Positions 1-64,000 of a stretch of DNA of 64,000 nucleotides are shown here, piece after piece (positions within the stretch are counted from its first letter, which is position 1; each line of letters opens with the position of its first letter). Source of the stretch: an uncultured Oligoflexia bacterium (lineage in GTDB: Bacteria > Bdellovibrionota > Bacteriovoracia > Bacteriovoracales > Bacteriovoracaceae); contig CAJXPQ010000001.1 of assembly GCA_913058265.1 (NCBI GenBank), positions 248,001-312,000 on the forward strand. The letters are read 5' to 3'. Both the position numbers and the translations under genes were made by a program. The notes under the pieces are model-generated. The model saw only the letters and a list, made by a program, of their open reading frames with translations. It did no database searches and was not told where the DNA came from.

Positions 1-28
1 CCAAAAAACATGCAAGCTATTGAAAACA

Positions 29-1075
29 TTAAACTAAACTTGAGTACACAGCTAAAGCTTTATTAATTGGTCCATTCTCTTCAGAATAATCTAATAAGTG
101 CTTATGAAGTTGATCCGAGAAGTCCTCGGAACTTTCTTTTGGTAAAATTGACGGTAAATTATCAATTGCAACCAAAGACAGAGGGACAGGAATATCCGTG
201 ACATTAATAAGGGGATTATCCAATGTACTCGCCTTAGAATATAGTGGAATCATATTACAATCACTGTCTGGATCACAACTCACATCACTAATCATATTGA
301 GATTCATGTTTGATGATTCAATGAGTTCCTCAGTAAGGAATGGTGGGCTCGGCCTTAGCGCGAGCACACAATTTATAAATAAATGGTAATTTAAAATATC
401 TCGATAGGGCCCTGGACTCACAGTATCCTTTTGATCCCATCCGGTTGTAGGCCATCCAAGCTCGTTTAAACAGTCGGTTGCCCCAGAACCACTTCTCCCC
501 ATACATCCTATAACTAAGGCTTTATGGTTATTGATAGTAGAGTAAGACTTAACAAAATCAATTAAATCTGATTTTATTTTGAATCTTTTCAATGACTTTA
601 ATTTAGAGAGTACTTCATCTGTTTTATTGAAATAGAATAAGGCTCCAAGTGCCGCTCCAACATATCCTGCCCAATAACCAAAAGCACAGACTCTCCTACC
701 ATTTTCATTAACCATATACTCGAGATCAATAATTTTGCCATCTCCAGTTTTAAATTTATTTAGAATTTCTCTATATCCATCTTGCTCTTTGAAAACATGT
801 GCAAAGAAGATATGTCTATGTTTAAAAAAAGAGATATTATCAGGTAAAGCTTTTAGCCCTACGATAATATTTTTTGAGTCTGAATCTACCCAGCTCCCAC
901 TAGCTACAACCTCACAACCCTGTTGCGCATAATCCTCAATCGGTATTATTGAATCCTTCCAATCTTCAACAATCACTTTGTGACCGGCATCAATTAATTT
1001 TTTACAATCAGCTGGTACTATAGCTCTTCTAAATTCATTTTTTTTTGTTTCTTCCCTAAGCCAAAATGTTTCCAT
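29..1075 (-). CDS. Saccharopine dehydrogenase (lysine-forming, LYS1-like)
   Basis: 348 residues, resembling the fungal-type saccharopine dehydrogenase (NAD+, L-lysine forming), which interconverts saccharopine with lysine and 2-oxoglutarate. The N-terminal half is an alanine-dehydrogenase/transhydrogenase-like domain opening with LREETKKNEFRRAIVP. GLKALP (about residue 73) and the HIFFAHVFKEQ stretch (about 88-98) carry the Lys and His expected of the LYS1 active site. AFGYWAGYVGAALG and the Rossmann-type VIGCMGRSGSGATDCL (about 188) follow. Length matches the roughly 370-residue fungal enzymes. It has no obvious operon partner: a terminator and a small secreted-protein gene lie upstream. In this organism it could serve lysine breakdown from prey protein or synthesis; the sequence does not decide. 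The family call is firm, the direction is inference. Confidence 0.85.
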   Translation of the reverse strand: METFWLREETKKNEFRRAIVPADCKKLIDAGHKVIVEDWKDSIIPIEDYAQQGCEVVASGSWVDSDSKNIIVGLKALPDNISFFKHRHIFFAHVFKEQDGYREILNKFKTGDGKIIDLEYMVNENGRRVCAFGYWAGYVGAALGALFYFNKTDEVLSKLKSLKRFKIKSDLIDFVKSYSTINNHKALVIGCMGRSGSGATDCLNELGWPTTGWDQKDTVSPGPYRDILNYHLFINCVLALRPSPPFLTEELIESSNMNLNMISDVSCDPDSDCNMIPLYSKASTLDNPLINVTDIPVPLSLVAIDNLPSILPKESSEDFSDQLHKHLLDYSEENGPINKALAVYSSLV

Positions 1076-1091
1076 TATTTAAGTCCCTTTA

Positions 1092-1120
1092 AATAAAAAA
1101 AGGCCAATGTTATTGGCCTT
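1092..1120 (-). terminator. Rho-independent terminator
   Basis: The stem AAGGCCAAT / ATTGGCCTT has a 3-base loop at 1100-1120. On the minus strand it is followed by a run of T (A at 1092-1100 on the plus strand). It lies just after the stop of the secreted-protein gene at 1147-1563 and separates it from the saccharopine dehydrogenase. Confidence 0.8.
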
Positions 1121-1146
1121 ATAACAAGATTAGAATATCAGTTTAA

Positions 1147-1563
1147 TTATTTCACAATACACTGAGATTTGAAAGTTGTACCATCATTAAACCTTATACT
1201 TGATGATAACGGACCAGGATGATTACCTACAATAGAAATATACTCTAAGTTTGCGCCTTTGTTTACATATTGGACATGAACAACTTCTTCAACACCCATA
1301 GCTCCTTGCGCGTAGGTTTTAATAGTACCAGAAGTCTCAATCACACCCTGACTTTCAACTGAGTCATTACCTTGCTTTCTAGTCGTGATAGAGAAGACAC
1401 CGCTAATATATGTATCATCAGAGTCTTGAACAATAACTCCAACGAGATCGAATTGATTTGATGTATCGATACCAGGTCTTTCACAGATTATATTTAGATT
1501 TGCACTAAAAGCACTAAGACTAATTAAGAAAGTCGTTAAAAATAGAACTAATTTAGATTTCAT
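1147..1563 (-). CDS. Small secreted protein, unknown function
   Basis: 138 residues. Residues 1-20 form a typical signal peptide (MKSKLVLFLTTFLISLSAFS), so the product is exported. The mature part is rich in beta-strand-like alternation and contains two cysteines, near its start (NIICERPG) and its end (KSQCIVK), that could form one disulfide. This suggests a small beta-sandwich or barrel-like fold. A GGAGAAAAC ribosome site precedes the ATG. It has its own terminator (1092-1120) and appears monocistronic. I do not recognise the family. Confidence 0.65.
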   Translation of the reverse strand: MKSKLVLFLTTFLISLSAFSANLNIICERPGIDTSNQFDLVGVIVQDSDDTYISGVFSITTRKQGNDSVESQGVIETSGTIKTYAQGAMGVEEVVHVQYVNKGANLEYISIVGNHPGPLSSSIRFNDGTTFKSQCIVK

Positions 1564-1736
1564 TTGTTTTCTCCTTGGGTGTGTTCGATATTGTATGGAG
1601 AGGTATGTAACTCAAATACCAAGTCAATACTATTAAAAGAGACAAAGTATGAACTATTTACTCAACGAGTCATTGCACTGGAAAAGATCATTTAATTAGT
1701 GTAGTTTTAGCAAGCTATAACTTTACAAGGAATACT

Positions 1737-2678
1737 ATGAAACTTAATAGACTATCAATTGCTGTATTACTTATGACTTTCTCTGTCTCAGCCTTGGCAG
1801 AAATTAAAGATATATGGCCGAGGATCCCTTTTAATATTCAGGGCGCCAACCTTTGTGAATTTAGAGCAGCATACTCTCAAACAAGGTCTGAGTATATGAG
1901 TGAAATGGTGTTTCATGCTGAAACATTACTTATGGCCGGAGACTTTAATCCTACTCAAACGTTGATGACTATTAATAGAATGTATGAGCAAAACCTCGCT
2001 TATGCAAAAAGAGGATTAGGTGTAACTCTTGAGAATACTTTCAAGGCTTATATGGAGCAATTTTATAATAATCTAAAACCAAGAACAAGAAACTTAGAGT
2101 TTAAACATGTTAAGCCAATTGATGAAGTTATAAATTTAGCTCTAAGAGGCCATCAGGTTCGCTCTATTTCAATATCAGAAGCATCAAAAATTGATCTTTT
2201 CCTACATGGTACATATTCAATGTCACCAAACTGTAATGGAAATATTGTTGTCACATTATCTTCGATATCAAGAGATGGCACATCAAAAACATACACCGCA
2301 ACTGGAAGACCAAGTTTAGTCATGTCTAAAATTGCTTCTCGTATTTTTGAAGATTATCAGAGGACTAAGTTTCCTAGTACGATTAAGATTGGGAGAACAA
2401 ATCTCACATTACTTGGTGGTTTAAATGGTGATATTGATAAAACATTTTATCTAGAAGAGGCACAAGGTCTTTGTGAAATTCTTGGTGGAAGGCTACCTAC
2501 TTCAAAAGAATATAAAATTATTAATTCTTATGGTTCTTGGTCTGGTGGGATTACACTTGGTCGAAAAATTTGGGCCTTAAGATATCCAGATGTATTCGTG
2601 CCTTACTTTACGAGAGCGCCTCAGAGAAGTTATCATCAAGTTAATGAAAGAGAATATTATTACATTTGTGTGAAATAA
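1737..2678 (+). CDS. Secreted protein with C-terminal GGRLPT segment
   Basis: 313 residues with an N-terminal signal peptide (about 1-21, ending SVSALA). The N-terminal two thirds look alpha-helical and match nothing I know. The last 75 residues contain LCEILGGRLPTSKEY and SGGITLGRKIWA and end in YYICVK. The C...GGRLPT...W...C pattern recalls formylglycine-generating-enzyme or C-type-lectin-like folds, where two Cys close the domain. That is inference only; no catalytic residues can be assigned. The gene stands alone, flanked by a divergent secreted-protein gene and a convergent pseudogene. Confidence 0.65.
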   Translation: MKLNRLSIAVLLMTFSVSALAEIKDIWPRIPFNIQGANLCEFRAAYSQTRSEYMSEMVFHAETLLMAGDFNPTQTLMTINRMYEQNLAYAKRGLGVTLENTFKAYMEQFYNNLKPRTRNLEFKHVKPIDEVINLALRGHQVRSISISEASKIDLFLHGTYSMSPNCNGNIVVTLSSISRDGTSKTYTATGRPSLVMSKIASRIFEDYQRTKFPSTIKIGRTNLTLLGGLNGDIDKTFYLEEAQGLCEILGGRLPTSKEYKIINSYGSWSGGITLGRKIWALRYPDVFVPYFTRAPQRSYHQVNEREYYYICVK

Positions 2679-2691
2679 ATTATTTGAGACC

Positions 2692-3097
2692 CTATAGTAC
2701 TTTTTCACTTGTTAGGACACCAAACATAATTTTTTTAACAGAAGATTCTGAGCTTTTTACGAAGTAAAAATTTGGGTGTCCAGACCAGATATCTTGCAAC
2801 TTTTGATCAAGTTGGACTGCTTGTTGCTCTGATTCGTTTCGAATAGGATTATTTGATTTAATCCCCTTGCCCGACTTGGCGCCCGTCTCAAAGAAGATAA
2901 CAGCGTCATACTGCTCCAACTCTTTCTCCCTAGTAGATTCGATCATTTCAAAAAAACTCGATATCACTACCAGAGAAAATCATAGTTGCAGCTTCTGGTA
3001 CCACAGATACCCTATCTCCAAGCTCCCTTCTAAAAAGATCTAGAGCCGTCATCTTTCCACCTCCGGGTCCACCAGTAATAACTATTCGCTTTTTCAT
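2692..3097 (-). pseudogene. Decayed AAA-type P-loop ATPase (AAA_28-like)
   Basis: Reading leftward from the ATG at 3097 gives MKKRIVITGGPGGGKMTALD, the start of the AAA_28 nucleotide-binding family, with the Walker A T replaced by M. This frame stops at TGA just after a run of seven T (about 2950). The next frame (2692-2967) resumes with FFEMIESTREKELEQYDAV and keeps the family's C-terminal NNPIRNESEQQAVQLD and the HPNFYFV segment. Removing one T joins the frames, but about 45-50 residues expected between MIFSG and the FFE segment are also missing. The ATG overlaps the upstream gene's TGA (ATGA), so it was once translationally coupled. I read it as dead or dying. Confidence 0.75.
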
Positions 3098-3507
3098 TGG
3101 GCCTTCTCACAGTGCTGAACATCAAACATTAAAAACTTCTTAGCTCTTTGTTTTTCACGATTGCAATTCTCGAGACTACACGCCTCTTGAAAATCAATAT
3201 ATTTCTGTTTGAGATCTCGTAAATTAATAGTTTGATCGTTATGCTTACAATTAATACCTTCGTCACCACTTTCAATTACAGGATCAAAGACTCTATACTT
3301 TTGATCCTTAGCTTCCATAAATTCATCATCTTGAGATCTATCTTGTTTGAGTTTTTTTGCTCCAAGAAAACTATTAACCTTATCACCAAAGGATTTTGCG
3401 TTAGGCGCTATAAGCTCTTTAGGCTTATTCTTGCCCTTAATCATGGTGATAAAGAGAAAGCAAATGGCAATAACAGTAAAACTTCCAAAAAATTTACTCA
3501 TCTTCAT
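3094..3507 (-). CDS. Small membrane-anchored protein, unknown
   Basis: 137 residues. A single hydrophobic segment at about 6-23 (FFGSFTVIAICFLFITMI) could be a membrane anchor or an uncleaved signal. The rest is highly charged (Lys, Asp, Glu, Gln) with four cysteines in the last 55 residues (INCKH, EACSLENCN, QHCEK), suggesting a disulfide-stabilised periplasmic tail. Its stop overlaps the start of the broken ATPase gene by ATGA, so the two formed one transcription unit. No family is recognised. Confidence 0.55.
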   Translation of the reverse strand: MKMSKFFGSFTVIAICFLFITMIKGKNKPKELIAPNAKSFGDKVNSFLGAKKLKQDRSQDDEFMEAKDQKYRVFDPVIESGDEGINCKHNDQTINLRDLKQKYIDFQEACSLENCNREKQRAKKFLMFDVQHCEKAQ

Positions 3508-3567
3508 ATCTGAATCCTTTTACCTATTATAAGAGATATTAGAATTCATACAAGTAAATATATAGCT

Positions 3568-4059
3568 CTATTCTTTAACTGCTCTAAATTCATAAGTTTC
3601 TTGAAGATAGCTAGGTATTCCCCATGTATCTTTATCAACATGATAACCTCTATCAGAGTCATCAGAAGATATACTCACATCGTATAAATCTACTCTGCCA
3701 CTTCTAAAGTCGAGCTCGATGACAATTTTTTCGGTGTCAGACTCTAACAACTCAGCGGATTCCTCAAAGTTAAGCTCTACCATGATATTATCTTTTTTGT
3801 AGTCGGTAGCATCGTATTGCCCCATTTTGAAATGAACAATTTCAGAGTATGTTTTATGTATTTTAAGTCTAACCCTCTTTGGCGTTTTACTATCCCGAAT
3901 TAAAGTATAGGTACCCTCTTCAACGTTAATACCAGCAGAGTAACCATTTAGAATAGTAGAGTTATAATCTGTTAAGTTTGCGCTTTGATGAGGATTTTCT
4001 CTATCTCCACCAAATACTGAAACTGACAATAAACTAAACAGTATGATCAAATTTTTCAC
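3568..4059 (-). CDS. Secreted protein, unknown function
   Basis: 163 residues with a short signal peptide (about 1-17, MKNLIILFSLLSVSVFG). The mature protein is hydrophilic, without cysteines, and rich in Asp, Glu, Ser and Tyr. Stretches such as TYTLIRDSKTPKRVRLKIH and IVIELDFRSGRVDLYDVSI look like beta strands. It is transcribed leftward and divergently from the SulP transporter, with about 135 bases between them. No motif points to a function. Confidence 0.6.
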   Translation of the reverse strand: MKNLIILFSLLSVSVFGGDRENPHQSANLTDYNSTILNGYSAGINVEEGTYTLIRDSKTPKRVRLKIHKTYSEIVHFKMGQYDATDYKKDNIMVELNFEESAELLESDTEKIVIELDFRSGRVDLYDVSISSDDSDRGYHVDKDTWGIPSYLQETYEFRAVKE

Positions 4060-4195
4060 AAATACCTCACTTTTAAGCCTATAAATTTATTAATTACATA
4101 TATAGTAGCAAAATCCTTGCCATCATTTACAGTCAGCGTTATAAATTAAATCCAAACAAAATTTATTAAAAATCTTTCTAAAGGCTTATAACCAC

Positions 4196-5698
4196 ATGTT
4201 TAAACTCATATCTGAAACCAAAGATAATCTTAAAAACGATATACTATCAGGACTAACTGTCTCTCTAGCACTTGTGCCAGAAGCAGTTGCTTTCTCCTTT
4301 GTTGCTGGGGTTGATCCTTTAGTTGGGTTATATGCCGCCTTTATGGTGGGATTAATTACCTCAATATTTGGTGGACGTCCTGGTATGATCTCAGGTGCCA
4401 CAGGGGCACTAGCAGTCGTTATGGTCTCTCTCGTGGCAGATCATGGAGTTGAGTATTTATTCGCAACTGTCGTTCTCATGGGAATTATCCAGATCTTGGC
4501 CGGTGTTTTTCAGCTTGGAAAATTTGTTAGACTTATACCCCACTCTGTAATGCTAGGTTTTGTTAACGGTTTAGCTATTGTCATTTTTCTAGCGCAACTC
4601 TCTCAATTTAAATATACAAACTCAGAAGGTGTGTTTAAGTGGCTTGAAACAACAGATCTAAGCTTAATGTTAGGATTAGTTTTCTTAACCATGTTTATCA
4701 TCCACTTTCTACCTAAGCTTACTAAAGCAGTTCCTTCGACATTGGTTGCCATTGTTGGGGTGACTGGAATAGTTCATCTTATGGGACTCGATACTAGAAC
4801 GGTTATAGATATGGCAAGCGTAGGCGGAGGCTTTCCAAGCTTCCACTTACCTCTAGTTCCACTTAACTTAGAGACATTTAATATTATTCTTCCTTATGCC
4901 TGTATTCTAGCAGCGATCGGTTTGATTGAGTCATTAATGACACTACAACTTGTTGATGAAATTACAGAGACTCGTGGAAGTACAAACAAAGAATGTATCG
5001 GTCAAGGTTTAGCAAATGTAGTAACTGGTTTTTTCAGTGGTATGGGTGGCTGTGCCATGATCGGTCAAAGTATGATTAATGTTAATTCTGGTGGACGAGG
5101 AAGAGCTTCAGGTATTACAGCGGCGCTATGTTTACTTTTCTTTATTGTTGCAGGTTCAAGCTTAATTGAAATGATCCCACTAGCAGCATTAGTTGGGGTT
5201 ATGTTTATGGTGGTACTAGGAACATTCGAATGGTCAAGTGTTCGCATCCTTGGAAAAATTCCAAAAGTTGATGCTTTCGTTATTGTTCTTGTTTCGACAG
5301 TTACTGTTTTTACAGATCTTGCAATTGCTGTTTTCTGTGGTGTTGTCGTATCATCACTGGCCTTTGCTTGGGAGAAATCAGCTTTAATCAAAGCTGTTGA
5401 CTATATTGATGCTGAAGGTTTTAAGCATTACCAAATTAACGGAACATTATTCTTTGGATCAGTGCAAAGCTTCTTAGCTTTATTTAATGCTAAAGAGGAC
5501 CCAAAAAAGATTTACCTCGATTTTAAAGATTCAAGAGTAACGGATTCATCTGCAATTGAGGCGATCAATAATATTGTTGAGAAATACAAATTTTTAGAGA
5601 AAGAAGTTTATATTAAAAGCCTAAGTCCCGATTGCCAGAGTGTCGTAAAAAAAGCAGATAACTACTTTGAGGCACCACAAGTAGAACACTCTTCTTAA
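4196..5698 (+). CDS. SulP family inorganic anion transporter
   Basis: 500 residues, an inner-membrane SLC26/SulP transporter probably moving sulfate, bicarbonate or another small anion. The N-terminal signature is intact (DILSGLTVSLALVPEAVAFS, about 14-33), and VGLYAAFMVGLITSIFGGRPGMISGATGA follows. About 11-12 hydrophobic segments fill residues 15-400. A short C-terminal STAS-like domain (about 410-495) contains IYLDFKDSRVTDSSAIEAI. Length is on the short side for bacterial SulP (about 490-570). Its stop overlaps the stop of the convergent histidine kinase gene inside the palindrome TTCTTAAGAA. Substrate cannot be read from the sequence. Confidence 0.9.
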   Translation: MFKLISETKDNLKNDILSGLTVSLALVPEAVAFSFVAGVDPLVGLYAAFMVGLITSIFGGRPGMISGATGALAVVMVSLVADHGVEYLFATVVLMGIIQILAGVFQLGKFVRLIPHSVMLGFVNGLAIVIFLAQLSQFKYTNSEGVFKWLETTDLSLMLGLVFLTMFIIHFLPKLTKAVPSTLVAIVGVTGIVHLMGLDTRTVIDMASVGGGFPSFHLPLVPLNLETFNIILPYACILAAIGLIESLMTLQLVDEITETRGSTNKECIGQGLANVVTGFFSGMGGCAMIGQSMINVNSGGRGRASGITAALCLLFFIVAGSSLIEMIPLAALVGVMFMVVLGTFEWSSVRILGKIPKVDAFVIVLVSTVTVFTDLAIAVFCGVVVSSLAFAWEKSALIKAVDYIDAEGFKHYQINGTLFFGSVQSFLALFNAKEDPKKIYLDFKDSRVTDSSAIEAINNIVEKYKFLEKEVYIKSLSPDCQSVVKKADNYFEAPQVEHSS

Positions 5699-7491
5699 GA
5701 ATTCGTTAACAGTATAGGGATCTTAAATATAAACTGGGTCCCTATGCCAATCTCACTTTTGACATCGACTTCTCCACCGTGTGAGAGTGCAATATGCTTT
5801 ACAATAGATAACCCCAAACCACTGCCACCAAGTTCGCGACTTCTTGCCTTATCAACTGAGTAGAAGCGCTCAAAGAGTCGTGGAAGATGATGAGGAGCAA
5901 TCCCCTGACCTTTATCACTAACAGTAATAGTAATATAATCATCCTCAACATAAGTTAATAAGGAGACCTCTGTATTTTCAGGTCCATACTTAATTGCGTT
6001 ATCAAGTAAGTTCATTATTGCCTGCTCAATTAATGAAGGAGCGACCTTAATTATGGCATCAACACAATTACATTCTATCAAAATATTTTTCGCCTTAGCG
6101 CGAGGTCGACATAACTCAATAACATTGGATAGAAGTTTTTTTATAGAGACCTCTGCGAGTTCAAGGTTACCTAGTGACGACTCTTTCTCTAAAGAACTGA
6201 GAGCTAATAAATCTTCTACAATCGCCTTCAGTCTAATGGTATGGCGCTCGATAGTTGTCATAAACTTAAGACGGGTTTCTTTATCATCAATATCTTCTTC
6301 TTTTAATGTTTCAACATAGCCTTGAATCACCGTAAGAGGTGTTTTTAACTCATGTGAGACATTCGCCACAAACTCTGTTCTGTGAGTTTCAAGTTCACGC
6401 ATTTTGGTAATATCATCAAAAACTAAAACCGCACCTTGTAAGGAATTATCATCTAGATCTAACATAGAGCCATGAATCTCTAAGGTTTTATCCCCAAACT
6501 TAACCTCAGTCGCAAGGGAGTTGTGATGACTTAAAAGCTTTTTTGCAAAATTTAAAATTTCTTCATTTTCAATAATAGTACTAAGTGGTGTGCCTTTAAT
6601 GCGATTATCAGCTGGATAATCAAACAAGTTAAGAGCTGATCTATTTATATGATAAACTGTTAGATCAGGTAGAATAGTAATAACTCCTTCAATCATACTG
6701 GTAAAAACGGCATTCATTTCATTACGTTGTTTTGAAATTTTTACAAATTGAGATCGAAGTTGAATGCTCATTTTTTTTACTGACCTGAACAAAGAATCAA
6801 TTTCTTCTGTATTTGACTGTCCTAGTAGTACACTTTCTTCAAGTTCATCCAAAGAGAAGTGCTCAACATGCTTCTTAATTAACTCTAGGGGGGCACTTAT
6901 CTTTTTAGCTTGAGCATATATAAAGTAAGTCAAAACAAACAAGAGTAGTAAACTCCAAATTAAAACTTTTCTGGTAAGGTTAGAAAGTGAATCTTGTAAA
7001 TTACTTACTGAGACAGAGTTTCGTAAGACACCAACAAGCTCACCTGATTTGGAATATAATGGAACTGCAATGTATAAAAAGTCTTCTCCAAGTGTAGGAC
7101 TATGCCTTAATGCCTCTCCAACTTGACCTAAAATAGCTTGTTTTACTTCATCTCTATCAATATGGTTTTCCATCTTAGAAAAATTAAAACTAGAGTCAGA
7201 GATGACTTTACCATTAGGAAGAATAATCGTTACTCGACTTGAAGAAACTTCGGAGATACTTTTAACTTTATTTTGTAGTGGCCGAAGATCTTTATTCATA
7301 ACTCCAGCAGTGATTTCAGCTTGAATTAACCTTGCTTCTTGTGTGAGATGCTTGATAGTTTCTTGAAAATAAAAGTTTCTAAAAGTGAACCTAGAGATGA
7401 CAATAATGATAATCAGACCAGCTAGAGAGATTAAAAAGTACGCTGGAAATAATTGAGAAAATAAACGTCTAGGCTTGATCTTTGAATCGAT
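5695..7491 (-). CDS. phoR: PhoR-like sensor histidine kinase with non-canonical start
   Basis: The first ATG, at 7299, gives 534 residues but omits the first membrane segment. The frame is open upstream to a stop at 7495-7497 and encodes PRRLFSQLFPAYFLISLAGL followed by IIIIV, a typical PhoR-type first transmembrane helix. That stretch has no ATG, GTG or TTG. I place the start at ATC 7489-7491, just after GGAGTAGG, giving about 598 residues; ATC 7477-7479 is an alternative. Order: TM1, a periplasmic region of about 100 residues, TM2 (WSLLLLFVLTYFIYA), HAMP, a PAS domain (FTSMIEGVITILPD), HisKA with the phospho-His in VANVSHELKTPLT, and HATPase (LMNLLDNAIKYG, DKGQGIAPHHL, GGSGLGLSIVKHI). It overlaps the regulator gene. 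With the phosphate transporter next door, a PhoB partner is likely. Confidence 0.8.
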   Translation of the reverse strand: MDSKIKPRRLFSQLFPAYFLISLAGLIIIIVISRFTFRNFYFQETIKHLTQEARLIQAEITAGVMNKDLRPLQNKVKSISEVSSSRVTIILPNGKVISDSSFNFSKMENHIDRDEVKQAILGQVGEALRHSPTLGEDFLYIAVPLYSKSGELVGVLRNSVSVSNLQDSLSNLTRKVLIWSLLLLFVLTYFIYAQAKKISAPLELIKKHVEHFSLDELEESVLLGQSNTEEIDSLFRSVKKMSIQLRSQFVKISKQRNEMNAVFTSMIEGVITILPDLTVYHINRSALNLFDYPADNRIKGTPLSTIIENEEILNFAKKLLSHHNSLATEVKFGDKTLEIHGSMLDLDDNSLQGAVLVFDDITKMRELETHRTEFVANVSHELKTPLTVIQGYVETLKEEDIDDKETRLKFMTTIERHTIRLKAIVEDLLALSSLEKESSLGNLELAEVSIKKLLSNVIELCRPRAKAKNILIECNCVDAIIKVAPSLIEQAIMNLLDNAIKYGPENTEVSLLTYVEDDYITITVSDKGQGIAPHHLPRLFERFYSVDKARSRELGGSGLGLSIVKHIALSHGGEVDVKSEIGIGTQFIFKIPILLTNS

Positions 7492-8149
7492 ATCCTACTC
7501 CCCAGACAGTTTCGATAAGTTTGCCTTTCTCTTTAAGTTTCTTCCTAAGTCCTACCACTTGGGTATCAACAGATCTATCTGTGACTGCATGATTATGTCC
7601 GCGTATTAAGTCTACAATTTGAGCTCTGGTATAGACATGACCTGGTTTTTTCACAAATAGGCTTAATACCTGAAACTCTGTTACTGACAAATTTACTGAC
7701 TCCCCATCAATTTGGACCAGTCTTTTATCTTCATTAATGACAATTCCATAAATGGCTTGATTATGAACAACCTTTTCATTTCTTCTTAGAACAGACTTTA
7801 CTCTCGCAACAAGAATATTTGGGCTAAATGGTTTAGCAATATAATCATCGCCCCCAAGTTCAAGCCCTTTAATGATATCGCTTTCTTCTCCATTAGCACT
7901 TAAGAAGATAATCTTTGTCTTATCTAACTTTCCTATCGCCCTGACCTTTTGACAAACTTCAAGGCCGTTAAAAATAGGCATCATAATATCAAGGATAATA
8001 AGGTCAGGCTCCTCTTCTATTGCCTTCGCAATTCCTTCCTCACCATTAACTGCCTCAATAACATCGAATTTATTACGATATAGATGAAAGTGGATGAGTT
8101 CACGTATATCCGCTTCATCTTCCACAATCAGGATTTTTTGTTTATTCAT
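7469..8149 (-). CDS. phoB: PhoB/OmpR-family response regulator
   Basis: 226 residues. The receiver domain (about 1-120) has the acidic pair in VEDEADIRE, the phospho-acceptor Asp in LIILDIMMP and the Lys in YIAKPFSP. A winged-helix DNA-binding domain (about 130-226) ends in VWGVGYRF, standard for OmpR/PhoB. It is followed and overlapped by the PhoR-like kinase gene and lies back-to-back with the Na+/phosphate cotransporter. The 193-base divergent region contains a Pho-box-like repeat. The ATG has no strong ribosome site. PhoB identity is inferred from context; the OmpR-family assignment is direct. Confidence 0.88.
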   Translation of the reverse strand: MNKQKILIVEDEADIRELIHFHLYRNKFDVIEAVNGEEGIAKAIEEEPDLIILDIMMPIFNGLEVCQKVRAIGKLDKTKIIFLSANGEESDIIKGLELGGDDYIAKPFSPNILVARVKSVLRRNEKVVHNQAIYGIVINEDKRLVQIDGESVNLSVTEFQVLSLFVKKPGHVYTRAQIVDLIRGHNHAVTDRSVDTQVVGLRKKLKEKGKLIETVWGVGYRFKDQA

Positions 8150-8207
8150 ATAAAATCTATAACATTAAAAAGCGATTTTGTTACCCAAAACTATATTAAT
8201 TACAGTG

Positions 8208-8240
8208 CCTTACCTTTTCTAACACTTTTCTAACACTTAT
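8208..8240 (+). promoter_or_regulatory. Pho-box-like direct repeat upstream of phosphate transporter
   Basis: CTAACACTTTT (8219-8229) and CTAACACTTAT (8230-8240) are adjacent 11-base direct repeats. A weaker copy lies just upstream (CTTACCTTTT, 8209-8218). Seven-base half-sites spaced by 4 AT-rich bases is the architecture of the PhoB box (consensus CTGTCAT repeats). It lies about 100 bases before the transporter ATG and between that gene and the phoB-like gene. Binding is inferred. Confidence 0.6.
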
Positions 8241-8342
8241 TACCTGATCCTCATACTTTACTAATATCATTTAGATATAAATTCGACATCATACTAAACA
8301 CACACATAATGAAAAAGCATAACTCTAAAGGGAGATTAACTT

Positions 8343-9473
8343 ATGAACGCACGAGCAATCAAAGAACATCCAATGACGGATCTTGTACAAAGACTTTTAA
8401 CGGTCTTAGTACTACTTTACTGTTTTCTTATTGGAGTTAAATGTCTCTCTGGTGGAATGAAGCTCATGGGAGCTGACTTTGCAAACACTCTTTTTGAAAT
8501 GACGGGTCAACCATTCATTGCATTAATGATGGGAATGCTGGCCACTGTTTTATTTCAAAGCTCCTCTGTAACAACTGCCATTATTGTCGGACTGGTTTCT
8601 GCAGGTACACTTACTGTAGGCGGAGCTGTTCCAATGATTATGGGAGCAAACCTTGGAACTTCAGTTACAAATACAATTGTCTCATTGGGCTATGCTAAAG
8701 ATACAAAGAACTTTAAAAAAGCTTTTGCAGCTGCAACTGTTCATGACTTTTTCAACATACTCACAGTGGCAATTGTGCTTCCTATAGAGCTTATGACAGG
8801 CTTTATTGAAAAAAGTGCTGTATACCTTAGTACGATAATGTATGGATCAGTTAGCGGACTTAAGTTCAGCTCACCAATAAAGGCGCTTATCAACCCGCCA
8901 GTAAAAGCAATCAAAGGCTTCTCTGTTGATACCTTTGGATCTGACGTTGCAGGAGTGGCAATGATGATTGTTGCTGGTGTGATCATTATCGCATCACTAA
9001 GTTTTATTGTTAAGACAATGAAAGTCTTAGTTGAATCCCACAAGGGAGATATCATCAATAAGCTTCTTTCAAGAAATGCATATGGTGCAATTCTTTTTGG
9101 TGCTTTATTAACAATTTCTGTTCAATCAAGTTCAATTACAACTTCACTTCTTATACCAATGGCAGGATCAGGACTCTTAAGTCTAAATGCTATCTACCCA
9201 ATTACTATTGGTGCAAATATTGGAACAACTACGACAGCACTATTAGCGGCATTAACAGGAAATGTGGCCGGACTATCAATTGCTTTAGTTCACCTTCTTT
9301 TCAACTTGCTAGGAGCTTTAATCTTCTTCCCAGTACCAAGCTTAAGAAGAATTCCTATTATGTGTGCTGAAAGACTTGCTGAGACAATTGAGCGAACTAG
9401 ACTCATAGGATTTGGTTATGTAGGTGCGGTTTTCTTTGTATTACCAATCACAATGTTTTTTATTGCAAACTAA
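8343..9473 (+). CDS. Na+/phosphate cotransporter (PNaS/NptA family)
   Basis: 376 residues, an inner-membrane sodium-dependent phosphate symporter. The two inverted repeats are clear: each carries the family's QSSS motif (LFQSSSVTTAIIVGL at about 60 and SVQSSSITTSLLIP at about 260), followed by GANLGTSVTNT and GANIGTTTTALLAAL. About eight membrane segments fit PNaS proteins. It lacks the long C-terminal PhoU-like extension of some relatives. The ATG at 8343 has an AAGGGAG ribosome site. A Pho-box-like repeat upstream suggests induction by phosphate starvation through the adjacent two-component system. A GGGCCC hairpin terminator follows. Confidence 0.92.
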   Translation: MNARAIKEHPMTDLVQRLLTVLVLLYCFLIGVKCLSGGMKLMGADFANTLFEMTGQPFIALMMGMLATVLFQSSSVTTAIIVGLVSAGTLTVGGAVPMIMGANLGTSVTNTIVSLGYAKDTKNFKKAFAAATVHDFFNILTVAIVLPIELMTGFIEKSAVYLSTIMYGSVSGLKFSSPIKALINPPVKAIKGFSVDTFGSDVAGVAMMIVAGVIIIASLSFIVKTMKVLVESHKGDIINKLLSRNAYGAILFGALLTISVQSSSITTSLLIPMAGSGLLSLNAIYPITIGANIGTTTTALLAALTGNVAGLSIALVHLLFNLLGALIFFPVPSLRRIPIMCAERLAETIERTRLIGFGYVGAVFFVLPITMFFIAN

Positions 9474-9501
9474 GAGTCATAAGAACAAATTAATCTAAAT
9501 T

Positions 9502-9523
9502 GGGCCCATTACTGGGCCCTTTT
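9502..9523 (+). terminator. Rho-independent terminator
   Basis: GGGCCC (9502-9507), a 6-base loop and GGGCCC (9514-9519) are followed by a T-rich tract, about 30 bases after the phosphate transporter stop. Confidence 0.8.
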
Positions 9524-9641
9524 CATTTTTAGCCTCATATAATTGGTATTTGCCCCATTAATCATCGTCAAACAAATCAATAATTTCAATAACTTGTATC
9601 ATTTAACTAACGTTACTTTGTATTAGGTCGATATTAGTCTT

Positions 9642-9980
9642 ATGAAAAAACTAATTATCTTGAGTATGACATTATCGTTTAACTGTTTTGCAATCTCTAT
9701 GAGTGATACTTGTGATACGGATCGCTTTAAAGCTGACTACGGAAAAGTTGCTGGAAGCTTTAAAGGTGCAAAAGAAAAGTACTTAAAAATAGCGACTGAT
9801 CTTCATTGTTACCCTAAAGGTAATGGTAAATGTAAGCATAATGAATTGGTACAAACAACAGCTGACTTTCAATTAAAAATTAGAGAGCTTACGGCCAAAT
9901 ATGAATTTGTGACTACCGCTTATGGAAATTGTTATCCAGAGAAAGTGGGAATACAAGACACACCATTTAATAAAAAATAA
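9642..9980 (+). CDS. Short secreted ORF, probably the 5' piece of a broken gene
   Basis: 112 residues beginning with a signal peptide (MKKLIILSMTLSFNCFA). The mature part has five cysteines (DTCDTD, LHCYPKGNGKCKH, GNCYPE) and a helical middle. It ends at TAA in an A-rich run (about 9972-9985). An adjacent reading frame then continues with secreted, Cys-containing sequence that has no signal peptide of its own. I therefore think this is the N-terminal part of one longer secreted protein interrupted by a frameshift, although it could also be expressed as a short protein. No family is recognised. Confidence 0.5.
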   Translation: MKKLIILSMTLSFNCFAISMSDTCDTDRFKADYGKVAGSFKGAKEKYLKIATDLHCYPKGNGKCKHNELVQTTADFQLKIRELTAKYEFVTTAYGNCYPEKVGIQDTPFNKK

Positions 9981-11408
9981 AATAAACGAACAACTCCAAG
10001 GCGGAGAATATGAAGTATCTACTTCTATTACTGTATATGCTGCCGCTCCTTGTGGAAGGAATATACCAAAAAGCCAATGTGAAACTAGTGGAACAAGAGG
10101 ACATCAAGCAATACCTGTCGGGAATACAGACCCGAGTGATGTAGATAGAGCTCAAGGAAATAAAGTTAGACTTAGAGTCTCTGCAAGAAATTACCTTACA
10201 GATATGGCGGGGAAGAGACATGCCGCCGCCGGTGGTAACTCAGATAAGCTCATAATAAAAGTTATGTCTCTAAGAGGACATAAGGCAAGCTATTGTATGC
10301 ACAAGGTTGGTGAAAGTTGTAATTTTAGTAACTTTGATAATATTAAAACAGGTGCTGGTAACGCTCATGTCGAGGCCATCGTTTCTATGAAAACAAACTT
10401 TACGACTGACCTATATAACCTAACAATCAAAAATGATTCAAGTGGTAGACAGAAAACAAGTGTCTTCTCTGTAATGCATAGGAGTGACTTTGGAACACCT
10501 GCTTGAAGAGTTGGAATGTGGGAGGACTATACTGGTCAGCCTCACCCTACAATTATGGATAATCTAACACCAACAAGTCATGCATCTAACTATTATTCAG
10601 GTCAGTCGTGTGATTGTATTGCAGCTCAAGCTTATACAAAAGATTCTGAAGGAAAGGTATGGAGATGTTCTGCAGCTTCAAACACACCTCCAGCAGAAAT
10701 GTCATGTATGTATTTTCATGATCCTAATGGTGATTCAAAACAAAGAGTCAGTCTATACGCTGCTATAAACCAGACAGTAGAGAGAACAATACAACTAGGA
10801 GCTCGCAATAATAGAGAAGTTGCATGTGATCCAGAGGATGAGTCAAAAGGAAATATTATATCTGCGAAATGGTTACAACAAAGAGTTAAATGTAATGCTA
10901 ACGGAAGCATAAGTAGTTTTGGCGGAACTTGGAGTCCTGCAAATGGTCAATCTAAGAGTGGATATATAGTACTTAACAATGAATGTACTGGAGAAGGGAC
11001 AAACCATACTCCTCCTAATCCAGATCCAATATCAGGCGAAGACCCAGTAATTACTCCTCCACCAGTCGTAGTTCCGCCAGAAGTAGTACCACCGGAAGTA
11101 GTACCAACAGTAGCGGCTGCATCTTGTATTTACTATGATTGGGTTGCTAGAGCTTCACCATATCTTTCACATACGCTTGCAGCAGGACAACTTCTATAAG
11201 AGGGCCCCCTAAGAAGACAACCACAAGAGCTTGTATGAGTGGTAATGGAAATATCACAACTGTTAAATATATTTTTCAGACCATTAAATGTGGACCTAAT
11301 GGTGATACAGCAGATGCTGGTTCAGGACTTGCTGAAGTAAGTAGTACTACAGAGGTTTTAAGTTCATTGAGCAATTGTAATGGTTCAAGTCAAAATATGG
11401 AACAATAG
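9981..11408 (+). pseudogene. Broken secreted protein gene (stop plus frameshifts)
   Basis: From about 9981 one frame is open to TGA at 10504-10506 and then continues in the same frame (RVGMWEDYTGQPHP) to TAA at 11197-11199. The following stretch to TAG at 11406-11408 is open in another frame (TTTRACMSGNGNITTVKYI), with GGGCCCCC near the switch. The pieces share style: Cys-rich and secreted-looking, with a Pro/Val linker (PPPVVVPPEVVPPEVVP) near 11060-11105. With the preceding signal-peptide ORF they would make one protein of about 585 residues. At least one nonsense and two frameshift lesions are needed to explain the arrangement. Function unknown; perhaps a surface or adhesin-like protein. 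Confidence 0.65.
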
Positions 11409-11434
11409 ATTGAGATAAATATTCAAAATAAAAA

Positions 11435-11460
11435 GGGGAACTAATAGTTCCCCTTTTTTT
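11435..11460. terminator. Bidirectional Rho-independent terminator
   Basis: GGGGAACT (11435-11442), loop AAT and AGTTCCCC (11446-11453) are flanked by AAAA on the left and TTTTTTT on the right. It can end both the rightward broken gene and the leftward protease gene. Confidence 0.85.
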
Positions 11461-11505
11461 GACAGTGATCGTAATGCAAATGATATATATACTCGTTTGT
11501 TACGT

Positions 11506-12426
11506 CTAAATTTTACCCATGAGGGCCTTAATATTAGTAATTCTTGAAACGGACTCTCCAAGATCAGGTCGATTGCTAATATCCTCAACTTCGTTATTTA
11601 CTCTATGACATCCAAGACTTGGATCCTCAACATAGTCTTTAGCCCCTCTAACAAGAATACCTTCAACCTTATTAGTAGTAGCATTAAAGACGGCCGAACC
11701 AGAGTTACCACCAAATGTATCAAGATTCGTTACGAAATATCCTTGGTTTGAATTTCTAAAAACTTTCCCACCCGTCGTTATTTTTTGTGGAAGTCCTGAA
11801 GGATGTCCAATAACATTTAGCTTTTGAGCATATCTAACTTTACCTTTTTTTCTGAACTTTAAAGGCGCTCTCCCCTCTACAACTCTATCAAGTCTTATTA
11901 ATGAATAATCTTGTGCATTTCCTGCAGTGACTTCAAGCTTCGACTCAATAACCTCTTTGCACTTAAAGACTCGAGACCTAGGGATCATTATATCTGCTCG
12001 TTTTGTGTCTGGGTTTATTTTGTAATCAAATACCCATGAAGATGATTCACAGTCTTCTTTGGTAAGAATACAGTGGCCAGCAGTAACTAATAAATCTTTT
12101 CCTACCAAGAAACCAGAACAGATTACTGACGATGGTTGACTTGAGAACTTCTCACCCTTACAAACCCTCATCTCTTTACTGAGAGTTGCAGGTGGCATTA
12201 TATAGTGGTTTTTAACAGGCACTAATTTGATATTCTTAATCATTCCTGCTGTTGAATGAGCAAGCTTCTGAAGTGATTCTGCTGCATCATAGGTCTCAAC
12301 TCTATTGTCTTCCCCATAGGCTATCTTAATTGAATCTGTGGTTACCGAGACAGATGCTGATACGAATGCAATTCCTTGTGTTGATAGAATTGTAATTAGC
12401 AGACTTGAACGTAATTTATAAAACAT
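11506..12426 (-). CDS. Secreted V8-like serine protease (S1 fold)
   Basis: 306 residues with an N-terminal export signal (about 1-25). The chymotrypsin-fold triad is visible: His in LLVTAGHCI (about 118), Asp in NAQDYSLIRLD (about 175) and Ser in TFGGNSGSAVF (about 243). GNSGS, rather than the trypsin-type GDSGGP, points to the V8/glutamyl-endopeptidase branch. The HCILTKEDCES region and the C-terminal SLGCHRV carry cysteines that may form disulfides. It is exported and may digest prey or extracellular protein; that role is inferred from the lifestyle. Monocistronic, with a terminator at 11435-11460. Confidence 0.85.
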   Translation of the reverse strand: MFYKLRSSLLITILSTQGIAFVSASVSVTTDSIKIAYGEDNRVETYDAAESLQKLAHSTAGMIKNIKLVPVKNHYIMPPATLSKEMRVCKGEKFSSQPSSVICSGFLVGKDLLVTAGHCILTKEDCESSSWVFDYKINPDTKRADIMIPRSRVFKCKEVIESKLEVTAGNAQDYSLIRLDRVVEGRAPLKFRKKGKVRYAQKLNVIGHPSGLPQKITTGGKVFRNSNQGYFVTNLDTFGGNSGSAVFNATTNKVEGILVRGAKDYVEDPSLGCHRVNNEVEDISNRPDLGESVSRITNIKALMGKI

Positions 12427-12612
12427 GTATTTCCCCTAGCTTTTAAGAACATTATTATTGCGGGTATAGAAAGTCCCTAATATTTCCCTTAATATGTAAG
12501 ATTTTTAGGGTTTGAGGTAGTCTGAGTAGTGCTCAGGTGGTAAAATTTCATAGAGAATGGGTTGAAATGTGAAATAAAGACAGTAAGCACTTTAAATAAT
12601 TGAGGAAGAAGT

Positions 12613-14004
12613 ATGAGCATTTTTGTAAATAGAGTTCTAAACATGAAGCATATTAAAGTCATTGGCTTTGATATGGACCACACTCTCGTGCGCTATCATA
12701 GTGATAAGTTTGAAGAGTTAACTTTTAATGAATCGGTTCAGAAACTGATATCAGATAAAGAGTATCCCAAAGAGATCTCTGAATTTAAATTTGACTTTAA
12801 TAGCGCTATTAGGGGTCTTATTGTTGATAAGGTTAATGGAAATATATTAAAAGTTAGTCTTTATAATAAAATTAAGACTGCCTACCATGGAACAAAAGTT
12901 CTTTCATACAAAGAACAGAAAAAGCTTTACCGCGGTTCAAGTGTCGATCTAAGTGAAGCTCAATACATGAGCATAGACACAACCTTCTCTATTGCTCACA
13001 CAGTCTTATTTGCACAGCTAGTAGATTTAAAAGACAAGAAGCCTGACCTCGACTTACCAGAGTACGCAAATATTGCTGATGATGTAACCTATGCGGTTGA
13101 TCTTGCCCATAGAGATGGCTCTCTTAAGGACGCTGTTAAATCAAATCTTGCTGATTATGTTATTAAGGATGAAAAGATAGTTAATGCCTTAGAAAAATAT
13201 GCAAAGTACGGTAAGCGTTTATGGGTTGTCACAAACTCGGATTATAACTACACCAAAGCTCTTCTTGACTATACAATAAATCCTTTTCTAAAGGATCACA
13301 AAGATTGGACAGAGCTATTTGAGATTACAGTAACCTTAGCATGCAAACCTCGTTTTTTTACTGATACCAATGCCTTTCTAAGTGTTGAGGACAACACTGG
13401 ACTAATGTCTAACTTTGATAAAAAAGTTGTGCCTGGAATATATCAAGGTGGGAATGCTATCAAGCTTCAAGTTGATATGGGTGTTAATGAAGATGAAATT
13501 CTTTATCTAGGTGATCATATTTACGGTGATATTGTAAAGCTTAAGAAAGCTTGTGGCTGGAGAACTGCTCTCGTTATTGAAGAGCTTGACCGTGAAGTTG
13601 CTGCCTATAAGAGCACTAAGGCAATCAGTATTGATATTGATAATTTAATGGAGCAAAAAATTGTGCTTGAGAAGCTGATTGATAACCTCTATTCCAAAGA
13701 GCATGAATTTGGCGAAAAAGTTGCGAAAGACGATGTCTTCTCAAAGTTTGATCAGATAGATAAAATTGATAAGCAAATCGGGTCTCTGATTAAGCAATAT
13801 GAAGCTAACTTTAACCATCACTGGGGTGAAGTTATGCGAGCTGGCGCAGAGCCAAGCATATTCGCCTCACAAGTTGAGAGATATGCTTGTATCTATATGA
13901 CTAAGGTTTCTGATTTTTGTGATTACAATCCAAGAAATTACTACCGTCCCTCAAAGAAGAAAATGTCTCACGAACTTAATTATTCTCTACCTTCAAGTTC
14001 TTGA
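12613..14004 (+). CDS. HAD-IG family 5'-nucleotidase
   Basis: 463 residues, a cytosolic purine 5'-nucleotidase-like HAD hydrolase (HAD-superfamily subfamily IG), which removes phosphate from nucleoside monophosphates. FVNRVLNMKHIKVIGFDMDH combines the family's N-terminal FVNR segment with the HAD nucleophile motif DMDHT. Later motifs are LWVVTNSDYNYTKALLDY (motif II) and ILYLGDHIYGDIVKLKK (the acidic motif III/IV). The first ATG is chosen because GAGGAAG lies at the right distance and FVNR is conserved. The last 25 bases overlap the convergent pilin-like gene. Nucleotide salvage from prey is a plausible role. Confidence 0.85.
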   Translation: MSIFVNRVLNMKHIKVIGFDMDHTLVRYHSDKFEELTFNESVQKLISDKEYPKEISEFKFDFNSAIRGLIVDKVNGNILKVSLYNKIKTAYHGTKVLSYKEQKKLYRGSSVDLSEAQYMSIDTTFSIAHTVLFAQLVDLKDKKPDLDLPEYANIADDVTYAVDLAHRDGSLKDAVKSNLADYVIKDEKIVNALEKYAKYGKRLWVVTNSDYNYTKALLDYTINPFLKDHKDWTELFEITVTLACKPRFFTDTNAFLSVEDNTGLMSNFDKKVVPGIYQGGNAIKLQVDMGVNEDEILYLGDHIYGDIVKLKKACGWRTALVIEELDREVAAYKSTKAISIDIDNLMEQKIVLEKLIDNLYSKEHEFGEKVAKDDVFSKFDQIDKIDKQIGSLIKQYEANFNHHWGEVMRAGAEPSIFASQVERYACIYMTKVSDFCDYNPRNYYRPSKKKMSHELNYSLPSSS

Positions 14005-15206
14005 TTCTTTGCTTTAAGTAGTTCGATTTCTTTTTTAAGTTCTTTAATAGACTCAATCATTATAGGAATCAGTTGTGAGTACTCAACTGATTTATAATCA
14101 TTAGGCCCTGTGGACACAATTGTAGGAAGAACCCTTTCAACGTTTTGTGCAATTAACCCTATTTGCTTTTGATTAGAGAACTTCATTTTAGGGTATTCAT
14201 CTACTCTCATTTGATAAGTGACACCGTTCAATTGAGAAATTGTATCAAGCGCATTTGCTATAGGCTCAATTTCTTTTTTAAATCTTTCATCAGATAAGAA
14301 AAAATAATTAAACGCCCAATGTCTTGGTGCACTTAATTCATTTTGAGCTATAATGGTATCACTTGACTCAAAACTTGAGTTCAATTTTAGAACATCAGCC
14401 TCTTTCCAAAGTCCAATTTCATTATTTAAGCCAAAGGTAATAGCGGAGTTATCAGCTATCGCTAACCCATGCTTAACAGGACCCACAGGAGCTTGTACCC
14501 AGTTTTGACCAATGACAGGAGCAAGTGACAAGGATGCAGTTTCATCATTACTTAGTAAATCCGCCTGACCTATTAACGCCCTAGGATTATCTCCCATGCC
14601 CAGGAATGCAATATATGTTCCTGTAGTATCATTTTCTGCCCTCCAAAGTTCTGTTCCTGCACCTCCACCAAAAGCGGAGAAACAAGAGCTAATAACTAAA
14701 GAAGCCGGGTTATTAACAACTTCACAGGTAAGAGGTATTTTGACACTAATATGCTTACCACCGTATGAAGTATTTTGGTTATTTCTGACAAGAGTCAATT
14801 GTAATTCACATGAACCTATTGGTGAATTTACTCTCTTACTTTCAAATTGAGTTATAATTCCCTTTTCAACATCAAAGCCAGGAGCAGACAAGAGTCTAGT
14901 ACCGACAGTAAATTTGATTCCTCCGGCAGCAGCGAACCTATCAGTGACGTCTGTCTCAAGTGCAGATATATCTAGTCCTCCTGTAGGTGCTGTGGAACCA
15001 AGCATATCAGTACAAAACTCTTTATCACCTAATCTAGATTGAAGATTTGTTTTGAAGCCAATTAGGTCAGAGTCAGACTTAACTTTTTGCATGGTTTTTT
15101 GGGATGTTTTATTCATTCTCATTATCCCCATTGCAATTCCGATAGAAATTGCAGAGGCGATCATTACTTGTATGAGAGACATTCCTTTGTCATTAAAAAT
15201 TTTCAT
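13980..15206 (-). CDS. Pilin-like protein fused to a Peptidase_S74 chaperone domain
   Basis: 408 residues from the ATG at 15206; a TTG 9 bases upstream is less likely. The N-terminus MKIFNDKG/MSLIQVMIASA is a class III prepilin leader and hydrophobic helix, with Gln at position 5 of the mature protein where Glu is usual. A middle region of about 240 residues with three or four Cys follows. The C-terminal 105 residues match the intramolecular chaperone of endosialidase (Peptidase_S74): SDERFKKEIEPI, then KQIGLIAQNVERVLPTIV, then YSQLIPIMIESIKELKKEIE. In phage tail spikes this domain trimerises and cleaves itself off before the Ser. The gene is coupled (TAATG) to the upstream secreted-protein gene. 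A pilus-tip or surface adhesin is plausible, in the manner of plasmid PilV. Confidence 0.8.
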   Translation of the reverse strand: MKIFNDKGMSLIQVMIASAISIGIAMGIMRMNKTSQKTMQKVKSDSDLIGFKTNLQSRLGDKEFCTDMLGSTAPTGGLDISALETDVTDRFAAAGGIKFTVGTRLLSAPGFDVEKGIITQFESKRVNSPIGSCELQLTLVRNNQNTSYGGKHISVKIPLTCEVVNNPASLVISSCFSAFGGGAGTELWRAENDTTGTYIAFLGMGDNPRALIGQADLLSNDETASLSLAPVIGQNWVQAPVGPVKHGLAIADNSAITFGLNNEIGLWKEADVLKLNSSFESSDTIIAQNELSAPRHWAFNYFFLSDERFKKEIEPIANALDTISQLNGVTYQMRVDEYPKMKFSNQKQIGLIAQNVERVLPTIVSTGPNDYKSVEYSQLIPIMIESIKELKKEIELLKAKNQELEGRE

Positions 15207-15997
15207 TACGGACAAACCTCAACTTTCAACCCTGGGTTGATTTCATTGGCCGGAGAGGTAAAAGAATCCCACTCCTCAGGACTATTTGTTGGTATAAACT
15301 GAGCAATACTTCTTTCATTTGTTATACATCTACATATATTATATAAATTTAAACACATTCTCTCATCTTGTTTTACAAAGAATCCATTATCTTGACTATT
15401 TGCATGATCAGGCTGAGATGGACCGATTGGAAAGCCTACAAAGTTTTTTGGCATTAATGGTACATTCAGCATTTCTATAAAATTTGGCATTTTTGCCAAT
15501 AGTGTTTGTCGCTTACTCTTAAAATCACCTGTAGGACGTAACCATACATTGGCCTTCTTAGCGGTCAAACCGCTTGGGGTAGGTCTTGTTCGAATACTGG
15601 AGATAACACTCAAATCAGTAATACCTGCTCGAGCTAGCACATTTACAGCAATACCGCCGTCTATTGGACCGAGTGGAGCTGTACCATCGATTGGACCGAG
15701 TGGAGCTGTACCATCGATTCCACTTGGCGAGAGTGCAGCATTGACAGCACTATCTCCAATCATAGAGTCACTTTTATATGCCTTACATTTGTCACTAAAA
15801 AAATTTTTTTTACATTTCCACTCCCACCCATAAGGAGTATCCCTCATACTTTTCACGGAGCCTTTCTTACATAGGTCAGATGATGGCTTTGAAGGAAATT
15901 GCATTTTATGAGCTCCACCACACTTTCCTTTAAATGGCCCTGCATGGGAAATAGCAGTAACGGAAAATATCAAACAAACGAGAGTCATGTTGTTCAT
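15206..15997 (-). CDS. Secreted Cys-rich protein with a 9-residue tandem repeat
   Basis: 263 residues with a signal peptide (about 1-19, ending AISHA). Residues 25-75 hold five or six cysteines (KGKCGGAH, SDLCKKG, EWKCKKNF, DKCKAY) in a compact Lys-rich module. Around residues 95-115 two copies of DGTAPLGPI arise from a perfect 27-base duplication. Three closely spaced Cys (NLYNICRC region) follow near residue 225, and one ends the protein. Its stop is fused to the start of the pilin-S74 gene, so the two products probably work together, for example as a surface appendage or its assembly partner. No known family. Confidence 0.65.
   Translation of the reverse strand: MNNMTLVCLIFSVTAISHAGPFKGKCGGAHKMQFPSKPSSDLCKKGSVKSMRDTPYGWEWKCKKNFFSDKCKAYKSDSMIGDSAVNAALSPSGIDGTAPLGPIDGTAPLGPIDGGIAVNVLARAGITDLSVISSIRTRPTPSGLTAKKANVWLRPTGDFKSKRQTLLAKMPNFIEMLNVPLMPKNFVGFPIGPSQPDHANSQDNGFFVKQDERMCLNLYNICRCITNERSIAQFIPTNSPEEWDSFTSPANEINPGLKVEVCP
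15663..15716. repeat. Perfect 27-bp tandem duplication
   Basis: Two identical 27-base units (15663-15689 and 15690-15716) lie in frame in the secreted Cys-rich protein gene. They add nine residues per copy (DGTAPLGPI), which suggests a recent slippage event. Confidence 0.9.
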
Positions 15998-16042
15998 AGT
16001 ACAATTATCATTGAAAGCAAGACTATAATCAAGAGCTATATA

Positions 16043-16861
16043 TTAGTAATTTGAGATAATGCTCCTTATTTCTGATAGATTCGCTAGGTTATCATGCTTT
16101 AAATAGCCTTTAATTAAGTTTTTAGACTTTATTTTTAGAACTTTTAGCGCTGTATTATGGGCAATCTCCCCTAAACCCCTGTTTTTTATAAGCCAGTCGA
16201 GACTTCTAACTCTAAAATAGTCCATCGCCACAGCTTTAGAGAGTTGATCATCGTGGCCACCATACTTTCTAATTAGGGGCTCATCAATATAAATTACTGA
16301 GTAAAGCGAAGTGAGCTTCAACCATAAATCATAGTCCTCACATACCGGGTAATCTTCTCTAAAGCATCCAAGTTTAATAAGCGTTGCCTTCTTCAACATT
16401 ACTGAAGAGGGAGCAATCAAGCACTGAGTTAAGGAAGGAATAAGCAAATCACCTCCACTCTTCTTATGCTTTTTCATAAGATTAACTCTTACTCCATTTC
16501 TAATCCATATTTCATTGGTGTAAACACAGACTGCATCAGTATTTTCGAGAATCACTGCCACTTGTTTCTCAAGTTTAGTTGGAAGCCATTCATCATCAGA
16601 ATCAAGGAAAGCAATCCACTCACCACTTGCTTTTTTTATACCTGAGTTTCTAGCTGCTGATACCCCTTTGTTTTCTTGCTTTAGAATCGAGATATTAGAA
16701 AATTTTTTTAAAATATTTTGGGTATCATCAGTTGAGCCATCATCTACAACAATCAATTCAAAGTTTGAATAGGACTGTGAAAGGACAGAATCTATTGCAC
16801 GTGTGAGAGTGTGACCTCGGTTAAAAGTAGGAATGACGATTGAGACTTTAAGCTCTTGCAA
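16043..16861 (-). CDS. Glycosyltransferase family 2
   Basis: About 272 residues. No ATG is available; the start is TTG at 16861 (QELKVSIVIPTFNRG) or TTG at 16879. The GT-A fold features are present: VSIVIPTFNRGHTLTRAIDS, IVVDDGSTDDT, GVSAARNSGIKKASGEWIAF and the metal-binding DSDDEW. EDYPVCEDYDLWLKL and the last part match sugar-transferring GT2 enzymes. It transfers a nucleotide-activated sugar to an envelope glycan or protein; the acceptor is unknown. Its start overlaps the end of the upstream aldo/keto reductase gene by about 14 bases, so the two form an operon, perhaps for making and attaching a modified sugar. Confidence 0.85.
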   Translation of the reverse strand: MQELKVSIVIPTFNRGHTLTRAIDSVLSQSYSNFELIVVDDGSTDDTQNILKKFSNISILKQENKGVSAARNSGIKKASGEWIAFLDSDDEWLPTKLEKQVAVILENTDAVCVYTNEIWIRNGVRVNLMKKHKKSGGDLLIPSLTQCLIAPSSVMLKKATLIKLGCFREDYPVCEDYDLWLKLTSLYSVIYIDEPLIRKYGGHDDQLSKAVAMDYFRVRSLDWLIKNRGLGEIAHNTALKVLKIKSKNLIKGYLKHDNLANLSEIRSIISNY

Positions 16862-17747
16862 AATGAAGCGCCTTTTCAATAAGAGAATAATCTATTTCAT
16901 CTTTTGCACATTCAACTGTTTGCATAAGTTGCTCAACTGACTTAAAGCCGCAGATAGAGTAATGACTATGACTCAAAGAATATTGAAGCGCACAATTAAA
17001 TAGCTCTCCATTAGTTTCTCTGTTGATCTTATCTGCAAGTTTAACTTTTTCTTTCCAATTACTTTTTTTCCACCAAGAGGCCCAAGAGCGACAATCATAC
17101 TTATCAAATTTACGATCGGTCTTTACAGTTCCTGCAAGAATACCTTTATCAAAAGTCCCCCAGCCCATGGTTTTAATATTAGAACTTTTTAAGTCTTTCG
17201 CAAGAGATTCAAATTTGTTCTGAAAGAGATTACATTCTGATTGAATATATTCTATATCACAAACCTCTTTTGCTTTTAATAGATCTTCTGAGTTAGTGTT
17301 ACACATACCAATTGACATAATTTTACCTTGGTCCTGGGCTTTTTTTAAGACTTCAAGTGGTCTTCTAATATCAACCTTTGCATCCGGCCAATGGGTCATA
17401 TAAATATCAATATAATCAGTGTCTAAATTGTTTAAACTCTCTTCAAGCATACTTTGGATAACCTTGGGATCATTACTCAGGTTGACTCTTTTATTATCAT
17501 GCCAGCTTACTCCCGCCTTAGAGATGATTTTTACGCTCTCTCGAATATCACTAGATAAATTCTGTCCTAGTGTTTGCTCAGATTGGTTAAATCCATAAAT
17601 GGGGGCAGTATCAAAGAGTTTAATGCCCTGATCAAGTGCTGCCTCAATGAGACCCCTAGGATTATCGATCTCACCCATGCCGTAGCCACCACCAACTGAT
17701 GATAGGGAGGCACCTCCAAATATAATTTTACTTGCATCAATACTCAT
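16848..17747 (-). CDS. Aldo/keto reductase
   Basis: 299 residues, a cytosolic NADPH-dependent aldo/keto reductase with a TIM barrel. Visible motifs are IKLFDTAPIYGFNQSEQTLG (Asp and Tyr of the catalytic tetrad), KAGVSWHD (the position of the catalytic Lys), YIDIYMTHWPDA with the catalytic His, and the C-terminal ICGFKSVEQLMQTVE that binds the cofactor phosphate. Length is slightly under the usual 310-330. The gene leads a two-gene unit with a family 2 glycosyltransferase, so a role in modifying a sugar for surface glycan synthesis is possible. The actual substrate is unknown. Confidence 0.85.
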   Translation of the reverse strand: MSIDASKIIFGGASLSSVGGGYGMGEIDNPRGLIEAALDQGIKLFDTAPIYGFNQSEQTLGQNLSSDIRESVKIISKAGVSWHDNKRVNLSNDPKVIQSMLEESLNNLDTDYIDIYMTHWPDAKVDIRRPLEVLKKAQDQGKIMSIGMCNTNSEDLLKAKEVCDIEYIQSECNLFQNKFESLAKDLKSSNIKTMGWGTFDKGILAGTVKTDRKFDKYDCRSWASWWKKSNWKEKVKLADKINRETNGELFNCALQYSLSHSHYSICGFKSVEQLMQTVECAKDEIDYSLIEKALHFARA

Positions 17748-17826
17748 TCATACTACATACCGAGATTTTACTAACTTGCCTACTCCCATAACTTTACAAT
17801 GGTCAATAATCGCTCTAAAAGGTGTT

Positions 17827-18792
17827 ATGAAATTAATTTGCATTGCACACCGCGGCGAAGCCCAAACATTCATTAAAAGTCTTAAGAATATTGAAGCAGG
17901 CCTTTACCAAGGCAAAGACTATTATGTTCTTATTAGCGGCGAAGGTATTTTTAATGTCTTAACCAAACTTCCTTATATTATTGGTAAGTATGAAGTCACA
18001 GAAATCATCAATTATGGAATTGCTGGAATAACAGACTCCAAATTAGCAATTGGTGAGATCTATCCCATTAGAACAATGTATGCCATGGATACAGACAAAC
18101 CTTACTTTCATTCCTACACAACTCAAAATGAGAGTCTAGTAGACCTCATTACAACCAAAGATAGAGTCCTAAGTGATGATATAAGTAAGAAGCTATATGA
18201 GTTTGCACCAGTGGTGGACCGTGAAGCTTGGGCAATAGGTAAAGTCGCAACTGAATACAAGTTACCGATGTTTATATATAAACTCATTTCAGATTTCGCT
18301 GGTGACACAACTGCATGTTTTGATATTAAAGAGAAGACACAGGAATTCTCAGATAAAATGTTTGAACACTTTATAACCCAGAACTTCCCAGAGAAAGCGA
18401 TAGAGAGAGTACTAGAGCTCCCTTTTCATGCATCCTTTACTCAGTACAAACGAATCGATAAGCTTTTACAAAAAATAAATAGGCCGGCCGACACATATAT
18501 TCAAAGTTTCCAATTTAAAAATAATAAAACTGCCGCCAACGAATTCATTACACTTCTTGAACAAGAAATTAATCCAATCAATAGACTCATAGAAAAAAAA
18601 CTATCACATGTTTTTAAAGCCTTTAACCATATGGGTGCGGTGGTTCTATTTGACAAAAAACTAGATCAAAAAAAATTCACCCTTAAAATGGAGATTAACT
18701 CACAAGCAAATGTTAAGAAACTTGAGGAAAACCTAAAAGAATTTAAGTATCAAGACTTTGAAGATATTATAGACGGGAAAATTGATGTTTGA
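17827..18792 (+). CDS. Nucleoside phosphorylase/MTAN-like protein with C-terminal extension
   Basis: 321 residues from the ATG at 17827 (AAAAGGTG just upstream); an upstream in-frame TTG at 17776 is unlikely. The first 200 residues resemble the PNP/UDP phosphorylase and MTA/SAH nucleosidase fold: VLISGEGIFNVLTKLPYII, INYGIAGITDSKLAIGEIYP, VDREAWAIGKVATEYKLP and FKLISDFAGDT-like sequence near the catalytic region. The last 110 residues are Lys-rich and foreign to that family. The stop overlaps the start of the spore-photoproduct-lyase-like gene by 8 bases, so the two are translationally coupled. A nucleosidase that clears 5'-deoxyadenosine for the radical SAM enzyme is an attractive but unproven idea. 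Confidence 0.65.
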   Translation: MKLICIAHRGEAQTFIKSLKNIEAGLYQGKDYYVLISGEGIFNVLTKLPYIIGKYEVTEIINYGIAGITDSKLAIGEIYPIRTMYAMDTDKPYFHSYTTQNESLVDLITTKDRVLSDDISKKLYEFAPVVDREAWAIGKVATEYKLPMFIYKLISDFAGDTTACFDIKEKTQEFSDKMFEHFITQNFPEKAIERVLELPFHASFTQYKRIDKLLQKINRPADTYIQSFQFKNNKTAANEFITLLEQEINPINRLIEKKLSHVFKAFNHMGAVVLFDKKLDQKKFTLKMEINSQANVKKLEENLKEFKYQDFEDIIDGKIDV

Positions 18793-19789
18793 TAAAGTTT
18801 TTATTGAAAAAAAGTCATATCAAAAAGACAATACAAAAAGCATCTTAAATAAAGTGAAGTATAATAGCTTGATTGAAATCGATGATATCTCTAAACATTG
18901 GGGCACATATAAAAAACCCTACCTTCACAAAAGAACGAACCTCAACCTCTATATCGGTGAAAAAAAAGGGACTTTAGTAAAAGAGGCCCCTCCAGCATAC
19001 GGACATGGTACTGAGAAGCATTACTATTTTATTCATGCCTATAATTGCATCTATGAATGTCAGTACTGCTATTTACAAGGACATTTTAACTCTCCAGATA
19101 TAGTTTTATTTATAAATCACGAAGATATTGTAAAAGAGATGGAAGAGCTCTGTGGTCTTGAAGAAAATATGGACGCTTGGTTTCACGCTGGGGAATTTTC
19201 GGATTCTCTGGCCCTCAGCCATATTACAAATGAGTTAGAAATATATTTTGATTTTTTTAAAAGATATCCGCAAACAAAACTTGAGTTAAGAACAAAGTCA
19301 TCTAACATATTGCCTCTGCTTAAATTAGAGCCTCTCAAGAATGTCTTTGTAAGTTTTACCCTCTCTTCTCATGAAGCAGGAAAGGCATTTGACTATAGAT
19401 GCCCCTCAGTAAGATCAAGGCTGACTAGTATTAAGAAACTTGTTGAGCATGGGTTCAATATAGGTATTCACTTTGACCCTATAATATATCATCCAAATTT
19501 TGAGCAAGATTACGAAAAGTTATTAACTGAACTGGCCAGTATTCTCCCTTCTGAGCAGCTCGGCTATATATCAATTGGTGTCGTAAGATTTACAAAAGAT
19601 GTATATAAAGAAGTTGAAAATAATTACCCTGACTCTCCTATTACAAAACAAGATTATATTAAAAGTTTTGATAATAAAGTTCGCTATAATCTTGCCATGA
19701 GAATGTGGATTTTAAATACAGTAAAAAATATTTGTATTAAGAATGAATATGAAGAGTCAAAGATTTATTTATGTATGGAAGATCAATAA
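18785..19789 (+). CDS. Spore photoproduct lyase-like radical SAM protein
   Basis: 334 residues from the ATG at 18785. The radical SAM cluster motif is CIYECQYCYLQGHF (Cys-x3-Cys-x2-Cys, about 90-97), with the YLQ extension typical of spore photoproduct lyase, which reverses spore thymine dimers. ELRTKSSNI and GIHFDPIIYHPNFEQDY also fit the SPL family. At the place where Bacillus SPL carries its hydrogen-donor Cys (FEAxCTSD-like), this protein reads WFHAGEFSDSLAL with no Cys. The substrate may therefore differ from spore DNA; sporulation is not expected here. Coupled to the nucleosidase-like gene and overlapping the convergent protease gene by 7 bases. Confidence 0.8.
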   Translation: MFDKVFIEKKSYQKDNTKSILNKVKYNSLIEIDDISKHWGTYKKPYLHKRTNLNLYIGEKKGTLVKEAPPAYGHGTEKHYYFIHAYNCIYECQYCYLQGHFNSPDIVLFINHEDIVKEMEELCGLEENMDAWFHAGEFSDSLALSHITNELEIYFDFFKRYPQTKLELRTKSSNILPLLKLEPLKNVFVSFTLSSHEAGKAFDYRCPSVRSRLTSIKKLVEHGFNIGIHFDPIIYHPNFEQDYEKLLTELASILPSEQLGYISIGVVRFTKDVYKEVENNYPDSPITKQDYIKSFDNKVRYNLAMRMWILNTVKNICIKNEYEESKIYLCMEDQ

Positions 19790-20442
19790 GGAGCAACTTC
19801 CTTCATTTCTAAATTAAATATCCAATCATGATGCGAACTTAAATTTACAATATATGTTTTGTCATTATCTTCGAGAGTAGAATGAATACCAATTAATTTA
19901 TGTCCTGAATCTGTTGTTTCGAAAATCGGTCCACCAGAATCACCTATAACACTTAAACAATCTTTTAACATAAAGTTTTTTAGATTAAACCCAGTACTAA
20001 GGTACTTTGGATTAGTCCAAGTTTTAATATTTCGCCCATCTCTTCCACCATAGCCGACTCTCTCCAGTACAGAATTCTCATCTATGTTTTGATTCTTAGA
20101 AATAGTTTCATAATGTGTAAATACTGGCAGGTCTTCTGTCAGATAAACAACAGCAATATCATTTTCATAAAAAGATTTGCTTGGGTTGTAGCCTGGATTA
20201 ATGATCCAGTAGTTTGCCTCAATACGTTCCGAGTCTACTGTATACTCGTGGCCCAAACAAAGTGTCACAGATTCAGCTGCATCTATACTGTGCGCAGCAG
20301 TTAGAATGGTTCTTTTATCAATGGCTACTGCTGTAGAGGTATAGACTATACCACCCCTTACAACTTCTATGAGAAAAACTGAATTAAATCGTCCCCAATT
20401 TAAATCACTCTTGTTCTGAATATTATTAGATTGTGTGATCAT
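19783..20442 (-). CDS. Trypsin-like serine protease, no evident signal peptide
   Basis: 219 residues. The S1 triad is present: His in TILTAAHSID, Asp in YENDIAVVYL and Ser in VIGDSGGPIFE. GHKLIGIHSTLED precedes the end. The N-terminus (MITQSNNIQNKSDLNWGRFN) is hydrophilic with no export signal, unlike the protease at 11506-12426. Either it acts inside the cell, is exported by another route, or its true start is missed; I see no upstream signal-like extension. There is only one Cys in the catalytic region, so few or no disulfides, which fits a cytoplasmic location. Confidence 0.8.
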   Translation of the reverse strand: MITQSNNIQNKSDLNWGRFNSVFLIEVVRGGIVYTSTAVAIDKRTILTAAHSIDAAESVTLCLGHEYTVDSERIEANYWIINPGYNPSKSFYENDIAVVYLTEDLPVFTHYETISKNQNIDENSVLERVGYGGRDGRNIKTWTNPKYLSTGFNLKNFMLKDCLSVIGDSGGPIFETTDSGHKLIGIHSTLEDNDKTYIVNLSSHHDWIFNLEMKEVAPY

Positions 20443-20563
20443 ATAAACTCCTTCTTATGCCCTGAAAACTAAGCTTCATGCTTTAATCAGACTAAGCTAT
20501 TTTAACACTTTTCGATAGAGACAATGTGGCCCTGTTGGATTTTTATAGGTAAAGTATTGAGTT

Positions 20564-21061
20564 ATGTCAGACAAAGCTATAAAAAATATTTCACAGTGCC
20601 AAAATGCCCTGCTAAATGAGGGATACTTTATCGATTTTATAAGTCTTCCATCTGATATTCTTGAGCTATCTTCTAGTGATAACTTTGACTCCTTAGACAA
20701 AAGACTCTTTGAATTAACAAAAGACGATGGCCTACTATTTAACTATCTAAAGCAATTTTGCCCTTTAAAAGAAATTGAATTTATTATCTCTTTGCGAGAA
20801 GCTCAAGATGAATGGGAAGAAGATGGTATCTGGCATGATGATGGATCCCGTATGCTCGCTTTCTCCTTATCCCTTACAACAACTCCTCCCATTGGTGGAG
20901 TGCTAGAGTTTAGGAAGAAAGGCCTAGAGGAATCAAATAAAATCTCAACCCCAGCATATGGAAATATCATTGTTTTCAAAACAGGTATTGATCAGTATGA
21001 ACATAAAATAAATAAAGTAGAAAATGGAAGAAGGCTTATCATTGCTGGCTGGTGTACTTAA
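20564..21061 (+). CDS. 2OG-Fe(II) oxygenase-like protein
   Basis: 165 residues, a small double-stranded beta-helix dioxygenase probably using Fe(II) and 2-oxoglutarate. Iron ligands are likely His and Asp in IWHDDGSRMLAFSLSL (about 87-89) and the distal His in QYEHKINKVENGRRLIIAGW. The Arg after the distal His is the usual 2-oxoglutarate anchor. GGVLEFRKKG and YGNIIVFKTG are the strand-turn segments common to prolyl-4-hydroxylase-like enzymes. It stands alone, divergent from the trypsin-like gene. Substrate unknown. Confidence 0.75.
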   Translation: MSDKAIKNISQCQNALLNEGYFIDFISLPSDILELSSSDNFDSLDKRLFELTKDDGLLFNYLKQFCPLKEIEFIISLREAQDEWEEDGIWHDDGSRMLAFSLSLTTTPPIGGVLEFRKKGLEESNKISTPAYGNIIVFKTGIDQYEHKINKVENGRRLIIAGWCT

Positions 21062-21183
21062 ACTATTCCTCTAGATCAACCTCGACTTAGCTTAATTAAA
21101 CGTGACTTATCAATAAGCTCTTCAGGAAGATCTTCAAAGACGTTCATACATTTTTTATGAGGGGTAATTCTCAAGAGTATATC

Positions 21184-21639
21184 TTAAAGCTTTGAAATGA
21201 TATCTTCTGCCTGCTCAATAAACCCAGCATTAGATAAACCATTTTCTTCAGCAACTGCAACTGCATCATCAAAACTCATTCCACGCTTTGTAGTAAGATA
21301 AGTTATTAACCAGCCGGCCACTCTATTTGCAGTACCACAATGAATAAAGTGAGTTCCGTCAGTATCAATCATGGAGTTAAGGCTTCTACAAGCTTCGAGA
21401 TCTAGACCAGCAGTTCCCATAATAGGAACTTGTGAATACTCCATACCAAGGTCAGCAACCATCGCTTTCTCAGTAGAAAAATCTTGCTCGCCTTCACCAC
21501 GAAGATTAATAACTTTTTTAATTCCAAGCTGTTGAATATGCTCCCAAGAGTCATCATTCGGCTGTCCAGCTAAATAGAGATTATCCACTTTCCATAAATG
21601 CATTAGACCCGGTATGTCAGTTATTCTTTTTGTATCCAT
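21184..21639 (-). CDS. Beta-lactamase-hydrolase-type small phosphatase (DSP-like)
   Basis: 151 residues, a dual-specificity-phosphatase-like fold. The P-loop is HFIHCGTANRVAGW, a Cys-x4-Arg pattern typical of the Blh/DUF442 phosphatase branch rather than the classical Cys-x5-Arg. VDNLYLAGQPNDDSWEHIQQ and IKKVINLRGEGEQD match the N-terminal half. In some bacteria this domain is fused to a metallo-beta-lactamase sulfur dioxygenase (Blh); here the partner is a separate divergent gene. It has a perfect minus-strand TATAAT (21656-21661), a GAGGATGAG ribosome site and an FNR-type box upstream. It probably acts in sulfide or persulfide handling. Confidence 0.8.
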   Translation of the reverse strand: MDTKRITDIPGLMHLWKVDNLYLAGQPNDDSWEHIQQLGIKKVINLRGEGEQDFSTEKAMVADLGMEYSQVPIMGTAGLDLEACRSLNSMIDTDGTHFIHCGTANRVAGWLITYLTTKRGMSFDDAVAVAEENGLSNAGFIEQAEDIISKL

Positions 21640-21687
21640 CTCATCCTCACTTTTTATTATAGTAACATAGCTAATAATATTCTAATA

Positions 21688-21701
21688 TTGACCTAGATCA
21701 A
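21688..21701. promoter_or_regulatory. FNR/CRP-type box 1
   Basis: TTGACCTAGATCAA matches the FNR consensus TTGAT-N4-ATCAA with one change. Its centre is about 45 bases upstream of the start predicted from the minus-strand TATAAT (21656-21661) of the phosphatase gene. Activation is inferred. Confidence 0.65.
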
Positions 21702-21719
21702 AGGGAAAAATAGCTAATA

Positions 21720-21733
21720 TTGACTTAGATCAT
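21720..21733. promoter_or_regulatory. FNR/CRP-type box 2 with -10 element for the dioxygenase gene
   Basis: TTGACTTAGATCAT is the second FNR-type box, 32 bases (three helical turns) from the first. A TATATA at 21755-21760 predicts a start near 21767, placing the box centre at about -41, the class II activator position. Both boxes sit in an 18-base direct repeat (TAATATTGACYTAGATCA) with one mismatch. Confidence 0.65.
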
Positions 21734-21791
21734 AACTATTCATTTCATCGCCATTATATACTTGGTGCATAAGATTAACTTTGGAGTAATT

Positions 21792-22646
21792 ATGAAAATT
21801 AAATCATTTTTTGACCAGGCAACAAATACATTCACCTATATTGTCCATGATGAGTCCACTTTAGATGCTATTATCATTGACCCTGTACTTAATTATGATC
21901 CCGCATCTTCAAAAATAAGCTTTGAGGGTGTTAATTTATTAGAGCAATATACTAACGAACATAAACTTAAAGTTCACTACATTATTGAAACTCATGCTCA
22001 TGCAGACCACTTATCCAGTTCACAGATCTTAAAAGAACGCTTTCCAGAAAGTAAATCTGCCATCCACGAAAATATTAAGACCGTTCAAGAAACCTTTAAG
22101 CCAATATTTAATATGAGTGATTTAAAGATTGATGGATCACAATTTGATATCTTGATTAAAGACGGTGATATTCTAAAAGCTGGAACTTTAGAAATGAAGG
22201 CCATTCACACTCCAGGACATACCCCAGCTTGTACCAGCTTTTTAATTGAAGATCATCTCTTTACTGGTGATGCTTTATTTATGCCTGACTTTGGTACGGG
22301 AAGATGTGATTTTCCCGCTGGCTCAGCAACGGATCTCTATGAAACCATCCATGACAAATTATATGCGCTTCCAGAGAAAACAAAAGTCTATGTAGGTCAC
22401 GACTACGGACATAATGGAAGGGAAATAAAGTTTCAAACAACTATTGGTGAGAGTAAGAAACATAATATTCAATTGAAGGCAGGCACTAATAGAGAAGAAT
22501 TTATCAAATGGAGAAATGAAAGAGATGCAAATCTAGGAACTCCAAAGCTACTGCTACAAAGTGTACAGGTTAATATAGACGCTGGAAGACTTCCCAAGGC
22601 AGAGGATAATGGTACCACTTATTTAAAGATGCCCATTATAAATTAA
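21792..22646 (+). CDS. MBL-fold persulfide dioxygenase-like hydrolase
   Basis: 284 residues from the ATG at 21792, preceded by TTTGGAGT; the in-frame TTG at 21762 is unlikely. The metal-binding motif is ETHAHADHLSSS (about 61-66). Further ligands lie in HTPGHTPACTSFLI, LFTGDALF and VYVGHDYGHNG. GTGRCDFPAGSA is characteristic of ETHE1/Blh-type sulfur dioxygenases, which oxidise glutathione persulfide to sulfite using one iron. Divergent from a Blh-type phosphatase, with two FNR-type boxes between, so probably oxygen- or redox-responsive sulfide detoxification. Substrate is inferred from the family. Confidence 0.85.
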   Translation: MKIKSFFDQATNTFTYIVHDESTLDAIIIDPVLNYDPASSKISFEGVNLLEQYTNEHKLKVHYIIETHAHADHLSSSQILKERFPESKSAIHENIKTVQETFKPIFNMSDLKIDGSQFDILIKDGDILKAGTLEMKAIHTPGHTPACTSFLIEDHLFTGDALFMPDFGTGRCDFPAGSATDLYETIHDKLYALPEKTKVYVGHDYGHNGREIKFQTTIGESKKHNIQLKAGTNREEFIKWRNERDANLGTPKLLLQSVQVNIDAGRLPKAEDNGTTYLKMPIIN

Positions 22647-23510
22647 TCAGCGGCAGAGTTTTTTTGCCTTTGCTATGCTTTCACAGTTAAGACGATTTGA
22701 TTCTACGTATCGAGATGACCTTATATCTTCATCACTGGTTAAAAGAAATTTTGTCATAAGATCAGGCGCTCTATCAAATCGTTTATAATAAATGTTACCG
22801 TCTTCTTGATACAGATAAGATTCACAATTTTCAGCACGCTCTAAGACAATATTAGGATCTCTTGCACAAAGAACATCGTACTTACCAGCGGTACCGATAT
22901 CATAAAGTAAAAGAGCGTGAGCACCAGAAAGGATACCTTTAATACCAACATAAGGTAGGTCAGCATTCAGTATTCTCTTTTCTAATTCATAAAAAATATT
23001 TAATTTGGGATCATCATGCGCAGTAATAGTTATATTCCCAGTACCTGCTCTATAGCGATGCGAAATACTCGCAACTTTATTTCGTAAAAATGTTTTTAAT
23101 TCTGGAACAGATGAAAGGTCATAGATACTTTTAAATCCAGAAAAATGATGAGGTACAAAATTTAAAACGTTATTAATTCCTGCCTTATAACTGGCAATGC
23201 ATTTTATATCTGAAAGATCACATCCATCTGTCGTTGAAAAATAAGCAAGTTGACTAAGTTTCTGTGTTACAAGAGCGTGACCGCGGCAACGTCCTACACC
23301 TAAGTGACCAAAATTTGGGAATGATAAATAAGAGTAACCAGAATCTTCAGGTCTTAATGATGTTGCTATTTCATCAGAACAATAGTCAAAGCATGAAATC
23401 GAATTATCTGAGACTCCATCGTCTAAAACCTGCGGAGTAGATTTATTGGAACTAGCTCCATCATTACAGCTAATCAAAATGAAAACGCTCGCTAATAATA
23501 AAATCTTCAC
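22647..23510 (-). CDS. Lipoprotein, possibly with a cysteine-protease-like core
   Basis: 287 residues. The N-terminus MKILLLASVFILISCNDG is a lipoprotein signal with lipobox LISC. The mature part contains VGRCRGHALVTQKLSQLA (about 73-90) and, much later, GAHALLLYDIGTAGKYDVLC followed by ARDPNIV. The order Cys...His...Asp/Asn with GAHALL and YD...DPN recalls papain- or C39-like peptidases, where His sits in a GHA(V/L)L strand and Asn or Asp in a DPN turn. That is inference by eye and may be wrong. Several other Cys (ISCFDYCSDE, DGCDLSDIKC, RLNCES, KLCR) suggest disulfides. It ends one base from the convergent dioxygenase gene. Confidence 0.65.
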   Translation of the reverse strand: MKILLLASVFILISCNDGASSNKSTPQVLDDGVSDNSISCFDYCSDEIATSLRPEDSGYSYLSFPNFGHLGVGRCRGHALVTQKLSQLAYFSTTDGCDLSDIKCIASYKAGINNVLNFVPHHFSGFKSIYDLSSVPELKTFLRNKVASISHRYRAGTGNITITAHDDPKLNIFYELEKRILNADLPYVGIKGILSGAHALLLYDIGTAGKYDVLCARDPNIVLERAENCESYLYQEDGNIYYKRFDRAPDLMTKFLLTSDEDIRSSRYVESNRLNCESIAKAKKLCR

Positions 23511-23724
23511 AAAAACTCCCTTGTTTTCTTAAAGCTTTTAAATTGTATAATACAAAGCCTAACTAATTAAATAGATGTAAGGAAATGTTATTTTATCTTG
23601 CGAAGCGCTAACTTAATATTCATAGCCTATGTTGATGTCTCTAATATTTACTATGACTTTAGCTTGGTGATACTTTCAAGTTTAAGCATAAAGTTTCTAA
23701 CGTTGAGAAGTTAAAATTTTTTCA

Positions 23725-25041
23725 TTAGTTCATTATAACAAAAACCATAGATGAAAATAACCCGGTAAAGATAAAAATAATAACAGAGTAACCCATTATA
23801 TCTTTCAAGTTTAATTTCGCTATTGATAATAATGGGATCGCCCAGAAGGGCTGTATCATATTTGTCCAAGCATCACCCCAAGCTATCGCCATTGATGCTT
23901 TAGCGAGGTCAACTCCAAGCTCTTTAGCTGCAGGTAGTATTATTGCCCCCTGGATTGCCCATTGTCCACCTCCACTTGGTATGAAAAAATTTATAAGTCC
24001 TGCCGACCAATAGGTAAAAACGAGGAAAGTTTGCTTCTCCGATACATCTACAAAGAATTGGCTAACCTCTGTCGCCAGTCCAGATCCACTCATCATCCCC
24101 ATAATTCCTGCATAAAAAGGAAATTGAAGAAGTATTCCAGAACTATCCTTTACCGAATGATGAAAGCTATTTATGAATCTTATTGGTGTGTAGCTAAAAA
24201 GCATTGCTAATATTAGAAACAAAAAAATCATTAAGTTTAAACCAAAACTTTTTCCTAAAGCTAGCTGATTAAAAATATAAAAGAGTCCCATGGTAGCAAT
24301 GATCAGATTCAATACTTTAGAATGTTCAAGTTTAGATGCAACTGTATTCTCAGTTGGAGTTTCCTTTTCAGTATTGTGGGTATGAACGACATGTAGTTTA
24401 TGTTGGCTTTTATCTTTAGCGAGTAAGTAACAAATAATTAAAAGAATGAGAACAGTTCCTAGTAACATAACAATATTTAGTGGTGAATTAATAGTTTCAC
24501 TTAAGGGAATTGAATCTCTGCCAATGATACTTTTTATAGTATGTGATGGATCTGTAAGCTTTAGTGGAATTGAGCCTGACAAACCACCGTGCCAAACAAG
24601 GAAGCCACTGTAACTTGCAGCTATCAGCAATGGGAAATTCAAATTTTTAATTTTTTTTGCTAATTCTAAAGCAAATAAAGCAGAGACAATAAGTCCAAAG
24701 CCCCAATTGATATAACAAGCACTCGAACTCACTATAACTGCCATCAATATTGCACTGACTGGACCTTTAGCGAAACGAGTTAGGTAGATAAGTACACTAT
24801 TAACGGCCTTCGTTTTTGCAAGTGTAAAACCTGTAATCAAGATCATGGTCATTTGCATTGTAAACTTCATAAGATTCCAAAAACCATCACCCCAAAAGTT
24901 GATCATTTCAAGTGCACTATGATCAGTAAAAGATAATCCAAAGATAAAGACCAAGAGAGTTAAAATTAAAGAGAAGACATAAGCGTCTGGTAGGTACCTT
25001 TGACAAATATTAGTAAATAAACGGCTTAACGCATTAATCAT
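23725..25041 (-). CDS. atoE: Short-chain fatty acid transporter (AtoE family)
   Basis: 438 residues, a polytopic inner-membrane protein of the short-chain fatty acid transporter family (AtoE). It has 11-12 hydrophobic segments. The family features are INFWGDGFWNLMKFTMQMTM near the start, SSSACYINWGFGLIVSALFA, FLVWHGGLSGSIPLKL, and late INFFIPSGGGQWAIQGAIILP and AIAWGDAWTNMIQPFWAIPL. It imports acetoacetate, butyrate or similar acids. It is divergent from the CoA-transferase A and B genes across 97 bases, matching the E. coli ato logic of uptake plus CoA activation. Confidence 0.9.
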   Translation of the reverse strand: MINALSRLFTNICQRYLPDAYVFSLILTLLVFIFGLSFTDHSALEMINFWGDGFWNLMKFTMQMTMILITGFTLAKTKAVNSVLIYLTRFAKGPVSAILMAVIVSSSACYINWGFGLIVSALFALELAKKIKNLNFPLLIAASYSGFLVWHGGLSGSIPLKLTDPSHTIKSIIGRDSIPLSETINSPLNIVMLLGTVLILLIICYLLAKDKSQHKLHVVHTHNTEKETPTENTVASKLEHSKVLNLIIATMGLFYIFNQLALGKSFGLNLMIFLFLILAMLFSYTPIRFINSFHHSVKDSSGILLQFPFYAGIMGMMSGSGLATEVSQFFVDVSEKQTFLVFTYWSAGLINFFIPSGGGQWAIQGAIILPAAKELGVDLAKASMAIAWGDAWTNMIQPFWAIPLLSIAKLNLKDIMGYSVIIFIFTGLFSSMVFVIMN

Positions 25042-25141
25042 TAGCTCTCCTATCCTTCTGAATGTGTTTATTTAAGCTTACTCGCTAGACAATTACAATG
25101 CTGTTTAATACTCTATAGCCTATTGATTTAAGGAGATATTG

Positions 25142-25846
25142 ATGGCCGGATTAGATAAGGTTGTAAGTACATATGATGAGGCGCTAGCGGGTATAACTGA
25201 CGATATGCTACTAATGGTTGGTGGCTTTGGCCTATGTGGCATCCCTGAAGGACTTATCCAAAAGGTTTCAGATTCAGGAGCAAAGGGTCTTACTTGTGTT
25301 TCGAATAATGCAGGTGTGGATGGCTTTGGCCTAGGAAAGCTTCTTGAGAAAAGACAGATTAAAACAATGATCGGATCATATGTTGGTGAAAATAAACTTT
25401 TTGAAGAACTCTTTTTAAGCGGTGAAATGGAAGTCATTCTCACTCCTCAGGGAACGCTTGCTGAGAAAATCAGAGCAACAGGAGCTGGAATCCCAGCATT
25501 CTTTACCGCCACTGGGTATGGAACGCAGGTTGCCGATGGTAAAGAGACAAGAGAAATTAATGGGAAGATGTATGTTTTAGAAGAAGCTTACCCTAAAGCT
25601 GACTTTGCACTTGTTAAAGCATGGAAAGCGGACCGACATGGGAACCTTGTTTTTAGAAAGACTGCAAGAAACTTCAACTCTATGATAGCAACAGCAGGTA
25701 AGATAACAGTAGTTGAAGTAGAAGAAATTGTTGAACCAGGAGAATTAGATCCAGACCATATTCACGTCCCTGGAATTTATGTCAATAGAGTCATCAAAGG
25801 TGAATTTGAAAAAAGAATTGAGCAAAGAACTGTAAAAAAAGCATAG
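25142..25846 (+). CDS. 3-oxoacid CoA-transferase subunit A
   Basis: 234 residues from the ATG at 25142 (AAGGAG upstream; the TTG just before is not needed). Subunit A of a two-subunit succinyl-CoA:3-oxoacid or acetoacetate CoA-transferase, which moves CoA onto acetoacetate or other short acids. Family motifs: [18 protein letters not shown] (about 20-37), [42 protein letters not shown]-type and [38 protein letters not shown] and HIHVPGIYV close the domain. Subunit B follows after 8 bases. Together with AtoE and the thiolase/FadJ genes it points to growth on short-chain acids, probably from prey lipid or storage polymer. Confidence 0.92.
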
Positions 25847-25854
25847 GAAATATT

Positions 25855-26514
25855 ATGAGCTTATCAAAAGATCAAATTGCACAGCGAATAGCACAAGAGC
25901 TTCAAGATGGATTTTATGTAAATCTTGGAATCGGTATACCTACTCTTGTTGCAAATTATATCCCAAAAAATATAGAGATCATGTTGCAATCAGAAAATGG
26001 GCTGCTAGGAATGGGGGAATTTCCGACAGAGGAAAATGTTGATGCAGATCTCATCAATGCTGGTAAGCAAACAGTGACAACAATACCAGGTTCTGCATTC
26101 TTTGATTCAGCAGATAGCTTTGCCATGATTCGTGGAGGCCATGTTGACCTTACGGTACTTGGAGCCTTTGAGGTTGATCAGAACGGAAATATAGCATCTT
26201 GGATGATCCCTGGTAAGCTTGTTAAGGGCATGGGAGGAGCAATGGATCTAGTAGCGGGAGCTGAAAATATCATTGTTGCTATGACTCATGCGAATAAGCA
26301 TGGAGTATCAAAAATATTAAAAGATTGTAGCTTACCTCTTACTGGCGTGAATTGTGTGAAGAAAATTGTTACAGATTTAGCAGTAATGGAGTTGCGTGAT
26401 GGAAAGTATCATCTACTTGAGCGAGCTCCAGGAATAAGCGTTGAAGAGATACAACAAAAAACAGAAGCAGAACTAATTATAGAGGGAGAAATACCTGAAA
26501 TGATATTTCAATAG
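25855..26514 (+). CDS. 3-oxoacid CoA-transferase subunit B
   Basis: 219 residues, the catalytic B subunit. The CoA-transferase family signature with the active-site Glu is clear in IMLQSENGLLGMGEFP (about 43-58). YVNLGIGIPTLVANYIP and GHVDLTVLGAFEVDQNGNIASW match ScoB/AtoA, and GKLVKGMGGAMDLVAGAENI is the conserved Gly-rich segment. It follows subunit A by 8 bases and precedes a ferredoxin gene by 11 bases, so the three are co-transcribed. Confidence 0.93.
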   Translation: MSLSKDQIAQRIAQELQDGFYVNLGIGIPTLVANYIPKNIEIMLQSENGLLGMGEFPTEENVDADLINAGKQTVTTIPGSAFFDSADSFAMIRGGHVDLTVLGAFEVDQNGNIASWMIPGKLVKGMGGAMDLVAGAENIIVAMTHANKHGVSKILKDCSLPLTGVNCVKKIVTDLAVMELRDGKYHLLERAPGISVEEIQQKTEAELIIEGEIPEMIFQ

Positions 26515-26525
26515 GAGAATTTAAT

Positions 26526-26810
26526 ATGAAGCATAAAATGGAATTTACATCTGGAGAATCAGTAGAAGTTGCAGAAGGTGTTAACCTAGCGGACTGTGAT
26601 GAGATGTTTGATACACCAGTTCTATTTGGATGTAGATCAGGTTCTTGTGGAACATGTGTTCTGCAAGTCGTTGAAGGTATGGATAATATTTCAGGAATGC
26701 TTGCAGACGAGAAAGATTGCATACCTTCAGTGACAAAAGAGTCAAACTGTAGGCTTGCCTGCCAAATTCATATTGAAGGCCCTGTTAAGCTTACATACCT
26801 AGGTAACTAA
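26526..26810 (+). CDS. Plant-type [2Fe-2S] ferredoxin
   Basis: 94 residues, a one-electron carrier. Cluster ligands are visible as FGCRSGSCGTCVLQV (Cys-x4-Cys-x2-Cys, about 39-47) plus a fourth Cys in NCRLACQIHI (about 75-80). Length and spacing match [2Fe-2S] ferredoxins of the plant/adrenodoxin superfamily, like the C-terminal domain of phenol or toluene monooxygenase reductases. A GGAG ribosome site precedes the ATG. It sits in the CoA-transferase operon although those enzymes need no electrons; it may serve an unlinked reductase or the convergent flavin enzyme, with which its end overlaps by 12 bases. Confidence 0.88.
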   Translation: MKHKMEFTSGESVEVAEGVNLADCDEMFDTPVLFGCRSGSCGTCVLQVVEGMDNISGMLADEKDCIPSVTKESNCRLACQIHIEGPVKLTYLGN

Positions 26811-27827
26811 TTTTTTAGCGACTAAATTATTTGCTGCAAGAAATGCAAATGTATAGGCATTTTTATAAAGACCGCAAACTGCAAAAATATTTGGTGCGAC
26901 CTCTCCCCAATAAGGACGTCGCTTAAATCCCTTATGCCTAACACCTGTTATAATTTTAAACTTCTCTCTCGCTGGTAAGTCGATTTTCAAGTGAGACTTC
27001 ACATGTTCATAAATAATACTCATGGCATTTTCATCAATCTCATATGAATCAGACTTATTAGTTGAAGATGATCCTATCTGTAGGATATTCTGATCTTTTC
27101 TATAAATGAATGAATATTTATCAAAGTATAAGTTAAGGTTATTTTCGAATTCATGTTCAACCTCATCAAGTGATATCTCAAAATAGCTTCCGGCAACAGG
27201 CTTAGAATGCTGAAGATAATAATCAACCTTTGAATTCAAACCTTCTAAGAGCGTTAAACTATCTTTACCGGCACAAACATAAATTTGATCAAAAGAATAT
27301 TCTCCAGAACTTGTACTAATAATCGTTTTACTATCTACAGGTTTAAGTTCAATAACTCTTTCATTCATAATAGAGACACATGGGCATTGGTCGAGAAACC
27401 AATTTTTAAGCTCAACTGGATCAATAAAATAAGCATGGTTTGGAAAGTAGTGAGCCAGCTTTTGAGTATGCTCTATTAGAAAATCGTTATCTTGAACTTT
27501 GAAATATTCTGGGTACCTACGAAGCCATTTTTCCGGATTATCAAACAACTGATACTCCATTCCCTTGTAAATTCCTGCCGGTGAAAAATCGAGATTAAAT
27601 TTTTCAAAATACTCATAAGACTCGCAGATCAAGTCACCGAGCGGACTCTTTCCTCTTGTAGTACCTCTAAGGCAGTTAATTGAGGTAGACCTTGGACTAC
27701 AGGCAGGAGAACTCTCATCATGACTAATCTGCGTAATCTTATGTCCCAGTCTGTTGAGCTCAAACATTAAACACCATGCAGCAATACCATCGCCAATGAT
27801 TAAAATATTTTTTGTTTGTTTTTGCAA
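26799..27827 (-). CDS. FAD-dependent oxidoreductase (DAO family)
   Basis: 342 residues. The N-terminal dinucleotide-binding motif ILIIGDGIAAWCLMFELN and its downstream acidic turn identify an FAD-dependent oxidoreductase. FDQIYVCAGKDSLTLLEGL is the second FAD motif, and the C-terminal GVRHKGFKRRPYWGEVAPNI and VCGLYKNAYTFAFLAANNLV match D-amino-acid/glycine oxidase-like (DAO) enzymes. Close specificity cannot be told. It is convergent with the ferredoxin gene and monocistronic. Oxidation of an amine or amino acid is the usual reaction of the family. Confidence 0.78.
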   Translation of the reverse strand: MQKQTKNILIIGDGIAAWCLMFELNRLGHKITQISHDESSPACSPRSTSINCLRGTTRGKSPLGDLICESYEYFEKFNLDFSPAGIYKGMEYQLFDNPEKWLRRYPEYFKVQDNDFLIEHTQKLAHYFPNHAYFIDPVELKNWFLDQCPCVSIMNERVIELKPVDSKTIISTSSGEYSFDQIYVCAGKDSLTLLEGLNSKVDYYLQHSKPVAGSYFEISLDEVEHEFENNLNLYFDKYSFIYRKDQNILQIGSSSTNKSDSYEIDENAMSIIYEHVKSHLKIDLPAREKFKIITGVRHKGFKRRPYWGEVAPNIFAVCGLYKNAYTFAFLAANNLVAKKLVT

Positions 27828-27928
27828 GTTTTAGCCTTTTAACTACGACTTTAAGAAGTTTTTATTGCCGAAGATTAAGTAATATTTTATCGTTTTGAAA
27901 GCAAAATTTTTACTAAAAAAGGAATTTA

Positions 27929-30241
27929 ATGTCATTAGATAATAACGCTGTAGCATATGTAGTCAGTAAGCTTGGAATCCCTGTAAATTCAGTTATCTCT
28001 ACTTCAAATCTCTTATTTGTTGAAGATTGTACCATTCCTTTTATTTCAAGATATAGAAAAGAGGCCACTGGTAACCTTGATGAAGTTCAAATTAGGGATA
28101 TCAAAGAAAATTATGAAGAATATTTAGAAATAGAAAAAAGAAGAGCATATATACTAGAAACCATAAAAAAGATGGAAAAGCTCACTCCCGATCTGGAAAA
28201 AAGAATTCATGCTGCAACAACATTAGTTCAACTTGAAGATATCTACGCTCCTTATAAATCTTCTAAGAAAACGAAGGCCACTCTTGCAAAAGAAAAAGGA
28301 CTAGAACCACTTGCTGGATTAATTAAGACATCAAAGAATGGTTTTGAAAAAGCCATTGAAGAGATTCTTAAAACATACGTTACAGCATCGGATGGTAAAG
28401 TAAAAAATATTGAAGAGGCCATAGGTGGTGCTTGCGATATTATCATTGAAGAATATGTTCACAATCTTGATACGAAAGAAACACTTCGTACAGAGTACTG
28501 GAAATCTGCAAAAATAAGATCAAGCCTAAGAAAAGGTGCTCAGGAAATAAAAGATTTTGATAAATTTAAAGATTTCTTTGAATTTGAAGAAAATTTATCA
28601 CAGATTAGAGATCCTAAAAACACCCATCGTTTTATGGCGATGAGAAGAGGTATGAACCTTAAGGTGCTAAAAATCGAAATAGTACTTGAAAGTGATTTTG
28701 GATATCAAGTGATAGAGGCCAATCATTTTCCAGATGGTGAAATGCTAGGTAATTATGATCTTCTAAAAAAACTTGCTGCAAAGGCGTTTGATTCATCAAT
28801 TTCCTCAAGCCTAGACTTAGAATGTAAGTCTGAATTAAAAAAGCTATCAGATCAAGCGGCTATAGATGTCTTCGGAGTTAACCTTAAAAGCCTTTTACTA
28901 CAACCATACTTAGGCACAAAAGCAGTACTAGGTATTGATCCAGGAATAAGGTCTGGCTGTAAACTTGTCGTTATCGATAAAACAGGTAAATTTGTTGGCG
29001 ACCATGTCATTTATCCCTTTGCCCCTAAGTTTGATGAAGCTGGATCAAAGATTATTCTTGAAAAATTAATTGAAGCTTTTGAGATTGAATATATAGCCAT
29101 AGGAAATGGAACTAATGGTAGAGAGACACTAGAGTTTGTTGAAGATAATCTTAAAGTGGTTAAAGATAATAAAGTTAAGGCAACAATAATCAGTGAGGCC
29201 GGAGCCTCGATTTATTCTGCAAGTGATATTGCAAGAAAAGAATTCCCAGACAAAGATGTTACGGTCAGAGGAGCTATCTCTATTGCGAGAAGATTCCAAG
29301 ACCCACTGGCGGAACTCGTTAAGATTGATCCGAAATCAATTGGTGTTGGACAATATCAACATGACATCAATCAAGTAAGATTAAAAAAATCTCTTGAGGG
29401 TGTTGTTGAAGGCTGTGTAAACTTTGTTGGTGTTGATCTCAATACAGCATCCGCTCCACTACTTTCTTATATCTCAGGTATCGGTCCATCTGTTGCAGGA
29501 AATATTGTAAAGTTCAGAGATAAAAATGGTGGCTTTACATCAAGAGAAGATCTCTTAAAGGTAAGTAGATTTTCTGAAAAAATTTTTGAACAATCAGCTG
29601 GATTTCTAAGAATTTATGATGGAAAGAATCCACTTGATGGAACATTTATTCATCCAGAAAGATATCCAATACTAGAGAAGTGGACTAAAGAGCACGGCCA
29701 CAACTTAAGTGCACTTGTTACAGATGATGAGTTAATCTCAACTCTATCAAGTGATTCAAAATTGAAGAAAGAAATAGGAGAAATGACGTTTAAAGATATT
29801 ATTGGATCTTTAAAGGCGCCAAAACAAGATCCAAGATCAGAGTTTAAGTCCATTGAATTTAGAAAAGATATTAGAAAAATCGGTGATCTTAAACTAGGGG
29901 AATGGTATACGGGTGTTGTAAATAATATTACAAACTTTGGTGCCTTTGTTGATATGGGTATTAAAGATAGTGGACTCTTACATATTTCACAAATAGCGGA
30001 TGAATTTATAGACAACCCTCTAGACAAGTTAACAGTCGGCCAAGAATTAAAAGTAAGAGTAATAGAAGTAGATCTAGGACGAGGTAGAATTAGTCTTAGT
30101 TGTAAGTCTGATTCTGATGTGAACTATACTAAGGGATCTGGTGGTGGATCTAATTCACAAGGTAAATCTCCGAAGCAAAAACCTGCACCGCAAATTAAGA
30201 ATAATGCATTTGCAGGTTTATCTAATTTAAAACTTAAATAA
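27929..30241 (+). CDS. tex: Tex family RNA-binding protein
   Basis: 770 residues, the transcription accessory factor Tex. Features in order: the N-terminal helical domain (VEDCTIPFISRYRKEATGNLDEVQIR), the YqgF/RNase H-like domain (VLGIDPGIRSGCKLVVID at about 331, AIGNGTNGRETLEFV), the helix-hairpin-helix region (SYISGIGPSVAGNIVKFRDKNGGFTSREDL), and a C-terminal S1 RNA-binding domain (GEWYTGVVNNITNFGAFVDM and GRGRISLSCKS, about 650-720). A short Gly/Ser/Lys-rich tail follows. Full length for the family. It binds nucleic acid and affects transcription elongation and RNA turnover. Confidence 0.96.
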   Translation: MSLDNNAVAYVVSKLGIPVNSVISTSNLLFVEDCTIPFISRYRKEATGNLDEVQIRDIKENYEEYLEIEKRRAYILETIKKMEKLTPDLEKRIHAATTLVQLEDIYAPYKSSKKTKATLAKEKGLEPLAGLIKTSKNGFEKAIEEILKTYVTASDGKVKNIEEAIGGACDIIIEEYVHNLDTKETLRTEYWKSAKIRSSLRKGAQEIKDFDKFKDFFEFEENLSQIRDPKNTHRFMAMRRGMNLKVLKIEIVLESDFGYQVIEANHFPDGEMLGNYDLLKKLAAKAFDSSISSSLDLECKSELKKLSDQAAIDVFGVNLKSLLLQPYLGTKAVLGIDPGIRSGCKLVVIDKTGKFVGDHVIYPFAPKFDEAGSKIILEKLIEAFEIEYIAIGNGTNGRETLEFVEDNLKVVKDNKVKATIISEAGASIYSASDIARKEFPDKDVTVRGAISIARRFQDPLAELVKIDPKSIGVGQYQHDINQVRLKKSLEGVVEGCVNFVGVDLNTASAPLLSYISGIGPSVAGNIVKFRDKNGGFTSREDLLKVSRFSEKIFEQSAGFLRIYDGKNPLDGTFIHPERYPILEKWTKEHGHNLSALVTDDELISTLSSDSKLKKEIGEMTFKDIIGSLKAPKQDPRSEFKSIEFRKDIRKIGDLKLGEWYTGVVNNITNFGAFVDMGIKDSGLLHISQIADEFIDNPLDKLTVGQELKVRVIEVDLGRGRISLSCKSDSDVNYTKGSGGGSNSQGKSPKQKPAPQIKNNAFAGLSNLKLK

Positions 30242-30282
30242 TTTATTTTTAATATAAGTATCTTGGATGATTAAATATTAGC

Positions 30283-30759
30283 TTATTCTAAAATAAGTCT
30301 CTCGCTTTCACCTGGAAGAGTAAAAATCAAAACTCCATGATCCTCAAAGTCACTTATAGATAAAAATTCAATATTTTTGCCTCTACAGATTAACTTTGAC
30401 TATAATCGACCAAAAGATATTTCTATTTTTGGAATTGTTAAATGAGTTAATTCTGCTTCGATAAGATTCTGATTAGTTCTTACTGGAGTGAAATCAATAT
30501 CGGTAATAACAATTTGCTCACCTTCTGCTATGTGTTTTTTTCCTCTAACTCCGCTTTTTAATCTAAATTCACAATCAAGGGAAACCTCTATTCTACGTTG
30601 ACCTGCAGACAAAAGAATTTTCTGAGCAAAGTTAACTTTCGTTCCTGTAAATAAATCTACAAGCTGTTCTGAATCATTTGAAAATGCAGACAAGCTTATA
30701 AGTAGTCCTAATCCAATAAATAATTTATTCAAAGACATTCTCCTGCTGAAATTCAGCAA
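30283..30759 (-). pseudogene. Small secreted protein cut by an in-frame stop
   Basis: The leftward ORF from 30759 encodes 119 residues with a signal peptide (about 1-27) and stops at TAG (30400-30402). The same frame then stays open for 38 more codons (SKLICRGKNIEFLSISDFED and onward) to TAA at 30283-30285. The extension looks like real protein (GVLIFTLPGESERLILE) and supplies a Cys that could pair with the single Cys in SLDCEFRLKS. I read this as one gene of about 158 codons with a nonsense mutation; a functional 119-residue protein cannot be excluded. Family unknown. Confidence 0.55.
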
Positions 30760-30928
30760 ATTCGTTCATTTAATTAACAATGATTTTATTCTCTCAAACA
30801 AAGTGATCAGCTTTGCTCCTTTTGAACTAATTACGGGAACTGTTAGCTTTCTAGACACTCACAAAATTCAAAGATTTCAACAACTTAGGAGCCATGGAAA
30901 TTATTGTAAACTAGTGTAAAATGAATCT

Positions 30929-31951
30929 ATGAGTAAGAAATCATTACAACTCGCAGACAAAAATACTCAGCTCATAAAGCATGATGAAGTTGATGAAGAG
31001 TTATATAAGAAATTCCAGGAGGCTGACAGCCATAATGTCTCGATACAAGATTTTATTGATGACTTCATTAATCAATTTATTTCAAAACAAACACAGAAGG
31101 CCTATATTACAGACCTCATGCTCTTTTTTAGCTTTCTAAAAAAAGGTGGTCTCTTTGTTCATCATCCAGAGCAAATTAAAGGCGCCCACTTTCAGTTTTA
31201 TCGTGATGAACTAATAGAGAAAAAATATTCGAGCGCAACTATAAATAGAAAACTTGTGGCGGTAAGATCATTTATTAAGTGGTCGATGGCAAGTGGTCTC
31301 ATCCAATACAATCCATTAGATATTGTGAAACTGCCTAAAGTGCAAACTGAAACACCGACCCTAGCTTTTAATGACAGTGAAGTTGTTCAAATGATCAACG
31401 CACCTGACCTATCAACACGTAAGGGCCATTCTGATAAGATCGTAATGACTCTTTTGTTTTCACTAGGATTAAGACGATCTGAGTTAGTCGGCATTAAGAT
31501 TGGAGATCTCTACCAGGATCGTGGACATTATGTTTTACGTATAAAGGGTAAAGGTGATAAGGATAGGCACCTTCCCTTAAATCCAAATCTTATCGCATCT
31601 CTTAAAGAATACACTGATGCAATGGCAAAACATGGCATACAGTTTGAGAAGGATGATTTCTTAATTCAAAGTGCAAAGAATGAAAAGAATACGAAACCTA
31701 TGAACGGATCGACTGTTTATAGAATTATAGAGAAATATGCAAAGCTTTGTGGAATTAATAAGAAAGTTAGTCCCCATAGTTGTAGGGCAACCGCTATATC
31801 TCACCTACTTGATACCCAGAAGACTCCCATAAGAGACGTTGCTATTTTTGCAGGTCATTCTAAGATTACCACGACAGAGCGCTATGATAAGAGACGTGAA
31901 GGTCTAGATAATTCTGCTGCTTATGATATTGATTATAAAGATGCTAAATAA
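30929..31951 (+). CDS. Tyrosine recombinase (XerC/D-like integrase)
   Basis: 340 residues. An N-terminal SAM-like core-binding domain (about 40-130, FIDDFINQFISKQTQKAYITDL) is followed by the catalytic domain. The pentad is visible: Arg in SLGLRRSELVGIKIGDL, Lys in IKGKGDKDRHLPL, HSCRATAISHLL (His and Arg), the second His in IFAGHSKITTTERY, and Tyr in ERYDKR. It cuts and rejoins DNA through that Tyr. No obvious att site or cargo flanks it, and neighbours are ordinary genes; its role (dimer resolution or relic integrase) is open. No ribosome site is seen; TAAAAT lies 7 bases before the ATG, so the mRNA could be leaderless. Confidence 0.88.
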   Translation: MSKKSLQLADKNTQLIKHDEVDEELYKKFQEADSHNVSIQDFIDDFINQFISKQTQKAYITDLMLFFSFLKKGGLFVHHPEQIKGAHFQFYRDELIEKKYSSATINRKLVAVRSFIKWSMASGLIQYNPLDIVKLPKVQTETPTLAFNDSEVVQMINAPDLSTRKGHSDKIVMTLLFSLGLRRSELVGIKIGDLYQDRGHYVLRIKGKGDKDRHLPLNPNLIASLKEYTDAMAKHGIQFEKDDFLIQSAKNEKNTKPMNGSTVYRIIEKYAKLCGINKKVSPHSCRATAISHLLDTQKTPIRDVAIFAGHSKITTTERYDKRREGLDNSAAYDIDYKDAK

Positions 31952-32829
31952 GTTTTCATTTTATCTATGAAGTCATGAAAAATATTCGGAACATCTGTCT
32001 CCAGCATATTTGCATATCTTACAAAGAAAAAAATTTCATTGGTCTCACCGCTTCGGTAACTTAAAGATTTTATAATTTCAGGTTCATGCAAGAAAAAATA
32101 TCTCAGCTCATCTTTAGTGTAATAAAATTCTTCATCAACATCACCGTCGTGCTTAAGATCATTGTTTACAAATGAATCCAGTTTGCGAGTATCTAAAAAG
32201 ATTTTTACATATTCACCATGTGTAATAAGCTCAAGAATGAGATCATTATCGGTAGAAAATAAGAGTCCGGTATCTGTGATTTGCCTAAGTTGTAAATCGG
32301 TTGTTTCTTTAAACTCTAAACAATATTCAATTCGAACTTTTCCACGAGTTTGTACTCTTAAACTTCTTGTTGGTAGCTTATTCTTAACTATTTGGTCTAA
32401 GACCAGTTTATCGATGACACAAGTATTTAGGCAGTCGATTAGAGATATATGCTGAAAGGGGCCTAAAGGCCCTACAAATGAGACCTCGTTAGTATTAAAG
32501 AGTTGATCTTCAAAAGAGTGGTCTCTTAAGTGCTTCATAAGCCCAAAGTAAACATCGTATAGATTTATTTTAATTAAAGACTCATTAGACTTAATCCATA
32601 ATTCTGTTTTTTTCAGGTCTTTAACAAAATCAAGCTGACGGTTATACATTTCTGCCATATGTGGGTTATCTTTTAATAACAATTGCAGCGTTCTTACTAA
32701 GCTTTTATTATCCTGCATTTTAAAATATAAGGGAGCATTCTCACAAACTTGATATAATTGATTTGTCTTACCCTCAGCAATATCTACGGCGAGCCAGTTA
32801 TTCTCAACATTCAACTTAAATTGTTCCAT
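31933..32829 (-). CDS. Cytoplasmic protein, possibly PilZ-like domain
   Basis: 298 residues, no signal peptide or membrane segment. Residues 150-210 (SLRVQTRGKVRIEYCLEFKE then LQLRQITDTGLLFSTDNDLI) resemble a degenerate PilZ pattern (R...R near the start of a strand, then I-x-D-x-S-x-x-G), but the key Arg and DxSxxG elements are only partly met. The rest is unfamiliar. The 3' end overlaps the convergent recombinase gene by 19 bases. It lies upstream, in the same direction, of the permease/beta-oxidation genes but is separated by about 80 bases. Function unknown. Confidence 0.55.
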   Translation of the reverse strand: MEQFKLNVENNWLAVDIAEGKTNQLYQVCENAPLYFKMQDNKSLVRTLQLLLKDNPHMAEMYNRQLDFVKDLKKTELWIKSNESLIKINLYDVYFGLMKHLRDHSFEDQLFNTNEVSFVGPLGPFQHISLIDCLNTCVIDKLVLDQIVKNKLPTRSLRVQTRGKVRIEYCLEFKETTDLQLRQITDTGLLFSTDNDLILELITHGEYVKIFLDTRKLDSFVNNDLKHDGDVDEEFYYTKDELRYFFLHEPEIIKSLSYRSGETNEIFFFVRYANMLETDVPNIFHDFIDKMKTYLASL

Positions 32830-32906
32830 AAAACCTCTTTCAATTAGTTACTTACCCTACGGCAATTTTTTCCGGAAACTTTAAAGAAATCTTTAAAAAT
32901 AAGGAC

Positions 32907-34070
32907 TTAACCGACTTTCTTAATCAGACTGAGGAAAGAAAAATTTTCGTTTTTGAACAATTTAAAAGTGATATAGGTAAATACTGTTGCGAATAGATAG
33001 GGTATCCCAAGGCTAATTAAAATACTTATAATATCCATTTTAACAGGTATATTTCTCTCGACGAAATGCTCTGGCATAATAACAAGGTTTTCCGACTGCA
33101 ATAGAGATAAGAAACCAATACCTAATAAAACTCCAAGAATGGAAAAGATAAAGCTCAATAGTTGTCCATATATAAAAATTAGTTTCATCATCTTATCTCG
33201 AGACATTCCTAAAATCCAAAAAGACGAAAGATCGACTTTTATTTTATTATAAAAAATGAGAAAGCCCGAAATAATACATATACCAATCAAAAAGCTCATA
33301 CCAATGAAAAGAAAGAGCATGACTTTAGTCTCAAGGCCTAATGCCCATACAAGAGTTGCATTTTTATCTTCCCAAGTGACAAGCTTTAGAAATTGAAAAT
33401 TATTATCATTCATAACATTTTCAATGTTTCTTAGAGAGCTATCATAAATACGAAATTTATTAATTTCTCTTTTACGAATTAGGTTTTGAATAAACGCAAG
33501 TCTTACCCAACCGTGGATACCATCAATTTCAGGAAGCTCAGAGCTATAATAATCACTTACAAAAGAAGTCGCCCTTCTGGGTATTTGGGTAAAGACCAGA
33601 GTTGTATGAGATGGACTGGTGACAATAAGCTTCGAGCCAAAATAAGAGCGTAGATCTCGTCCAAGCCCACTACCGAGCACAATATGATCAGTGTCTTTAT
33701 CAGCTAAAAACTCGGGCATATAAGTTTCAAAATCAAGGCCATGTAAAATAATGGGTTTGACGTATGTAGTCCCTTGAATCATAAGTTCAATTTCATACTC
33801 AGGAACAAATTTAATATTATTTTTTAGTAGAAGGGAGCTGATCTCTTTAATGTCCACCTGGGGTTTATCTAGAATTTCTAAAGTCGCACTACCTAAAACT
33901 GTCTTTGAACGTGCAACAAGACCACTTTGAAGGCCCCCCATTATCCCTTGAACCACCATTAAGGAGAATGAAGAAATTAAAAGTCCAACTACGGATAAAA
34001 ACAATAACTTTTGTCTCGTTCGACTCTTGAAAGTGTAGCTAAAAAAATATTTTATAAAAGAGAGATTCAT
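32907..34070 (-). CDS. LolC/E-like ABC transporter permease (FtsX family)
   Basis: 387 residues with the LolC/LolE/MacB permease plan: one N-terminal membrane segment (about 20-45, LLFLSVVGLLISSFSLMVV), a periplasmic domain of about 200 residues, and three C-terminal segments (about 240-370) with the FtsX-like LLFLFIGMSFLIGICIISGF and GMSRDKMMKLIFIYGQ cytoplasmic loop. Lipoprotein release or export of a hydrophobic ligand is the family role. The ATG shares its A with the stop of the FadJ-like gene (TAATG), an unusual partner. No ATPase gene adjoins it here, so it must use one encoded elsewhere. Confidence 0.8.
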   Translation of the reverse strand: MNLSFIKYFFSYTFKSRTRQKLLFLSVVGLLISSFSLMVVQGIMGGLQSGLVARSKTVLGSATLEILDKPQVDIKEISSLLLKNNIKFVPEYEIELMIQGTTYVKPIILHGLDFETYMPEFLADKDTDHIVLGSGLGRDLRSYFGSKLIVTSPSHTTLVFTQIPRRATSFVSDYYSSELPEIDGIHGWVRLAFIQNLIRKREINKFRIYDSSLRNIENVMNDNNFQFLKLVTWEDKNATLVWALGLETKVMLFLFIGMSFLIGICIISGFLIFYNKIKVDLSSFWILGMSRDKMMKLIFIYGQLLSFIFSILGVLLGIGFLSLLQSENLVIMPEHFVERNIPVKMDIISILISLGIPYLFATVFTYITFKLFKNENFSFLSLIKKVG

Positions 34071-36181
34071 TAACTTTCGTAAAACTTCTTTTTATTAGTA
34101 ACAAGATCTTCTAAGTATGAACTTAACATATAACGGTCTTTATCAACCTCAACAGAATACTTCTTTATTGTATCGACAATATGGTCTAGACCAGAGGAAT
34201 CAGCGTAACGAAGGAGTCCTCCTCTAAAAGGTGGAAATCCAATTCCAAATATAAGGCCTAGATCAACTGTTGCCGCACTATCTACAATTTTCTCATTCAA
34301 AATCATTGCCGCTTCATTAATCATAGGAATCACACAACGCATTTGGATTTCAGTTTCATCCATTGATATTTTTTTACTTGGTAATAAGGCTTCAGCGTCA
34401 GGGTTTACTCCCGTTGATTTACCTCTTTCATCGTAAAGGTAGAAGCCTTTACCATTCTTTCTACCAAGAAGATCTTTAGCAACAGCTGCTTCAGATAACT
34501 TATTCGCTTTTGCTCTTGCACCTAAACCTGCTTCCATGATTTCACCAACGTGGACACATACATCAATCCCAACTTCATCCATTAAACGACAGGCACCCAT
34601 TGGCATACCAAAGTTTAGTATCGCTTTATCAATATCCTCAATAGAAACACCTGCCTCTAAAAGGTAAGCTGATTCATTTAGAAATGGTGCAAGAATTCTA
34701 TTCACTAGAAAACCTGGACAGTCATTTACAACTATAGGAGTCTTCTTTACATCTAAGACCCATTTATAAAGCTTATTGATTGTTTCATCAGAGACTCCAT
34801 CATGTCTGACTATCTCTACTAATGGCATTTTATTAACAGGATTAAAGAAGTGAAGACCGGCAAACCGTTCTGGCTTCTTAAGCGCTTGTGCCATTTCATT
34901 CACACTCAATGAGGATGTATTTGAAGTAAGTAAGCAATCATCACTCACATACTTTTCAACTTCAGAAAATACCATTTTCTTAACCTTCATACTCTCGACA
35001 ACCGCCTCAATAAGTAGATCTGCGCTTTTAAAGCCATCGTAGTTAAGTGTAGGTTTTATAGATCTTTGTTTTCTCTCAAAGTCATCATGAGAAAGTCTCT
35101 TTCTTTTTACTGCTGATTTAAAAGCAAGTGATGATTGCTTAAGACCTAATTCAAGCCCAACCGTATTGATATCTTTAAGTAGTGGTGCTTGACCAGCATT
35201 GGCCATGAGCCATGCAATACCACCGCCCATTGTACCACCACCAAGAACGGCACCCTTGCCTACACTCTTGATACTATCTTTCCCATCAAGTTTCTTAGCT
35301 TCATCTTGAAGAAAGAAAACGTGTTGTAATGCCTTAGACTGAGATGTCTGCGAGAGATCTCCAAAAGCAGAAGCCTCACTATCTAAATATGATGATCTTC
35401 TTTTCCCAAAGCTTGCTTCTAAGTGATCTAATATCTTCAAAGGAGCTGGATAAAATCCTTTTGTTTTTTCTAAGACTGTCTGTCTCGCTTTTCTAAAAAT
35501 AACTCCTCTTGCAAGGAAGTTCTCTGAAGCTTTCTCAGTGAATGAATCTTGCAAAGATTTATCTGCATCCTTCTTAAAAAGATACTCCGCACCTTTCTCA
35601 AGCATGCGCTCACTTGGCATAACATACTCACATAGACCAAGTCGTTTTGCTTTTATAGCTTTAAGTTGCTTTCCAGTTAAGAGTAAATCTAATGATGAAG
35701 TGAGACCAATCTTCTTTGGCAATCTATAAGTTCCACCAAAGCCAGGTAAAACACCTAGCATGACCTCAGGAAGTCCGAGACTAGTTTTCTTGCTATCTGA
35801 ACACATGATCTTAGTACAACTAAGTGCTAACTCAAGACCACCACCGAGACATATACCATCTACAAGTGCCATGCTTGGGACTTTTAAATCTTCAATTTTA
35901 TTAAAGACAGACTGTCCCTTCTCACAACCCTCACTAGCTTCGATTGCACTTGAGAGTGATTGAATCACACTTACATCCATTCCTGCTAAAAAGCAGCCTG
36001 GGATATGAGAAAATAAGAGCAGACCTTTAGCATTCTTATCATCAGAAATTTGAGAAAGAGCTTGATCTAACTCTTCCAATGTTTGCTTGCTAATAACAGT
36101 CATAGACTTTGTTTCATTCAGGCCAAAGCCTATATGATAAATCCCTTCTTTATTTTCAAAACTAAATTTTTCAAAGCTCAT
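34070..36181 (-). CDS. fadJ: FadJ-like enoyl-CoA hydratase/3-hydroxyacyl-CoA dehydrogenase
   Basis: 703 residues, the bifunctional alpha subunit of fatty acid beta-oxidation. N-terminal enoyl-CoA hydratase/isomerase domain (about 1-190; VDGICLGGGLELALSC and the oxyanion-hole GVLPGFGGTYRLP), linker, NAD-binding hydroxyacyl-CoA dehydrogenase domain (about 310-490; GAVLGGGTMGGGIAWLMANA and ERFAGLHFFNPVNKMPLVEI with the catalytic His), and C-terminal dehydrogenase domains (VVNDCPGFLVNRIL). Length matches FadJ/FadB. The thiolase gene precedes it by 9 bases, and a LolC/E-like permease follows with overlapping stop/start. Gives acetyl-CoA from fatty acids, in line with the AtoE/CoA-transferase genes. 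Confidence 0.93.
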   Translation of the reverse strand: MSFEKFSFENKEGIYHIGFGLNETKSMTVISKQTLEELDQALSQISDDKNAKGLLLFSHIPGCFLAGMDVSVIQSLSSAIEASEGCEKGQSVFNKIEDLKVPSMALVDGICLGGGLELALSCTKIMCSDSKKTSLGLPEVMLGVLPGFGGTYRLPKKIGLTSSLDLLLTGKQLKAIKAKRLGLCEYVMPSERMLEKGAEYLFKKDADKSLQDSFTEKASENFLARGVIFRKARQTVLEKTKGFYPAPLKILDHLEASFGKRRSSYLDSEASAFGDLSQTSQSKALQHVFFLQDEAKKLDGKDSIKSVGKGAVLGGGTMGGGIAWLMANAGQAPLLKDINTVGLELGLKQSSLAFKSAVKRKRLSHDDFERKQRSIKPTLNYDGFKSADLLIEAVVESMKVKKMVFSEVEKYVSDDCLLTSNTSSLSVNEMAQALKKPERFAGLHFFNPVNKMPLVEIVRHDGVSDETINKLYKWVLDVKKTPIVVNDCPGFLVNRILAPFLNESAYLLEAGVSIEDIDKAILNFGMPMGACRLMDEVGIDVCVHVGEIMEAGLGARAKANKLSEAAVAKDLLGRKNGKGFYLYDERGKSTGVNPDAEALLPSKKISMDETEIQMRCVIPMINEAAMILNEKIVDSAATVDLGLIFGIGFPPFRGGLLRYADSSGLDHIVDTIKKYSVEVDKDRYMLSSYLEDLVTNKKKFYES

Positions 36182-36190
36182 ATTATTATC

Positions 36191-37477
36191 CTAGACTTTT
36201 AAATTTTCAATTATCATGGCACCACCCTGGCCGCCACCAATACAAAGAGAAGCAACACCGTACTTAGCTTTTCTCTTTTCTAATTCGTGAGCAAGAGTAA
36301 CAACGAGACGACTCCCAGTAGAACCAACTGGATGTCCAAGCGAGATAGCACCGCCATTAACATTGAGTTTACTCATATCCATAGCACCGAGAACATCCAC
36401 GCCCCATCTTGCAGCAAGATCCTTCTCTCTCATAACTTTAAGACAACCCATCACCTGAGCAGCAAATGCCTCGTTGATTTCGACAAGATCCATGTCTGCA
36501 AGTTTTAATCCTGTTCTCTTAAAGATACCGTCCATAGCGAGTACAGGACCTAGTCCCATTCTCTCAGGCTCAAGCCCATGAAAATGATAATCAATCATTC
36601 TGGCCATAGGTTCAAGGTTATACTTTTTTACAGCAGCCTCTGAACATACCATCCACATACTTCCTCCATCAGTGATGGGGCAAGCATTACCGACAGTGAC
36701 TGTTCCCGTACGTTTTTCAAAGTAGGGTTTAAGCTTAGCAAGTTTTTCAACAGATGAATCACCACGAGGGCCGAAGTCACTGGAGATAACTTTATCTAAT
36801 TTTTCACCAGCAATAATGGGTACGATCTCTTCTCTAAATCTTCCTTCATTAATTGCAGTGATTGCTTTGCGATGAGATTCATTTGCATACTCATCTTGTT
36901 GAGTTCGAGTAAATCCAAATTCACGAGCAATTTTTTCTGCTGTTTGTCCCATATTTAGTCCACAAAACGGATCCGTAAGCCCTTGCTCAAGGGCAATAAT
37001 AGGACTCAAATGTGGAAGTCTAAATCCCGACACCGCCTTTAGTTTATTTTTCGGATTTTTTGCTTTCATAAGTTGCATGAAAAAATCAGTCATTTCATCA
37101 CTATATATAAGAGGAGCCTGTGACATGTTTTCAACACCTCCAGCAAATATAATATCAGAACGTCCAGAGCCTACCTTTAAAAAAGCTTGAGATAATGCCT
37201 CCATACCTGAAGCACAATTTCTGTGAACAGTGTATCCGGATGTTCTTTGATCAAGTCCAGCTTCTAAAGCTATCACTCTACCAATATTGGGATACTTTGC
37301 AGGATTACCAACGCAGCCAATAATCACTTCATCAACATCATCTGAAGCAATACCGCTTGATTCAACCATATCTCGAATGAGATAATCGCCGAGGTAAGGT
37401 GCGGGTATATCCTTAAATATAGTCCCAGACTTTGCTTGTGGAGAACGTTTTCCGTTAACAAGATAAACAGGTTGCAT
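36191..37477 (-). CDS. Acetyl-CoA acyltransferase (thiolase, FadI/FadA-like)
   Basis: 428 residues, thiolase of the beta-oxidation cycle, cleaving 3-ketoacyl-CoA to acetyl-CoA and a shortened acyl-CoA. The nucleophilic Cys is in VHRNCASGMEALSQAF (about 88). The catalytic His is in NVNGGAISLGHPVGSTGSRL, and the second Cys is in ASLCIGGGQGGAMIIE. The length (428, versus about 390 for FadA) and early sequence suggest the FadI type. It leads an operon with the FadJ-like gene 9 bases downstream and the permease after that. A terminator for the neighbouring gene lies about 120 bases away, so it starts its own transcript. Confidence 0.93.
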   Translation of the reverse strand: MQPVYLVNGKRSPQAKSGTIFKDIPAPYLGDYLIRDMVESSGIASDDVDEVIIGCVGNPAKYPNIGRVIALEAGLDQRTSGYTVHRNCASGMEALSQAFLKVGSGRSDIIFAGGVENMSQAPLIYSDEMTDFFMQLMKAKNPKNKLKAVSGFRLPHLSPIIALEQGLTDPFCGLNMGQTAEKIAREFGFTRTQQDEYANESHRKAITAINEGRFREEIVPIIAGEKLDKVISSDFGPRGDSSVEKLAKLKPYFEKRTGTVTVGNACPITDGGSMWMVCSEAAVKKYNLEPMARMIDYHFHGLEPERMGLGPVLAMDGIFKRTGLKLADMDLVEINEAFAAQVMGCLKVMREKDLAARWGVDVLGAMDMSKLNVNGGAISLGHPVGSTGSRLVVTLAHELEKRKAKYGVASLCIGGGQGGAMIIENLKV

Positions 37478-37543
37478 ATACCTTCCTTTATAATGAATTA
37501 TCTACAAATAATAATAAAGTTTTAACGATGGGTCTATGGAAAT

Positions 37544-37569
37544 AAAAAAGCCTCTGTATGGACAGAGGC
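37544..37569 (-). terminator. Rho-independent terminator
   Basis: GCCTCTGT (37550-37557), loop ATGG, ACAGAGGC (37562-37569); the A run at 37544-37549 is the T tract on the minus strand. It lies about 30 bases after the outer-membrane protein stop. Confidence 0.85.
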
Positions 37570-37598
37570 GATTATTCGATAAGATATAATGCAGCTCA

Positions 37599-38762
37599 CT
37601 AAAACTGTGCTAACAATCCAACAAAGAAGCTTATAATATTAGCATCTCCAAGTTCTGCCGATAAATCCTCTAGTCTTAATTGATCTGGAGCTTTGTAATT
37701 ATTTCTACCGCTTTCACTGGAAATATTCCCGCCGATAGCTCGCTTATAATTTAGCTCAACATTCATACCAAAACCTTGAGTAAAAAGGACTTCAGATCCG
37801 GTAGTGAGTTCAAGGTTTACGTTTGAAACAGTCACTTCTTCATTACCAAACTCGAAGCCATTACTATAGAAGTTATTGTTACCAAAACTACCACCGCCAA
37901 ATGGATCGAATGAGTTATTATTTGTGTATTTCAGATGAGATCGATTATAACCAATTCCTGCTCCGATATATGGTAAAAACCTATCGTTTCTTAAAACATA
38001 CATTTTAGCATACATACTCACATTCATATTTGTATACTCGATTTCTCTACCACCATATTGAGATTCATATCCAAGACCCCAGTCGGCAGGAAAGTAATCA
38101 CCGCTTCCAAAGTCTTCAGTCAGCATACTTTTGTACGCGAAGCCGATTCCAACAGCAAATCTTCTACTGATATTTGACTCAATTTTAGTTCCGATAGATA
38201 GATTTGTCTCAAAGTTTTCATTTTCTGTCATCAACGTAGAGTATCCAATAAATGGTAAAATTTTGAAATTATCGCCAAATGTCTCGTCTGGCTTATGTTT
38301 GTGCTTAGCTGTACTTGAAGACACCTCTGGCCTTGCTGGAGCGGCCTGAGAGCTCGTAACTCTATCTTCTTTAACATATTCTTCACAACCGTCTTTTTCG
38401 CCTTCACTCATCAGACAATCAATTTTCTTATTAAACTTATCTATTGTTACTTGAGACTCTTTTCTTTCTTCAATTAAGTCTTCAGTAACATCGGCAAGCT
38501 TTTCAGTAGATTTTGAAAGCTCACTATACTTTTTCTTTTTAGCCTTGTTTACAACAATTGCCGTCTTTTGCTTTTTAAGCTCACGTTTAACATTTTCAAG
38601 TTCACCATCTGTGGGTTCAACTTCTTCTGCTACGTAACCATTAATATTAATAGGGTCACTCTTTAGGTAATTCTCATCGTTCGCAAATACACCTGTAAAA
38701 GTAGCTGATGCAACAGCGAGCAACAAAAATGTCTTCATTAATGATTGCTTGTTAGTTTTCAT
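37599..38762 (-). CDS. Outer-membrane beta-barrel protein with coiled-coil N-terminus
   Basis: 387 residues from the ATG at 38762 (GAGGAG ribosome site); an upstream TTG would add 25 unlikely residues. Signal peptide at about 1-27. Then a Lys/Glu-rich region of about 90 residues (ENVKRELKKQKTAIVVNKAK, EKLADVTEDLIEERKESQVT), probably helical or coiled-coil, with a Cys pair. The last 210 residues form an OmpA/Omp-W-like barrel with alternating strands (ILPFIGYSTLMTEN, FAVGIGFAYKSML, RFLPYIGAGIGYNRS) and a terminal Phe (FFVGLLAQF) for BAM recognition. It could bridge the periplasm and anchor to the wall through its helical region. A terminator follows. No close named family. Confidence 0.78.
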   Translation of the reverse strand: MKTNKQSLMKTFLLLAVASATFTGVFANDENYLKSDPININGYVAEEVEPTDGELENVKRELKKQKTAIVVNKAKKKKYSELSKSTEKLADVTEDLIEERKESQVTIDKFNKKIDCLMSEGEKDGCEEYVKEDRVTSSQAAPARPEVSSSTAKHKHKPDETFGDNFKILPFIGYSTLMTENENFETNLSIGTKIESNISRRFAVGIGFAYKSMLTEDFGSGDYFPADWGLGYESQYGGREIEYTNMNVSMYAKMYVLRNDRFLPYIGAGIGYNRSHLKYTNNNSFDPFGGGSFGNNNFYSNGFEFGNEEVTVSNVNLELTTGSEVLFTQGFGMNVELNYKRAIGGNISSESGRNNYKAPDQLRLEDLSAELGDANIISFFVGLLAQF

Positions 38763-38901
38763 TTTTTTCTCCTCGAATATAAAACATACAAGATCAGTGT
38801 ACATAAAAACACTGACGCGCCACAGCGTTTCACTCATGGCGTGTAAATATTACGTGGGGATGTAAAAATTTTGGTCGAAGCCTTAAAGTAAAATCAAATA
38901 C

Positions 38902-39126
38902 TTAGCGCCTAACCTTAAATCTTAGGTATCTACCTTCGAAGTTCGCGTTGCCCCCTTCTAGGGTAGATTTGTAAGATAAGAGATATGTAGAAAGAAAGCT
39001 ATCAGGATTAGTGATTAGATATTCATCCAATTTTTTAAAAACTGAGATCGCAATTACAGTAACGACAAGAATTAATAAGATGTATTCGGTCATAGTCTGA
39101 CCTTTTTCATTATTAAGGCATTTCAT
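38902..39126 (-). CDS. Flp-type (type IVb) pilin-like protein
   Basis: 74 residues. MKCLNNEKG/QTMTEYILLI carries the Flp prepilin signature: Gly before the cleavage, then Gln-Thr-Met-Thr-Glu-Tyr with the Glu at position 5 and a hydrophobic helix (YILLILVVTVIAISVF). The tail after the helix (about 40 residues, ending RYLRFKVRR) is basic and unlike most Flp pilins. Its ATG lies 4 bases after the stop of the preceding gene, so it belongs to the leftward SufE/HemB/LPS operon although no tad/rcp genes are nearby. Confidence 0.75.
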   Translation of the reverse strand: MKCLNNEKGQTMTEYILLILVVTVIAISVFKKLDEYLITNPDSFLSTYLLSYKSTLEGGNANFEGRYLRFKVRR

Positions 39127-39130
39127 ATGT

Positions 39131-40513
39131 CTATTTTACATGAGTTTTAGAAAAATTTATATCAGATGAAAAAACATCCAACATATATGACAGGAATCCT
39201 AGTGATTTTGTACGATTAGGGCCGCAGTGAGAAATACCTTGAATTTTAGTATTGCCAGAAAATAGGTACAGATCCTTAAGGGCAAAGTTATGGTGAGGAT
39301 GAAGCATCGCCTTTTGTTCTGGTGGATATTCATACCAAATATCAAAGCCAGTTGTAACTTTGGCCGTATTAAAGAAAGGTTCCCTCTCAAATCCTGGCAA
39401 CATCGCCTCAAGAGATGTGAAAATATCCTCCAAAGCATGCTGGTAGTAGAAGCTGGCCTTTGTTCCTAAATAGTCAGCATAAGAATAGGAAGCTACCATC
39501 TTGCCATCTTCATCAATGAAGATTTCCCAATAAGGAAAATCACTCCCCATACGTGCTTCAGTGGTAAAAATAATTCGTTTATTCATAAAGGAGCTTACGA
39601 ATTCGTGTTGCACAGTATACCTAACTTCAATACTTTTGAATGGAATACCTTCGGTCTTATTTCTAAACGGGAGTTCTACAGCGGTTTGATCAAAGTAATA
39701 GGTCTTATTCGTTTTGATGACACCGTCAATTGATCCCAATAGAATGTACTCTAAGTAATTATCTCTGATGCCCCAATCCGCAACTTTCGCAGACTTAGTG
39801 TCTCCACCCAAAGCGCGATACTCTTCAAGTAAGTCATCTCGCATATAAGTATAATCAACTTTATAACGAGGAGATAAAATAGAGATTAATAGATATTTAG
39901 ATTCAACAGCGCTTATACCTGAAGAAAAAACTGACTGAAACATAACTTGCAAAATATAGTGAAATTGTTTCGTTACGAGTGTATTCATTTCAAGGTAGTT
40001 AAAGAAATGCTCAAACAATTCATTCATTTGTAAACTACTCTCAGAGATAAAAGCACTATCAATGTCTTCTTTTTCAAAGTAATCGAAAGAGTGAACTGAT
40101 AATTGATCCAAGTATTTAAAGAAGTCTTGGTCAAAGACGTCGCTATTAATATTCATAAAGTGCTGGTGATAAATGTCAGAAAAGCAATCAGGCATCTTAC
40201 GAGCAATTTCTTTGATATTAGCGTAGGGCGAGTCACAGAATTCAACCAGTGTATCGTTTAAATTTAAAATTGTGTTTTGCTCAAGCAGATAAGTATCAAT
40301 ATTCTTTAATACTTCAATATCATATTTTTCACCAAGATTTAATAAGACCGAGCGCTCAAGGTAGCCAATATTCTGACACCACTTTGATGCAAAGGATTTT
40401 TCAGATTCCTCAATAATAAGTGTATTATTATTCTTAATAACAGAAATCAGACCATATATTAATGAAATATAATTTTGTCCCAATATACATGTATCATATG
40501 ACTTTCTAAGCAT
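39131..40513 (-). CDS. Unknown protein with Rossmann-like N-terminus
   Basis: 460 residues, no signal peptide. The start SYDTCILGQNYISLIYGLIS resembles a degenerate FAD/NAD-binding beta-alpha-beta turn (G-x-x-x-x-x-x-x-x-G) followed by TLIIEESEKSFASKWCQN where a nucleotide-binding acidic residue would sit. Beyond that, it matches nothing I recognise. It is contiguous with the WaaA-like gene before it (1 base) and the pilin gene after it (4 bases). A role in lipopolysaccharide or pilus assembly is possible from context only; an amine-oxidase-like degenerate enzyme is another option. Confidence 0.6.
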   Translation of the reverse strand: MLRKSYDTCILGQNYISLIYGLISVIKNNNTLIIEESEKSFASKWCQNIGYLERSVLLNLGEKYDIEVLKNIDTYLLEQNTILNLNDTLVEFCDSPYANIKEIARKMPDCFSDIYHQHFMNINSDVFDQDFFKYLDQLSVHSFDYFEKEDIDSAFISESSLQMNELFEHFFNYLEMNTLVTKQFHYILQVMFQSVFSSGISAVESKYLLISILSPRYKVDYTYMRDDLLEEYRALGGDTKSAKVADWGIRDNYLEYILLGSIDGVIKTNKTYYFDQTAVELPFRNKTEGIPFKSIEVRYTVQHEFVSSFMNKRIIFTTEARMGSDFPYWEIFIDEDGKMVASYSYADYLGTKASFYYQHALEDIFTSLEAMLPGFEREPFFNTAKVTTGFDIWYEYPPEQKAMLHPHHNFALKDLYLFSGNTKIQGISHCGPNRTKSLGFLSYMLDVFSSDINFSKTHVK

Positions 40514-41800
40514 TTAAATTTCCTCTATCAACCATGTTAGGACCTTATTAAAACTCTGGCCATGGATATCATCTGAAATTATTGCTTGGTTTTTATAATG
40601 TGACTGATCAAGAGTCATTGTAACTTCGTTTAAGCTACCTTTTCGATCAATTTTTTCACTATACTTGGAATGAATATAACGATACTCAGAAGATCGATCT
40701 GTCTTAGGGCCGCAGACAATATGGCAGCCAGCGAAATAAGGTTCAAGTACGCTATGAATAGATTCACCAAAGCCTCCACCAATATAGGCGGTGTCATAGA
40801 AAGTAAAAAGTTCGCAAAGAATACCTTTTACATTAAAGAGCCAAATGCCTGGTCCTTGTTCGGCTTCCTGGATCATAAGTCTCATTTGATCATCAGTAGT
40901 ATCAACTGTTACTGGATAAATAGGTATATTATTTTTATCGAAGTAATCCACAATCACATCTAAATGTTCATGATCAAGTTTATGAGGAGCAATGGCAATA
41001 TGCTTATTAGTTGTATTGAGAGAGTCAAAGATTGAGAGTTCGTGATCCCAAAGACTACCGAAAATAAGTTTTTGTTCTTGAGTATCTAAATAATCCCTTA
41101 GAAGTGTGAAGGAACCGATTTTTGCCAGGATTGTATCAAAGGCTTTATCCTGCCTTTTTCTGATTTGAACTTCTCTAAAGTCAAAAACATCAATTTTATG
41201 ACTAGGAATCTTAAGATCATTAATAAATATTTTTTTGTCTAGCTCTGTTGCCGCAATAATTTTATCAAAGGAGAGGTAGCAGTTCCTTAGATACCACTTC
41301 ACTAGAAAGTTTTTATCTTTGAATGTTACCACCATCCCAGACAGTAGGATTAGTTTAACCCCTTTTTTACGTCCATAAGATAAAAGTTCAGGGAAAAAAT
41401 CATAACGGCACAAAAAGAGATATTTTCCAGTAAGCCAATGTTTTGAATTCGTTTTATGACCAGAAGGGTTAAACCTTAAAATAGGAAGTCTCAAAAGTCT
41501 TAATTGATCAGGGTATTGTTTTTGTAAAGCTTGGCACTTATGCTCGACACTTGGAGAGCAATAAATAATCTCAACAAATTGCTGGTCTAATAGTAGTGAC
41601 AAAACAATAGAGTAAACCTGCTCTAACTCTCCCTCAGAAGACACCTCAAAACTGTAGGTGGCAGATTGTACGGATGGGTTCTCTAAGAGTTCTTTGAGTT
41701 CAAAGTCGAGACGCATTCGTGAGCTTAAAGAAAAAAATGGAAGCACAAAGCGGAGAACCGGATATAAAAGTGACCTCATTAGAATATAAGTTTTATACAA
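40514..41800 (-). CDS. waaA: Kdo transferase-like glycosyltransferase (WaaA family, divergent)
   Basis: 428 residues with a GT-B plan. MYKTYILMRSLLYPVLRFVLPFFSLSSRMR is an N-terminal membrane-associated helix as in WaaA. SEGELEQVYSIVLSLLLDQQ matches the donor-side half. IFGSLWDHELSIFDSLN and IAIAPHKLDHEHL replace the usual GSTHxGEE segments, and AYIGGGFGESIHSVLEPYFAG with HIVCGPKTD is the characteristic C-terminal WaaA motif. The enzyme adds Kdo to lipid A at the inner membrane. The motif drift is larger than in typical WaaA, so another GT30-like activity is possible. It overlaps the heptosyltransferase gene by 8 bases. Confidence 0.75.
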   Translation of the reverse strand: MYKTYILMRSLLYPVLRFVLPFFSLSSRMRLDFELKELLENPSVQSATYSFEVSSEGELEQVYSIVLSLLLDQQFVEIIYCSPSVEHKCQALQKQYPDQLRLLRLPILRFNPSGHKTNSKHWLTGKYLFLCRYDFFPELLSYGRKKGVKLILLSGMVVTFKDKNFLVKWYLRNCYLSFDKIIAATELDKKIFINDLKIPSHKIDVFDFREVQIRKRQDKAFDTILAKIGSFTLLRDYLDTQEQKLIFGSLWDHELSIFDSLNTTNKHIAIAPHKLDHEHLDVIVDYFDKNNIPIYPVTVDTTDDQMRLMIQEAEQGPGIWLFNVKGILCELFTFYDTAYIGGGFGESIHSVLEPYFAGCHIVCGPKTDRSSEYRYIHSKYSEKIDRKGSLNEVTMTLDQSHYKNQAIISDDIHGQSFNKVLTWLIEEI

Positions 41801-42860
41801 TTTGTCCTCTCTTTAATTTCATCTGCATAAACTCATCATAAACCTTTTCTGCCGTTAATAAGCTCATACAAAATTGCTCCGATCGAAAGCATTTCTTTGA
41901 ACCAGTCCCAGAGCATGGACGACACCATATATCCACGGATAAGCTTTTTGAGTTTAATAAATGCGGTCTAAAGCCAAAAGACTCTGAAGTAGGTCCAAAA
42001 AGACTTAAGGTCGGAATTCCAAAAGACTCGGCCATATGTAGAGAGCCAGTATCATTTGTAAAACAAAACTCTGCATGAGAAATAATTTTGAGAGTTTGCT
42101 CTAAGTTTGTTTTTCCCTGCAAGTTCAGAACTCTTGGACCATCTAAGAGTTCTTTGCAATAGGTATCTCCAGGTCCAGCGACAATAATAATATCTAGACC
42201 TACATTGCGTTCATCATCTAAAAAGATTGTCATAAACTTATTCACAGATTCAATAGGCCAACGCTTTCCTTGAAAAGATGCAACCGGAGAGATCACTAGA
42301 TATTTATATGCATGATCATTCACAGATTGTTTAAAGGAGTATGGAGTCGTTGTTAGCCCAGTCAGATTAAACTCAGATTGAGAAGATAACTTTTCCTGAA
42401 AATTTTTAGTTTCAGAACTTAAACCAAAAAGAAAAGCAAAGTCTTTAATTAAACGTTCATGATGAGATGGCAAATTCTTCATTAAATCCCATTTGAAATA
42501 AATAAGGATCTTTCTAAGTATACTTCTTTTATCCACAACAATTTTTGGAATACCACTAATAAAAAATCTTAGGATCTTAGCTCTTAAAGTATTATGAAGA
42601 TCAATAACAAAATCAATTTGAGCCGTCTCTTGAATTTGATTTGCTAAACTTTGAATATTTTTTATATCTTTAAGTCCCTTTGAACGATCTAAATAGTAAA
42701 GAGAATCAATATGAGGATGGCCTTCAACTAGTGAGCTAAATTCACGCGAAGTTACAAAGCTAATCTTAAGATTAGGAAAACTTAGTTTTAACCAACTCAT
42801 TAAAGGTGTTTGTAATATGATATCCCCAAGACTAGAGAATCTAACTATAACAACATGCAT
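41793..42860 (-). CDS. Glycosyltransferase family 9 (heptosyltransferase-like)
   Basis: 355 residues, GT9 family (WaaC/WaaF/RfaQ). MHVVIVRFSSLGDIILQTPL is the standard N-terminal motif with SSLGD; FPNLKISFVTSREFSSLVEG follows. DFVIDLHNTLRAKIL and the C-terminal FCFTNDTGSLHMAESFGIPT with LSLFGPTSESFGF (the D/E-TG-x-x-H-x-A motif) are clear. CSGTGSKKCFRSEQFCM near the end resembles the GT9 Cys-containing tail. It transfers heptose from an ADP-heptose donor to the LPS core, probably just outside Kdo. The neighbouring Kdo transferase supports this. Confidence 0.88.
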   Translation of the reverse strand: MHVVIVRFSSLGDIILQTPLMSWLKLSFPNLKISFVTSREFSSLVEGHPHIDSLYYLDRSKGLKDIKNIQSLANQIQETAQIDFVIDLHNTLRAKILRFFISGIPKIVVDKRSILRKILIYFKWDLMKNLPSHHERLIKDFAFLFGLSSETKNFQEKLSSQSEFNLTGLTTTPYSFKQSVNDHAYKYLVISPVASFQGKRWPIESVNKFMTIFLDDERNVGLDIIIVAGPGDTYCKELLDGPRVLNLQGKTNLEQTLKIISHAEFCFTNDTGSLHMAESFGIPTLSLFGPTSESFGFRPHLLNSKSLSVDIWCRPCSGTGSKKCFRSEQFCMSLLTAEKVYDEFMQMKLKRGQIV

Positions 42861-42869
42861 GAGAATAGT

Positions 42870-43856
42870 TTAGGATTTTTGTAAGAGCATGGCCATTTCT
42901 TCAGCAAAATATGTCAGAATTATATCAGCTCCTGCCCGCTTAAAACTATGTAAAGACTCAACCATCGCCATTTCGCCATCAAGCCATCCGTTTTGAGCCG
43001 CAGCTTTTATCATCGCATACTCACCACTGACATTGTAGGCAGCAACAGGTAAGTTCGAATGTTGCTTAAATAGTTGAATAATATCTAAATAAGGGAGACC
43101 GGGTTTAACCATCACAATATCTGCCCCTTCCATGGTATCTAGTTCAAGTTCTCTGAGCGCCTCGCTAGAGCTTCTAAAATCCATTTGATAGGACTTCTTA
43201 TCTCCATTTTTAGGCTCAGAATCAAGGGCATCTCTAAAAGGGCCGTAAAAACTTGAAGCATACTTTGCTGTATAGGCCATAATAGATTTGTTTTCAAAGT
43301 TAGCTTTATCAAGAGCTGATCTAATCGCCCCCACTCGTCCGTCCATCATATCTGAAGGGCCAAGAATATCACTCCCTGCTTTAGCCTGCTCAAGACTCAT
43401 TAATTGCAAAATTTCTACAGTTGCATCATTGAGTATTTCACCGGTTTTACTATCAACTATTCCGTCGTGACCATCACTAGAATAAGGATCTAAAGCAACA
43501 TCTGTCATAATTGTTAGATCAGGACATGACTTTTTAAGTTCTTTTAATGCTAACTGATTAAGACCGTTTGGATTATATGCTTCTTTAGCATCCTTTGTTT
43601 TTAAACTTTCAGGAATGACAGGAAAAAGAGCAACGGTGTGAATACCCATTGAGTAGAGTTCCGTAGCCTTTTGACATAATTTATCAATACTATATCTATG
43701 CTGACCTGGCATCGAATCAATAGCAACCTTCTTATTTTCACCATCGATTACAAATAAAGGCATAATAAGATCATTACAAGATACAGAGTACTCAGAAATA
43801 AGATTGCGTATATTTTCAGACTTTCTATTTCTTCTGGGTCTAGAAGTTATCAGCAT
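42870..43856 (-). CDS. hemB: Delta-aminolevulinic acid dehydratase (porphobilinogen synthase)
   Basis: 328 residues, HemB, condensing two 5-aminolevulinate molecules into porphobilinogen for haem. The Schiff-base lysines are in SIMAYTAKYASSFYGPFRDA and DIVMVKPGLPYLDI. The metal-binding region reads DVALDPYSSDGHDGI, with Asp/Ala in place of the Cys of zinc enzymes (DVCLCEYTxHGHCG), so this is the magnesium type. RPRRNRKSENIRNL at the start is typical. The start overlaps the end of the SufE-like gene by 17 bases. Haem synthesis in an operon with a Fe-S donor protein is sensible. Confidence 0.95.
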   Translation of the reverse strand: MLITSRPRRNRKSENIRNLISEYSVSCNDLIMPLFVIDGENKKVAIDSMPGQHRYSIDKLCQKATELYSMGIHTVALFPVIPESLKTKDAKEAYNPNGLNQLALKELKKSCPDLTIMTDVALDPYSSDGHDGIVDSKTGEILNDATVEILQLMSLEQAKAGSDILGPSDMMDGRVGAIRSALDKANFENKSIMAYTAKYASSFYGPFRDALDSEPKNGDKKSYQMDFRSSSEALRELELDTMEGADIVMVKPGLPYLDIIQLFKQHSNLPVAAYNVSGEYAMIKAAAQNGWLDGEMAMVESLHSFKRAGADIILTYFAEEMAMLLQKS

Positions 43857-44292
43857 TCATTACACCTTTGTCATGAAGAGACTTAAAAACAAAAGCATAC
43901 ATATGAATTTGTTTCATCATACTCGCAAGACCATTTGATCTATTCATAGATAAATGCTCGGTTATTCCTATTTCTTTTAAAAAATCGCTTTTAGTATTAA
44001 TAATCTCATCAGGTGTGGCGTTTGAATAAACATATACAAGCAGTCCAATAATACCTCTTACCAGTACAGCATCACTATCGGCCTTAAAACTTACGACACC
44101 ATCAACATAACTAGGACGTAGCCAAACTTGAGATTGGCAGCCCTTAATTCTAAATTTCTCTATCTGAAATTCTTCACTTAGCTGATCTAAGTCTTTACCC
44201 AACTTAATAACTTTTTTGTACTTGTCTTCCCAATCTTTTATCGCAGCGAAATCATCAACTACTTTTTCAGTTCTTTCATTAATACTATGCAC
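43840..44292 (-). CDS. sufE: SufE-like Fe-S cluster sulfur acceptor
   Basis: 150 residues, SufE family. KWEDKYKKVIKLGKDL-like start (DWEDKYKKVIKLGKDLDQL) and the active-site Cys in FRIKGCQSQVWLRPSYVDG (about 55), followed by FKADSDAVLVRGIIGLLVYV, match SufE/YgdK. It accepts sulfur from a SufS-type desulfurase. It heads a leftward operon of six genes (SufE, HemB, GT9, WaaA-like, unknown, pilin). The desulfurase is not in this window. Confidence 0.92.
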   Translation of the reverse strand: MHSINERTEKVVDDFAAIKDWEDKYKKVIKLGKDLDQLSEEFQIEKFRIKGCQSQVWLRPSYVDGVVSFKADSDAVLVRGIIGLLVYVYSNATPDEIINTKSDFLKEIGITEHLSMNRSNGLASMMKQIHMYAFVFKSLHDKGVMNADNF

Positions 44293-44413
44293 AATATCTA
44301 CCTTTGTTCATGAAATTTCTTATAACACACTCGGCAATAAATGCACAATCGAAAATTCTTAAAGTTACTTAGCTTTCCCGTCGACACGTAAGGTAGGAGG
44401 CAAAAGTAACATC

Positions 44414-45616
44414 ATGGATGAGTTTAAAAAGAAAATTGATCTAGCACCAATCAGCGATGAAGTGATTAAGGAGAAGAAATTCACCCTTAAAGACTTATGG
44501 ATGGTGAAGGACGAAGGAAATAGTGTCTTCGGTCCATATGATACGCAAAGCCTTAAGCAGTACTCAAATCGATATGAATACTTATTTGAGTCATCAAAAA
44601 TATATAATCTAAAAGAAGAAAAATGGTTTGATATATTCTCCGTTGCCGTATTTCAACGAAGAAAACCAAAACTTGTATCTTCCCAAAATCTGATAGCCGA
44701 ACACGAATTCTTTATTCAGTTGAATGGTCTAAAGCAAGGTCCTTTTACCAAGGAGCAAGTTCAAGACAAGCTTGATACTGGAGAGATACTTCCTAGTATA
44801 CAGATTTCTCTCGATAAAGGTTCCTCTTGGATCAAGTTATTTGAACATCATATCTTTGATAGAAGATCTCAAAAAACTAATGATAGTCTCCCCTTTAGAC
44901 CTGAGGCTAAAATTCTTGAGATCATTCAAGAGAAGAAAGCATCAATAAAATCTGCAGAAGAGAAAGAAGATGCTTTAGTTGACCTTGCTTTTATAGGCAA
45001 TCACAATGGGTCAGATGATATTACTAGTGAATTAATAAATAAGAAATTTGCTACGCCAGCAGTAGCTCAAAAAAATAAATCAAAAAAGCTTGAAGATGTT
45101 AAAAGAACTTCGAGATTTGCAACATCACTAATTGCTGGATCACTTTTAGCAGTTGTGTTCTTTGCAGGTAATTTTATGTTCAAGAGCTTTGATAATGTCC
45201 AACTTAAGCAGAGTGAAAGCATCACAGAAGCTAAAAGTATTAACGACTCATCTCGCTCTTTAGCAAAAAGGACCCCAGCATCAGCTAATACAGTTAAGAG
45301 AAAATCAGTCAAAAGATCGGCGCCGAGAAGATACCAAAGACCTAAGCCAGTAGTATCAAGTAACTCAAAGCCCACTACAAAAAGAGCTATTAATACATTT
45401 GAGCAGGAAGTTGAAAAGCTAGATATAAATGATCCTGAGGTACAAGAAGAACTAACTCGCCAACTCGCTGGAGACTACGATATTGATGGTGAACCAATGG
45501 ATAACCAAGAAAACTTTGATAGAGATGACTCTGTTGAAGAGGAAGATATTCCAGAAGACGAATATGGTGATGAACCAGAAGCTGTTGAGCATCTTTATGA
45601 TGAAGACTCGCCTTAG
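44414..45616 (+). CDS. Membrane protein with two GYF_2-like domains
   Basis: 400 residues. Two GYF_2-like modules: MVKDEGNSVFGPYDTQSLKQ (about 33-75) and FFIQLNGLKQGPFTKEQVQD with KGSSWIKLFE (about 97-145). A single membrane segment lies at about 236-256 (SLIAGSLLAVVFFAGNFMF). The segment after it is Lys/Arg/Pro-rich (RKSVKRSAPRRYQRPKP) and the tail is very acidic (about 350-400). The topology is probably N-in with a charged periplasmic or wall-facing tail. GYF-like domains bind proline-rich peptides; the partner is unknown. A GGAGG ribosome site precedes the ATG. It precedes a thymidylate kinase gene, with no obvious functional link. Confidence 0.68.
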   Translation: MDEFKKKIDLAPISDEVIKEKKFTLKDLWMVKDEGNSVFGPYDTQSLKQYSNRYEYLFESSKIYNLKEEKWFDIFSVAVFQRRKPKLVSSQNLIAEHEFFIQLNGLKQGPFTKEQVQDKLDTGEILPSIQISLDKGSSWIKLFEHHIFDRRSQKTNDSLPFRPEAKILEIIQEKKASIKSAEEKEDALVDLAFIGNHNGSDDITSELINKKFATPAVAQKNKSKKLEDVKRTSRFATSLIAGSLLAVVFFAGNFMFKSFDNVQLKQSESITEAKSINDSSRSLAKRTPASANTVKRKSVKRSAPRRYQRPKPVVSSNSKPTTKRAINTFEQEVEKLDINDPEVQEELTRQLAGDYDIDGEPMDNQENFDRDDSVEEEDIPEDEYGDEPEAVEHLYDEDSP

Positions 45617-45648
45617 CCATTTTAAATAGCATATGCTAATATCCATCA

Positions 45649-46320
45649 ATGGATAAAATCACAGAACTATATAGAAATCTCAGTGCGCCAAGTCATAAGA
45701 ACTCTTACCTCATCTCGTTTGAAGGTATAGAAGGCAGCGGTAAATCCACTCAAATTAATTACTTAAAAGATCATTTTGAAGCACAAAACTATCGGGTCTT
45801 ACTACTGAGAGAACCAGGTGGAACAGACTTCGGAGAGGGTCTCAGATCACAAATACTAAACTCTAGCGTTCCTATCAACCCAATAGCTGAAGCTTACCTT
45901 TTTGCATCAAGCAGAGCTCAGTTACTATCTGAGAAGGTCCTGCCATTTTTAGAGCAGCAGAAATCAATCGTTATCCTTGACCGGTTTATTGATAGCTCTT
46001 TGGCCTACCAAGGTATTGCTAGAGATATAGGATTTGAAAAGATTTTAAAAATTCATCAGTTCCCTCCACTCAATACTATTCCTCACATCACATTTTACTT
46101 AAAGATAGATCTCAAAACGTCATTTGAAAGGCAGAAGTCCAGAGGCTCCGAAAAAGATTACTTTGAAAAAGAGAATGCTAAGTTCTACGGTCAGCTCGTT
46201 GAGGGATACGATACATCTGCCAAGTATTTTCCAGAAAGAGTGATAGTCATAGACGCAAGTAAGACAGTAGAGGAAGTCTCCTTAGACATAAGAACTAAAG
46301 TCAGTGATAAAATATCATGA
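45649..46320 (+). CDS. tmk: Thymidylate kinase
   Basis: 223 residues, phosphorylating dTMP to dTDP. P-loop is FEGIEGSGKSTQINYL (about 25-40). LLLREPGGTDFGEGLRSQIL carries the DRx-like substrate-binding motif and ILDRFIDSSLAYQGIAR holds the DR(Y/F)-x-x-S motif. The LID region lacks the Arg-rich E. coli form and resembles type I enzymes. No strong ribosome site precedes the ATG. It overlaps the HolB gene by 4 bases (ATGA), a common pair. Confidence 0.95.
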   Translation: MDKITELYRNLSAPSHKNSYLISFEGIEGSGKSTQINYLKDHFEAQNYRVLLLREPGGTDFGEGLRSQILNSSVPINPIAEAYLFASSRAQLLSEKVLPFLEQQKSIVILDRFIDSSLAYQGIARDIGFEKILKIHQFPPLNTIPHITFYLKIDLKTSFERQKSRGSEKDYFEKENAKFYGQLVEGYDTSAKYFPERVIVIDASKTVEEVSLDIRTKVSDKIS

Positions 46321-47036
46321 ATAAAAAAATCAAAGATATCTTTCTATTAAAAGCAAAAAATGATTCTCTGGGACACCTGTACCAAGTCTCAGCATCAAAA
46401 GGTAGTGATGCAAATTTTGCATTTTACTGGGTCAAAGAGCTAGTGGAATCAATTATTTTAGAAGATCAAAATAAATCAATAAGCTTAGAGAATCACCCAG
46501 ATATAACGATATTAAATATTGAACCAGATCAAAAATCATATGCCGCAGAAGAGTTACTTAAAATTACAAAAGCCTGTCACTTTAAGGCCAACGACCTGAA
46601 GAGAAAGTATATTATTATCAATGAAGCTTATAAGATATCAGATATACAGGCGAACAAACTCCTAAAAACTTTTGAAGAGCCACCTATACCTGTCACCATC
46701 TTTCTCATCAACAACACTGCAAAAAAACTCCTTACCACCATTAGTTCGAGATCCCTTAGAGTTATACTTAAAGATAAAAGTGAGTCGACAGTGATAGATG
46801 TGAATTCTTTCAAGGATCTAGACTTCACAGACTTTGTAAAACGAGTAGAAAGTGAAAATATTCAAATCCAAGAGTTACTCAGCGCTCTTCTTGCAACGTC
46901 CCAAGAATCGAGTAGTACTTTAGGATCAATTATTAAGCTGCAGAAACAAATAAAAGTCATAGAAGAAGATATTCTATTTAACAACTCATCGCAATATAGC
47001 CTAGCAAAAATTCATCATGCACTAAGTCTTTTATAG
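46317..47036 (+). CDS. holB: DNA polymerase III delta' subunit-like (HolB)
   Basis: 239 residues, a truncated-type clamp-loader delta' subunit. LYQVSASKGSDANFAFYWVKEL replaces the normal Walker A, and the zinc Cys module is absent. YIIINEAYKISDIQANKLLKTFEEPPIPV holds the DEA-like (NEA) and LLKxxEEPP segments, and ISSRSLRVIL is the SRC-like sensor motif (here SRS). Delta' does not hydrolyse ATP, so loss of Walker A is expected. It follows Tmk by a 4-base overlap. Short C-terminal domain compared with E. coli (334 residues). Confidence 0.85.
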   Translation: MNKKIKDIFLLKAKNDSLGHLYQVSASKGSDANFAFYWVKELVESIILEDQNKSISLENHPDITILNIEPDQKSYAAEELLKITKACHFKANDLKRKYIIINEAYKISDIQANKLLKTFEEPPIPVTIFLINNTAKKLLTTISSRSLRVILKDKSESTVIDVNSFKDLDFTDFVKRVESENIQIQELLSALLATSQESSSTLGSIIKLQKQIKVIEEDILFNNSSQYSLAKIHHALSLL

Positions 47037-47123
47037 AGAACATACCGCACTATACATTGACTACTATAGTAAAAAGGTTAAGAATACAGGGCCAGAATAA
47101 ACTTATGACTTGGAAATAAAAAT

Positions 47124-48470
47124 ATGACCGATATACAAGAAAACTCAAACGACACAAGCACACAAAATGACAAAAAGAGACGACCACCTTCTTCATCAAA
47201 TCGCGAAGAAATTACTGAAGATAATTGCAAGTTTGAAGAGGGGCAAATTCTTAAATTTGTGAAAGTAAGATTTCCCGGACACGCCAAAAGTTACTCTTTC
47301 TTGATAGGTAAGAGAAATCTTATATATGGTCAGAAAGTTATGGGAATGAGTGATAGAGGTATGGCGGTTGGTTATATAAATTCATTTGTTTACGAACTTC
47401 CTTTTAAAAGACATATGCTACCACTGGCATCTATAAATAAAATTGCCACTGATGAAGATATTGAAAAAGAAAAAGAAACCTACAAAAAGCAGAAAGAAGC
47501 TGAGAATATCTGCCAAAGACTTATTGAGAAGTACGAATTATCAATGAATCTTACTCACGTAGAGTTCACTGGTTTTGGAAAAAAAGTTGTCTTCTATTTT
47601 ATCGCACCAGCGAGAGTCGACTTCAGAAACCTAGTAAAAGATCTTGTGGGTGAACTAAAACTAAGAATCGAATTAAGACAAATATCTGTACGAGATAGGG
47701 CCGCTTCTCAAGGTGCCCTAGGTGCATGTGGAAGAGAACTTTGCTGTTCATCATTTCTTACTAAATATGGAAATGTTTCTATTAAGATGGCAAAAAATCA
47801 AAACCTAACCCTGAACTACTCTAAGTTGAACGGAGTTTGTGGCCAATTAAAATGTTGTCTACAATACGAAGATGAAGTTTACACAGGAAAAAGAAAGAAT
47901 ATGCCAGAGCACGGGCAGTTTATAAAAACCCTCACAGGAGAATCTGGGAAAGTTATCAAGCTGAATCTCCTAGGACAACAGTTCGATCTCCTTACAGACA
48001 AAGGTCAAATAAAAAGATTTACTGGAGATCAATTAGTCAAAACTTACAAGGGTGACGAATACAAATTCCCACATCGTTTTGATCATATTTCTGATGAAAC
48101 GGGGAAAATTATCGGCTTAAATGATGTTGAAGCAAGAAAATCAAGACAGTTTGAAAGAGACATGGAAAAGCTTACTAAGAAAGCTAAGAACGATGCTCAT
48201 GAAACTCTACTTGAAATCGCCGAGTTTTTACCAGAGAGAAATCGTATAGAAGACTTAAAGATTGTTGAAGAAGTTAGTAATAAGATTGAAATTCCATTAA
48301 ATGATATTCCAATGGAAGATGCCAACTTAGCTCCAGTAGAAGATGAACAAATAGCACCTGTAAAAACGGAACAAAAGAAGCCTTACCAGAAAAACAAAAA
48401 CCAAAGAAATAATCGAAATCGGAACCGTTCAAACAATAAGAGTAATGGGAATAAGAAAGAGAATTCGTAA
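47124..48470 (+). CDS. ricT: RicT-like protein (PSP1/YaaT family)
   Basis: 448 residues. The PSP1 domain (about 130-330) includes EFTGFGKKVVFYFIAPARVDFRNLVKDLVGELKLRIELRQISVRDRA-type segments and paired cysteine motifs: GACGRELCCSSFLTKYG (Cys-x4-Cys-Cys) and GVCGQLKCCLQYEDEV (Cys-x4-Cys-Cys), which in B. subtilis bind [4Fe-4S] within the RicA-RicF-RicT complex acting on RNase Y. N- and C-terminal regions are low-complexity, the latter ending in Asn/Arg-rich repeats (KNKNQRNNRNRNRSNN). It stands after HolB as in many genomes and overlaps SbcD by one base. RNA processing is the likely role here. Confidence 0.88.
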   Translation: MTDIQENSNDTSTQNDKKRRPPSSSNREEITEDNCKFEEGQILKFVKVRFPGHAKSYSFLIGKRNLIYGQKVMGMSDRGMAVGYINSFVYELPFKRHMLPLASINKIATDEDIEKEKETYKKQKEAENICQRLIEKYELSMNLTHVEFTGFGKKVVFYFIAPARVDFRNLVKDLVGELKLRIELRQISVRDRAASQGALGACGRELCCSSFLTKYGNVSIKMAKNQNLTLNYSKLNGVCGQLKCCLQYEDEVYTGKRKNMPEHGQFIKTLTGESGKVIKLNLLGQQFDLLTDKGQIKRFTGDQLVKTYKGDEYKFPHRFDHISDETGKIIGLNDVEARKSRQFERDMEKLTKKAKNDAHETLLEIAEFLPERNRIEDLKIVEEVSNKIEIPLNDIPMEDANLAPVEDEQIAPVKTEQKKPYQKNKNQRNNRNRNRSNNKSNGNKKENS

Positions 48471-49654
48471 TGCCAATAAAAGTCTTACATACCTCGGACT
48501 GGCACCTTGGTAAAAGATTATTTAAATACGAAAGACTTGAAGAACAAGTACAATTCCTAGACTGGCTATATCAACACATAACAAAAAATCAGATTGATAT
48601 TCTTATTGTCGCCGGAGATATATTTGATGTCCCCTCTCCTCCAAACAACGCACTAAAAGTTTTTTATGATTTCATTGCAAGACTAGGTGAACTTGGAAGT
48701 GTACAAACAGTACTCATTACTGGAAACCATGATTCAGCAACTCTATTTGATGCTCCAAAACTATTATTTGAGACTCACAACTGCCATATTTATAACAGAC
48801 TAGATGCAGACTTAAGTAAGCTTGAATATTATTTTGAGAAAGACAATCAAAAAATAGGCATTAAACTTTTGCCCTACTTCAGAAACTATGAACTTCAAAA
48901 CCACTTGGTAGATTCAAAGGATGATGAGGATCAAAAGGTTAAAAAATTCTTCCAAAAATTTCTTAATAAATGGAAACAAGAACCTGATATAAAAATACTG
49001 GTGGGCCATCATGTATTTGGTAATTACGAGTTAAGTGGTTCGGAGCATGCCATCTACCTTTCAGGAGTTGATCATATTCCACTAAACTGGGTTACGCCGC
49101 ACTTTGATTATGTGGCGCTAGGTCATATACATAAGAAGCAAGCTCTCTCCAAAGACCCAGGAGTCATTTATACAGGCTCCCCCATTCCCATGAGATTTTC
49201 GGAATCAAATAATAAATATATCTCTGAAATAAAAATCGAATCAAATAACCTTAGCTATGATTTTGTGAAAATTCCAATCTTCAAGAAACTCATACAACTG
49301 AAAACAAAGCAAAAGACCTACAAGGAAGATATAGAAGACTTGCTACTGAGTAGCTGTAACAATTCTGAGACGACACTACTTGAAGTAATGGTGCAACTTG
49401 AGGGACCACAAACAGGCATAGTTACAGATATAAGAGAAATGCTAAAATATACGTCCATTGAGATGATTTCATTTATTCCTTCCTTTAATACTCAGGAGGA
49501 AAAAAGTACTAGTTACCAAGACGTAAGAAGTCTTAACATCATGGATTTATTCGATAGATACTATTATGATAAATTTGGAGAAGAGACTGTCCCAAGAGAA
49601 ATGAAGGAATGCTTTACATCACTTCTTAATGAGGTGAAAAATGAAGATACATAG
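48470..49654 (+). CDS. sbcD: Exonuclease subunit SbcD (Mre11-like)
   Basis: 394 residues, the nuclease of the SbcCD complex. Phosphoesterase motifs: HTSDWHLGKRLF (metal Asp and His, about 7-11), LIVAGDIFDVPSPPN, LITGNHDSATLFD, and later ILVGHHVFG and YVALGHIHKKQ. The C-terminal capping part is shortened (typical 400-430). Its start shares a base with the RicT stop (TAATG), and its end overlaps SbcC by 14 bases. Processes hairpins and protein-blocked DNA ends with Mn2+. Confidence 0.95.
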   Translation: MPIKVLHTSDWHLGKRLFKYERLEEQVQFLDWLYQHITKNQIDILIVAGDIFDVPSPPNNALKVFYDFIARLGELGSVQTVLITGNHDSATLFDAPKLLFETHNCHIYNRLDADLSKLEYYFEKDNQKIGIKLLPYFRNYELQNHLVDSKDDEDQKVKKFFQKFLNKWKQEPDIKILVGHHVFGNYELSGSEHAIYLSGVDHIPLNWVTPHFDYVALGHIHKKQALSKDPGVIYTGSPIPMRFSESNNKYISEIKIESNNLSYDFVKIPIFKKLIQLKTKQKTYKEDIEDLLLSSCNNSETTLLEVMVQLEGPQTGIVTDIREMLKYTSIEMISFIPSFNTQEEKSTSYQDVRSLNIMDLFDRYYYDKFGEETVPREMKECFTSLLNEVKNEDT

Positions 49655-52600
49655 CCTCACAGTAAATAATATCGCCTCACTCCAAGGCCAGCATTCAATA
49701 GATTTTGATAAGATCTCTAACACTTCTCATATTTATGCCATAACAGGAAAAACCGGTTCAGGTAAATCCAGTCTGTTAAACTCAATTTCACTCGCTTTAT
49801 ATGGTGAGGTCTATAAGAGAGGCTCACAAGCAACTGACTTCGTCACCTTAGGGGAAGATAAAGCGGAAATCTCACTTACATTCTCTAATCGATCAACAAT
49901 GTATAGAGCTGATTGGAAGTGTAAAGTCAGAAAAAAGAATGGTGAATTACTCAAACAACCACAACAGAATAGACTATTGTATAAAATTATAGATGGTGAA
50001 GAGGTTGCTCTTGAAATTCTACCACAAGAAGTCATAAATCTAAGTTTCAATGAATTTTGTAAGACAACAGTTTTAAATCAAGGAGAATTTGCAAAATTCC
50101 TGACCTCTAGATTCAATGAAAGAAAGTTAATCCTTGAAAAGTTTTATGAGGGAGACGATCTTCTAGGTATCGCTCTTTTATTAAAAAATAAAATTAAAGA
50201 GTTTGACTCGATACTAGCTGAATTTAGACACAAGATCATAGGCCTACAAGAAAGTGTTGAAAATATTAAAATTAATCAAGCTCAAATCAAAGACTTAGAA
50301 AGAGAGTATAAACAAAAAGAAGGCATATACAAAATTTTAGAATCGGCTCACAAGCACATTGAAGATTTCTGTCTCTCAGTTAAGAGTTATAATCAAAACA
50401 AAGAAAGAACCGAAAAACTCAAAACTGAAATCCATGAGAATACCTCAAAGCTGAATCAAAGGAAAAAAGAACAAAACAAACTTCAAGAACAATTACTCTT
50501 AGCGCAAACAGTAATCAACGAAAAAAAGCCGATCCTTTCAGAGGCGATAGAAAAACAAGTTGCACTAAGCGCACACCAGACTGAGTTCTCAACGAGTAAA
50601 CTAGAGCAAGAAAAAATAATGATTCAAATTAAAAATAACAAGGATCTAAATCAAAAAATAAATGAAGAACATGCCCTACTCGATGAAAATATTTTTAATT
50701 ATGAGGATAACTGCCCACTCATAAAAGAAATCTCGCTTGACAAAATTCTAGAGGTTAAACAGCAGGCCATTATCGCCATAACAAAGATTGAATCTCATAG
50801 TAAAAACATTAAAAATCTACAGACTGAAGTTAAGAATTTAGAAGTAACAGGAAAGTCTTTAGTGAAAGAGAAAGGAGAATATCAAGAGAGAATATTAAAA
50901 ATCACACCAAACAAAGAAAAAATCACACAAATAGAGCAATTAAACTCACAACTAAATGAACTTGATATAAAGCTGCAAGAGCACAATCTAAAGAAAGAAA
51001 AAGTAGAAAAAGAAGTTTCTTCAAACAAAAAAAAACTTGAAGTTTTACAGACAGAAAGCATTACAATAAAGCAAAACCTTGAATCAAATAAAAAAGATCT
51101 CTCAGACATAAAGAGTCAACTGCAAGAATCTAAGTTAGATCAATCCAAGCTATTATGCCTGGAAGAATCTATTAAGCTCGAATCCTGTGTTATCTGCGGA
51201 TCAGATCATCTACCAAAACAGCTATTAAAGATAAATTCAAGTTTTAAGAATATAGAATTGTTACATGCTGATGAACTCAGCCTCTTAGATACTATTCAAG
51301 AAATTGAGAAGAAAGAGTTTGAACTAGAGTCGAAGATTAAGAACACCCAAAACATAAACAAGAACCTATTCGAAGATATAGAGCAAAAAAAGTTAGAGCT
51401 CACAAAGTTATTTTGCTCCTTACAGCAAGATGCCAGTCTTGATCAACTCCCCGAATTGATTCATGCTAAGAAGCGTGATTACGAATTACTCAAGGAGGCG
51501 CTAGTTGAAGTAAAAGTGTTAGAATCTAAAGTTGAAAAGAACACTAGCCTTATTACCGAACAACGGATTCGCTACAAGAAAGTCAAAGAAGAATTGGAGC
51601 ATAGTCAGCTTGAATTAAGAAAGCAAGAGGTGACACTAAAATCGAATCTCGCCCCTCTATCACTTTCAATGAAAGAAGATCACCTCGCCGTAAAGCTTAG
51701 AGATATAGCAGAACTTGCAACTAATTACCAAAAAGCACTTCAAGCTAAACAACAAAACCAAACTAAGAGCAATCATATTTTAGAAAAAATTAGTGAACTC
51801 CTTAATAGGTCAAGTAAAATGCTTATAAAACAGGATGAGCTGCAAAAAAACATAAACAAACTTAATTCCTTTATATCCAGTAATTGCAAGGATAACAAAC
51901 CCCGAGAGGAACTTAACGCTCTAGAGAATGATTTATCCCTAGCTCAAACAAATATAAATTCCTCATACAAAGAAATTAATATTATCGAAATTAGTTTAGC
52001 GGAATTAAAATCAAAGCTGAACTCTTTAGATGACTTGAATAAAAATCATATTGCTCATATTCGTGTTATTAAGAATGATTTACCTGAGATGCTAAATAAA
52101 CTTAGTAAGGAAGTTAAAGATCTACCTGAGTTGATTCATAACGTACTACATTTCGATATTGATAATGATTCTCCTGACAATAAAATTCTATCCTATACTT
52201 CTGAGAGTTCTTTTAAAATATTTAAGGAATTCTCGAAGGAACTTGAAGCTGAACTTAATACTTTCACAACTCAAAAAGCACTTTTCTCTCAAAAATTGGA
52301 TGCCATCCAACAAGTTGATAAATACAATCTAGAAATTGGTAAAAAAACGAAAGATCTAAATAAGTATGTAAGTCTGAATCAAGTCATTGGAAAGGATGAA
52401 TTTAGAAATTATATTCTAAGTATAATTGAAAAACTTTTGATAGATCAAACAAATCATGAACTACAAACACTTTGTAATCAACGCTATAAGATCATTCCAT
52501 TTACTGGAAAATCGAATCAAGCCTCGGAGTTTCAAATCATTGATTATTATCATGATGCCTCCATTAGAAAGATTTCGACTCTTTCAGGCGGTGAAACCTT

Positions 52601-52868
52601 CCTCGTATCACTTGCAATGGCGATGGCGCTAGCTGAACTTACTAGAGGAAGTACACAAATCGATTCTCTATTTATAGATGAAGGCTTTGGCACACTTGAC
52701 TCTGAAGCAATAGAGGAAGTCTTTGAGCTACTGATTAATATTGAGAACACAGGAAGACAGATTGGTATAATTTCTCATGTTCAACATTTAACTGAAAGAA
52801 TCCCTGTTAATATTCATCTACATAAAAGCCAACTGGGTTTATCTGACATACAAATAAAGTTTAATTAA
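49641..52868 (+). CDS. sbcC: Exonuclease subunit SbcC (Rad50-like ATPase)
   Basis: 1075 residues. Walker A in AITGKTGSGKSSLLNSISLA (about 36-55), then NLSFNEFCKTTVLNQGEFAKFL (Q-loop). Long coiled coils (about 180-860, Glu/Lys/Leu/Gln-rich) meet at a zinc hook CVICGSDH (about 513-516). The C-terminal lobe has the ABC signature ISTLSGGETFLVSLAMAMAL and Walker B SLFIDEGFGTLDSEAIEEVF. Forms the ATPase of SbcCD that opens blocked ends and hairpins. It ends 2 bases before the convergent secreted-protein gene. Confidence 0.96.
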   Translation: MKIHSLTVNNIASLQGQHSIDFDKISNTSHIYAITGKTGSGKSSLLNSISLALYGEVYKRGSQATDFVTLGEDKAEISLTFSNRSTMYRADWKCKVRKKNGELLKQPQQNRLLYKIIDGEEVALEILPQEVINLSFNEFCKTTVLNQGEFAKFLTSRFNERKLILEKFYEGDDLLGIALLLKNKIKEFDSILAEFRHKIIGLQESVENIKINQAQIKDLEREYKQKEGIYKILESAHKHIEDFCLSVKSYNQNKERTEKLKTEIHENTSKLNQRKKEQNKLQEQLLLAQTVINEKKPILSEAIEKQVALSAHQTEFSTSKLEQEKIMIQIKNNKDLNQKINEEHALLDENIFNYEDNCPLIKEISLDKILEVKQQAIIAITKIESHSKNIKNLQTEVKNLEVTGKSLVKEKGEYQERILKITPNKEKITQIEQLNSQLNELDIKLQEHNLKKEKVEKEVSSNKKKLEVLQTESITIKQNLESNKKDLSDIKSQLQESKLDQSKLLCLEESIKLESCVICGSDHLPKQLLKINSSFKNIELLHADELSLLDTIQEIEKKEFELESKIKNTQNINKNLFEDIEQKKLELTKLFCSLQQDASLDQLPELIHAKKRDYELLKEALVEVKVLESKVEKNTSLITEQRIRYKKVKEELEHSQLELRKQEVTLKSNLAPLSLSMKEDHLAVKLRDIAELATNYQKALQAKQQNQTKSNHILEKISELLNRSSKMLIKQDELQKNINKLNSFISSNCKDNKPREELNALENDLSLAQTNINSSYKEINIIEISLAELKSKLNSLDDLNKNHIAHIRVIKNDLPEMLNKLSKEVKDLPELIHNVLHFDIDNDSPDNKILSYTSESSFKIFKEFSKELEAELNTFTTQKALFSQKLDAIQQVDKYNLEIGKKTKDLNKYVSLNQVIGKDEFRNYILSIIEKLLIDQTNHELQTLCNQRYKIIPFTGKSNQASEFQIIDYYHDASIRKISTLSGGETFLVSLAMAMALAELTRGSTQIDSLFIDEGFGTLDSEAIEEVFELLINIENTGRQIGIISHVQHLTERIPVNIHLHKSQLGLSDIQIKFN

Positions 52869-52870
52869 TA

Positions 52871-53611
52871 CTATTTTGAGGAGGGCCAACCTTTTTGACG
52901 TACTAGAGTATTTAGTTCATTTTTAAGTTCTCTAACTAATGCTGAAAGATAAAAGCCATTTGCTTCTTGATAAAAGAGCTTTGCCGAAACTTCTTTCTGG
53001 AGAAGTCCCTGATAGAACTTTTTATAAATATTGGCGCCACTTTTCTTTATGACTAAGTATAAAGGATCACCGTTACAACTTGGGCAATTATACCAAAATC
53101 GACTACTGAGTTCGGTTTCTGTAGACTTTTCTCGAAGATTTATGCTGCCCCATCCAAAACGATATACAGCAAGCTTAATTGCATCCTCAGTTGCGACATC
53201 AATTATAAAGTTACTATCCGGGAAACTGATATTAAGATCTGAATTATTTAGTTTATCAAATATATCAAATGTCAGTAATTCGTAATGGGAAATATTCTCA
53301 ACATCTTCAATTACGATTCGATACACAAATACTCCTCCATCCTTAAAAGACTGGTAAAGGATAACTGCCCTTCCATCAGCTTTACGCTTAACAGTACCCT
53401 TTAAAACAATTTCACCATAACTTAAAACTTCTAAGCTTCTACCATGGTCCACTACGCGAATAGGAAACTTAGTACTTACAAGATTAAAATAATTTTTAAA
53501 CTCTCCAAGTTGTAACTTGTTTAATGAGTCAATGGTGTATTGACCTGATGGCCAGTCAATGGAATAGCAATTTACAGAAAAACATAATAAGAAAAGTGAT
53601 AGCAACTTCAT
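52871..53611 (-). CDS. Secreted protein, third gene of the secretin-like unit
   Basis: 246 residues with a signal peptide (about 1-16, ending VNCYS). The mature part is mixed, without membrane segments; RFWYNCPSCNGDPLYLVIKK contains a Cys-x2-Cys pair (about 181-184) that may bind metal or form a disulfide. FPDSNFIIDVATEDAIKLAV and VKRKADGRAVILYQSF are unremarkable. It follows the middle gene with a 1-base overlap, so all three are translated together. No known family. The nearest reasonable idea is a periplasmic partner of the secretin-like protein. Confidence 0.6.
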   Translation of the reverse strand: MKLLSLFLLCFSVNCYSIDWPSGQYTIDSLNKLQLGEFKNYFNLVSTKFPIRVVDHGRSLEVLSYGEIVLKGTVKRKADGRAVILYQSFKDGGVFVYRIVIEDVENISHYELLTFDIFDKLNNSDLNISFPDSNFIIDVATEDAIKLAVYRFGWGSINLREKSTETELSSRFWYNCPSCNGDPLYLVIKKSGANIYKKFYQGLLQKEVSAKLFYQEANGFYLSALVRELKNELNTLVRQKGWPSSK

Positions 53612-54516
53612 TATTGTTCTCTATTGTCTGAGATATCACCGCTCTCTGCTGCTTTAATATATTCATCAATTAGGTTTTTGACATAATCAATATTTGTATT
53701 TGAAAGTAAGAATGTTTGAGCATTTCTAAGCTCATTCACTAGTTTAGCATTTGAATTCCCAGATTTTAAAAACTTTGTTTCAGGTAGATCATAAAGGAGT
53801 GTTCCAACAATACGATTAATCCCTTCAAGGTTCACATTTTTAAGAAAGGTTGCAAGTGATATCTGTTGATAGTCGTCAGCATAATATTCTATAAAACCTG
53901 TTTTATAAATTTTGGCCCAGTAATGACTTGTACTTTTTTCGGAAGTGTTGAAACTCATCATCGAATTAAACACTTTCAACAGAACCGATCTAGAAGTGAA
54001 GTGATAATGAACAGTAGAATAGTTATCTCTCTGCGTTTCAACCATTCTTGCGAAGTCTTTACCAGCAATTGAAAAGGTCGTTGTCGTTCTATTTTGTTTA
54101 ACGATTTTAAGGTACTTAAACATTCTGACATTATCAGGGCCTGTCAGTTCATAAGATTCACGCTCTGGATTAGAAAAGGTCTCTTCTCTAAAACTAATTT
54201 TTTTACTACACCCAATATAGTTCTTAATTTCTTTCACATAAGACTCAGAGTTTTTACTAGTCTTCGTAATTTCAAGAATTGTGTCATTCGGACTAACTGT
54301 TACTTGAGACTTACACCTTACTGAATTTGGAGATGTGTATCTTGCCGTTTGACCATAGATTGTGGAGACAAAATTTTGATTCATTTGTAATATTTTATTT
54401 TTAAGACTAAGTTGAATTTCATCACGAAACTTCTTACTCGAAAGCAGATTATCAGGAACTTCAGCGTATGCTGTAGAGGAAAGAAAAACTAATATCAAAA
54501 ATGATTTAGCCTTCAT
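53611..54516 (-). CDS. Secreted protein, second gene of the secretin-like unit
   Basis: 301 residues with a signal peptide (about 1-18, ending STAYA). The mature part contains two Cys (SVRCKSQVTV and NYIGCSKKISF), a helical N-terminal start (LLSSKKFRDEIQLSLKNKIL) and a C-terminal helical region (NELRNAQTFLLSNTNIDYVKN). Its ATG overlaps the end of the secretin-like gene by 4 bases. I see no known domain. The mean composition is like neighbours, giving no sign of recent transfer. Possibly a periplasmic component of a secretion or adhesion system. Confidence 0.6.
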   Translation of the reverse strand: MKAKSFLILVFLSSTAYAEVPDNLLSSKKFRDEIQLSLKNKILQMNQNFVSTIYGQTARYTSPNSVRCKSQVTVSPNDTILEITKTSKNSESYVKEIKNYIGCSKKISFREETFSNPERESYELTGPDNVRMFKYLKIVKQNRTTTTFSIAGKDFARMVETQRDNYSTVHYHFTSRSVLLKVFNSMMSFNTSEKSTSHYWAKIYKTGFIEYYADDYQQISLATFLKNVNLEGINRIVGTLLYDLPETKFLKSGNSNAKLVNELRNAQTFLLSNTNIDYVKNLIDEYIKAAESGDISDNREQ

Positions 54517-55988
54517 TCGTCATCAAGCCAGAAGTTGTCGTAGATATCATGATTATTTGTTTTGAAATATACTAAATTATGTTTAACCTTTTGCCTCTTC
54601 TTATTGAAAGGATACAGAGTTAGAGTGAAATCAATATTTGCATAGTTATAAAAACGGTCTTGAATACCTGAAATTTTCATCGGCACATGCATAAGTTCTT
54701 CAACTGTTGGGTAAAGAGTATTATCATCGAACCCGATTCCACCACCTTTCATATTCACATAAATTCTTTTCTTAATATTCTTCTTGCATGCGTATGATTT
54801 ATCTAAACTATAGCTAAGCATAGGAAGACCATCACTTCCCCTAACAGCATGTAGGTTGACTGCACTTAAGACTTCTTTCATTTCTGGACATTCATCTGGA
54901 AGAGATTGTTTTTCTGATAAGGTAAATCCTTTTTTTACAGTAAAGTCTGCAAGGTCAAGTTCGGCCATAAATTCATCCCAAGTAATTGTCTCTACTGATA
55001 AATAAACAAGCAATTTAGAATTCTCTGTTGTTATTGTTCTATTGAAACCAAATAGCCTGGTAGAAGAGTTTGTCATAGATCCAGAACTCTTAGCACTAAC
55101 TATTGGTACTAAAATCCCTTCTTTTAAAACAAGTCTTTCTTTATTTGCTCTAAGTTCATTAATTTTACCGTCTACAGCTTGTGTTCCATAGTAAAGTTCA
55201 AAATCAGTTAAAACAACAATGCTAGAGTCATCGGCATTAATAGAAGCTTTGGCACTAATTCTAACACCTTCTTCCAGCTCTTTAATATCAGTTCCTGCAC
55301 CGGGTGCTTGGAAATTTTTCGTAATATTAATATACTCATATTTTCCAAGGTTATAGGTTTCACCAGATAGCTGAGTAACTCTTTCGAGGTTACCTTTAGC
55401 TTTCTCGGCAGCAATCATTCCTGATACTTCTACTACGCCAGCTTTTAAATCAACACTCAGTCCATTATCACTTGCACTAATCATTCTGTTGCTAGCAAGA
55501 TCGCTAATACCAGTTCCTATTCTCAAATTGGTAATCCCTGCTCCGATATTCGAAAGACCAGTCTCACTTACTTTAAAAATATCTGCTTTAATTCGTATAA
55601 TATCGCTAGGGTGAAAATCTTGCTTTAAATCTGCTGAGCGAATCGCTTTCTTCATTTGATTAAGTATTGTCTTATTCATATGTGAGAAAATTATCGTTTG
55701 ATTATTGCTACCATAGCTAGAAAGTATTCCATCAGGTGGACTTAACGGATCACCATTAAATAATAACTGCTCAACTTTTCTCTTAAGCTCATTTACATCA
55801 GCTAGGTTTTGAATTGTATAGGTACAATACTCACCTTCAATTGTTTGTGCGCCCGCAAGGTCTAAATTACCGGCCTCATTTATAATAGTGGCACGATCGT
55901 TACAAACAATCTTCCCAACTACGTCCAGCCTATTCGCAGCATATAGTGAACTACTGATTGTAAGTAATAACAATAACTTGACCAACAT
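54513..55988 (-). CDS. Secretin-like outer-membrane protein
   Basis: 491 residues with a signal peptide (about 1-17). The first half has repeats resembling secretin N domains (GEYCTYTIQNLADVNELKRK, QTIIFSHMNKTILNQMKKAI, IRIKADIFKVSETGLSNIG). Residues 140-360 match the secretin core in outline: a Gly-rich strand (ISASDNGLSVDLKAGVVEVS), a VSAKSSGSMTNSSTRLFGFN-type gate region and TENSKLLVYLSVETI, the usual ELLVYLTP-like end. The last 140 residues are extra, with Cys pairs (DECPEM, SYACKKN). Type II/III or type IV-pilus secretins form the outer gate; no GspE, PilQ or inner-membrane partners are nearby. Call rests on pattern, not on a conserved signature. Confidence 0.6.
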   Translation of the reverse strand: MLVKLLLLLTISSSLYAANRLDVVGKIVCNDRATIINEAGNLDLAGAQTIEGEYCTYTIQNLADVNELKRKVEQLLFNGDPLSPPDGILSSYGSNNQTIIFSHMNKTILNQMKKAIRSADLKQDFHPSDIIRIKADIFKVSETGLSNIGAGITNLRIGTGISDLASNRMISASDNGLSVDLKAGVVEVSGMIAAEKAKGNLERVTQLSGETYNLGKYEYINITKNFQAPGAGTDIKELEEGVRISAKASINADDSSIVVLTDFELYYGTQAVDGKINELRANKERLVLKEGILVPIVSAKSSGSMTNSSTRLFGFNRTITTENSKLLVYLSVETITWDEFMAELDLADFTVKKGFTLSEKQSLPDECPEMKEVLSAVNLHAVRGSDGLPMLSYSLDKSYACKKNIKKRIYVNMKGGGIGFDDNTLYPTVEELMHVPMKISGIQDRFYNYANIDFTLTLYPFNKKRQKVKHNLVYFKTNNHDIYDNFWLDDE

Positions 55989-56100
55989 AATATAACTCCA
56001 TTATAACTTTCTTGCAAAATAACACACACAATCATCTCAAACCATCCCTTTGTAATTTTTACGCAAAGCAACATCAAGTATTGGTGCTACAATTTAAACC

Positions 56101-57075
56101 ATGGAAATTATTGATACTCACTGCCATGTCTATCCGGCCTTAAGCTACTTTTTAAAAGAGAATATAGCTCATATTCCATCTCCCTTATTGGGGCTTATTC
56201 CCAAAATAGAGAAACTCGAATCAGACCATCGAATGAAAAAAGAGTTGCTCTATAGTATGGCGAAACCACTTCTCAACTTTATCCATAAAGCACAATCAAA
56301 TTTTAATGATAATAGCGGTGATTACCTCTTTGCAAAGGATCAACTCTTTAGGGTTGGCTCATTAACAACAATTCTATCGTCTACAATAAATGATCTTAAA
56401 ACAGAAATGATGCTTTCAAATATCTCAAAATCCATTGTCATTGCTCACCCACCGCTGATCACAAATGATTTTATATTAGAACTCGCTAAAAGAGATAAAA
56501 GGTTTATACCTGTCGTAAATATACCAAGAAGTATTGCTGATGCTCCAAACCTACTAAGAAACTATATTGTCAGAGGTGCGAAAGCACTCAAGATACATGC
56601 TACTGCAGATGGTATCGATACTATGGACAAGCATTATCTATCGCTTTTAGAGATTGCAGCAGAGTTTAGTCTACCTGTAATTATTCATACTGGTGCTTTA
56701 GAGATTGCTCCCTTTTATCAAGAACCTGACCTTGGGCATGCTGAGCACTTTGAAAGTTGGTTTCATAATTATAATACTAATTTTGTACTCGCACATATGA
56801 ATATTCATTTTCCACAAGTGGCGGTTGATTTTTGTAAAAAATATAAGAATGTTTACACAGATACTTCATGGCAGAGTGAAGAAAATATTTTAAGTGCTAT
56901 CAATCAGATTGGTGCAGAGAAAATTATGTTTGGAACAGACTGGCCTATTATTGGAAATAATATTGAAGTTTCCATTGGACGCCTAAATTCTCTATCTGAA
57001 AAAGAACTCATATCTAAAGAGCAATTTGAGATGGTAGCTTCAACGAATGCTAAGAAATTATTTAACCTCGACTGA
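56101..57075 (+). CDS. Amidohydrolase family protein (amidohydrolase_2)
   Basis: 324 residues, TIM-barrel metal-dependent hydrolase or decarboxylase. MEIIDTHCHVYPAL carries the HxH metal motif. GAKALKIHATADGIDTMDKH, LPVIIHTGALEIAPFY, NFVLAHMNIHFPQVAVDF and MFGTDWPIIGNNIE hold the remaining His and Asp ligands. This branch includes ACMSD-like decarboxylases and phenolic-acid enzymes; specificity is unclear. The last 18 bases overlap the convergent secreted-protein gene. It stands alone. Confidence 0.82.
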   Translation: MEIIDTHCHVYPALSYFLKENIAHIPSPLLGLIPKIEKLESDHRMKKELLYSMAKPLLNFIHKAQSNFNDNSGDYLFAKDQLFRVGSLTTILSSTINDLKTEMMLSNISKSIVIAHPPLITNDFILELAKRDKRFIPVVNIPRSIADAPNLLRNYIVRGAKALKIHATADGIDTMDKHYLSLLEIAAEFSLPVIIHTGALEIAPFYQEPDLGHAEHFESWFHNYNTNFVLAHMNIHFPQVAVDFCKKYKNVYTDTSWQSEENILSAINQIGAEKIMFGTDWPIIGNNIEVSIGRLNSLSEKELISKEQFEMVASTNAKKLFNLD

Positions 57076-57882
57076 TAAAGCCTTATACTGCGCCGATTTA
57101 TCCTGCTCAATCTTAACAATATATTTTACAAGATAGAAATAATGATAATTCATTAATAGCTGAATATACTTCTGAGATACTTTTGATTTTTTCATCCGTC
57201 TTAAAAACTCTCTCAGCTCGAAATGACGAAACTCTTTTAAATCATTTGCAAATGCCATGACCATATAATCCTCAGCACCATCAAGCCGCCCCTTCAATGC
57301 TTTTGGATCAATAAAGATCTTATCTTTAGAGCTTGTTGTTAGCACTGTCATAAGGGTTTTACCAGAGCCAACAACTTCCTCTAGCCTTCCTCTTATTTGC
57401 TCAATTTGCATATTTGCACCAAACATTATCAAGACGTTATTGATAACTGCGTAACGACTCTTCACGAGCTCTGGATATTTTGCTGCCGCATTTAAAACAT
57501 TATTATGAAAGGTAAAAACATCTCTCTTAGTCACTGCTGCTTTTAAAAGTTTTGCTAAGAATGGATTTGAAAAAACATCATTTATTTCTTGAATCTCTTT
57601 ACGGCTAAAGTTCATTTTTATTTTATGTCTAAACTCAGAGTAATAATTATCAGCATCAAAGTAATACCAATATGAAATATGTTTAAAGTACCGCTTCAGA
57701 TCATAATCAAGTTCTGTAATTTGCTCGATGGAATCATGTTTTTTAATTTTTTTAATATCTTCTTTAAACTGAAAGACACCTGTCGTATAGAGCATTTCTT
57801 CTAAGTCCTTATCAAACGGGCTCAGATCTTTACCAAAGGTATAAGATGAACTTAAGACTAAAATGAGAAATAATGCTTTCAT
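57058..57882 (-). CDS. Secreted helical protein, unknown
   Basis: 274 residues with a signal peptide (about 1-17). The mature protein is rich in charged, helical segments (SPFDKDLEEMLYTTGVFQFK, FSRKEIQEINDVFSNPFLAK, FRHFELREFLRRMKKS). The KEIQEINDVFSNPFLAKLL stretch weakly recalls DUF2059-type helical repeats, which carry similar EIxExxxFFxSP segments, but I cannot confirm it. No cysteines in the mature chain. It is convergent with the amidohydrolase gene, overlapping 18 bases. Confidence 0.6.
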   Translation of the reverse strand: MKALFLILVLSSSYTFGKDLSPFDKDLEEMLYTTGVFQFKEDIKKIKKHDSIEQITELDYDLKRYFKHISYWYYFDADNYYSEFRHKIKMNFSRKEIQEINDVFSNPFLAKLLKAAVTKRDVFTFHNNVLNAAAKYPELVKSRYAVINNVLIMFGANMQIEQIRGRLEEVVGSGKTLMTVLTTSSKDKIFIDPKALKGRLDGAEDYMVMAFANDLKEFRHFELREFLRRMKKSKVSQKYIQLLMNYHYFYLVKYIVKIEQDKSAQYKALSVEVK

Positions 57883-57988
57883 ACTAGAGTAATCGGTTTA
57901 TATTTGGCGCTTCTTTAATGAGCGGACTATAAATAGGCTTAGCCGATTATTAGCTGAGTGTTTTATCATGGTAAGCTAAAAATAACCC

Positions 57989-59371
57989 TTAGAAGTCAAT
58001 ATGATTAGGAGTTCTGTGGAACGGTATAACGTCCCTGATATTACTCATCCCCGTTATATACATAACTGCTCTCTCAAAGCCCAGGCCGAAACCAGAGTGA
58101 GGCACAGTTCCGTACCTACGAAGATCGAGATACCACTTATAAAGATCAGGATCGAGTCCCTCTTCGGCTATCTTTGCTTCAATGATATCCAGTCTTTCTT
58201 CTCTTTGAGAGCCACCTATAATCTCACCGATACCTGGCACAAGTATATCCATGGCACGAACTGTCTTACCGTCTTCATTTTGACGCATATAAAATGCTTT
58301 AATTTCTTTGGGATAGTCAGTTACAATAACAGGTCCCTTAAAGTGCTCATCTGTTAAAAATTTCTCATGCTCAGTCTGAAGATCTACTCCCCACTCAACT
58401 TTGTACTCGAATTTCTTATTAGATTTTAAAAGAATATCAACTGCTTCAGTATATGTTATTCTCTTAAATGGAGTTGCTGCCACCTTTTCAAGTTTAGCGA
58501 TAATACCTTTCTCTACGAAACTATTAAATAATGCCATCTCGTCTGGACATTTTTCAAGAACATGCTTAATCATAAATTGAATGTACTCAGCACCAAGCTC
58601 AGCGACTTCTTCAAGATCAGCAAAGGCAACCTCAGGCTCAATCATCCAAAACTCAGATAAATGTCTCGTTGTATTTGAATTTTCAGATCTAAAAGTAGGA
58701 CCAAAAGTATAGACACTTCCCATAGAACAAGCAAAAGCCTCTGCTTCAAGTTGCCCAGTTACACAAAGGTATGATTCTTTTCCAAAGTAATCTTTCTCCC
58801 AAATAACCTTACCAGATTTATCTAGGGGAAGCTTATTAGGGTCAAGAGTTGAAACTCGAAACAATTCTCCTGCTCCCTCTGCATCCATTGCTGTTAAAAT
58901 GGGTGTATTTAAATAGTAGAAACCTTTGTCAGTGAAAAATTTATGTGTTGCCTGAGCTAATTCATGACGAACCCTAAAGACAGCACCAAAAACATTCGTC
59001 CTAGGTCTTAGGTGAGCAATCTCTCTAAGGAACTCCATAGAAGTTCCTTTTTTCTGTAGCGGATAATCTTGTGGTGTTGTGCCAAGTATCTCAACAGCTG
59101 AAGCCTGAACTTCTATTGGCTGCTTACCACCAGACTCAACAAGTTTTCCATGAATTGACAAGGAGGAGCCTACTAAACATTTCGTGAAGTCTTCATAACC
59201 GGCAAGTGACTCGTCAGCAATAATTTGCAGATCCTTTTGAGCAGAACCATCATTTAAAACAATAAAACAAAAAGTTTTAGACTTGCGAAGTGACTTAACC
59301 CATCCCTTTACAAGTATATCTTCACCGATAGGTTTTTTATCAAATAAATTTCGAACTGTTGTTCTGCGCAT
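57989..59371 (-). CDS. asnS: Asparaginyl-tRNA synthetase
   Basis: 460 residues, class IIb. N-terminal OB anticodon-binding domain (about 1-110; VKGWVKSLRKSKTFCFIVLNDGS), then the catalytic core. Motif 2 region FGPTFRSENSNTTRHLSEFWMIEPE and motif 3 GFGLGFERAVMYITGMSNIRDVIPF are clear, with motif 1 near VRHELAQATHKFF. The AsnRS-type end HRTPNHIDF distinguishes it from AspRS. Charges tRNA-Asn directly. It follows the adenosine-kinase-like gene by 14 bases. Full-length and intact. Confidence 0.97.
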   Translation of the reverse strand: MRRTTVRNLFDKKPIGEDILVKGWVKSLRKSKTFCFIVLNDGSAQKDLQIIADESLAGYEDFTKCLVGSSLSIHGKLVESGGKQPIEVQASAVEILGTTPQDYPLQKKGTSMEFLREIAHLRPRTNVFGAVFRVRHELAQATHKFFTDKGFYYLNTPILTAMDAEGAGELFRVSTLDPNKLPLDKSGKVIWEKDYFGKESYLCVTGQLEAEAFACSMGSVYTFGPTFRSENSNTTRHLSEFWMIEPEVAFADLEEVAELGAEYIQFMIKHVLEKCPDEMALFNSFVEKGIIAKLEKVAATPFKRITYTEAVDILLKSNKKFEYKVEWGVDLQTEHEKFLTDEHFKGPVIVTDYPKEIKAFYMRQNEDGKTVRAMDILVPGIGEIIGGSQREERLDIIEAKIAEEGLDPDLYKWYLDLRRYGTVPHSGFGLGFERAVMYITGMSNIRDVIPFHRTPNHIDF

Positions 59372-59385
59372 ATATAACTCTCCGG

Positions 59386-60384
59386 TTATTTAAAACTTTT
59401 TAAAATGTCTTTTGATTGAGTCCACTCAAGTCTAGGACCATACTGAGAAACAACTTGTGAGCTTGCAAGGCTTGCGAGAGCACCTGCACCAGCATAACTG
59501 TGACCATTCGTAATACCATAAAGAAATGCTCCGGCGAACATATCACCTGCACCATTACTATCAATCGCCTCAACACTATGTGGTTCAATATCAATAAACA
59601 TTGTCCCATCCCAAATCATTGCTCCGTTCTTACCAAGTGTAATGACAAAAGATTTAGCATATTTTTTAAGTTCTTCCCTAACATCACTCAGACTCTCTTT
59701 TCCGGTAAAGTCCATCGCCTCATGCTCATTACAAAAAATCAGATCAAGCCCATCACCAATAATAGCAGTCATATTGTCTTTAAAGAACTTAACCATATTA
59801 GGATCACTCATAGTTAAACTTGTTTTAACTCCAGCCTTTTGTGCAATCTCTCTCGCCTTAACAGCTGCGCTTTGCCCAGTAGGACTCGTTACAAGATAAC
59901 CTTCTATGTATAACCACTTCGAATTTTTTATTGCAGCTTCGTCAATCTGTGCTTCATCAAGTGAACCCGTGATCCCAAGAAAAGTATTCATAGTTCTTTC
60001 TGCATCAGGTGTAACCATAACCATACATTTCCCAGAAGTACCGGCTGGTAAGTTTTCCGTTGTATTCTTAGTATCAACACCATTTTCTTTCATATCGTTT
60101 AAATAGAAGTGACCAGTGTCATCAGAAGCTACTTTAAATTGATAGAAAGACTTTCCACCAAATTGAGAAACAGCGATGACGGTATTTGCAGCTGAACCAC
60201 CACATTGCCTTTTGAGTTCATCATTATGTTCAGATGAAAGAACTTCTAAAAGTTGTTTTTGACGATCTTCTTCAACCAATGTCATTAAGCCCTTCTCTAT
60301 ATTATGAGTAGAGAAAAAATCATCGGTTACTTTAAACTCCATATCAACAAGAGCATTTCCTATTCCACAAACATCGTATTGCAT
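59386..60384 (-). CDS. PfkB-family adenosine kinase-like sugar/nucleoside kinase
   Basis: 332 residues, PfkB/ribokinase fold. GGSAANTVIAVSQFGGKSFY is the N-terminal signature (Gly-Gly plus N). TLGKNGAMIWDG precedes the catalytic DSNGAGDMFAGAFLYGITNG, with GAGD holding the base. The N-terminal start (MQYDVCGIGNALVDMEFKV) and length match the adenosine kinase branch, which in many bacteria phosphorylates adenosine or inosine/guanosine. It precedes AsnRS in the leftward group RsmJ-like, kinase, AsnRS. Substrate is not proven. Confidence 0.88.
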   Translation of the reverse strand: MQYDVCGIGNALVDMEFKVTDDFFSTHNIEKGLMTLVEEDRQKQLLEVLSSEHNDELKRQCGGSAANTVIAVSQFGGKSFYQFKVASDDTGHFYLNDMKENGVDTKNTTENLPAGTSGKCMVMVTPDAERTMNTFLGITGSLDEAQIDEAAIKNSKWLYIEGYLVTSPTGQSAAVKAREIAQKAGVKTSLTMSDPNMVKFFKDNMTAIIGDGLDLIFCNEHEAMDFTGKESLSDVREELKKYAKSFVITLGKNGAMIWDGTMFIDIEPHSVEAIDSNGAGDMFAGAFLYGITNGHSYAGAGALASLASSQVVSQYGPRLEWTQSKDILKSFK

Positions 60385-60433
60385 ATTATTTCCTTTTATT
60401 GTTTTAGACTTTATACCAAATATTTTCTTAAAT

Positions 60434-61144
60434 TCAATGCTTTAGATATACATCATAGGCGGTTGACTTGCCTTTGAAGGTTATATCTGGCTTTGGAATA
60501 AGAGATGCCCCCTTCACAGAGCGCTTAATAATAAGACGTTTACTAGCTTTATCTCTTAACTTTAGCGCCATCTCAGAAGAATCTAGATCAACACCAATCA
60601 GATTTCTAAAGATCATCATCTCTTTTTTGGCATTTGTTTTCGTATTTTTTTCTGTATACATAGGATCATAGAAAATCACATCAAATTCATCTTCGAGCTC
60701 AGTAGCACTACAGAAGCGAAAAGAGATATTAATCTGAGTAAATTTCAGAGCGTTATAGATCAAAACAGCGGGGATAGGATGCCTTTCACATACAGTAAGT
60801 GATTCTACCCCTATTGCGTAAATGAGCAGAGAGTCCCCTAGCATACCACCTGTGGCATCGAGAACTTTGGGCTTTTCTTTCCCAGCTTTCAAACCTAACG
60901 CTTTAGCGAGTAACTCTTTATAGGGTGAGCTTTTATAAAATTGAATTTTATGACGCTCAAGTTCAGAGTCAATATTAATACAGATAGGTCGATAGCTATC
61001 TTGAAGTAACTTTAAAGCACCGCCTTCCTCAATATTAAATAAAATATCTTCACTTGAGATTTCCGTCAAAATATTGGCTTCTTCGGGGTAAAGTGAAGAG
61101 AATTCTGAATAAGTTAATGGCTTATCTTTCATCAAAAATTGCAT
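60434..61144 (-). CDS. rsmJ: RsmJ-like 16S rRNA guanine-N2 methyltransferase
   Basis: 236 residues, SAM-dependent methyltransferase. VLDATGGMLGDSLLIYAIGV is the SAM-binding motif I and VCERHPIPAVLIYNAL is motif II. FDVIFYDPMYTEKNTKTNAK holds the DPM(Y/F) catalytic motif, followed by KKEMMIFRNLIGVDLDS, typical of RsmJ (guanosine 1516 of 16S rRNA). Length is close to E. coli (250). It heads the leftward group with the kinase and AsnRS genes. Confidence 0.85.
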   Translation of the reverse strand: MQFLMKDKPLTYSEFSSLYPEEANILTEISSEDILFNIEEGGALKLLQDSYRPICINIDSELERHKIQFYKSSPYKELLAKALGLKAGKEKPKVLDATGGMLGDSLLIYAIGVESLTVCERHPIPAVLIYNALKFTQINISFRFCSATELEDEFDVIFYDPMYTEKNTKTNAKKEMMIFRNLIGVDLDSSEMALKLRDKASKRLIIKRSVKGASLIPKPDITFKGKSTAYDVYLKH

Positions 61145-61240
61145 AATGCATTAATATAATATTTGTCTGGGATTGCCTATTATTTAGCACTACTTTCTAT
61201 GCAATTTATGTTAGAAAATAGAAATATCTAAGGGGCACAA

Positions 61241-64000
61241 ATGACACACAAAAGAGAATCCTACAAACACTTTATTGGAGTTGACGAAGCTGATGAAAAG
61301 GCAATGCTGACGGCGCTTGGGCTTAACTCATTAGATGATTTGTTTTCACATTTACGATCTGATATTAAGCTTGCTCCCATGAAAATGGAAAATGGATTAC
61401 CACTAGATAAGCTTCGCTTACATATGAAGAGTATTGCTGATAGAAATCATATCAAGACCAGCTTTATCGGTGATGGGCTACAAGACTTTGTCGTCCCTGA
61501 TATAGTCGAGAAAGTCTGCTCAATTCGAGGTTTAACCACCGCCTACACACCTTACCAACCTGAGAGAAGTCAAGGTACCTTACAAACTCTCTGGATATAT
61601 CAAAACCTTATTTCTAAGATTACAGGTTTTGAAGCGATTAACTCCTCACTTTATGAGAGGTCTACTTGTCTATTTGAAGCCCTTTCATGTACCAGCAGAA
61701 TTAAAAGAAATAAGAATACTGTTCTTGTATCAAAAGCCATTTATCCAGGAGACATAGATGTTCTTGAGACTATAGCTAAAGAAACAGAATTAGTGATTCG
61801 GTATATTGGTGTCGACAAAAAAACAGGACTGACAGATCTAAAAGAATTAACAAGTATATTAAAAGAGAATTCTGATATTGCAGGCTTTGCTTTTCCCCAA
61901 GTAAATACTTTTGGATTGGTAGAAAATTTTAATGACATGACGGATATTGCTCATGAACACGAAGTTTTAGCTATAGCCTTAGTAGACCTTCAGGCACTAG
62001 CAAACAAAGGCTTAAAAGAACCAGCAAGTTGGGGCGCTGACGGTCATGGAGCAGATCTGCTCGTGGCAGAGGGACAACCTTTAACTTTAGCTCCAAATTA
62101 TGGTGGCCCGGGACTGGGTATCTTCGGAATTCGCTATAATGATAAAAGTAAAAACCTTATACGCTCAACCGCCGGAAGGTTCATTGGTAAAACATCTGAT
62201 ATCAATGGCCGTGATTGTAAGGCCATTATACTTGCAACTCGCGAACAACATATCAGACGAGAAAAAGCCACATCAAATATCTGTTCTAATCAAGCCTTTA
62301 TAGCTTCGGCATGTGGAGCTGCACTTCTTGAGAAAGGAAATATTGGGATTGATACTAGTTTTAAAATGGCCCATGAGAGCGCTCTAAAGTTAGCACGAGA
62401 TCTGACTAACTTTGTTGGTGTTGACCTTTTATTTAACGGACCTATTTTTAATGAATTTGTATTGAAGATTAATACTGATGTGAAGGAGTTAATTACTCTT
62501 GGAGCATCTGAAGGACTTCATATCGGGGTCGACATATCTAAGAGACTGGGCTTAGGAGACAACCTATTAAAGATTAGTGTTTCTGATCGCCATTCTACTC
62601 ATGATGTTCACAATCTTAGCCAATTCTTTAAGAAACACTTTAAAGCATCAACTATATCCAACTCAATTGGCTCTCTTCAAAGAGAACAGATAAGAGTTAA
62701 CGAATTAAGTTTTGAAAGCCACCCTACTGCGGAAATTTATAAGTATTATAAAGAACTAGGTGATCAAAACCTTAGTCCTGACGATGGTATATATCCACTT
62801 GGTAGTTGTACTATGAAGTACAATCCTGAAATAAATGATTGGGCCGCAGGCCTTGAGAACTTCACACAAACCCATCCTCAAGCACCAATTGAAGATGTTC
62901 AAGGAAATATGCAACTACTATTTGAAGTGCAAGAACTCTTTAAGGATATTACTGGTCTTCCAGGTGTTACCACCCAACCAGTTGCCGGAGCTCAAGGTGA
63001 ACTTGTTGGTTTAAAAATGTTTCAAGCTTATCACCGTGATAACTCAGAAGGTGAAGCGAGAAATATCGTACTTATTCCTAGATCTGCTCACGGCACAAAT
63101 CCAGCAACAGCAACCATGGCCGGATTTGAAACAAAGAAAGTAGATGGGAATCCTATTGGGATAATCACTATTGAAGCTAATGACAGTGGAGAAATTGATT
63201 TTGAACAGTTCAAATCTCTTGTAGAAAAATATGGAAAGCAAATATCTGGTATTATGATTACCAATCCAAATACTGCCGGTATTTTTGAATCTAATTTTAA
63301 AAATATTGCAGATTTAGTTCACTCTGTTGGCGGACTTGTATATATGGATGGCGCAAATATGAATGCCATAGCAGGACATATCGACCTCAATAAACTTGGT
63401 GTCGATGCTGTTCACAACAACCTTCATAAAACTTGGTCGATACCACATGGTGGCGGTGGACCTGGAGACGCTATCGTGGCCGTAAGTGAAAAACTTATGG
63501 ACTACCTACCAGGAATGCAAATAACAGAAAACAATGGTGTCTACTCTTTTCAAAAACCTCTTATGTCTATTGGTTCATTTCACAGACATCACGGAAATTT
63601 TGCTCACAAAGTTCGTGCATATACTTATCTAAAAGCACTTGGAGCGGATGGAATCAAACGTATGAGTGCAGTTGCTGTATTAAATGCTAGATACCTCTAT
63701 CAAAAGCTTAATGAAACTTACCCGGTGTTACCTGCTGGATCTCTTAGTGCTCCTAGAATGCATGAGTTTATTCTGACTTTAAGTGATGAATCATTTGAGA
63801 GGATTGCTGCTGCTGGAACGCCTAAGGCCCATGCAATCGCTAGAGTTGGAAAGTTATTTCTTGATTTTGGTTTTCATGCACCAACTGTTGCCTTTCCAGA
63901 AGTCTACGGGCTTATGATAGAACCAACGGAATCTTTCTCGAAATCTGAACTTGATGGTTTTTGTGAGGTTGTAAAATCTATTCATACTATGATTCATGAG
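61241..64000 (+). CDS. gcvP: Glycine dehydrogenase (decarboxylating), P protein, partial
   Basis: 920 codons are open to the window edge without a stop; the full protein is usually about 950-960 residues. This is the fused GcvP, decarboxylating glycine and passing the aminomethyl group to GcvH. The N-terminal half begins MTHKRESYKHFIGVDEADEK and keeps TAYTPYQPERSQGTLQTLWI. The second half starts around HPTAEIYKYYKELGDQNLSP, with YPLGSCTMKYNPEIND and the PLP-binding Lys in HNNLHKTWSIPHGGGGPGDA. No GcvT or GcvH appears upstream; they may follow downstream beyond the window or lie elsewhere. The 96-base leader shows no glycine riboswitch. Confidence 0.95.
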   Translation, partial: MTHKRESYKHFIGVDEADEKAMLTALGLNSLDDLFSHLRSDIKLAPMKMENGLPLDKLRLHMKSIADRNHIKTSFIGDGLQDFVVPDIVEKVCSIRGLTTAYTPYQPERSQGTLQTLWIYQNLISKITGFEAINSSLYERSTCLFEALSCTSRIKRNKNTVLVSKAIYPGDIDVLETIAKETELVIRYIGVDKKTGLTDLKELTSILKENSDIAGFAFPQVNTFGLVENFNDMTDIAHEHEVLAIALVDLQALANKGLKEPASWGADGHGADLLVAEGQPLTLAPNYGGPGLGIFGIRYNDKSKNLIRSTAGRFIGKTSDINGRDCKAIILATREQHIRREKATSNICSNQAFIASACGAALLEKGNIGIDTSFKMAHESALKLARDLTNFVGVDLLFNGPIFNEFVLKINTDVKELITLGASEGLHIGVDISKRLGLGDNLLKISVSDRHSTHDVHNLSQFFKKHFKASTISNSIGSLQREQIRVNELSFESHPTAEIYKYYKELGDQNLSPDDGIYPLGSCTMKYNPEINDWAAGLENFTQTHPQAPIEDVQGNMQLLFEVQELFKDITGLPGVTTQPVAGAQGELVGLKMFQAYHRDNSEGEARNIVLIPRSAHGTNPATATMAGFETKKVDGNPIGIITIEANDSGEIDFEQFKSLVEKYGKQISGIMITNPNTAGIFESNFKNIADLVHSVGGLVYMDGANMNAIAGHIDLNKLGVDAVHNNLHKTWSIPHGGGGPGDAIVAVSEKLMDYLPGMQITENNGVYSFQKPLMSIGSFHRHHGNFAHKVRAYTYLKALGADGIKRMSAVAVLNARYLYQKLNETYPVLPAGSLSAPRMHEFILTLSDESFERIAAAGTPKAHAIARVGKLFLDFGFHAPTVAFPEVYGLMIEPTESFSKSELDGFCEVVKSIHTMIHE

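Follow-up and report, generated by a model that had tools for sequence, protein, structure and literature searches.

The gene on the minus strand at positions 13980–15206 raises the question of what a protein could do that begins like a type IV prepilin and ends in a chaperone domain of the kind found in phage tail fibers. It lies in a 64,000-nucleotide stretch of DNA (the window) from a marine relative of the predatory Bdellovibrio. An earlier reading made from the letters alone (the sequence-only reading) had placed the ORF at exactly these coordinates, and an ORF check showed its observation to be real: from ATG to stop, the gene encodes a fusion of 408 amino acids, with an in-frame TTG 9 nt upstream of the ATG. 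The fusion gene was delimited from the ORF, Pfam and an alignment of homologues.

The C-terminal part of the fusion (aa 305–408; 13983–14294, minus strand) is an S74 intramolecular chaperone by Pfam, by its invariant residues and by fold comparison. Peptidase_S74 (PF13884) matches aa 305–364 of 408 in Pfam at E=2.2e-16, scoring 60.3 bits where 22 would suffice, and the motifs SDERFK (305–310) and QIGLIAQNVE (348–357) are present, including the catalytic SDxxxK. The intact domain claimed by the sequence-only reading is thus confirmed by a C-terminal profile match above the curated cut-off, with the Ser305/Lys310 dyad whole; this Ser..Lys motif is kept in 114 of the 114 S74 proteins compared. 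Self-cleavage is predicted between Leu304 and Ser305, and a C-terminal helix spans 376–406. In a PDB sequence search, the full-length fusion matches the phage long tail fiber distal subunit 6f45 (E=1.4e-8), and in PHROGs aa ~298–404 match tail families (best E=3.5e-30). Foldseek matched the model of the S74 domain to the ICA domain of MyRF (7dc3, E=6e-5); its matches to endosialidase chaperones were weaker. MyRF is a eukaryotic membrane-anchored protein that cleaves itself. The chaperones of phage tail fibers and endosialidases and the MyRF ICA share with the fusion the C-terminal domain, the fold and the dyad, but differ in N-terminal context, which is a virion protein in phages and a membrane-bound transcription factor in MyRF, as opposed to the pilin module of the fusion. 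The nearest tested homologue is the S74 domain of Bdellovibrio Bd3182, which was shown to cut itself, and the domain has been described as a chaperone ensuring trimerization (PMC10769870).

At the other end, the N-terminus MKIFNDKG^MSLIQVMIASAISIGIAMGIMRM (the caret marks the predicted cut) resembles a class III leader by sequence, and both the leader and the mature start MSLIQVMIASAISIG proposed earlier were borne out. The leader (aa 1–8; 15183–15206, minus strand) ends in Gly8, after which PilD is predicted to cut. To place this N-terminus we aligned 21 modules, 19 taken from S74 proteins and 2 from minor pilins of this genome that have no S74; M1, G8 (the Gly at –1) and C65 are common to all 21. 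The proposed profile check was borne out for Peptidase_S74 and only indirectly for N_methyl (PF07963), which the fusion alone did not match in Pfam at E≤1 but which 12 of the 21 modules matched at E≤0.1, as did 15 for PRK10557 and 8 for TIGR02532. The best pilin-family matches of the fusion itself were sub-threshold (ComGE, 0.14; PRK10557, 0.13). Because the fusion alone misses N_methyl, the prepilin call rests on its homologues, and it is only through them that the fusion is classed, at the level of sequence, as a putative pilin. A profile of the modules matches geopilin (1.9e-4) and TcpA (1.8e-3) by sequence in the PDB, TcpA being a major pilin.

The pilin module (aa 9–177; 14676–15182, minus strand), delimited from AlphaFold2 models, alignments and the family matches of homologues, consists of a long N-terminal helix (10–59) followed by a strand-rich part, with the invariant Cys65 and, in the fusions, Cys175. 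Modeled alone with AlphaFold2, it gave a helix at 11–59 and four main strands; no pilin was among the Foldseek matches of this model in the PDB. Glu at position +5 is usual in major pilins. Most of the homologues have it, and four, the fusion included, carry Gln, as the sequence-only reading had correctly observed for the mature protein; a 721-aa modular pilin of the same genome (locus L091) likewise has Gln at +5. Since TcpB with E5Q or E5V still assembles pili and GspK is without Glu5 (PMC5207764), Gln5 fits a tip position and is compatible with the minor or tip pilin suggested from it.

Between the two ends lies a variable stretch of 127 residues (aa 178–304; 14295–14675, minus strand), predicted to be a fiber, the length of which differs strongly across 16 pilin-S74 fusions. 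In the AlphaFold2 monomer of the full fusion, the helix at 10–59 is followed by strands up to residue 177, pLDDT falls below 50 over 180–301, and the S74 domain is confident; the models are of monomers only, in which an intertwined trimer is not expected to appear. In a pattern search, the capping-loop motif of the MAT/S74 type, GNVGIGTxxPxxxLxV, was absent from the fusion in the window and present in the middle region of 6 of the 16 fusions. Invariant across the 16 are the Gly at –1, the two Cys of the module, and the S-D...K and G..AQ of the S74 domain.

The architecture recurs within the same genome and among its relatives. The genome (3.23 Mb in 25 contigs) has exactly three S74 matches, all with prepilin-like N-termini: the fusion, a protein of 534 aa on contig C4 beginning MTKSVRVVLDQSG^ISMVQVMISVG, and one on contig C6 beginning MKKHKILSNELG^ASLVEVMAASAIS. 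A scan of genome contigs with a three-row alignment recovered three loci only. The genome also encodes a prepilin peptidase in a type IVa pilus region, as well as a GspGHIJK type II secretion cluster, the names of these genes, like those of recX and recA below, being assigned by reading their sequences. In this genome the C6 paralogue adjoins recX-recA, as it does in three named Halobacteriovoraceae MAGs that include one of the same genus, and in a fifth genome (G123) a pilin-S74 paralogue lies in the matching place on the recX side (loci L095, L100, L101, L102 and L145). These proteins measure 479–721 aa, and the length of the middle changes while the neighbors remain constant; the recX-linked paralogue is a long-resident gene. 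Contig C18 of a same-genus genome (G025) carries the same pilin-S74 protein, and by kinship the host is placed with the Halobacteriovoraceae (Bdellovibrionota). PF13884 is present in 84 of the 129 genomes of the host's family, and about 28 of the complete S74 proteins fetched are of the pilin type, nearly all from genomes of that family; the N-terminal classes are regex calls from which three doubtful pilin calls (L057, L062 and L207) were removed by eye, and class counts in this set, which is not a random sample, are not frequencies. Other S74 proteins start with a secreted domain resembling that of MATs (SYSGRL...GP), or with a lipoprotein signal that precedes a 'VQVxNNQLIIxG' stretch. A phage origin of the fusion was considered and rejected, with no relative in viral contigs in a search that sees close relatives only, and no copy of the partner domain described below in phage records.

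Several further arrangements were seen at these loci. Pilin-S74 genes stand in tandem at L143, L146, L153 and L155, with three overlapping copies at L153, which suggests local duplication of fiber genes. Eleven bases after the C4 pilin-S74 gene begins the gene of a 134-aa Cys-rich protein of secreted type (L096:4159–4563, plus strand), which is without the partner domain and could be a partner of a different kind. Contigs C1, C2 and C4 (L091, L092 and L093) have operons for large, modular minor pilins of up to 721 aa, and these pilins have Cys-rich 'CG...C..G...W.C' repeats, to which a Cys segment in the 263-aa neighbor of the fusion is similar. Short S74 proteins of 147–178 aa with no signal peptide, apparently cytoplasmic and with the pattern …EFNLQEIEEEVLNESIYLDVFAGSDxRFK…, are found in five genomes (L024, L070, L071, L072 and L073). 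In the window itself, a secreted trypsin-like protease (Trypsin_2, E=4e-17) is encoded at 11506–12426 (minus strand), and another trypsin-like ORF was recognized by eye at 19783–20442 (minus strand). At 9642–11199 (plus strand), three ORFs of 112, 194 and 227 aa follow one another, each in a different frame and the first two overlapping; they had no family matches and are possibly one frameshifted gene for a secreted protein.

The gene immediately upstream of the fusion (15206–15997, minus strand) encodes a 263-aa protein with a secreted-type N-terminus and a Cys-containing segment near aa 26–74, and its stop overlaps the start of the fusion by one base (TAATG). Apart from the protein itself, a search of the host family with it yielded nine weak matches, most of them confined to the last ~60 residues, and four of the nine sat in genes right beside S74 genes. 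We refer to this segment of ~65 aa (about aa 195–262; 15212–15415, minus strand) as the partner domain, which recurs beside S74 genes; none of the members tested matched an entry of Pfam, NCBIfam, PHROGs or phage records, and the whole 263-aa protein likewise fell into no Pfam or PHROGs family. A profile of the domain recovered 28 copies in 21 of the 129 host-family genomes, from 11 genera, and 23 of the 28 are immediate neighbors of an S74 gene: 21 downstream on the same strand, the upstream one in the window and one convergent. If each genome is taken to hold 3,300 genes, and with S74 matches numbering 251, chance adjacency is ~0.12% per gene; the binomial value is then 4e-63, which treats as independent copies that are not, so that the case for linkage rests on its recurrence in different genera. 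When the window sequence was left out of the model, the partner domain in the window was still recovered (leave-one-out, E=1.5e-10).

Most S74-linked partners of the family are long secreted proteins in which the domain is N-terminal, and those that were scanned have fibrinogen-like repeats; in the protein of the window, it stands at the C-terminus. Across the phylum the domain is present in 56 of 369 genomes. Of the 32 copies inspected outside the host family, about 10 lie next to S74 genes, for the most part in genomes called Bdellovibrio-like from an inferred family identity, and beyond these two groups the domain mostly heads stand-alone secreted proteins, by which a strict link to S74 was rejected there. 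The idea that the partner gene always accompanies pilin-S74 genes was also rejected, since most of these are without it; beside a pilin-type fusion, it was found in the window and, elsewhere, in genome G007 alone. At one locus (L166:738–1442, plus strand), an ORF with a helix-turn-helix-like start and an S74-like C-terminal tail lies just before a partner gene; it may be what remained after the fiber gene was deleted. The linkage pattern suggests, by analogy with TcpB-TcpF, a pair made of a fiber and a secreted adhesin. Extended to the Bdellovibrionota, this leads to a tentative proposal, which we regard as possible but hold at less than even probability: that two-piece adhesins consist of an S74-chaperoned trimeric fiber and a secreted receptor-binding protein, encoded by the adjacent gene, that docks through the ~65-aa domain. 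It is equally tentative that a pilin, a MAT domain or a lipid would serve as the anchor of the fiber in such an adhesin, and that removal of S74 would uncover the docking end.

Taken together, we consider that the fusion is probably a minor, and probably a tip, type IV pilin which displays an S74-folded trimeric fiber of the phage-tail type. Prepilin peptidase would cut off MKIFNDKG, and the hydrophobic helix would then seat the protein in the inner membrane. By what is known of S74 biochemistry, three chains may be joined by their S74 domains, which would template a trimeric β-structure of aa ~180–304, and a cut before Ser305 would let S74 depart and expose the end of the fiber. An S74 trimer on a pilin would imply three pilin modules and one trimeric fiber, a stoichiometry known from TcpB/CofB. 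The three modules might initiate a type IV filament or form its cap, taking the fiber with them through the secretin; the tip is favored because of Gln5 and bulk. The fiber end, perhaps with the secreted partner encoded by the neighboring gene, may bind a surface, for example that of another bacterium, and its relatives are the basis for supposing that the organism may be a predator and that the fiber may grip prey. The sequences establish the architecture and its conservation, the intact dyad, the pilus machinery in the genome and the gene linkage; processing, trimer, cleavage, filament entry and binding are the putative part. Against this reading count the miss of the fusion in the N_methyl model, the Foldseek comparison of the module that returned no pilin, the low confidence of the middle in the monomer and its lack of the capping-loop motif, and Gln in place of Glu5. 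The self-cleaving tip of the sequence-only reading holds in its components, a pilin-type N-terminus and an S74 domain with its dyad, but not in its geometry, the S74 being the part removed, so that the fiber left behind would be the tip.

A different reading of the same protein gives the prepilin-like segment no role beyond membrane anchoring or export, with a trimer that stays at the inner membrane or in the periplasm and never enters a filament. Most pilin-S74 genes are solitary and away from pilus operons, the globular part is without a pilin match in Foldseek, and MyRF, a relative by fold, combines membrane anchoring with self-cleavage; the module is, however, common to minor pilins in the modular operons of the same genome, and the leader Gly together with the mostly kept Glu5 points to processing and assembly, which makes this reading unlikely. 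The fusion might instead belong to the pseudopilus of a type II secretion system, where it would assist in loading or expelling the secreted protein encoded next to it, a role that the GspGHIJK cluster, weak matches of some homologous modules to GspH, GspI and GspJ models and the secreted type of the neighbor would suit. We judge it slightly less probable again, as the Gsp cluster already has minor pseudopilins of its own, the fusion gene is located elsewhere, and most fusions are without a secreted neighbor.

The name of the family would suggest a peptidase, with S74 cutting other proteins at the pilus, but this is very improbable: the catalytic dyad is intact and Raynaud 2021 takes the architecture as peptidase activity (PMC8179133), but the Bd3182 domain cut itself, and the published description is of a trimerization chaperone (PMC10769870).

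Against this background we return to the minor pilin with an S74-folded fiber and to its known relatives. The modular pilins of Raynaud 2021 have the same pilin N-terminus and C-terminal S74 as the fusion, and pilin plus S74 (IPR012902-IPR030392) is among the 15 commonest architectures of that survey; the architecture has therefore been on record since 2021 (PMC8179133). The survey gives it no partner and reads its function only as a peptidase, and the member in the window is too divergent for the pilin motif model. A literature search pairing pilin with peptidase_S74 found no paper. By the libraries and literature searched, two things are new: the linked partner domain, and the recurrence of pilin-S74 in the host family, where S74 fibers have three or more kinds of N-terminal anchor including this one. 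Recognition of other cells by relatives of Bdellovibrio is poorly understood; if the reading is true, pilin-anchored S74 fibers would put phage-style receptor-binding fibers on a retractable pilus, and the partner domain is a concrete, testable candidate for what the exposed fiber end holds, Bdellovibrio-type fibers included.

The MAT fibers of Bdellovibrio bacteriovorus, which also belong to the Bdellovibrionota, are chimeric fiber proteins, 13 of 21 ending in S74, with a signal peptide, a conserved β-domain of ~130 aa and usually ~1,000 aa in all (PMC10769870); the fusion has a prepilin-like module in place of that N-terminal domain, on which ground membership of the MAT superfamily was rejected. 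MAT relatives in the host family also adjoin the partner gene; the text of the 2024 MAT paper had no match for fibrinogen, an operon, or an adjacent or neighboring gene. TcpB and CofB, minor pilins of type IVb systems, are trimeric; models place the trimers at the tips of pili, and each holds a secreted protein from its own operon (PMC9565799). We propose TcpB-TcpF and CofB-CofJ as the working analogue of the fusion and its partner, with the difference that no S74 chaperone is involved there; TcpB/CofB were absent from the PDB sequence matches of the full fusion (E≤1) and of the pilin-module profile. The Kil pili of Myxococcus, itself a bacterial predator, are Tad pili for which no S74 is reported in the part of the source drawn on here (PMC12075869), and with the fusion as we read it they share tips made of minor pilins, which in Kil are interchangeable.
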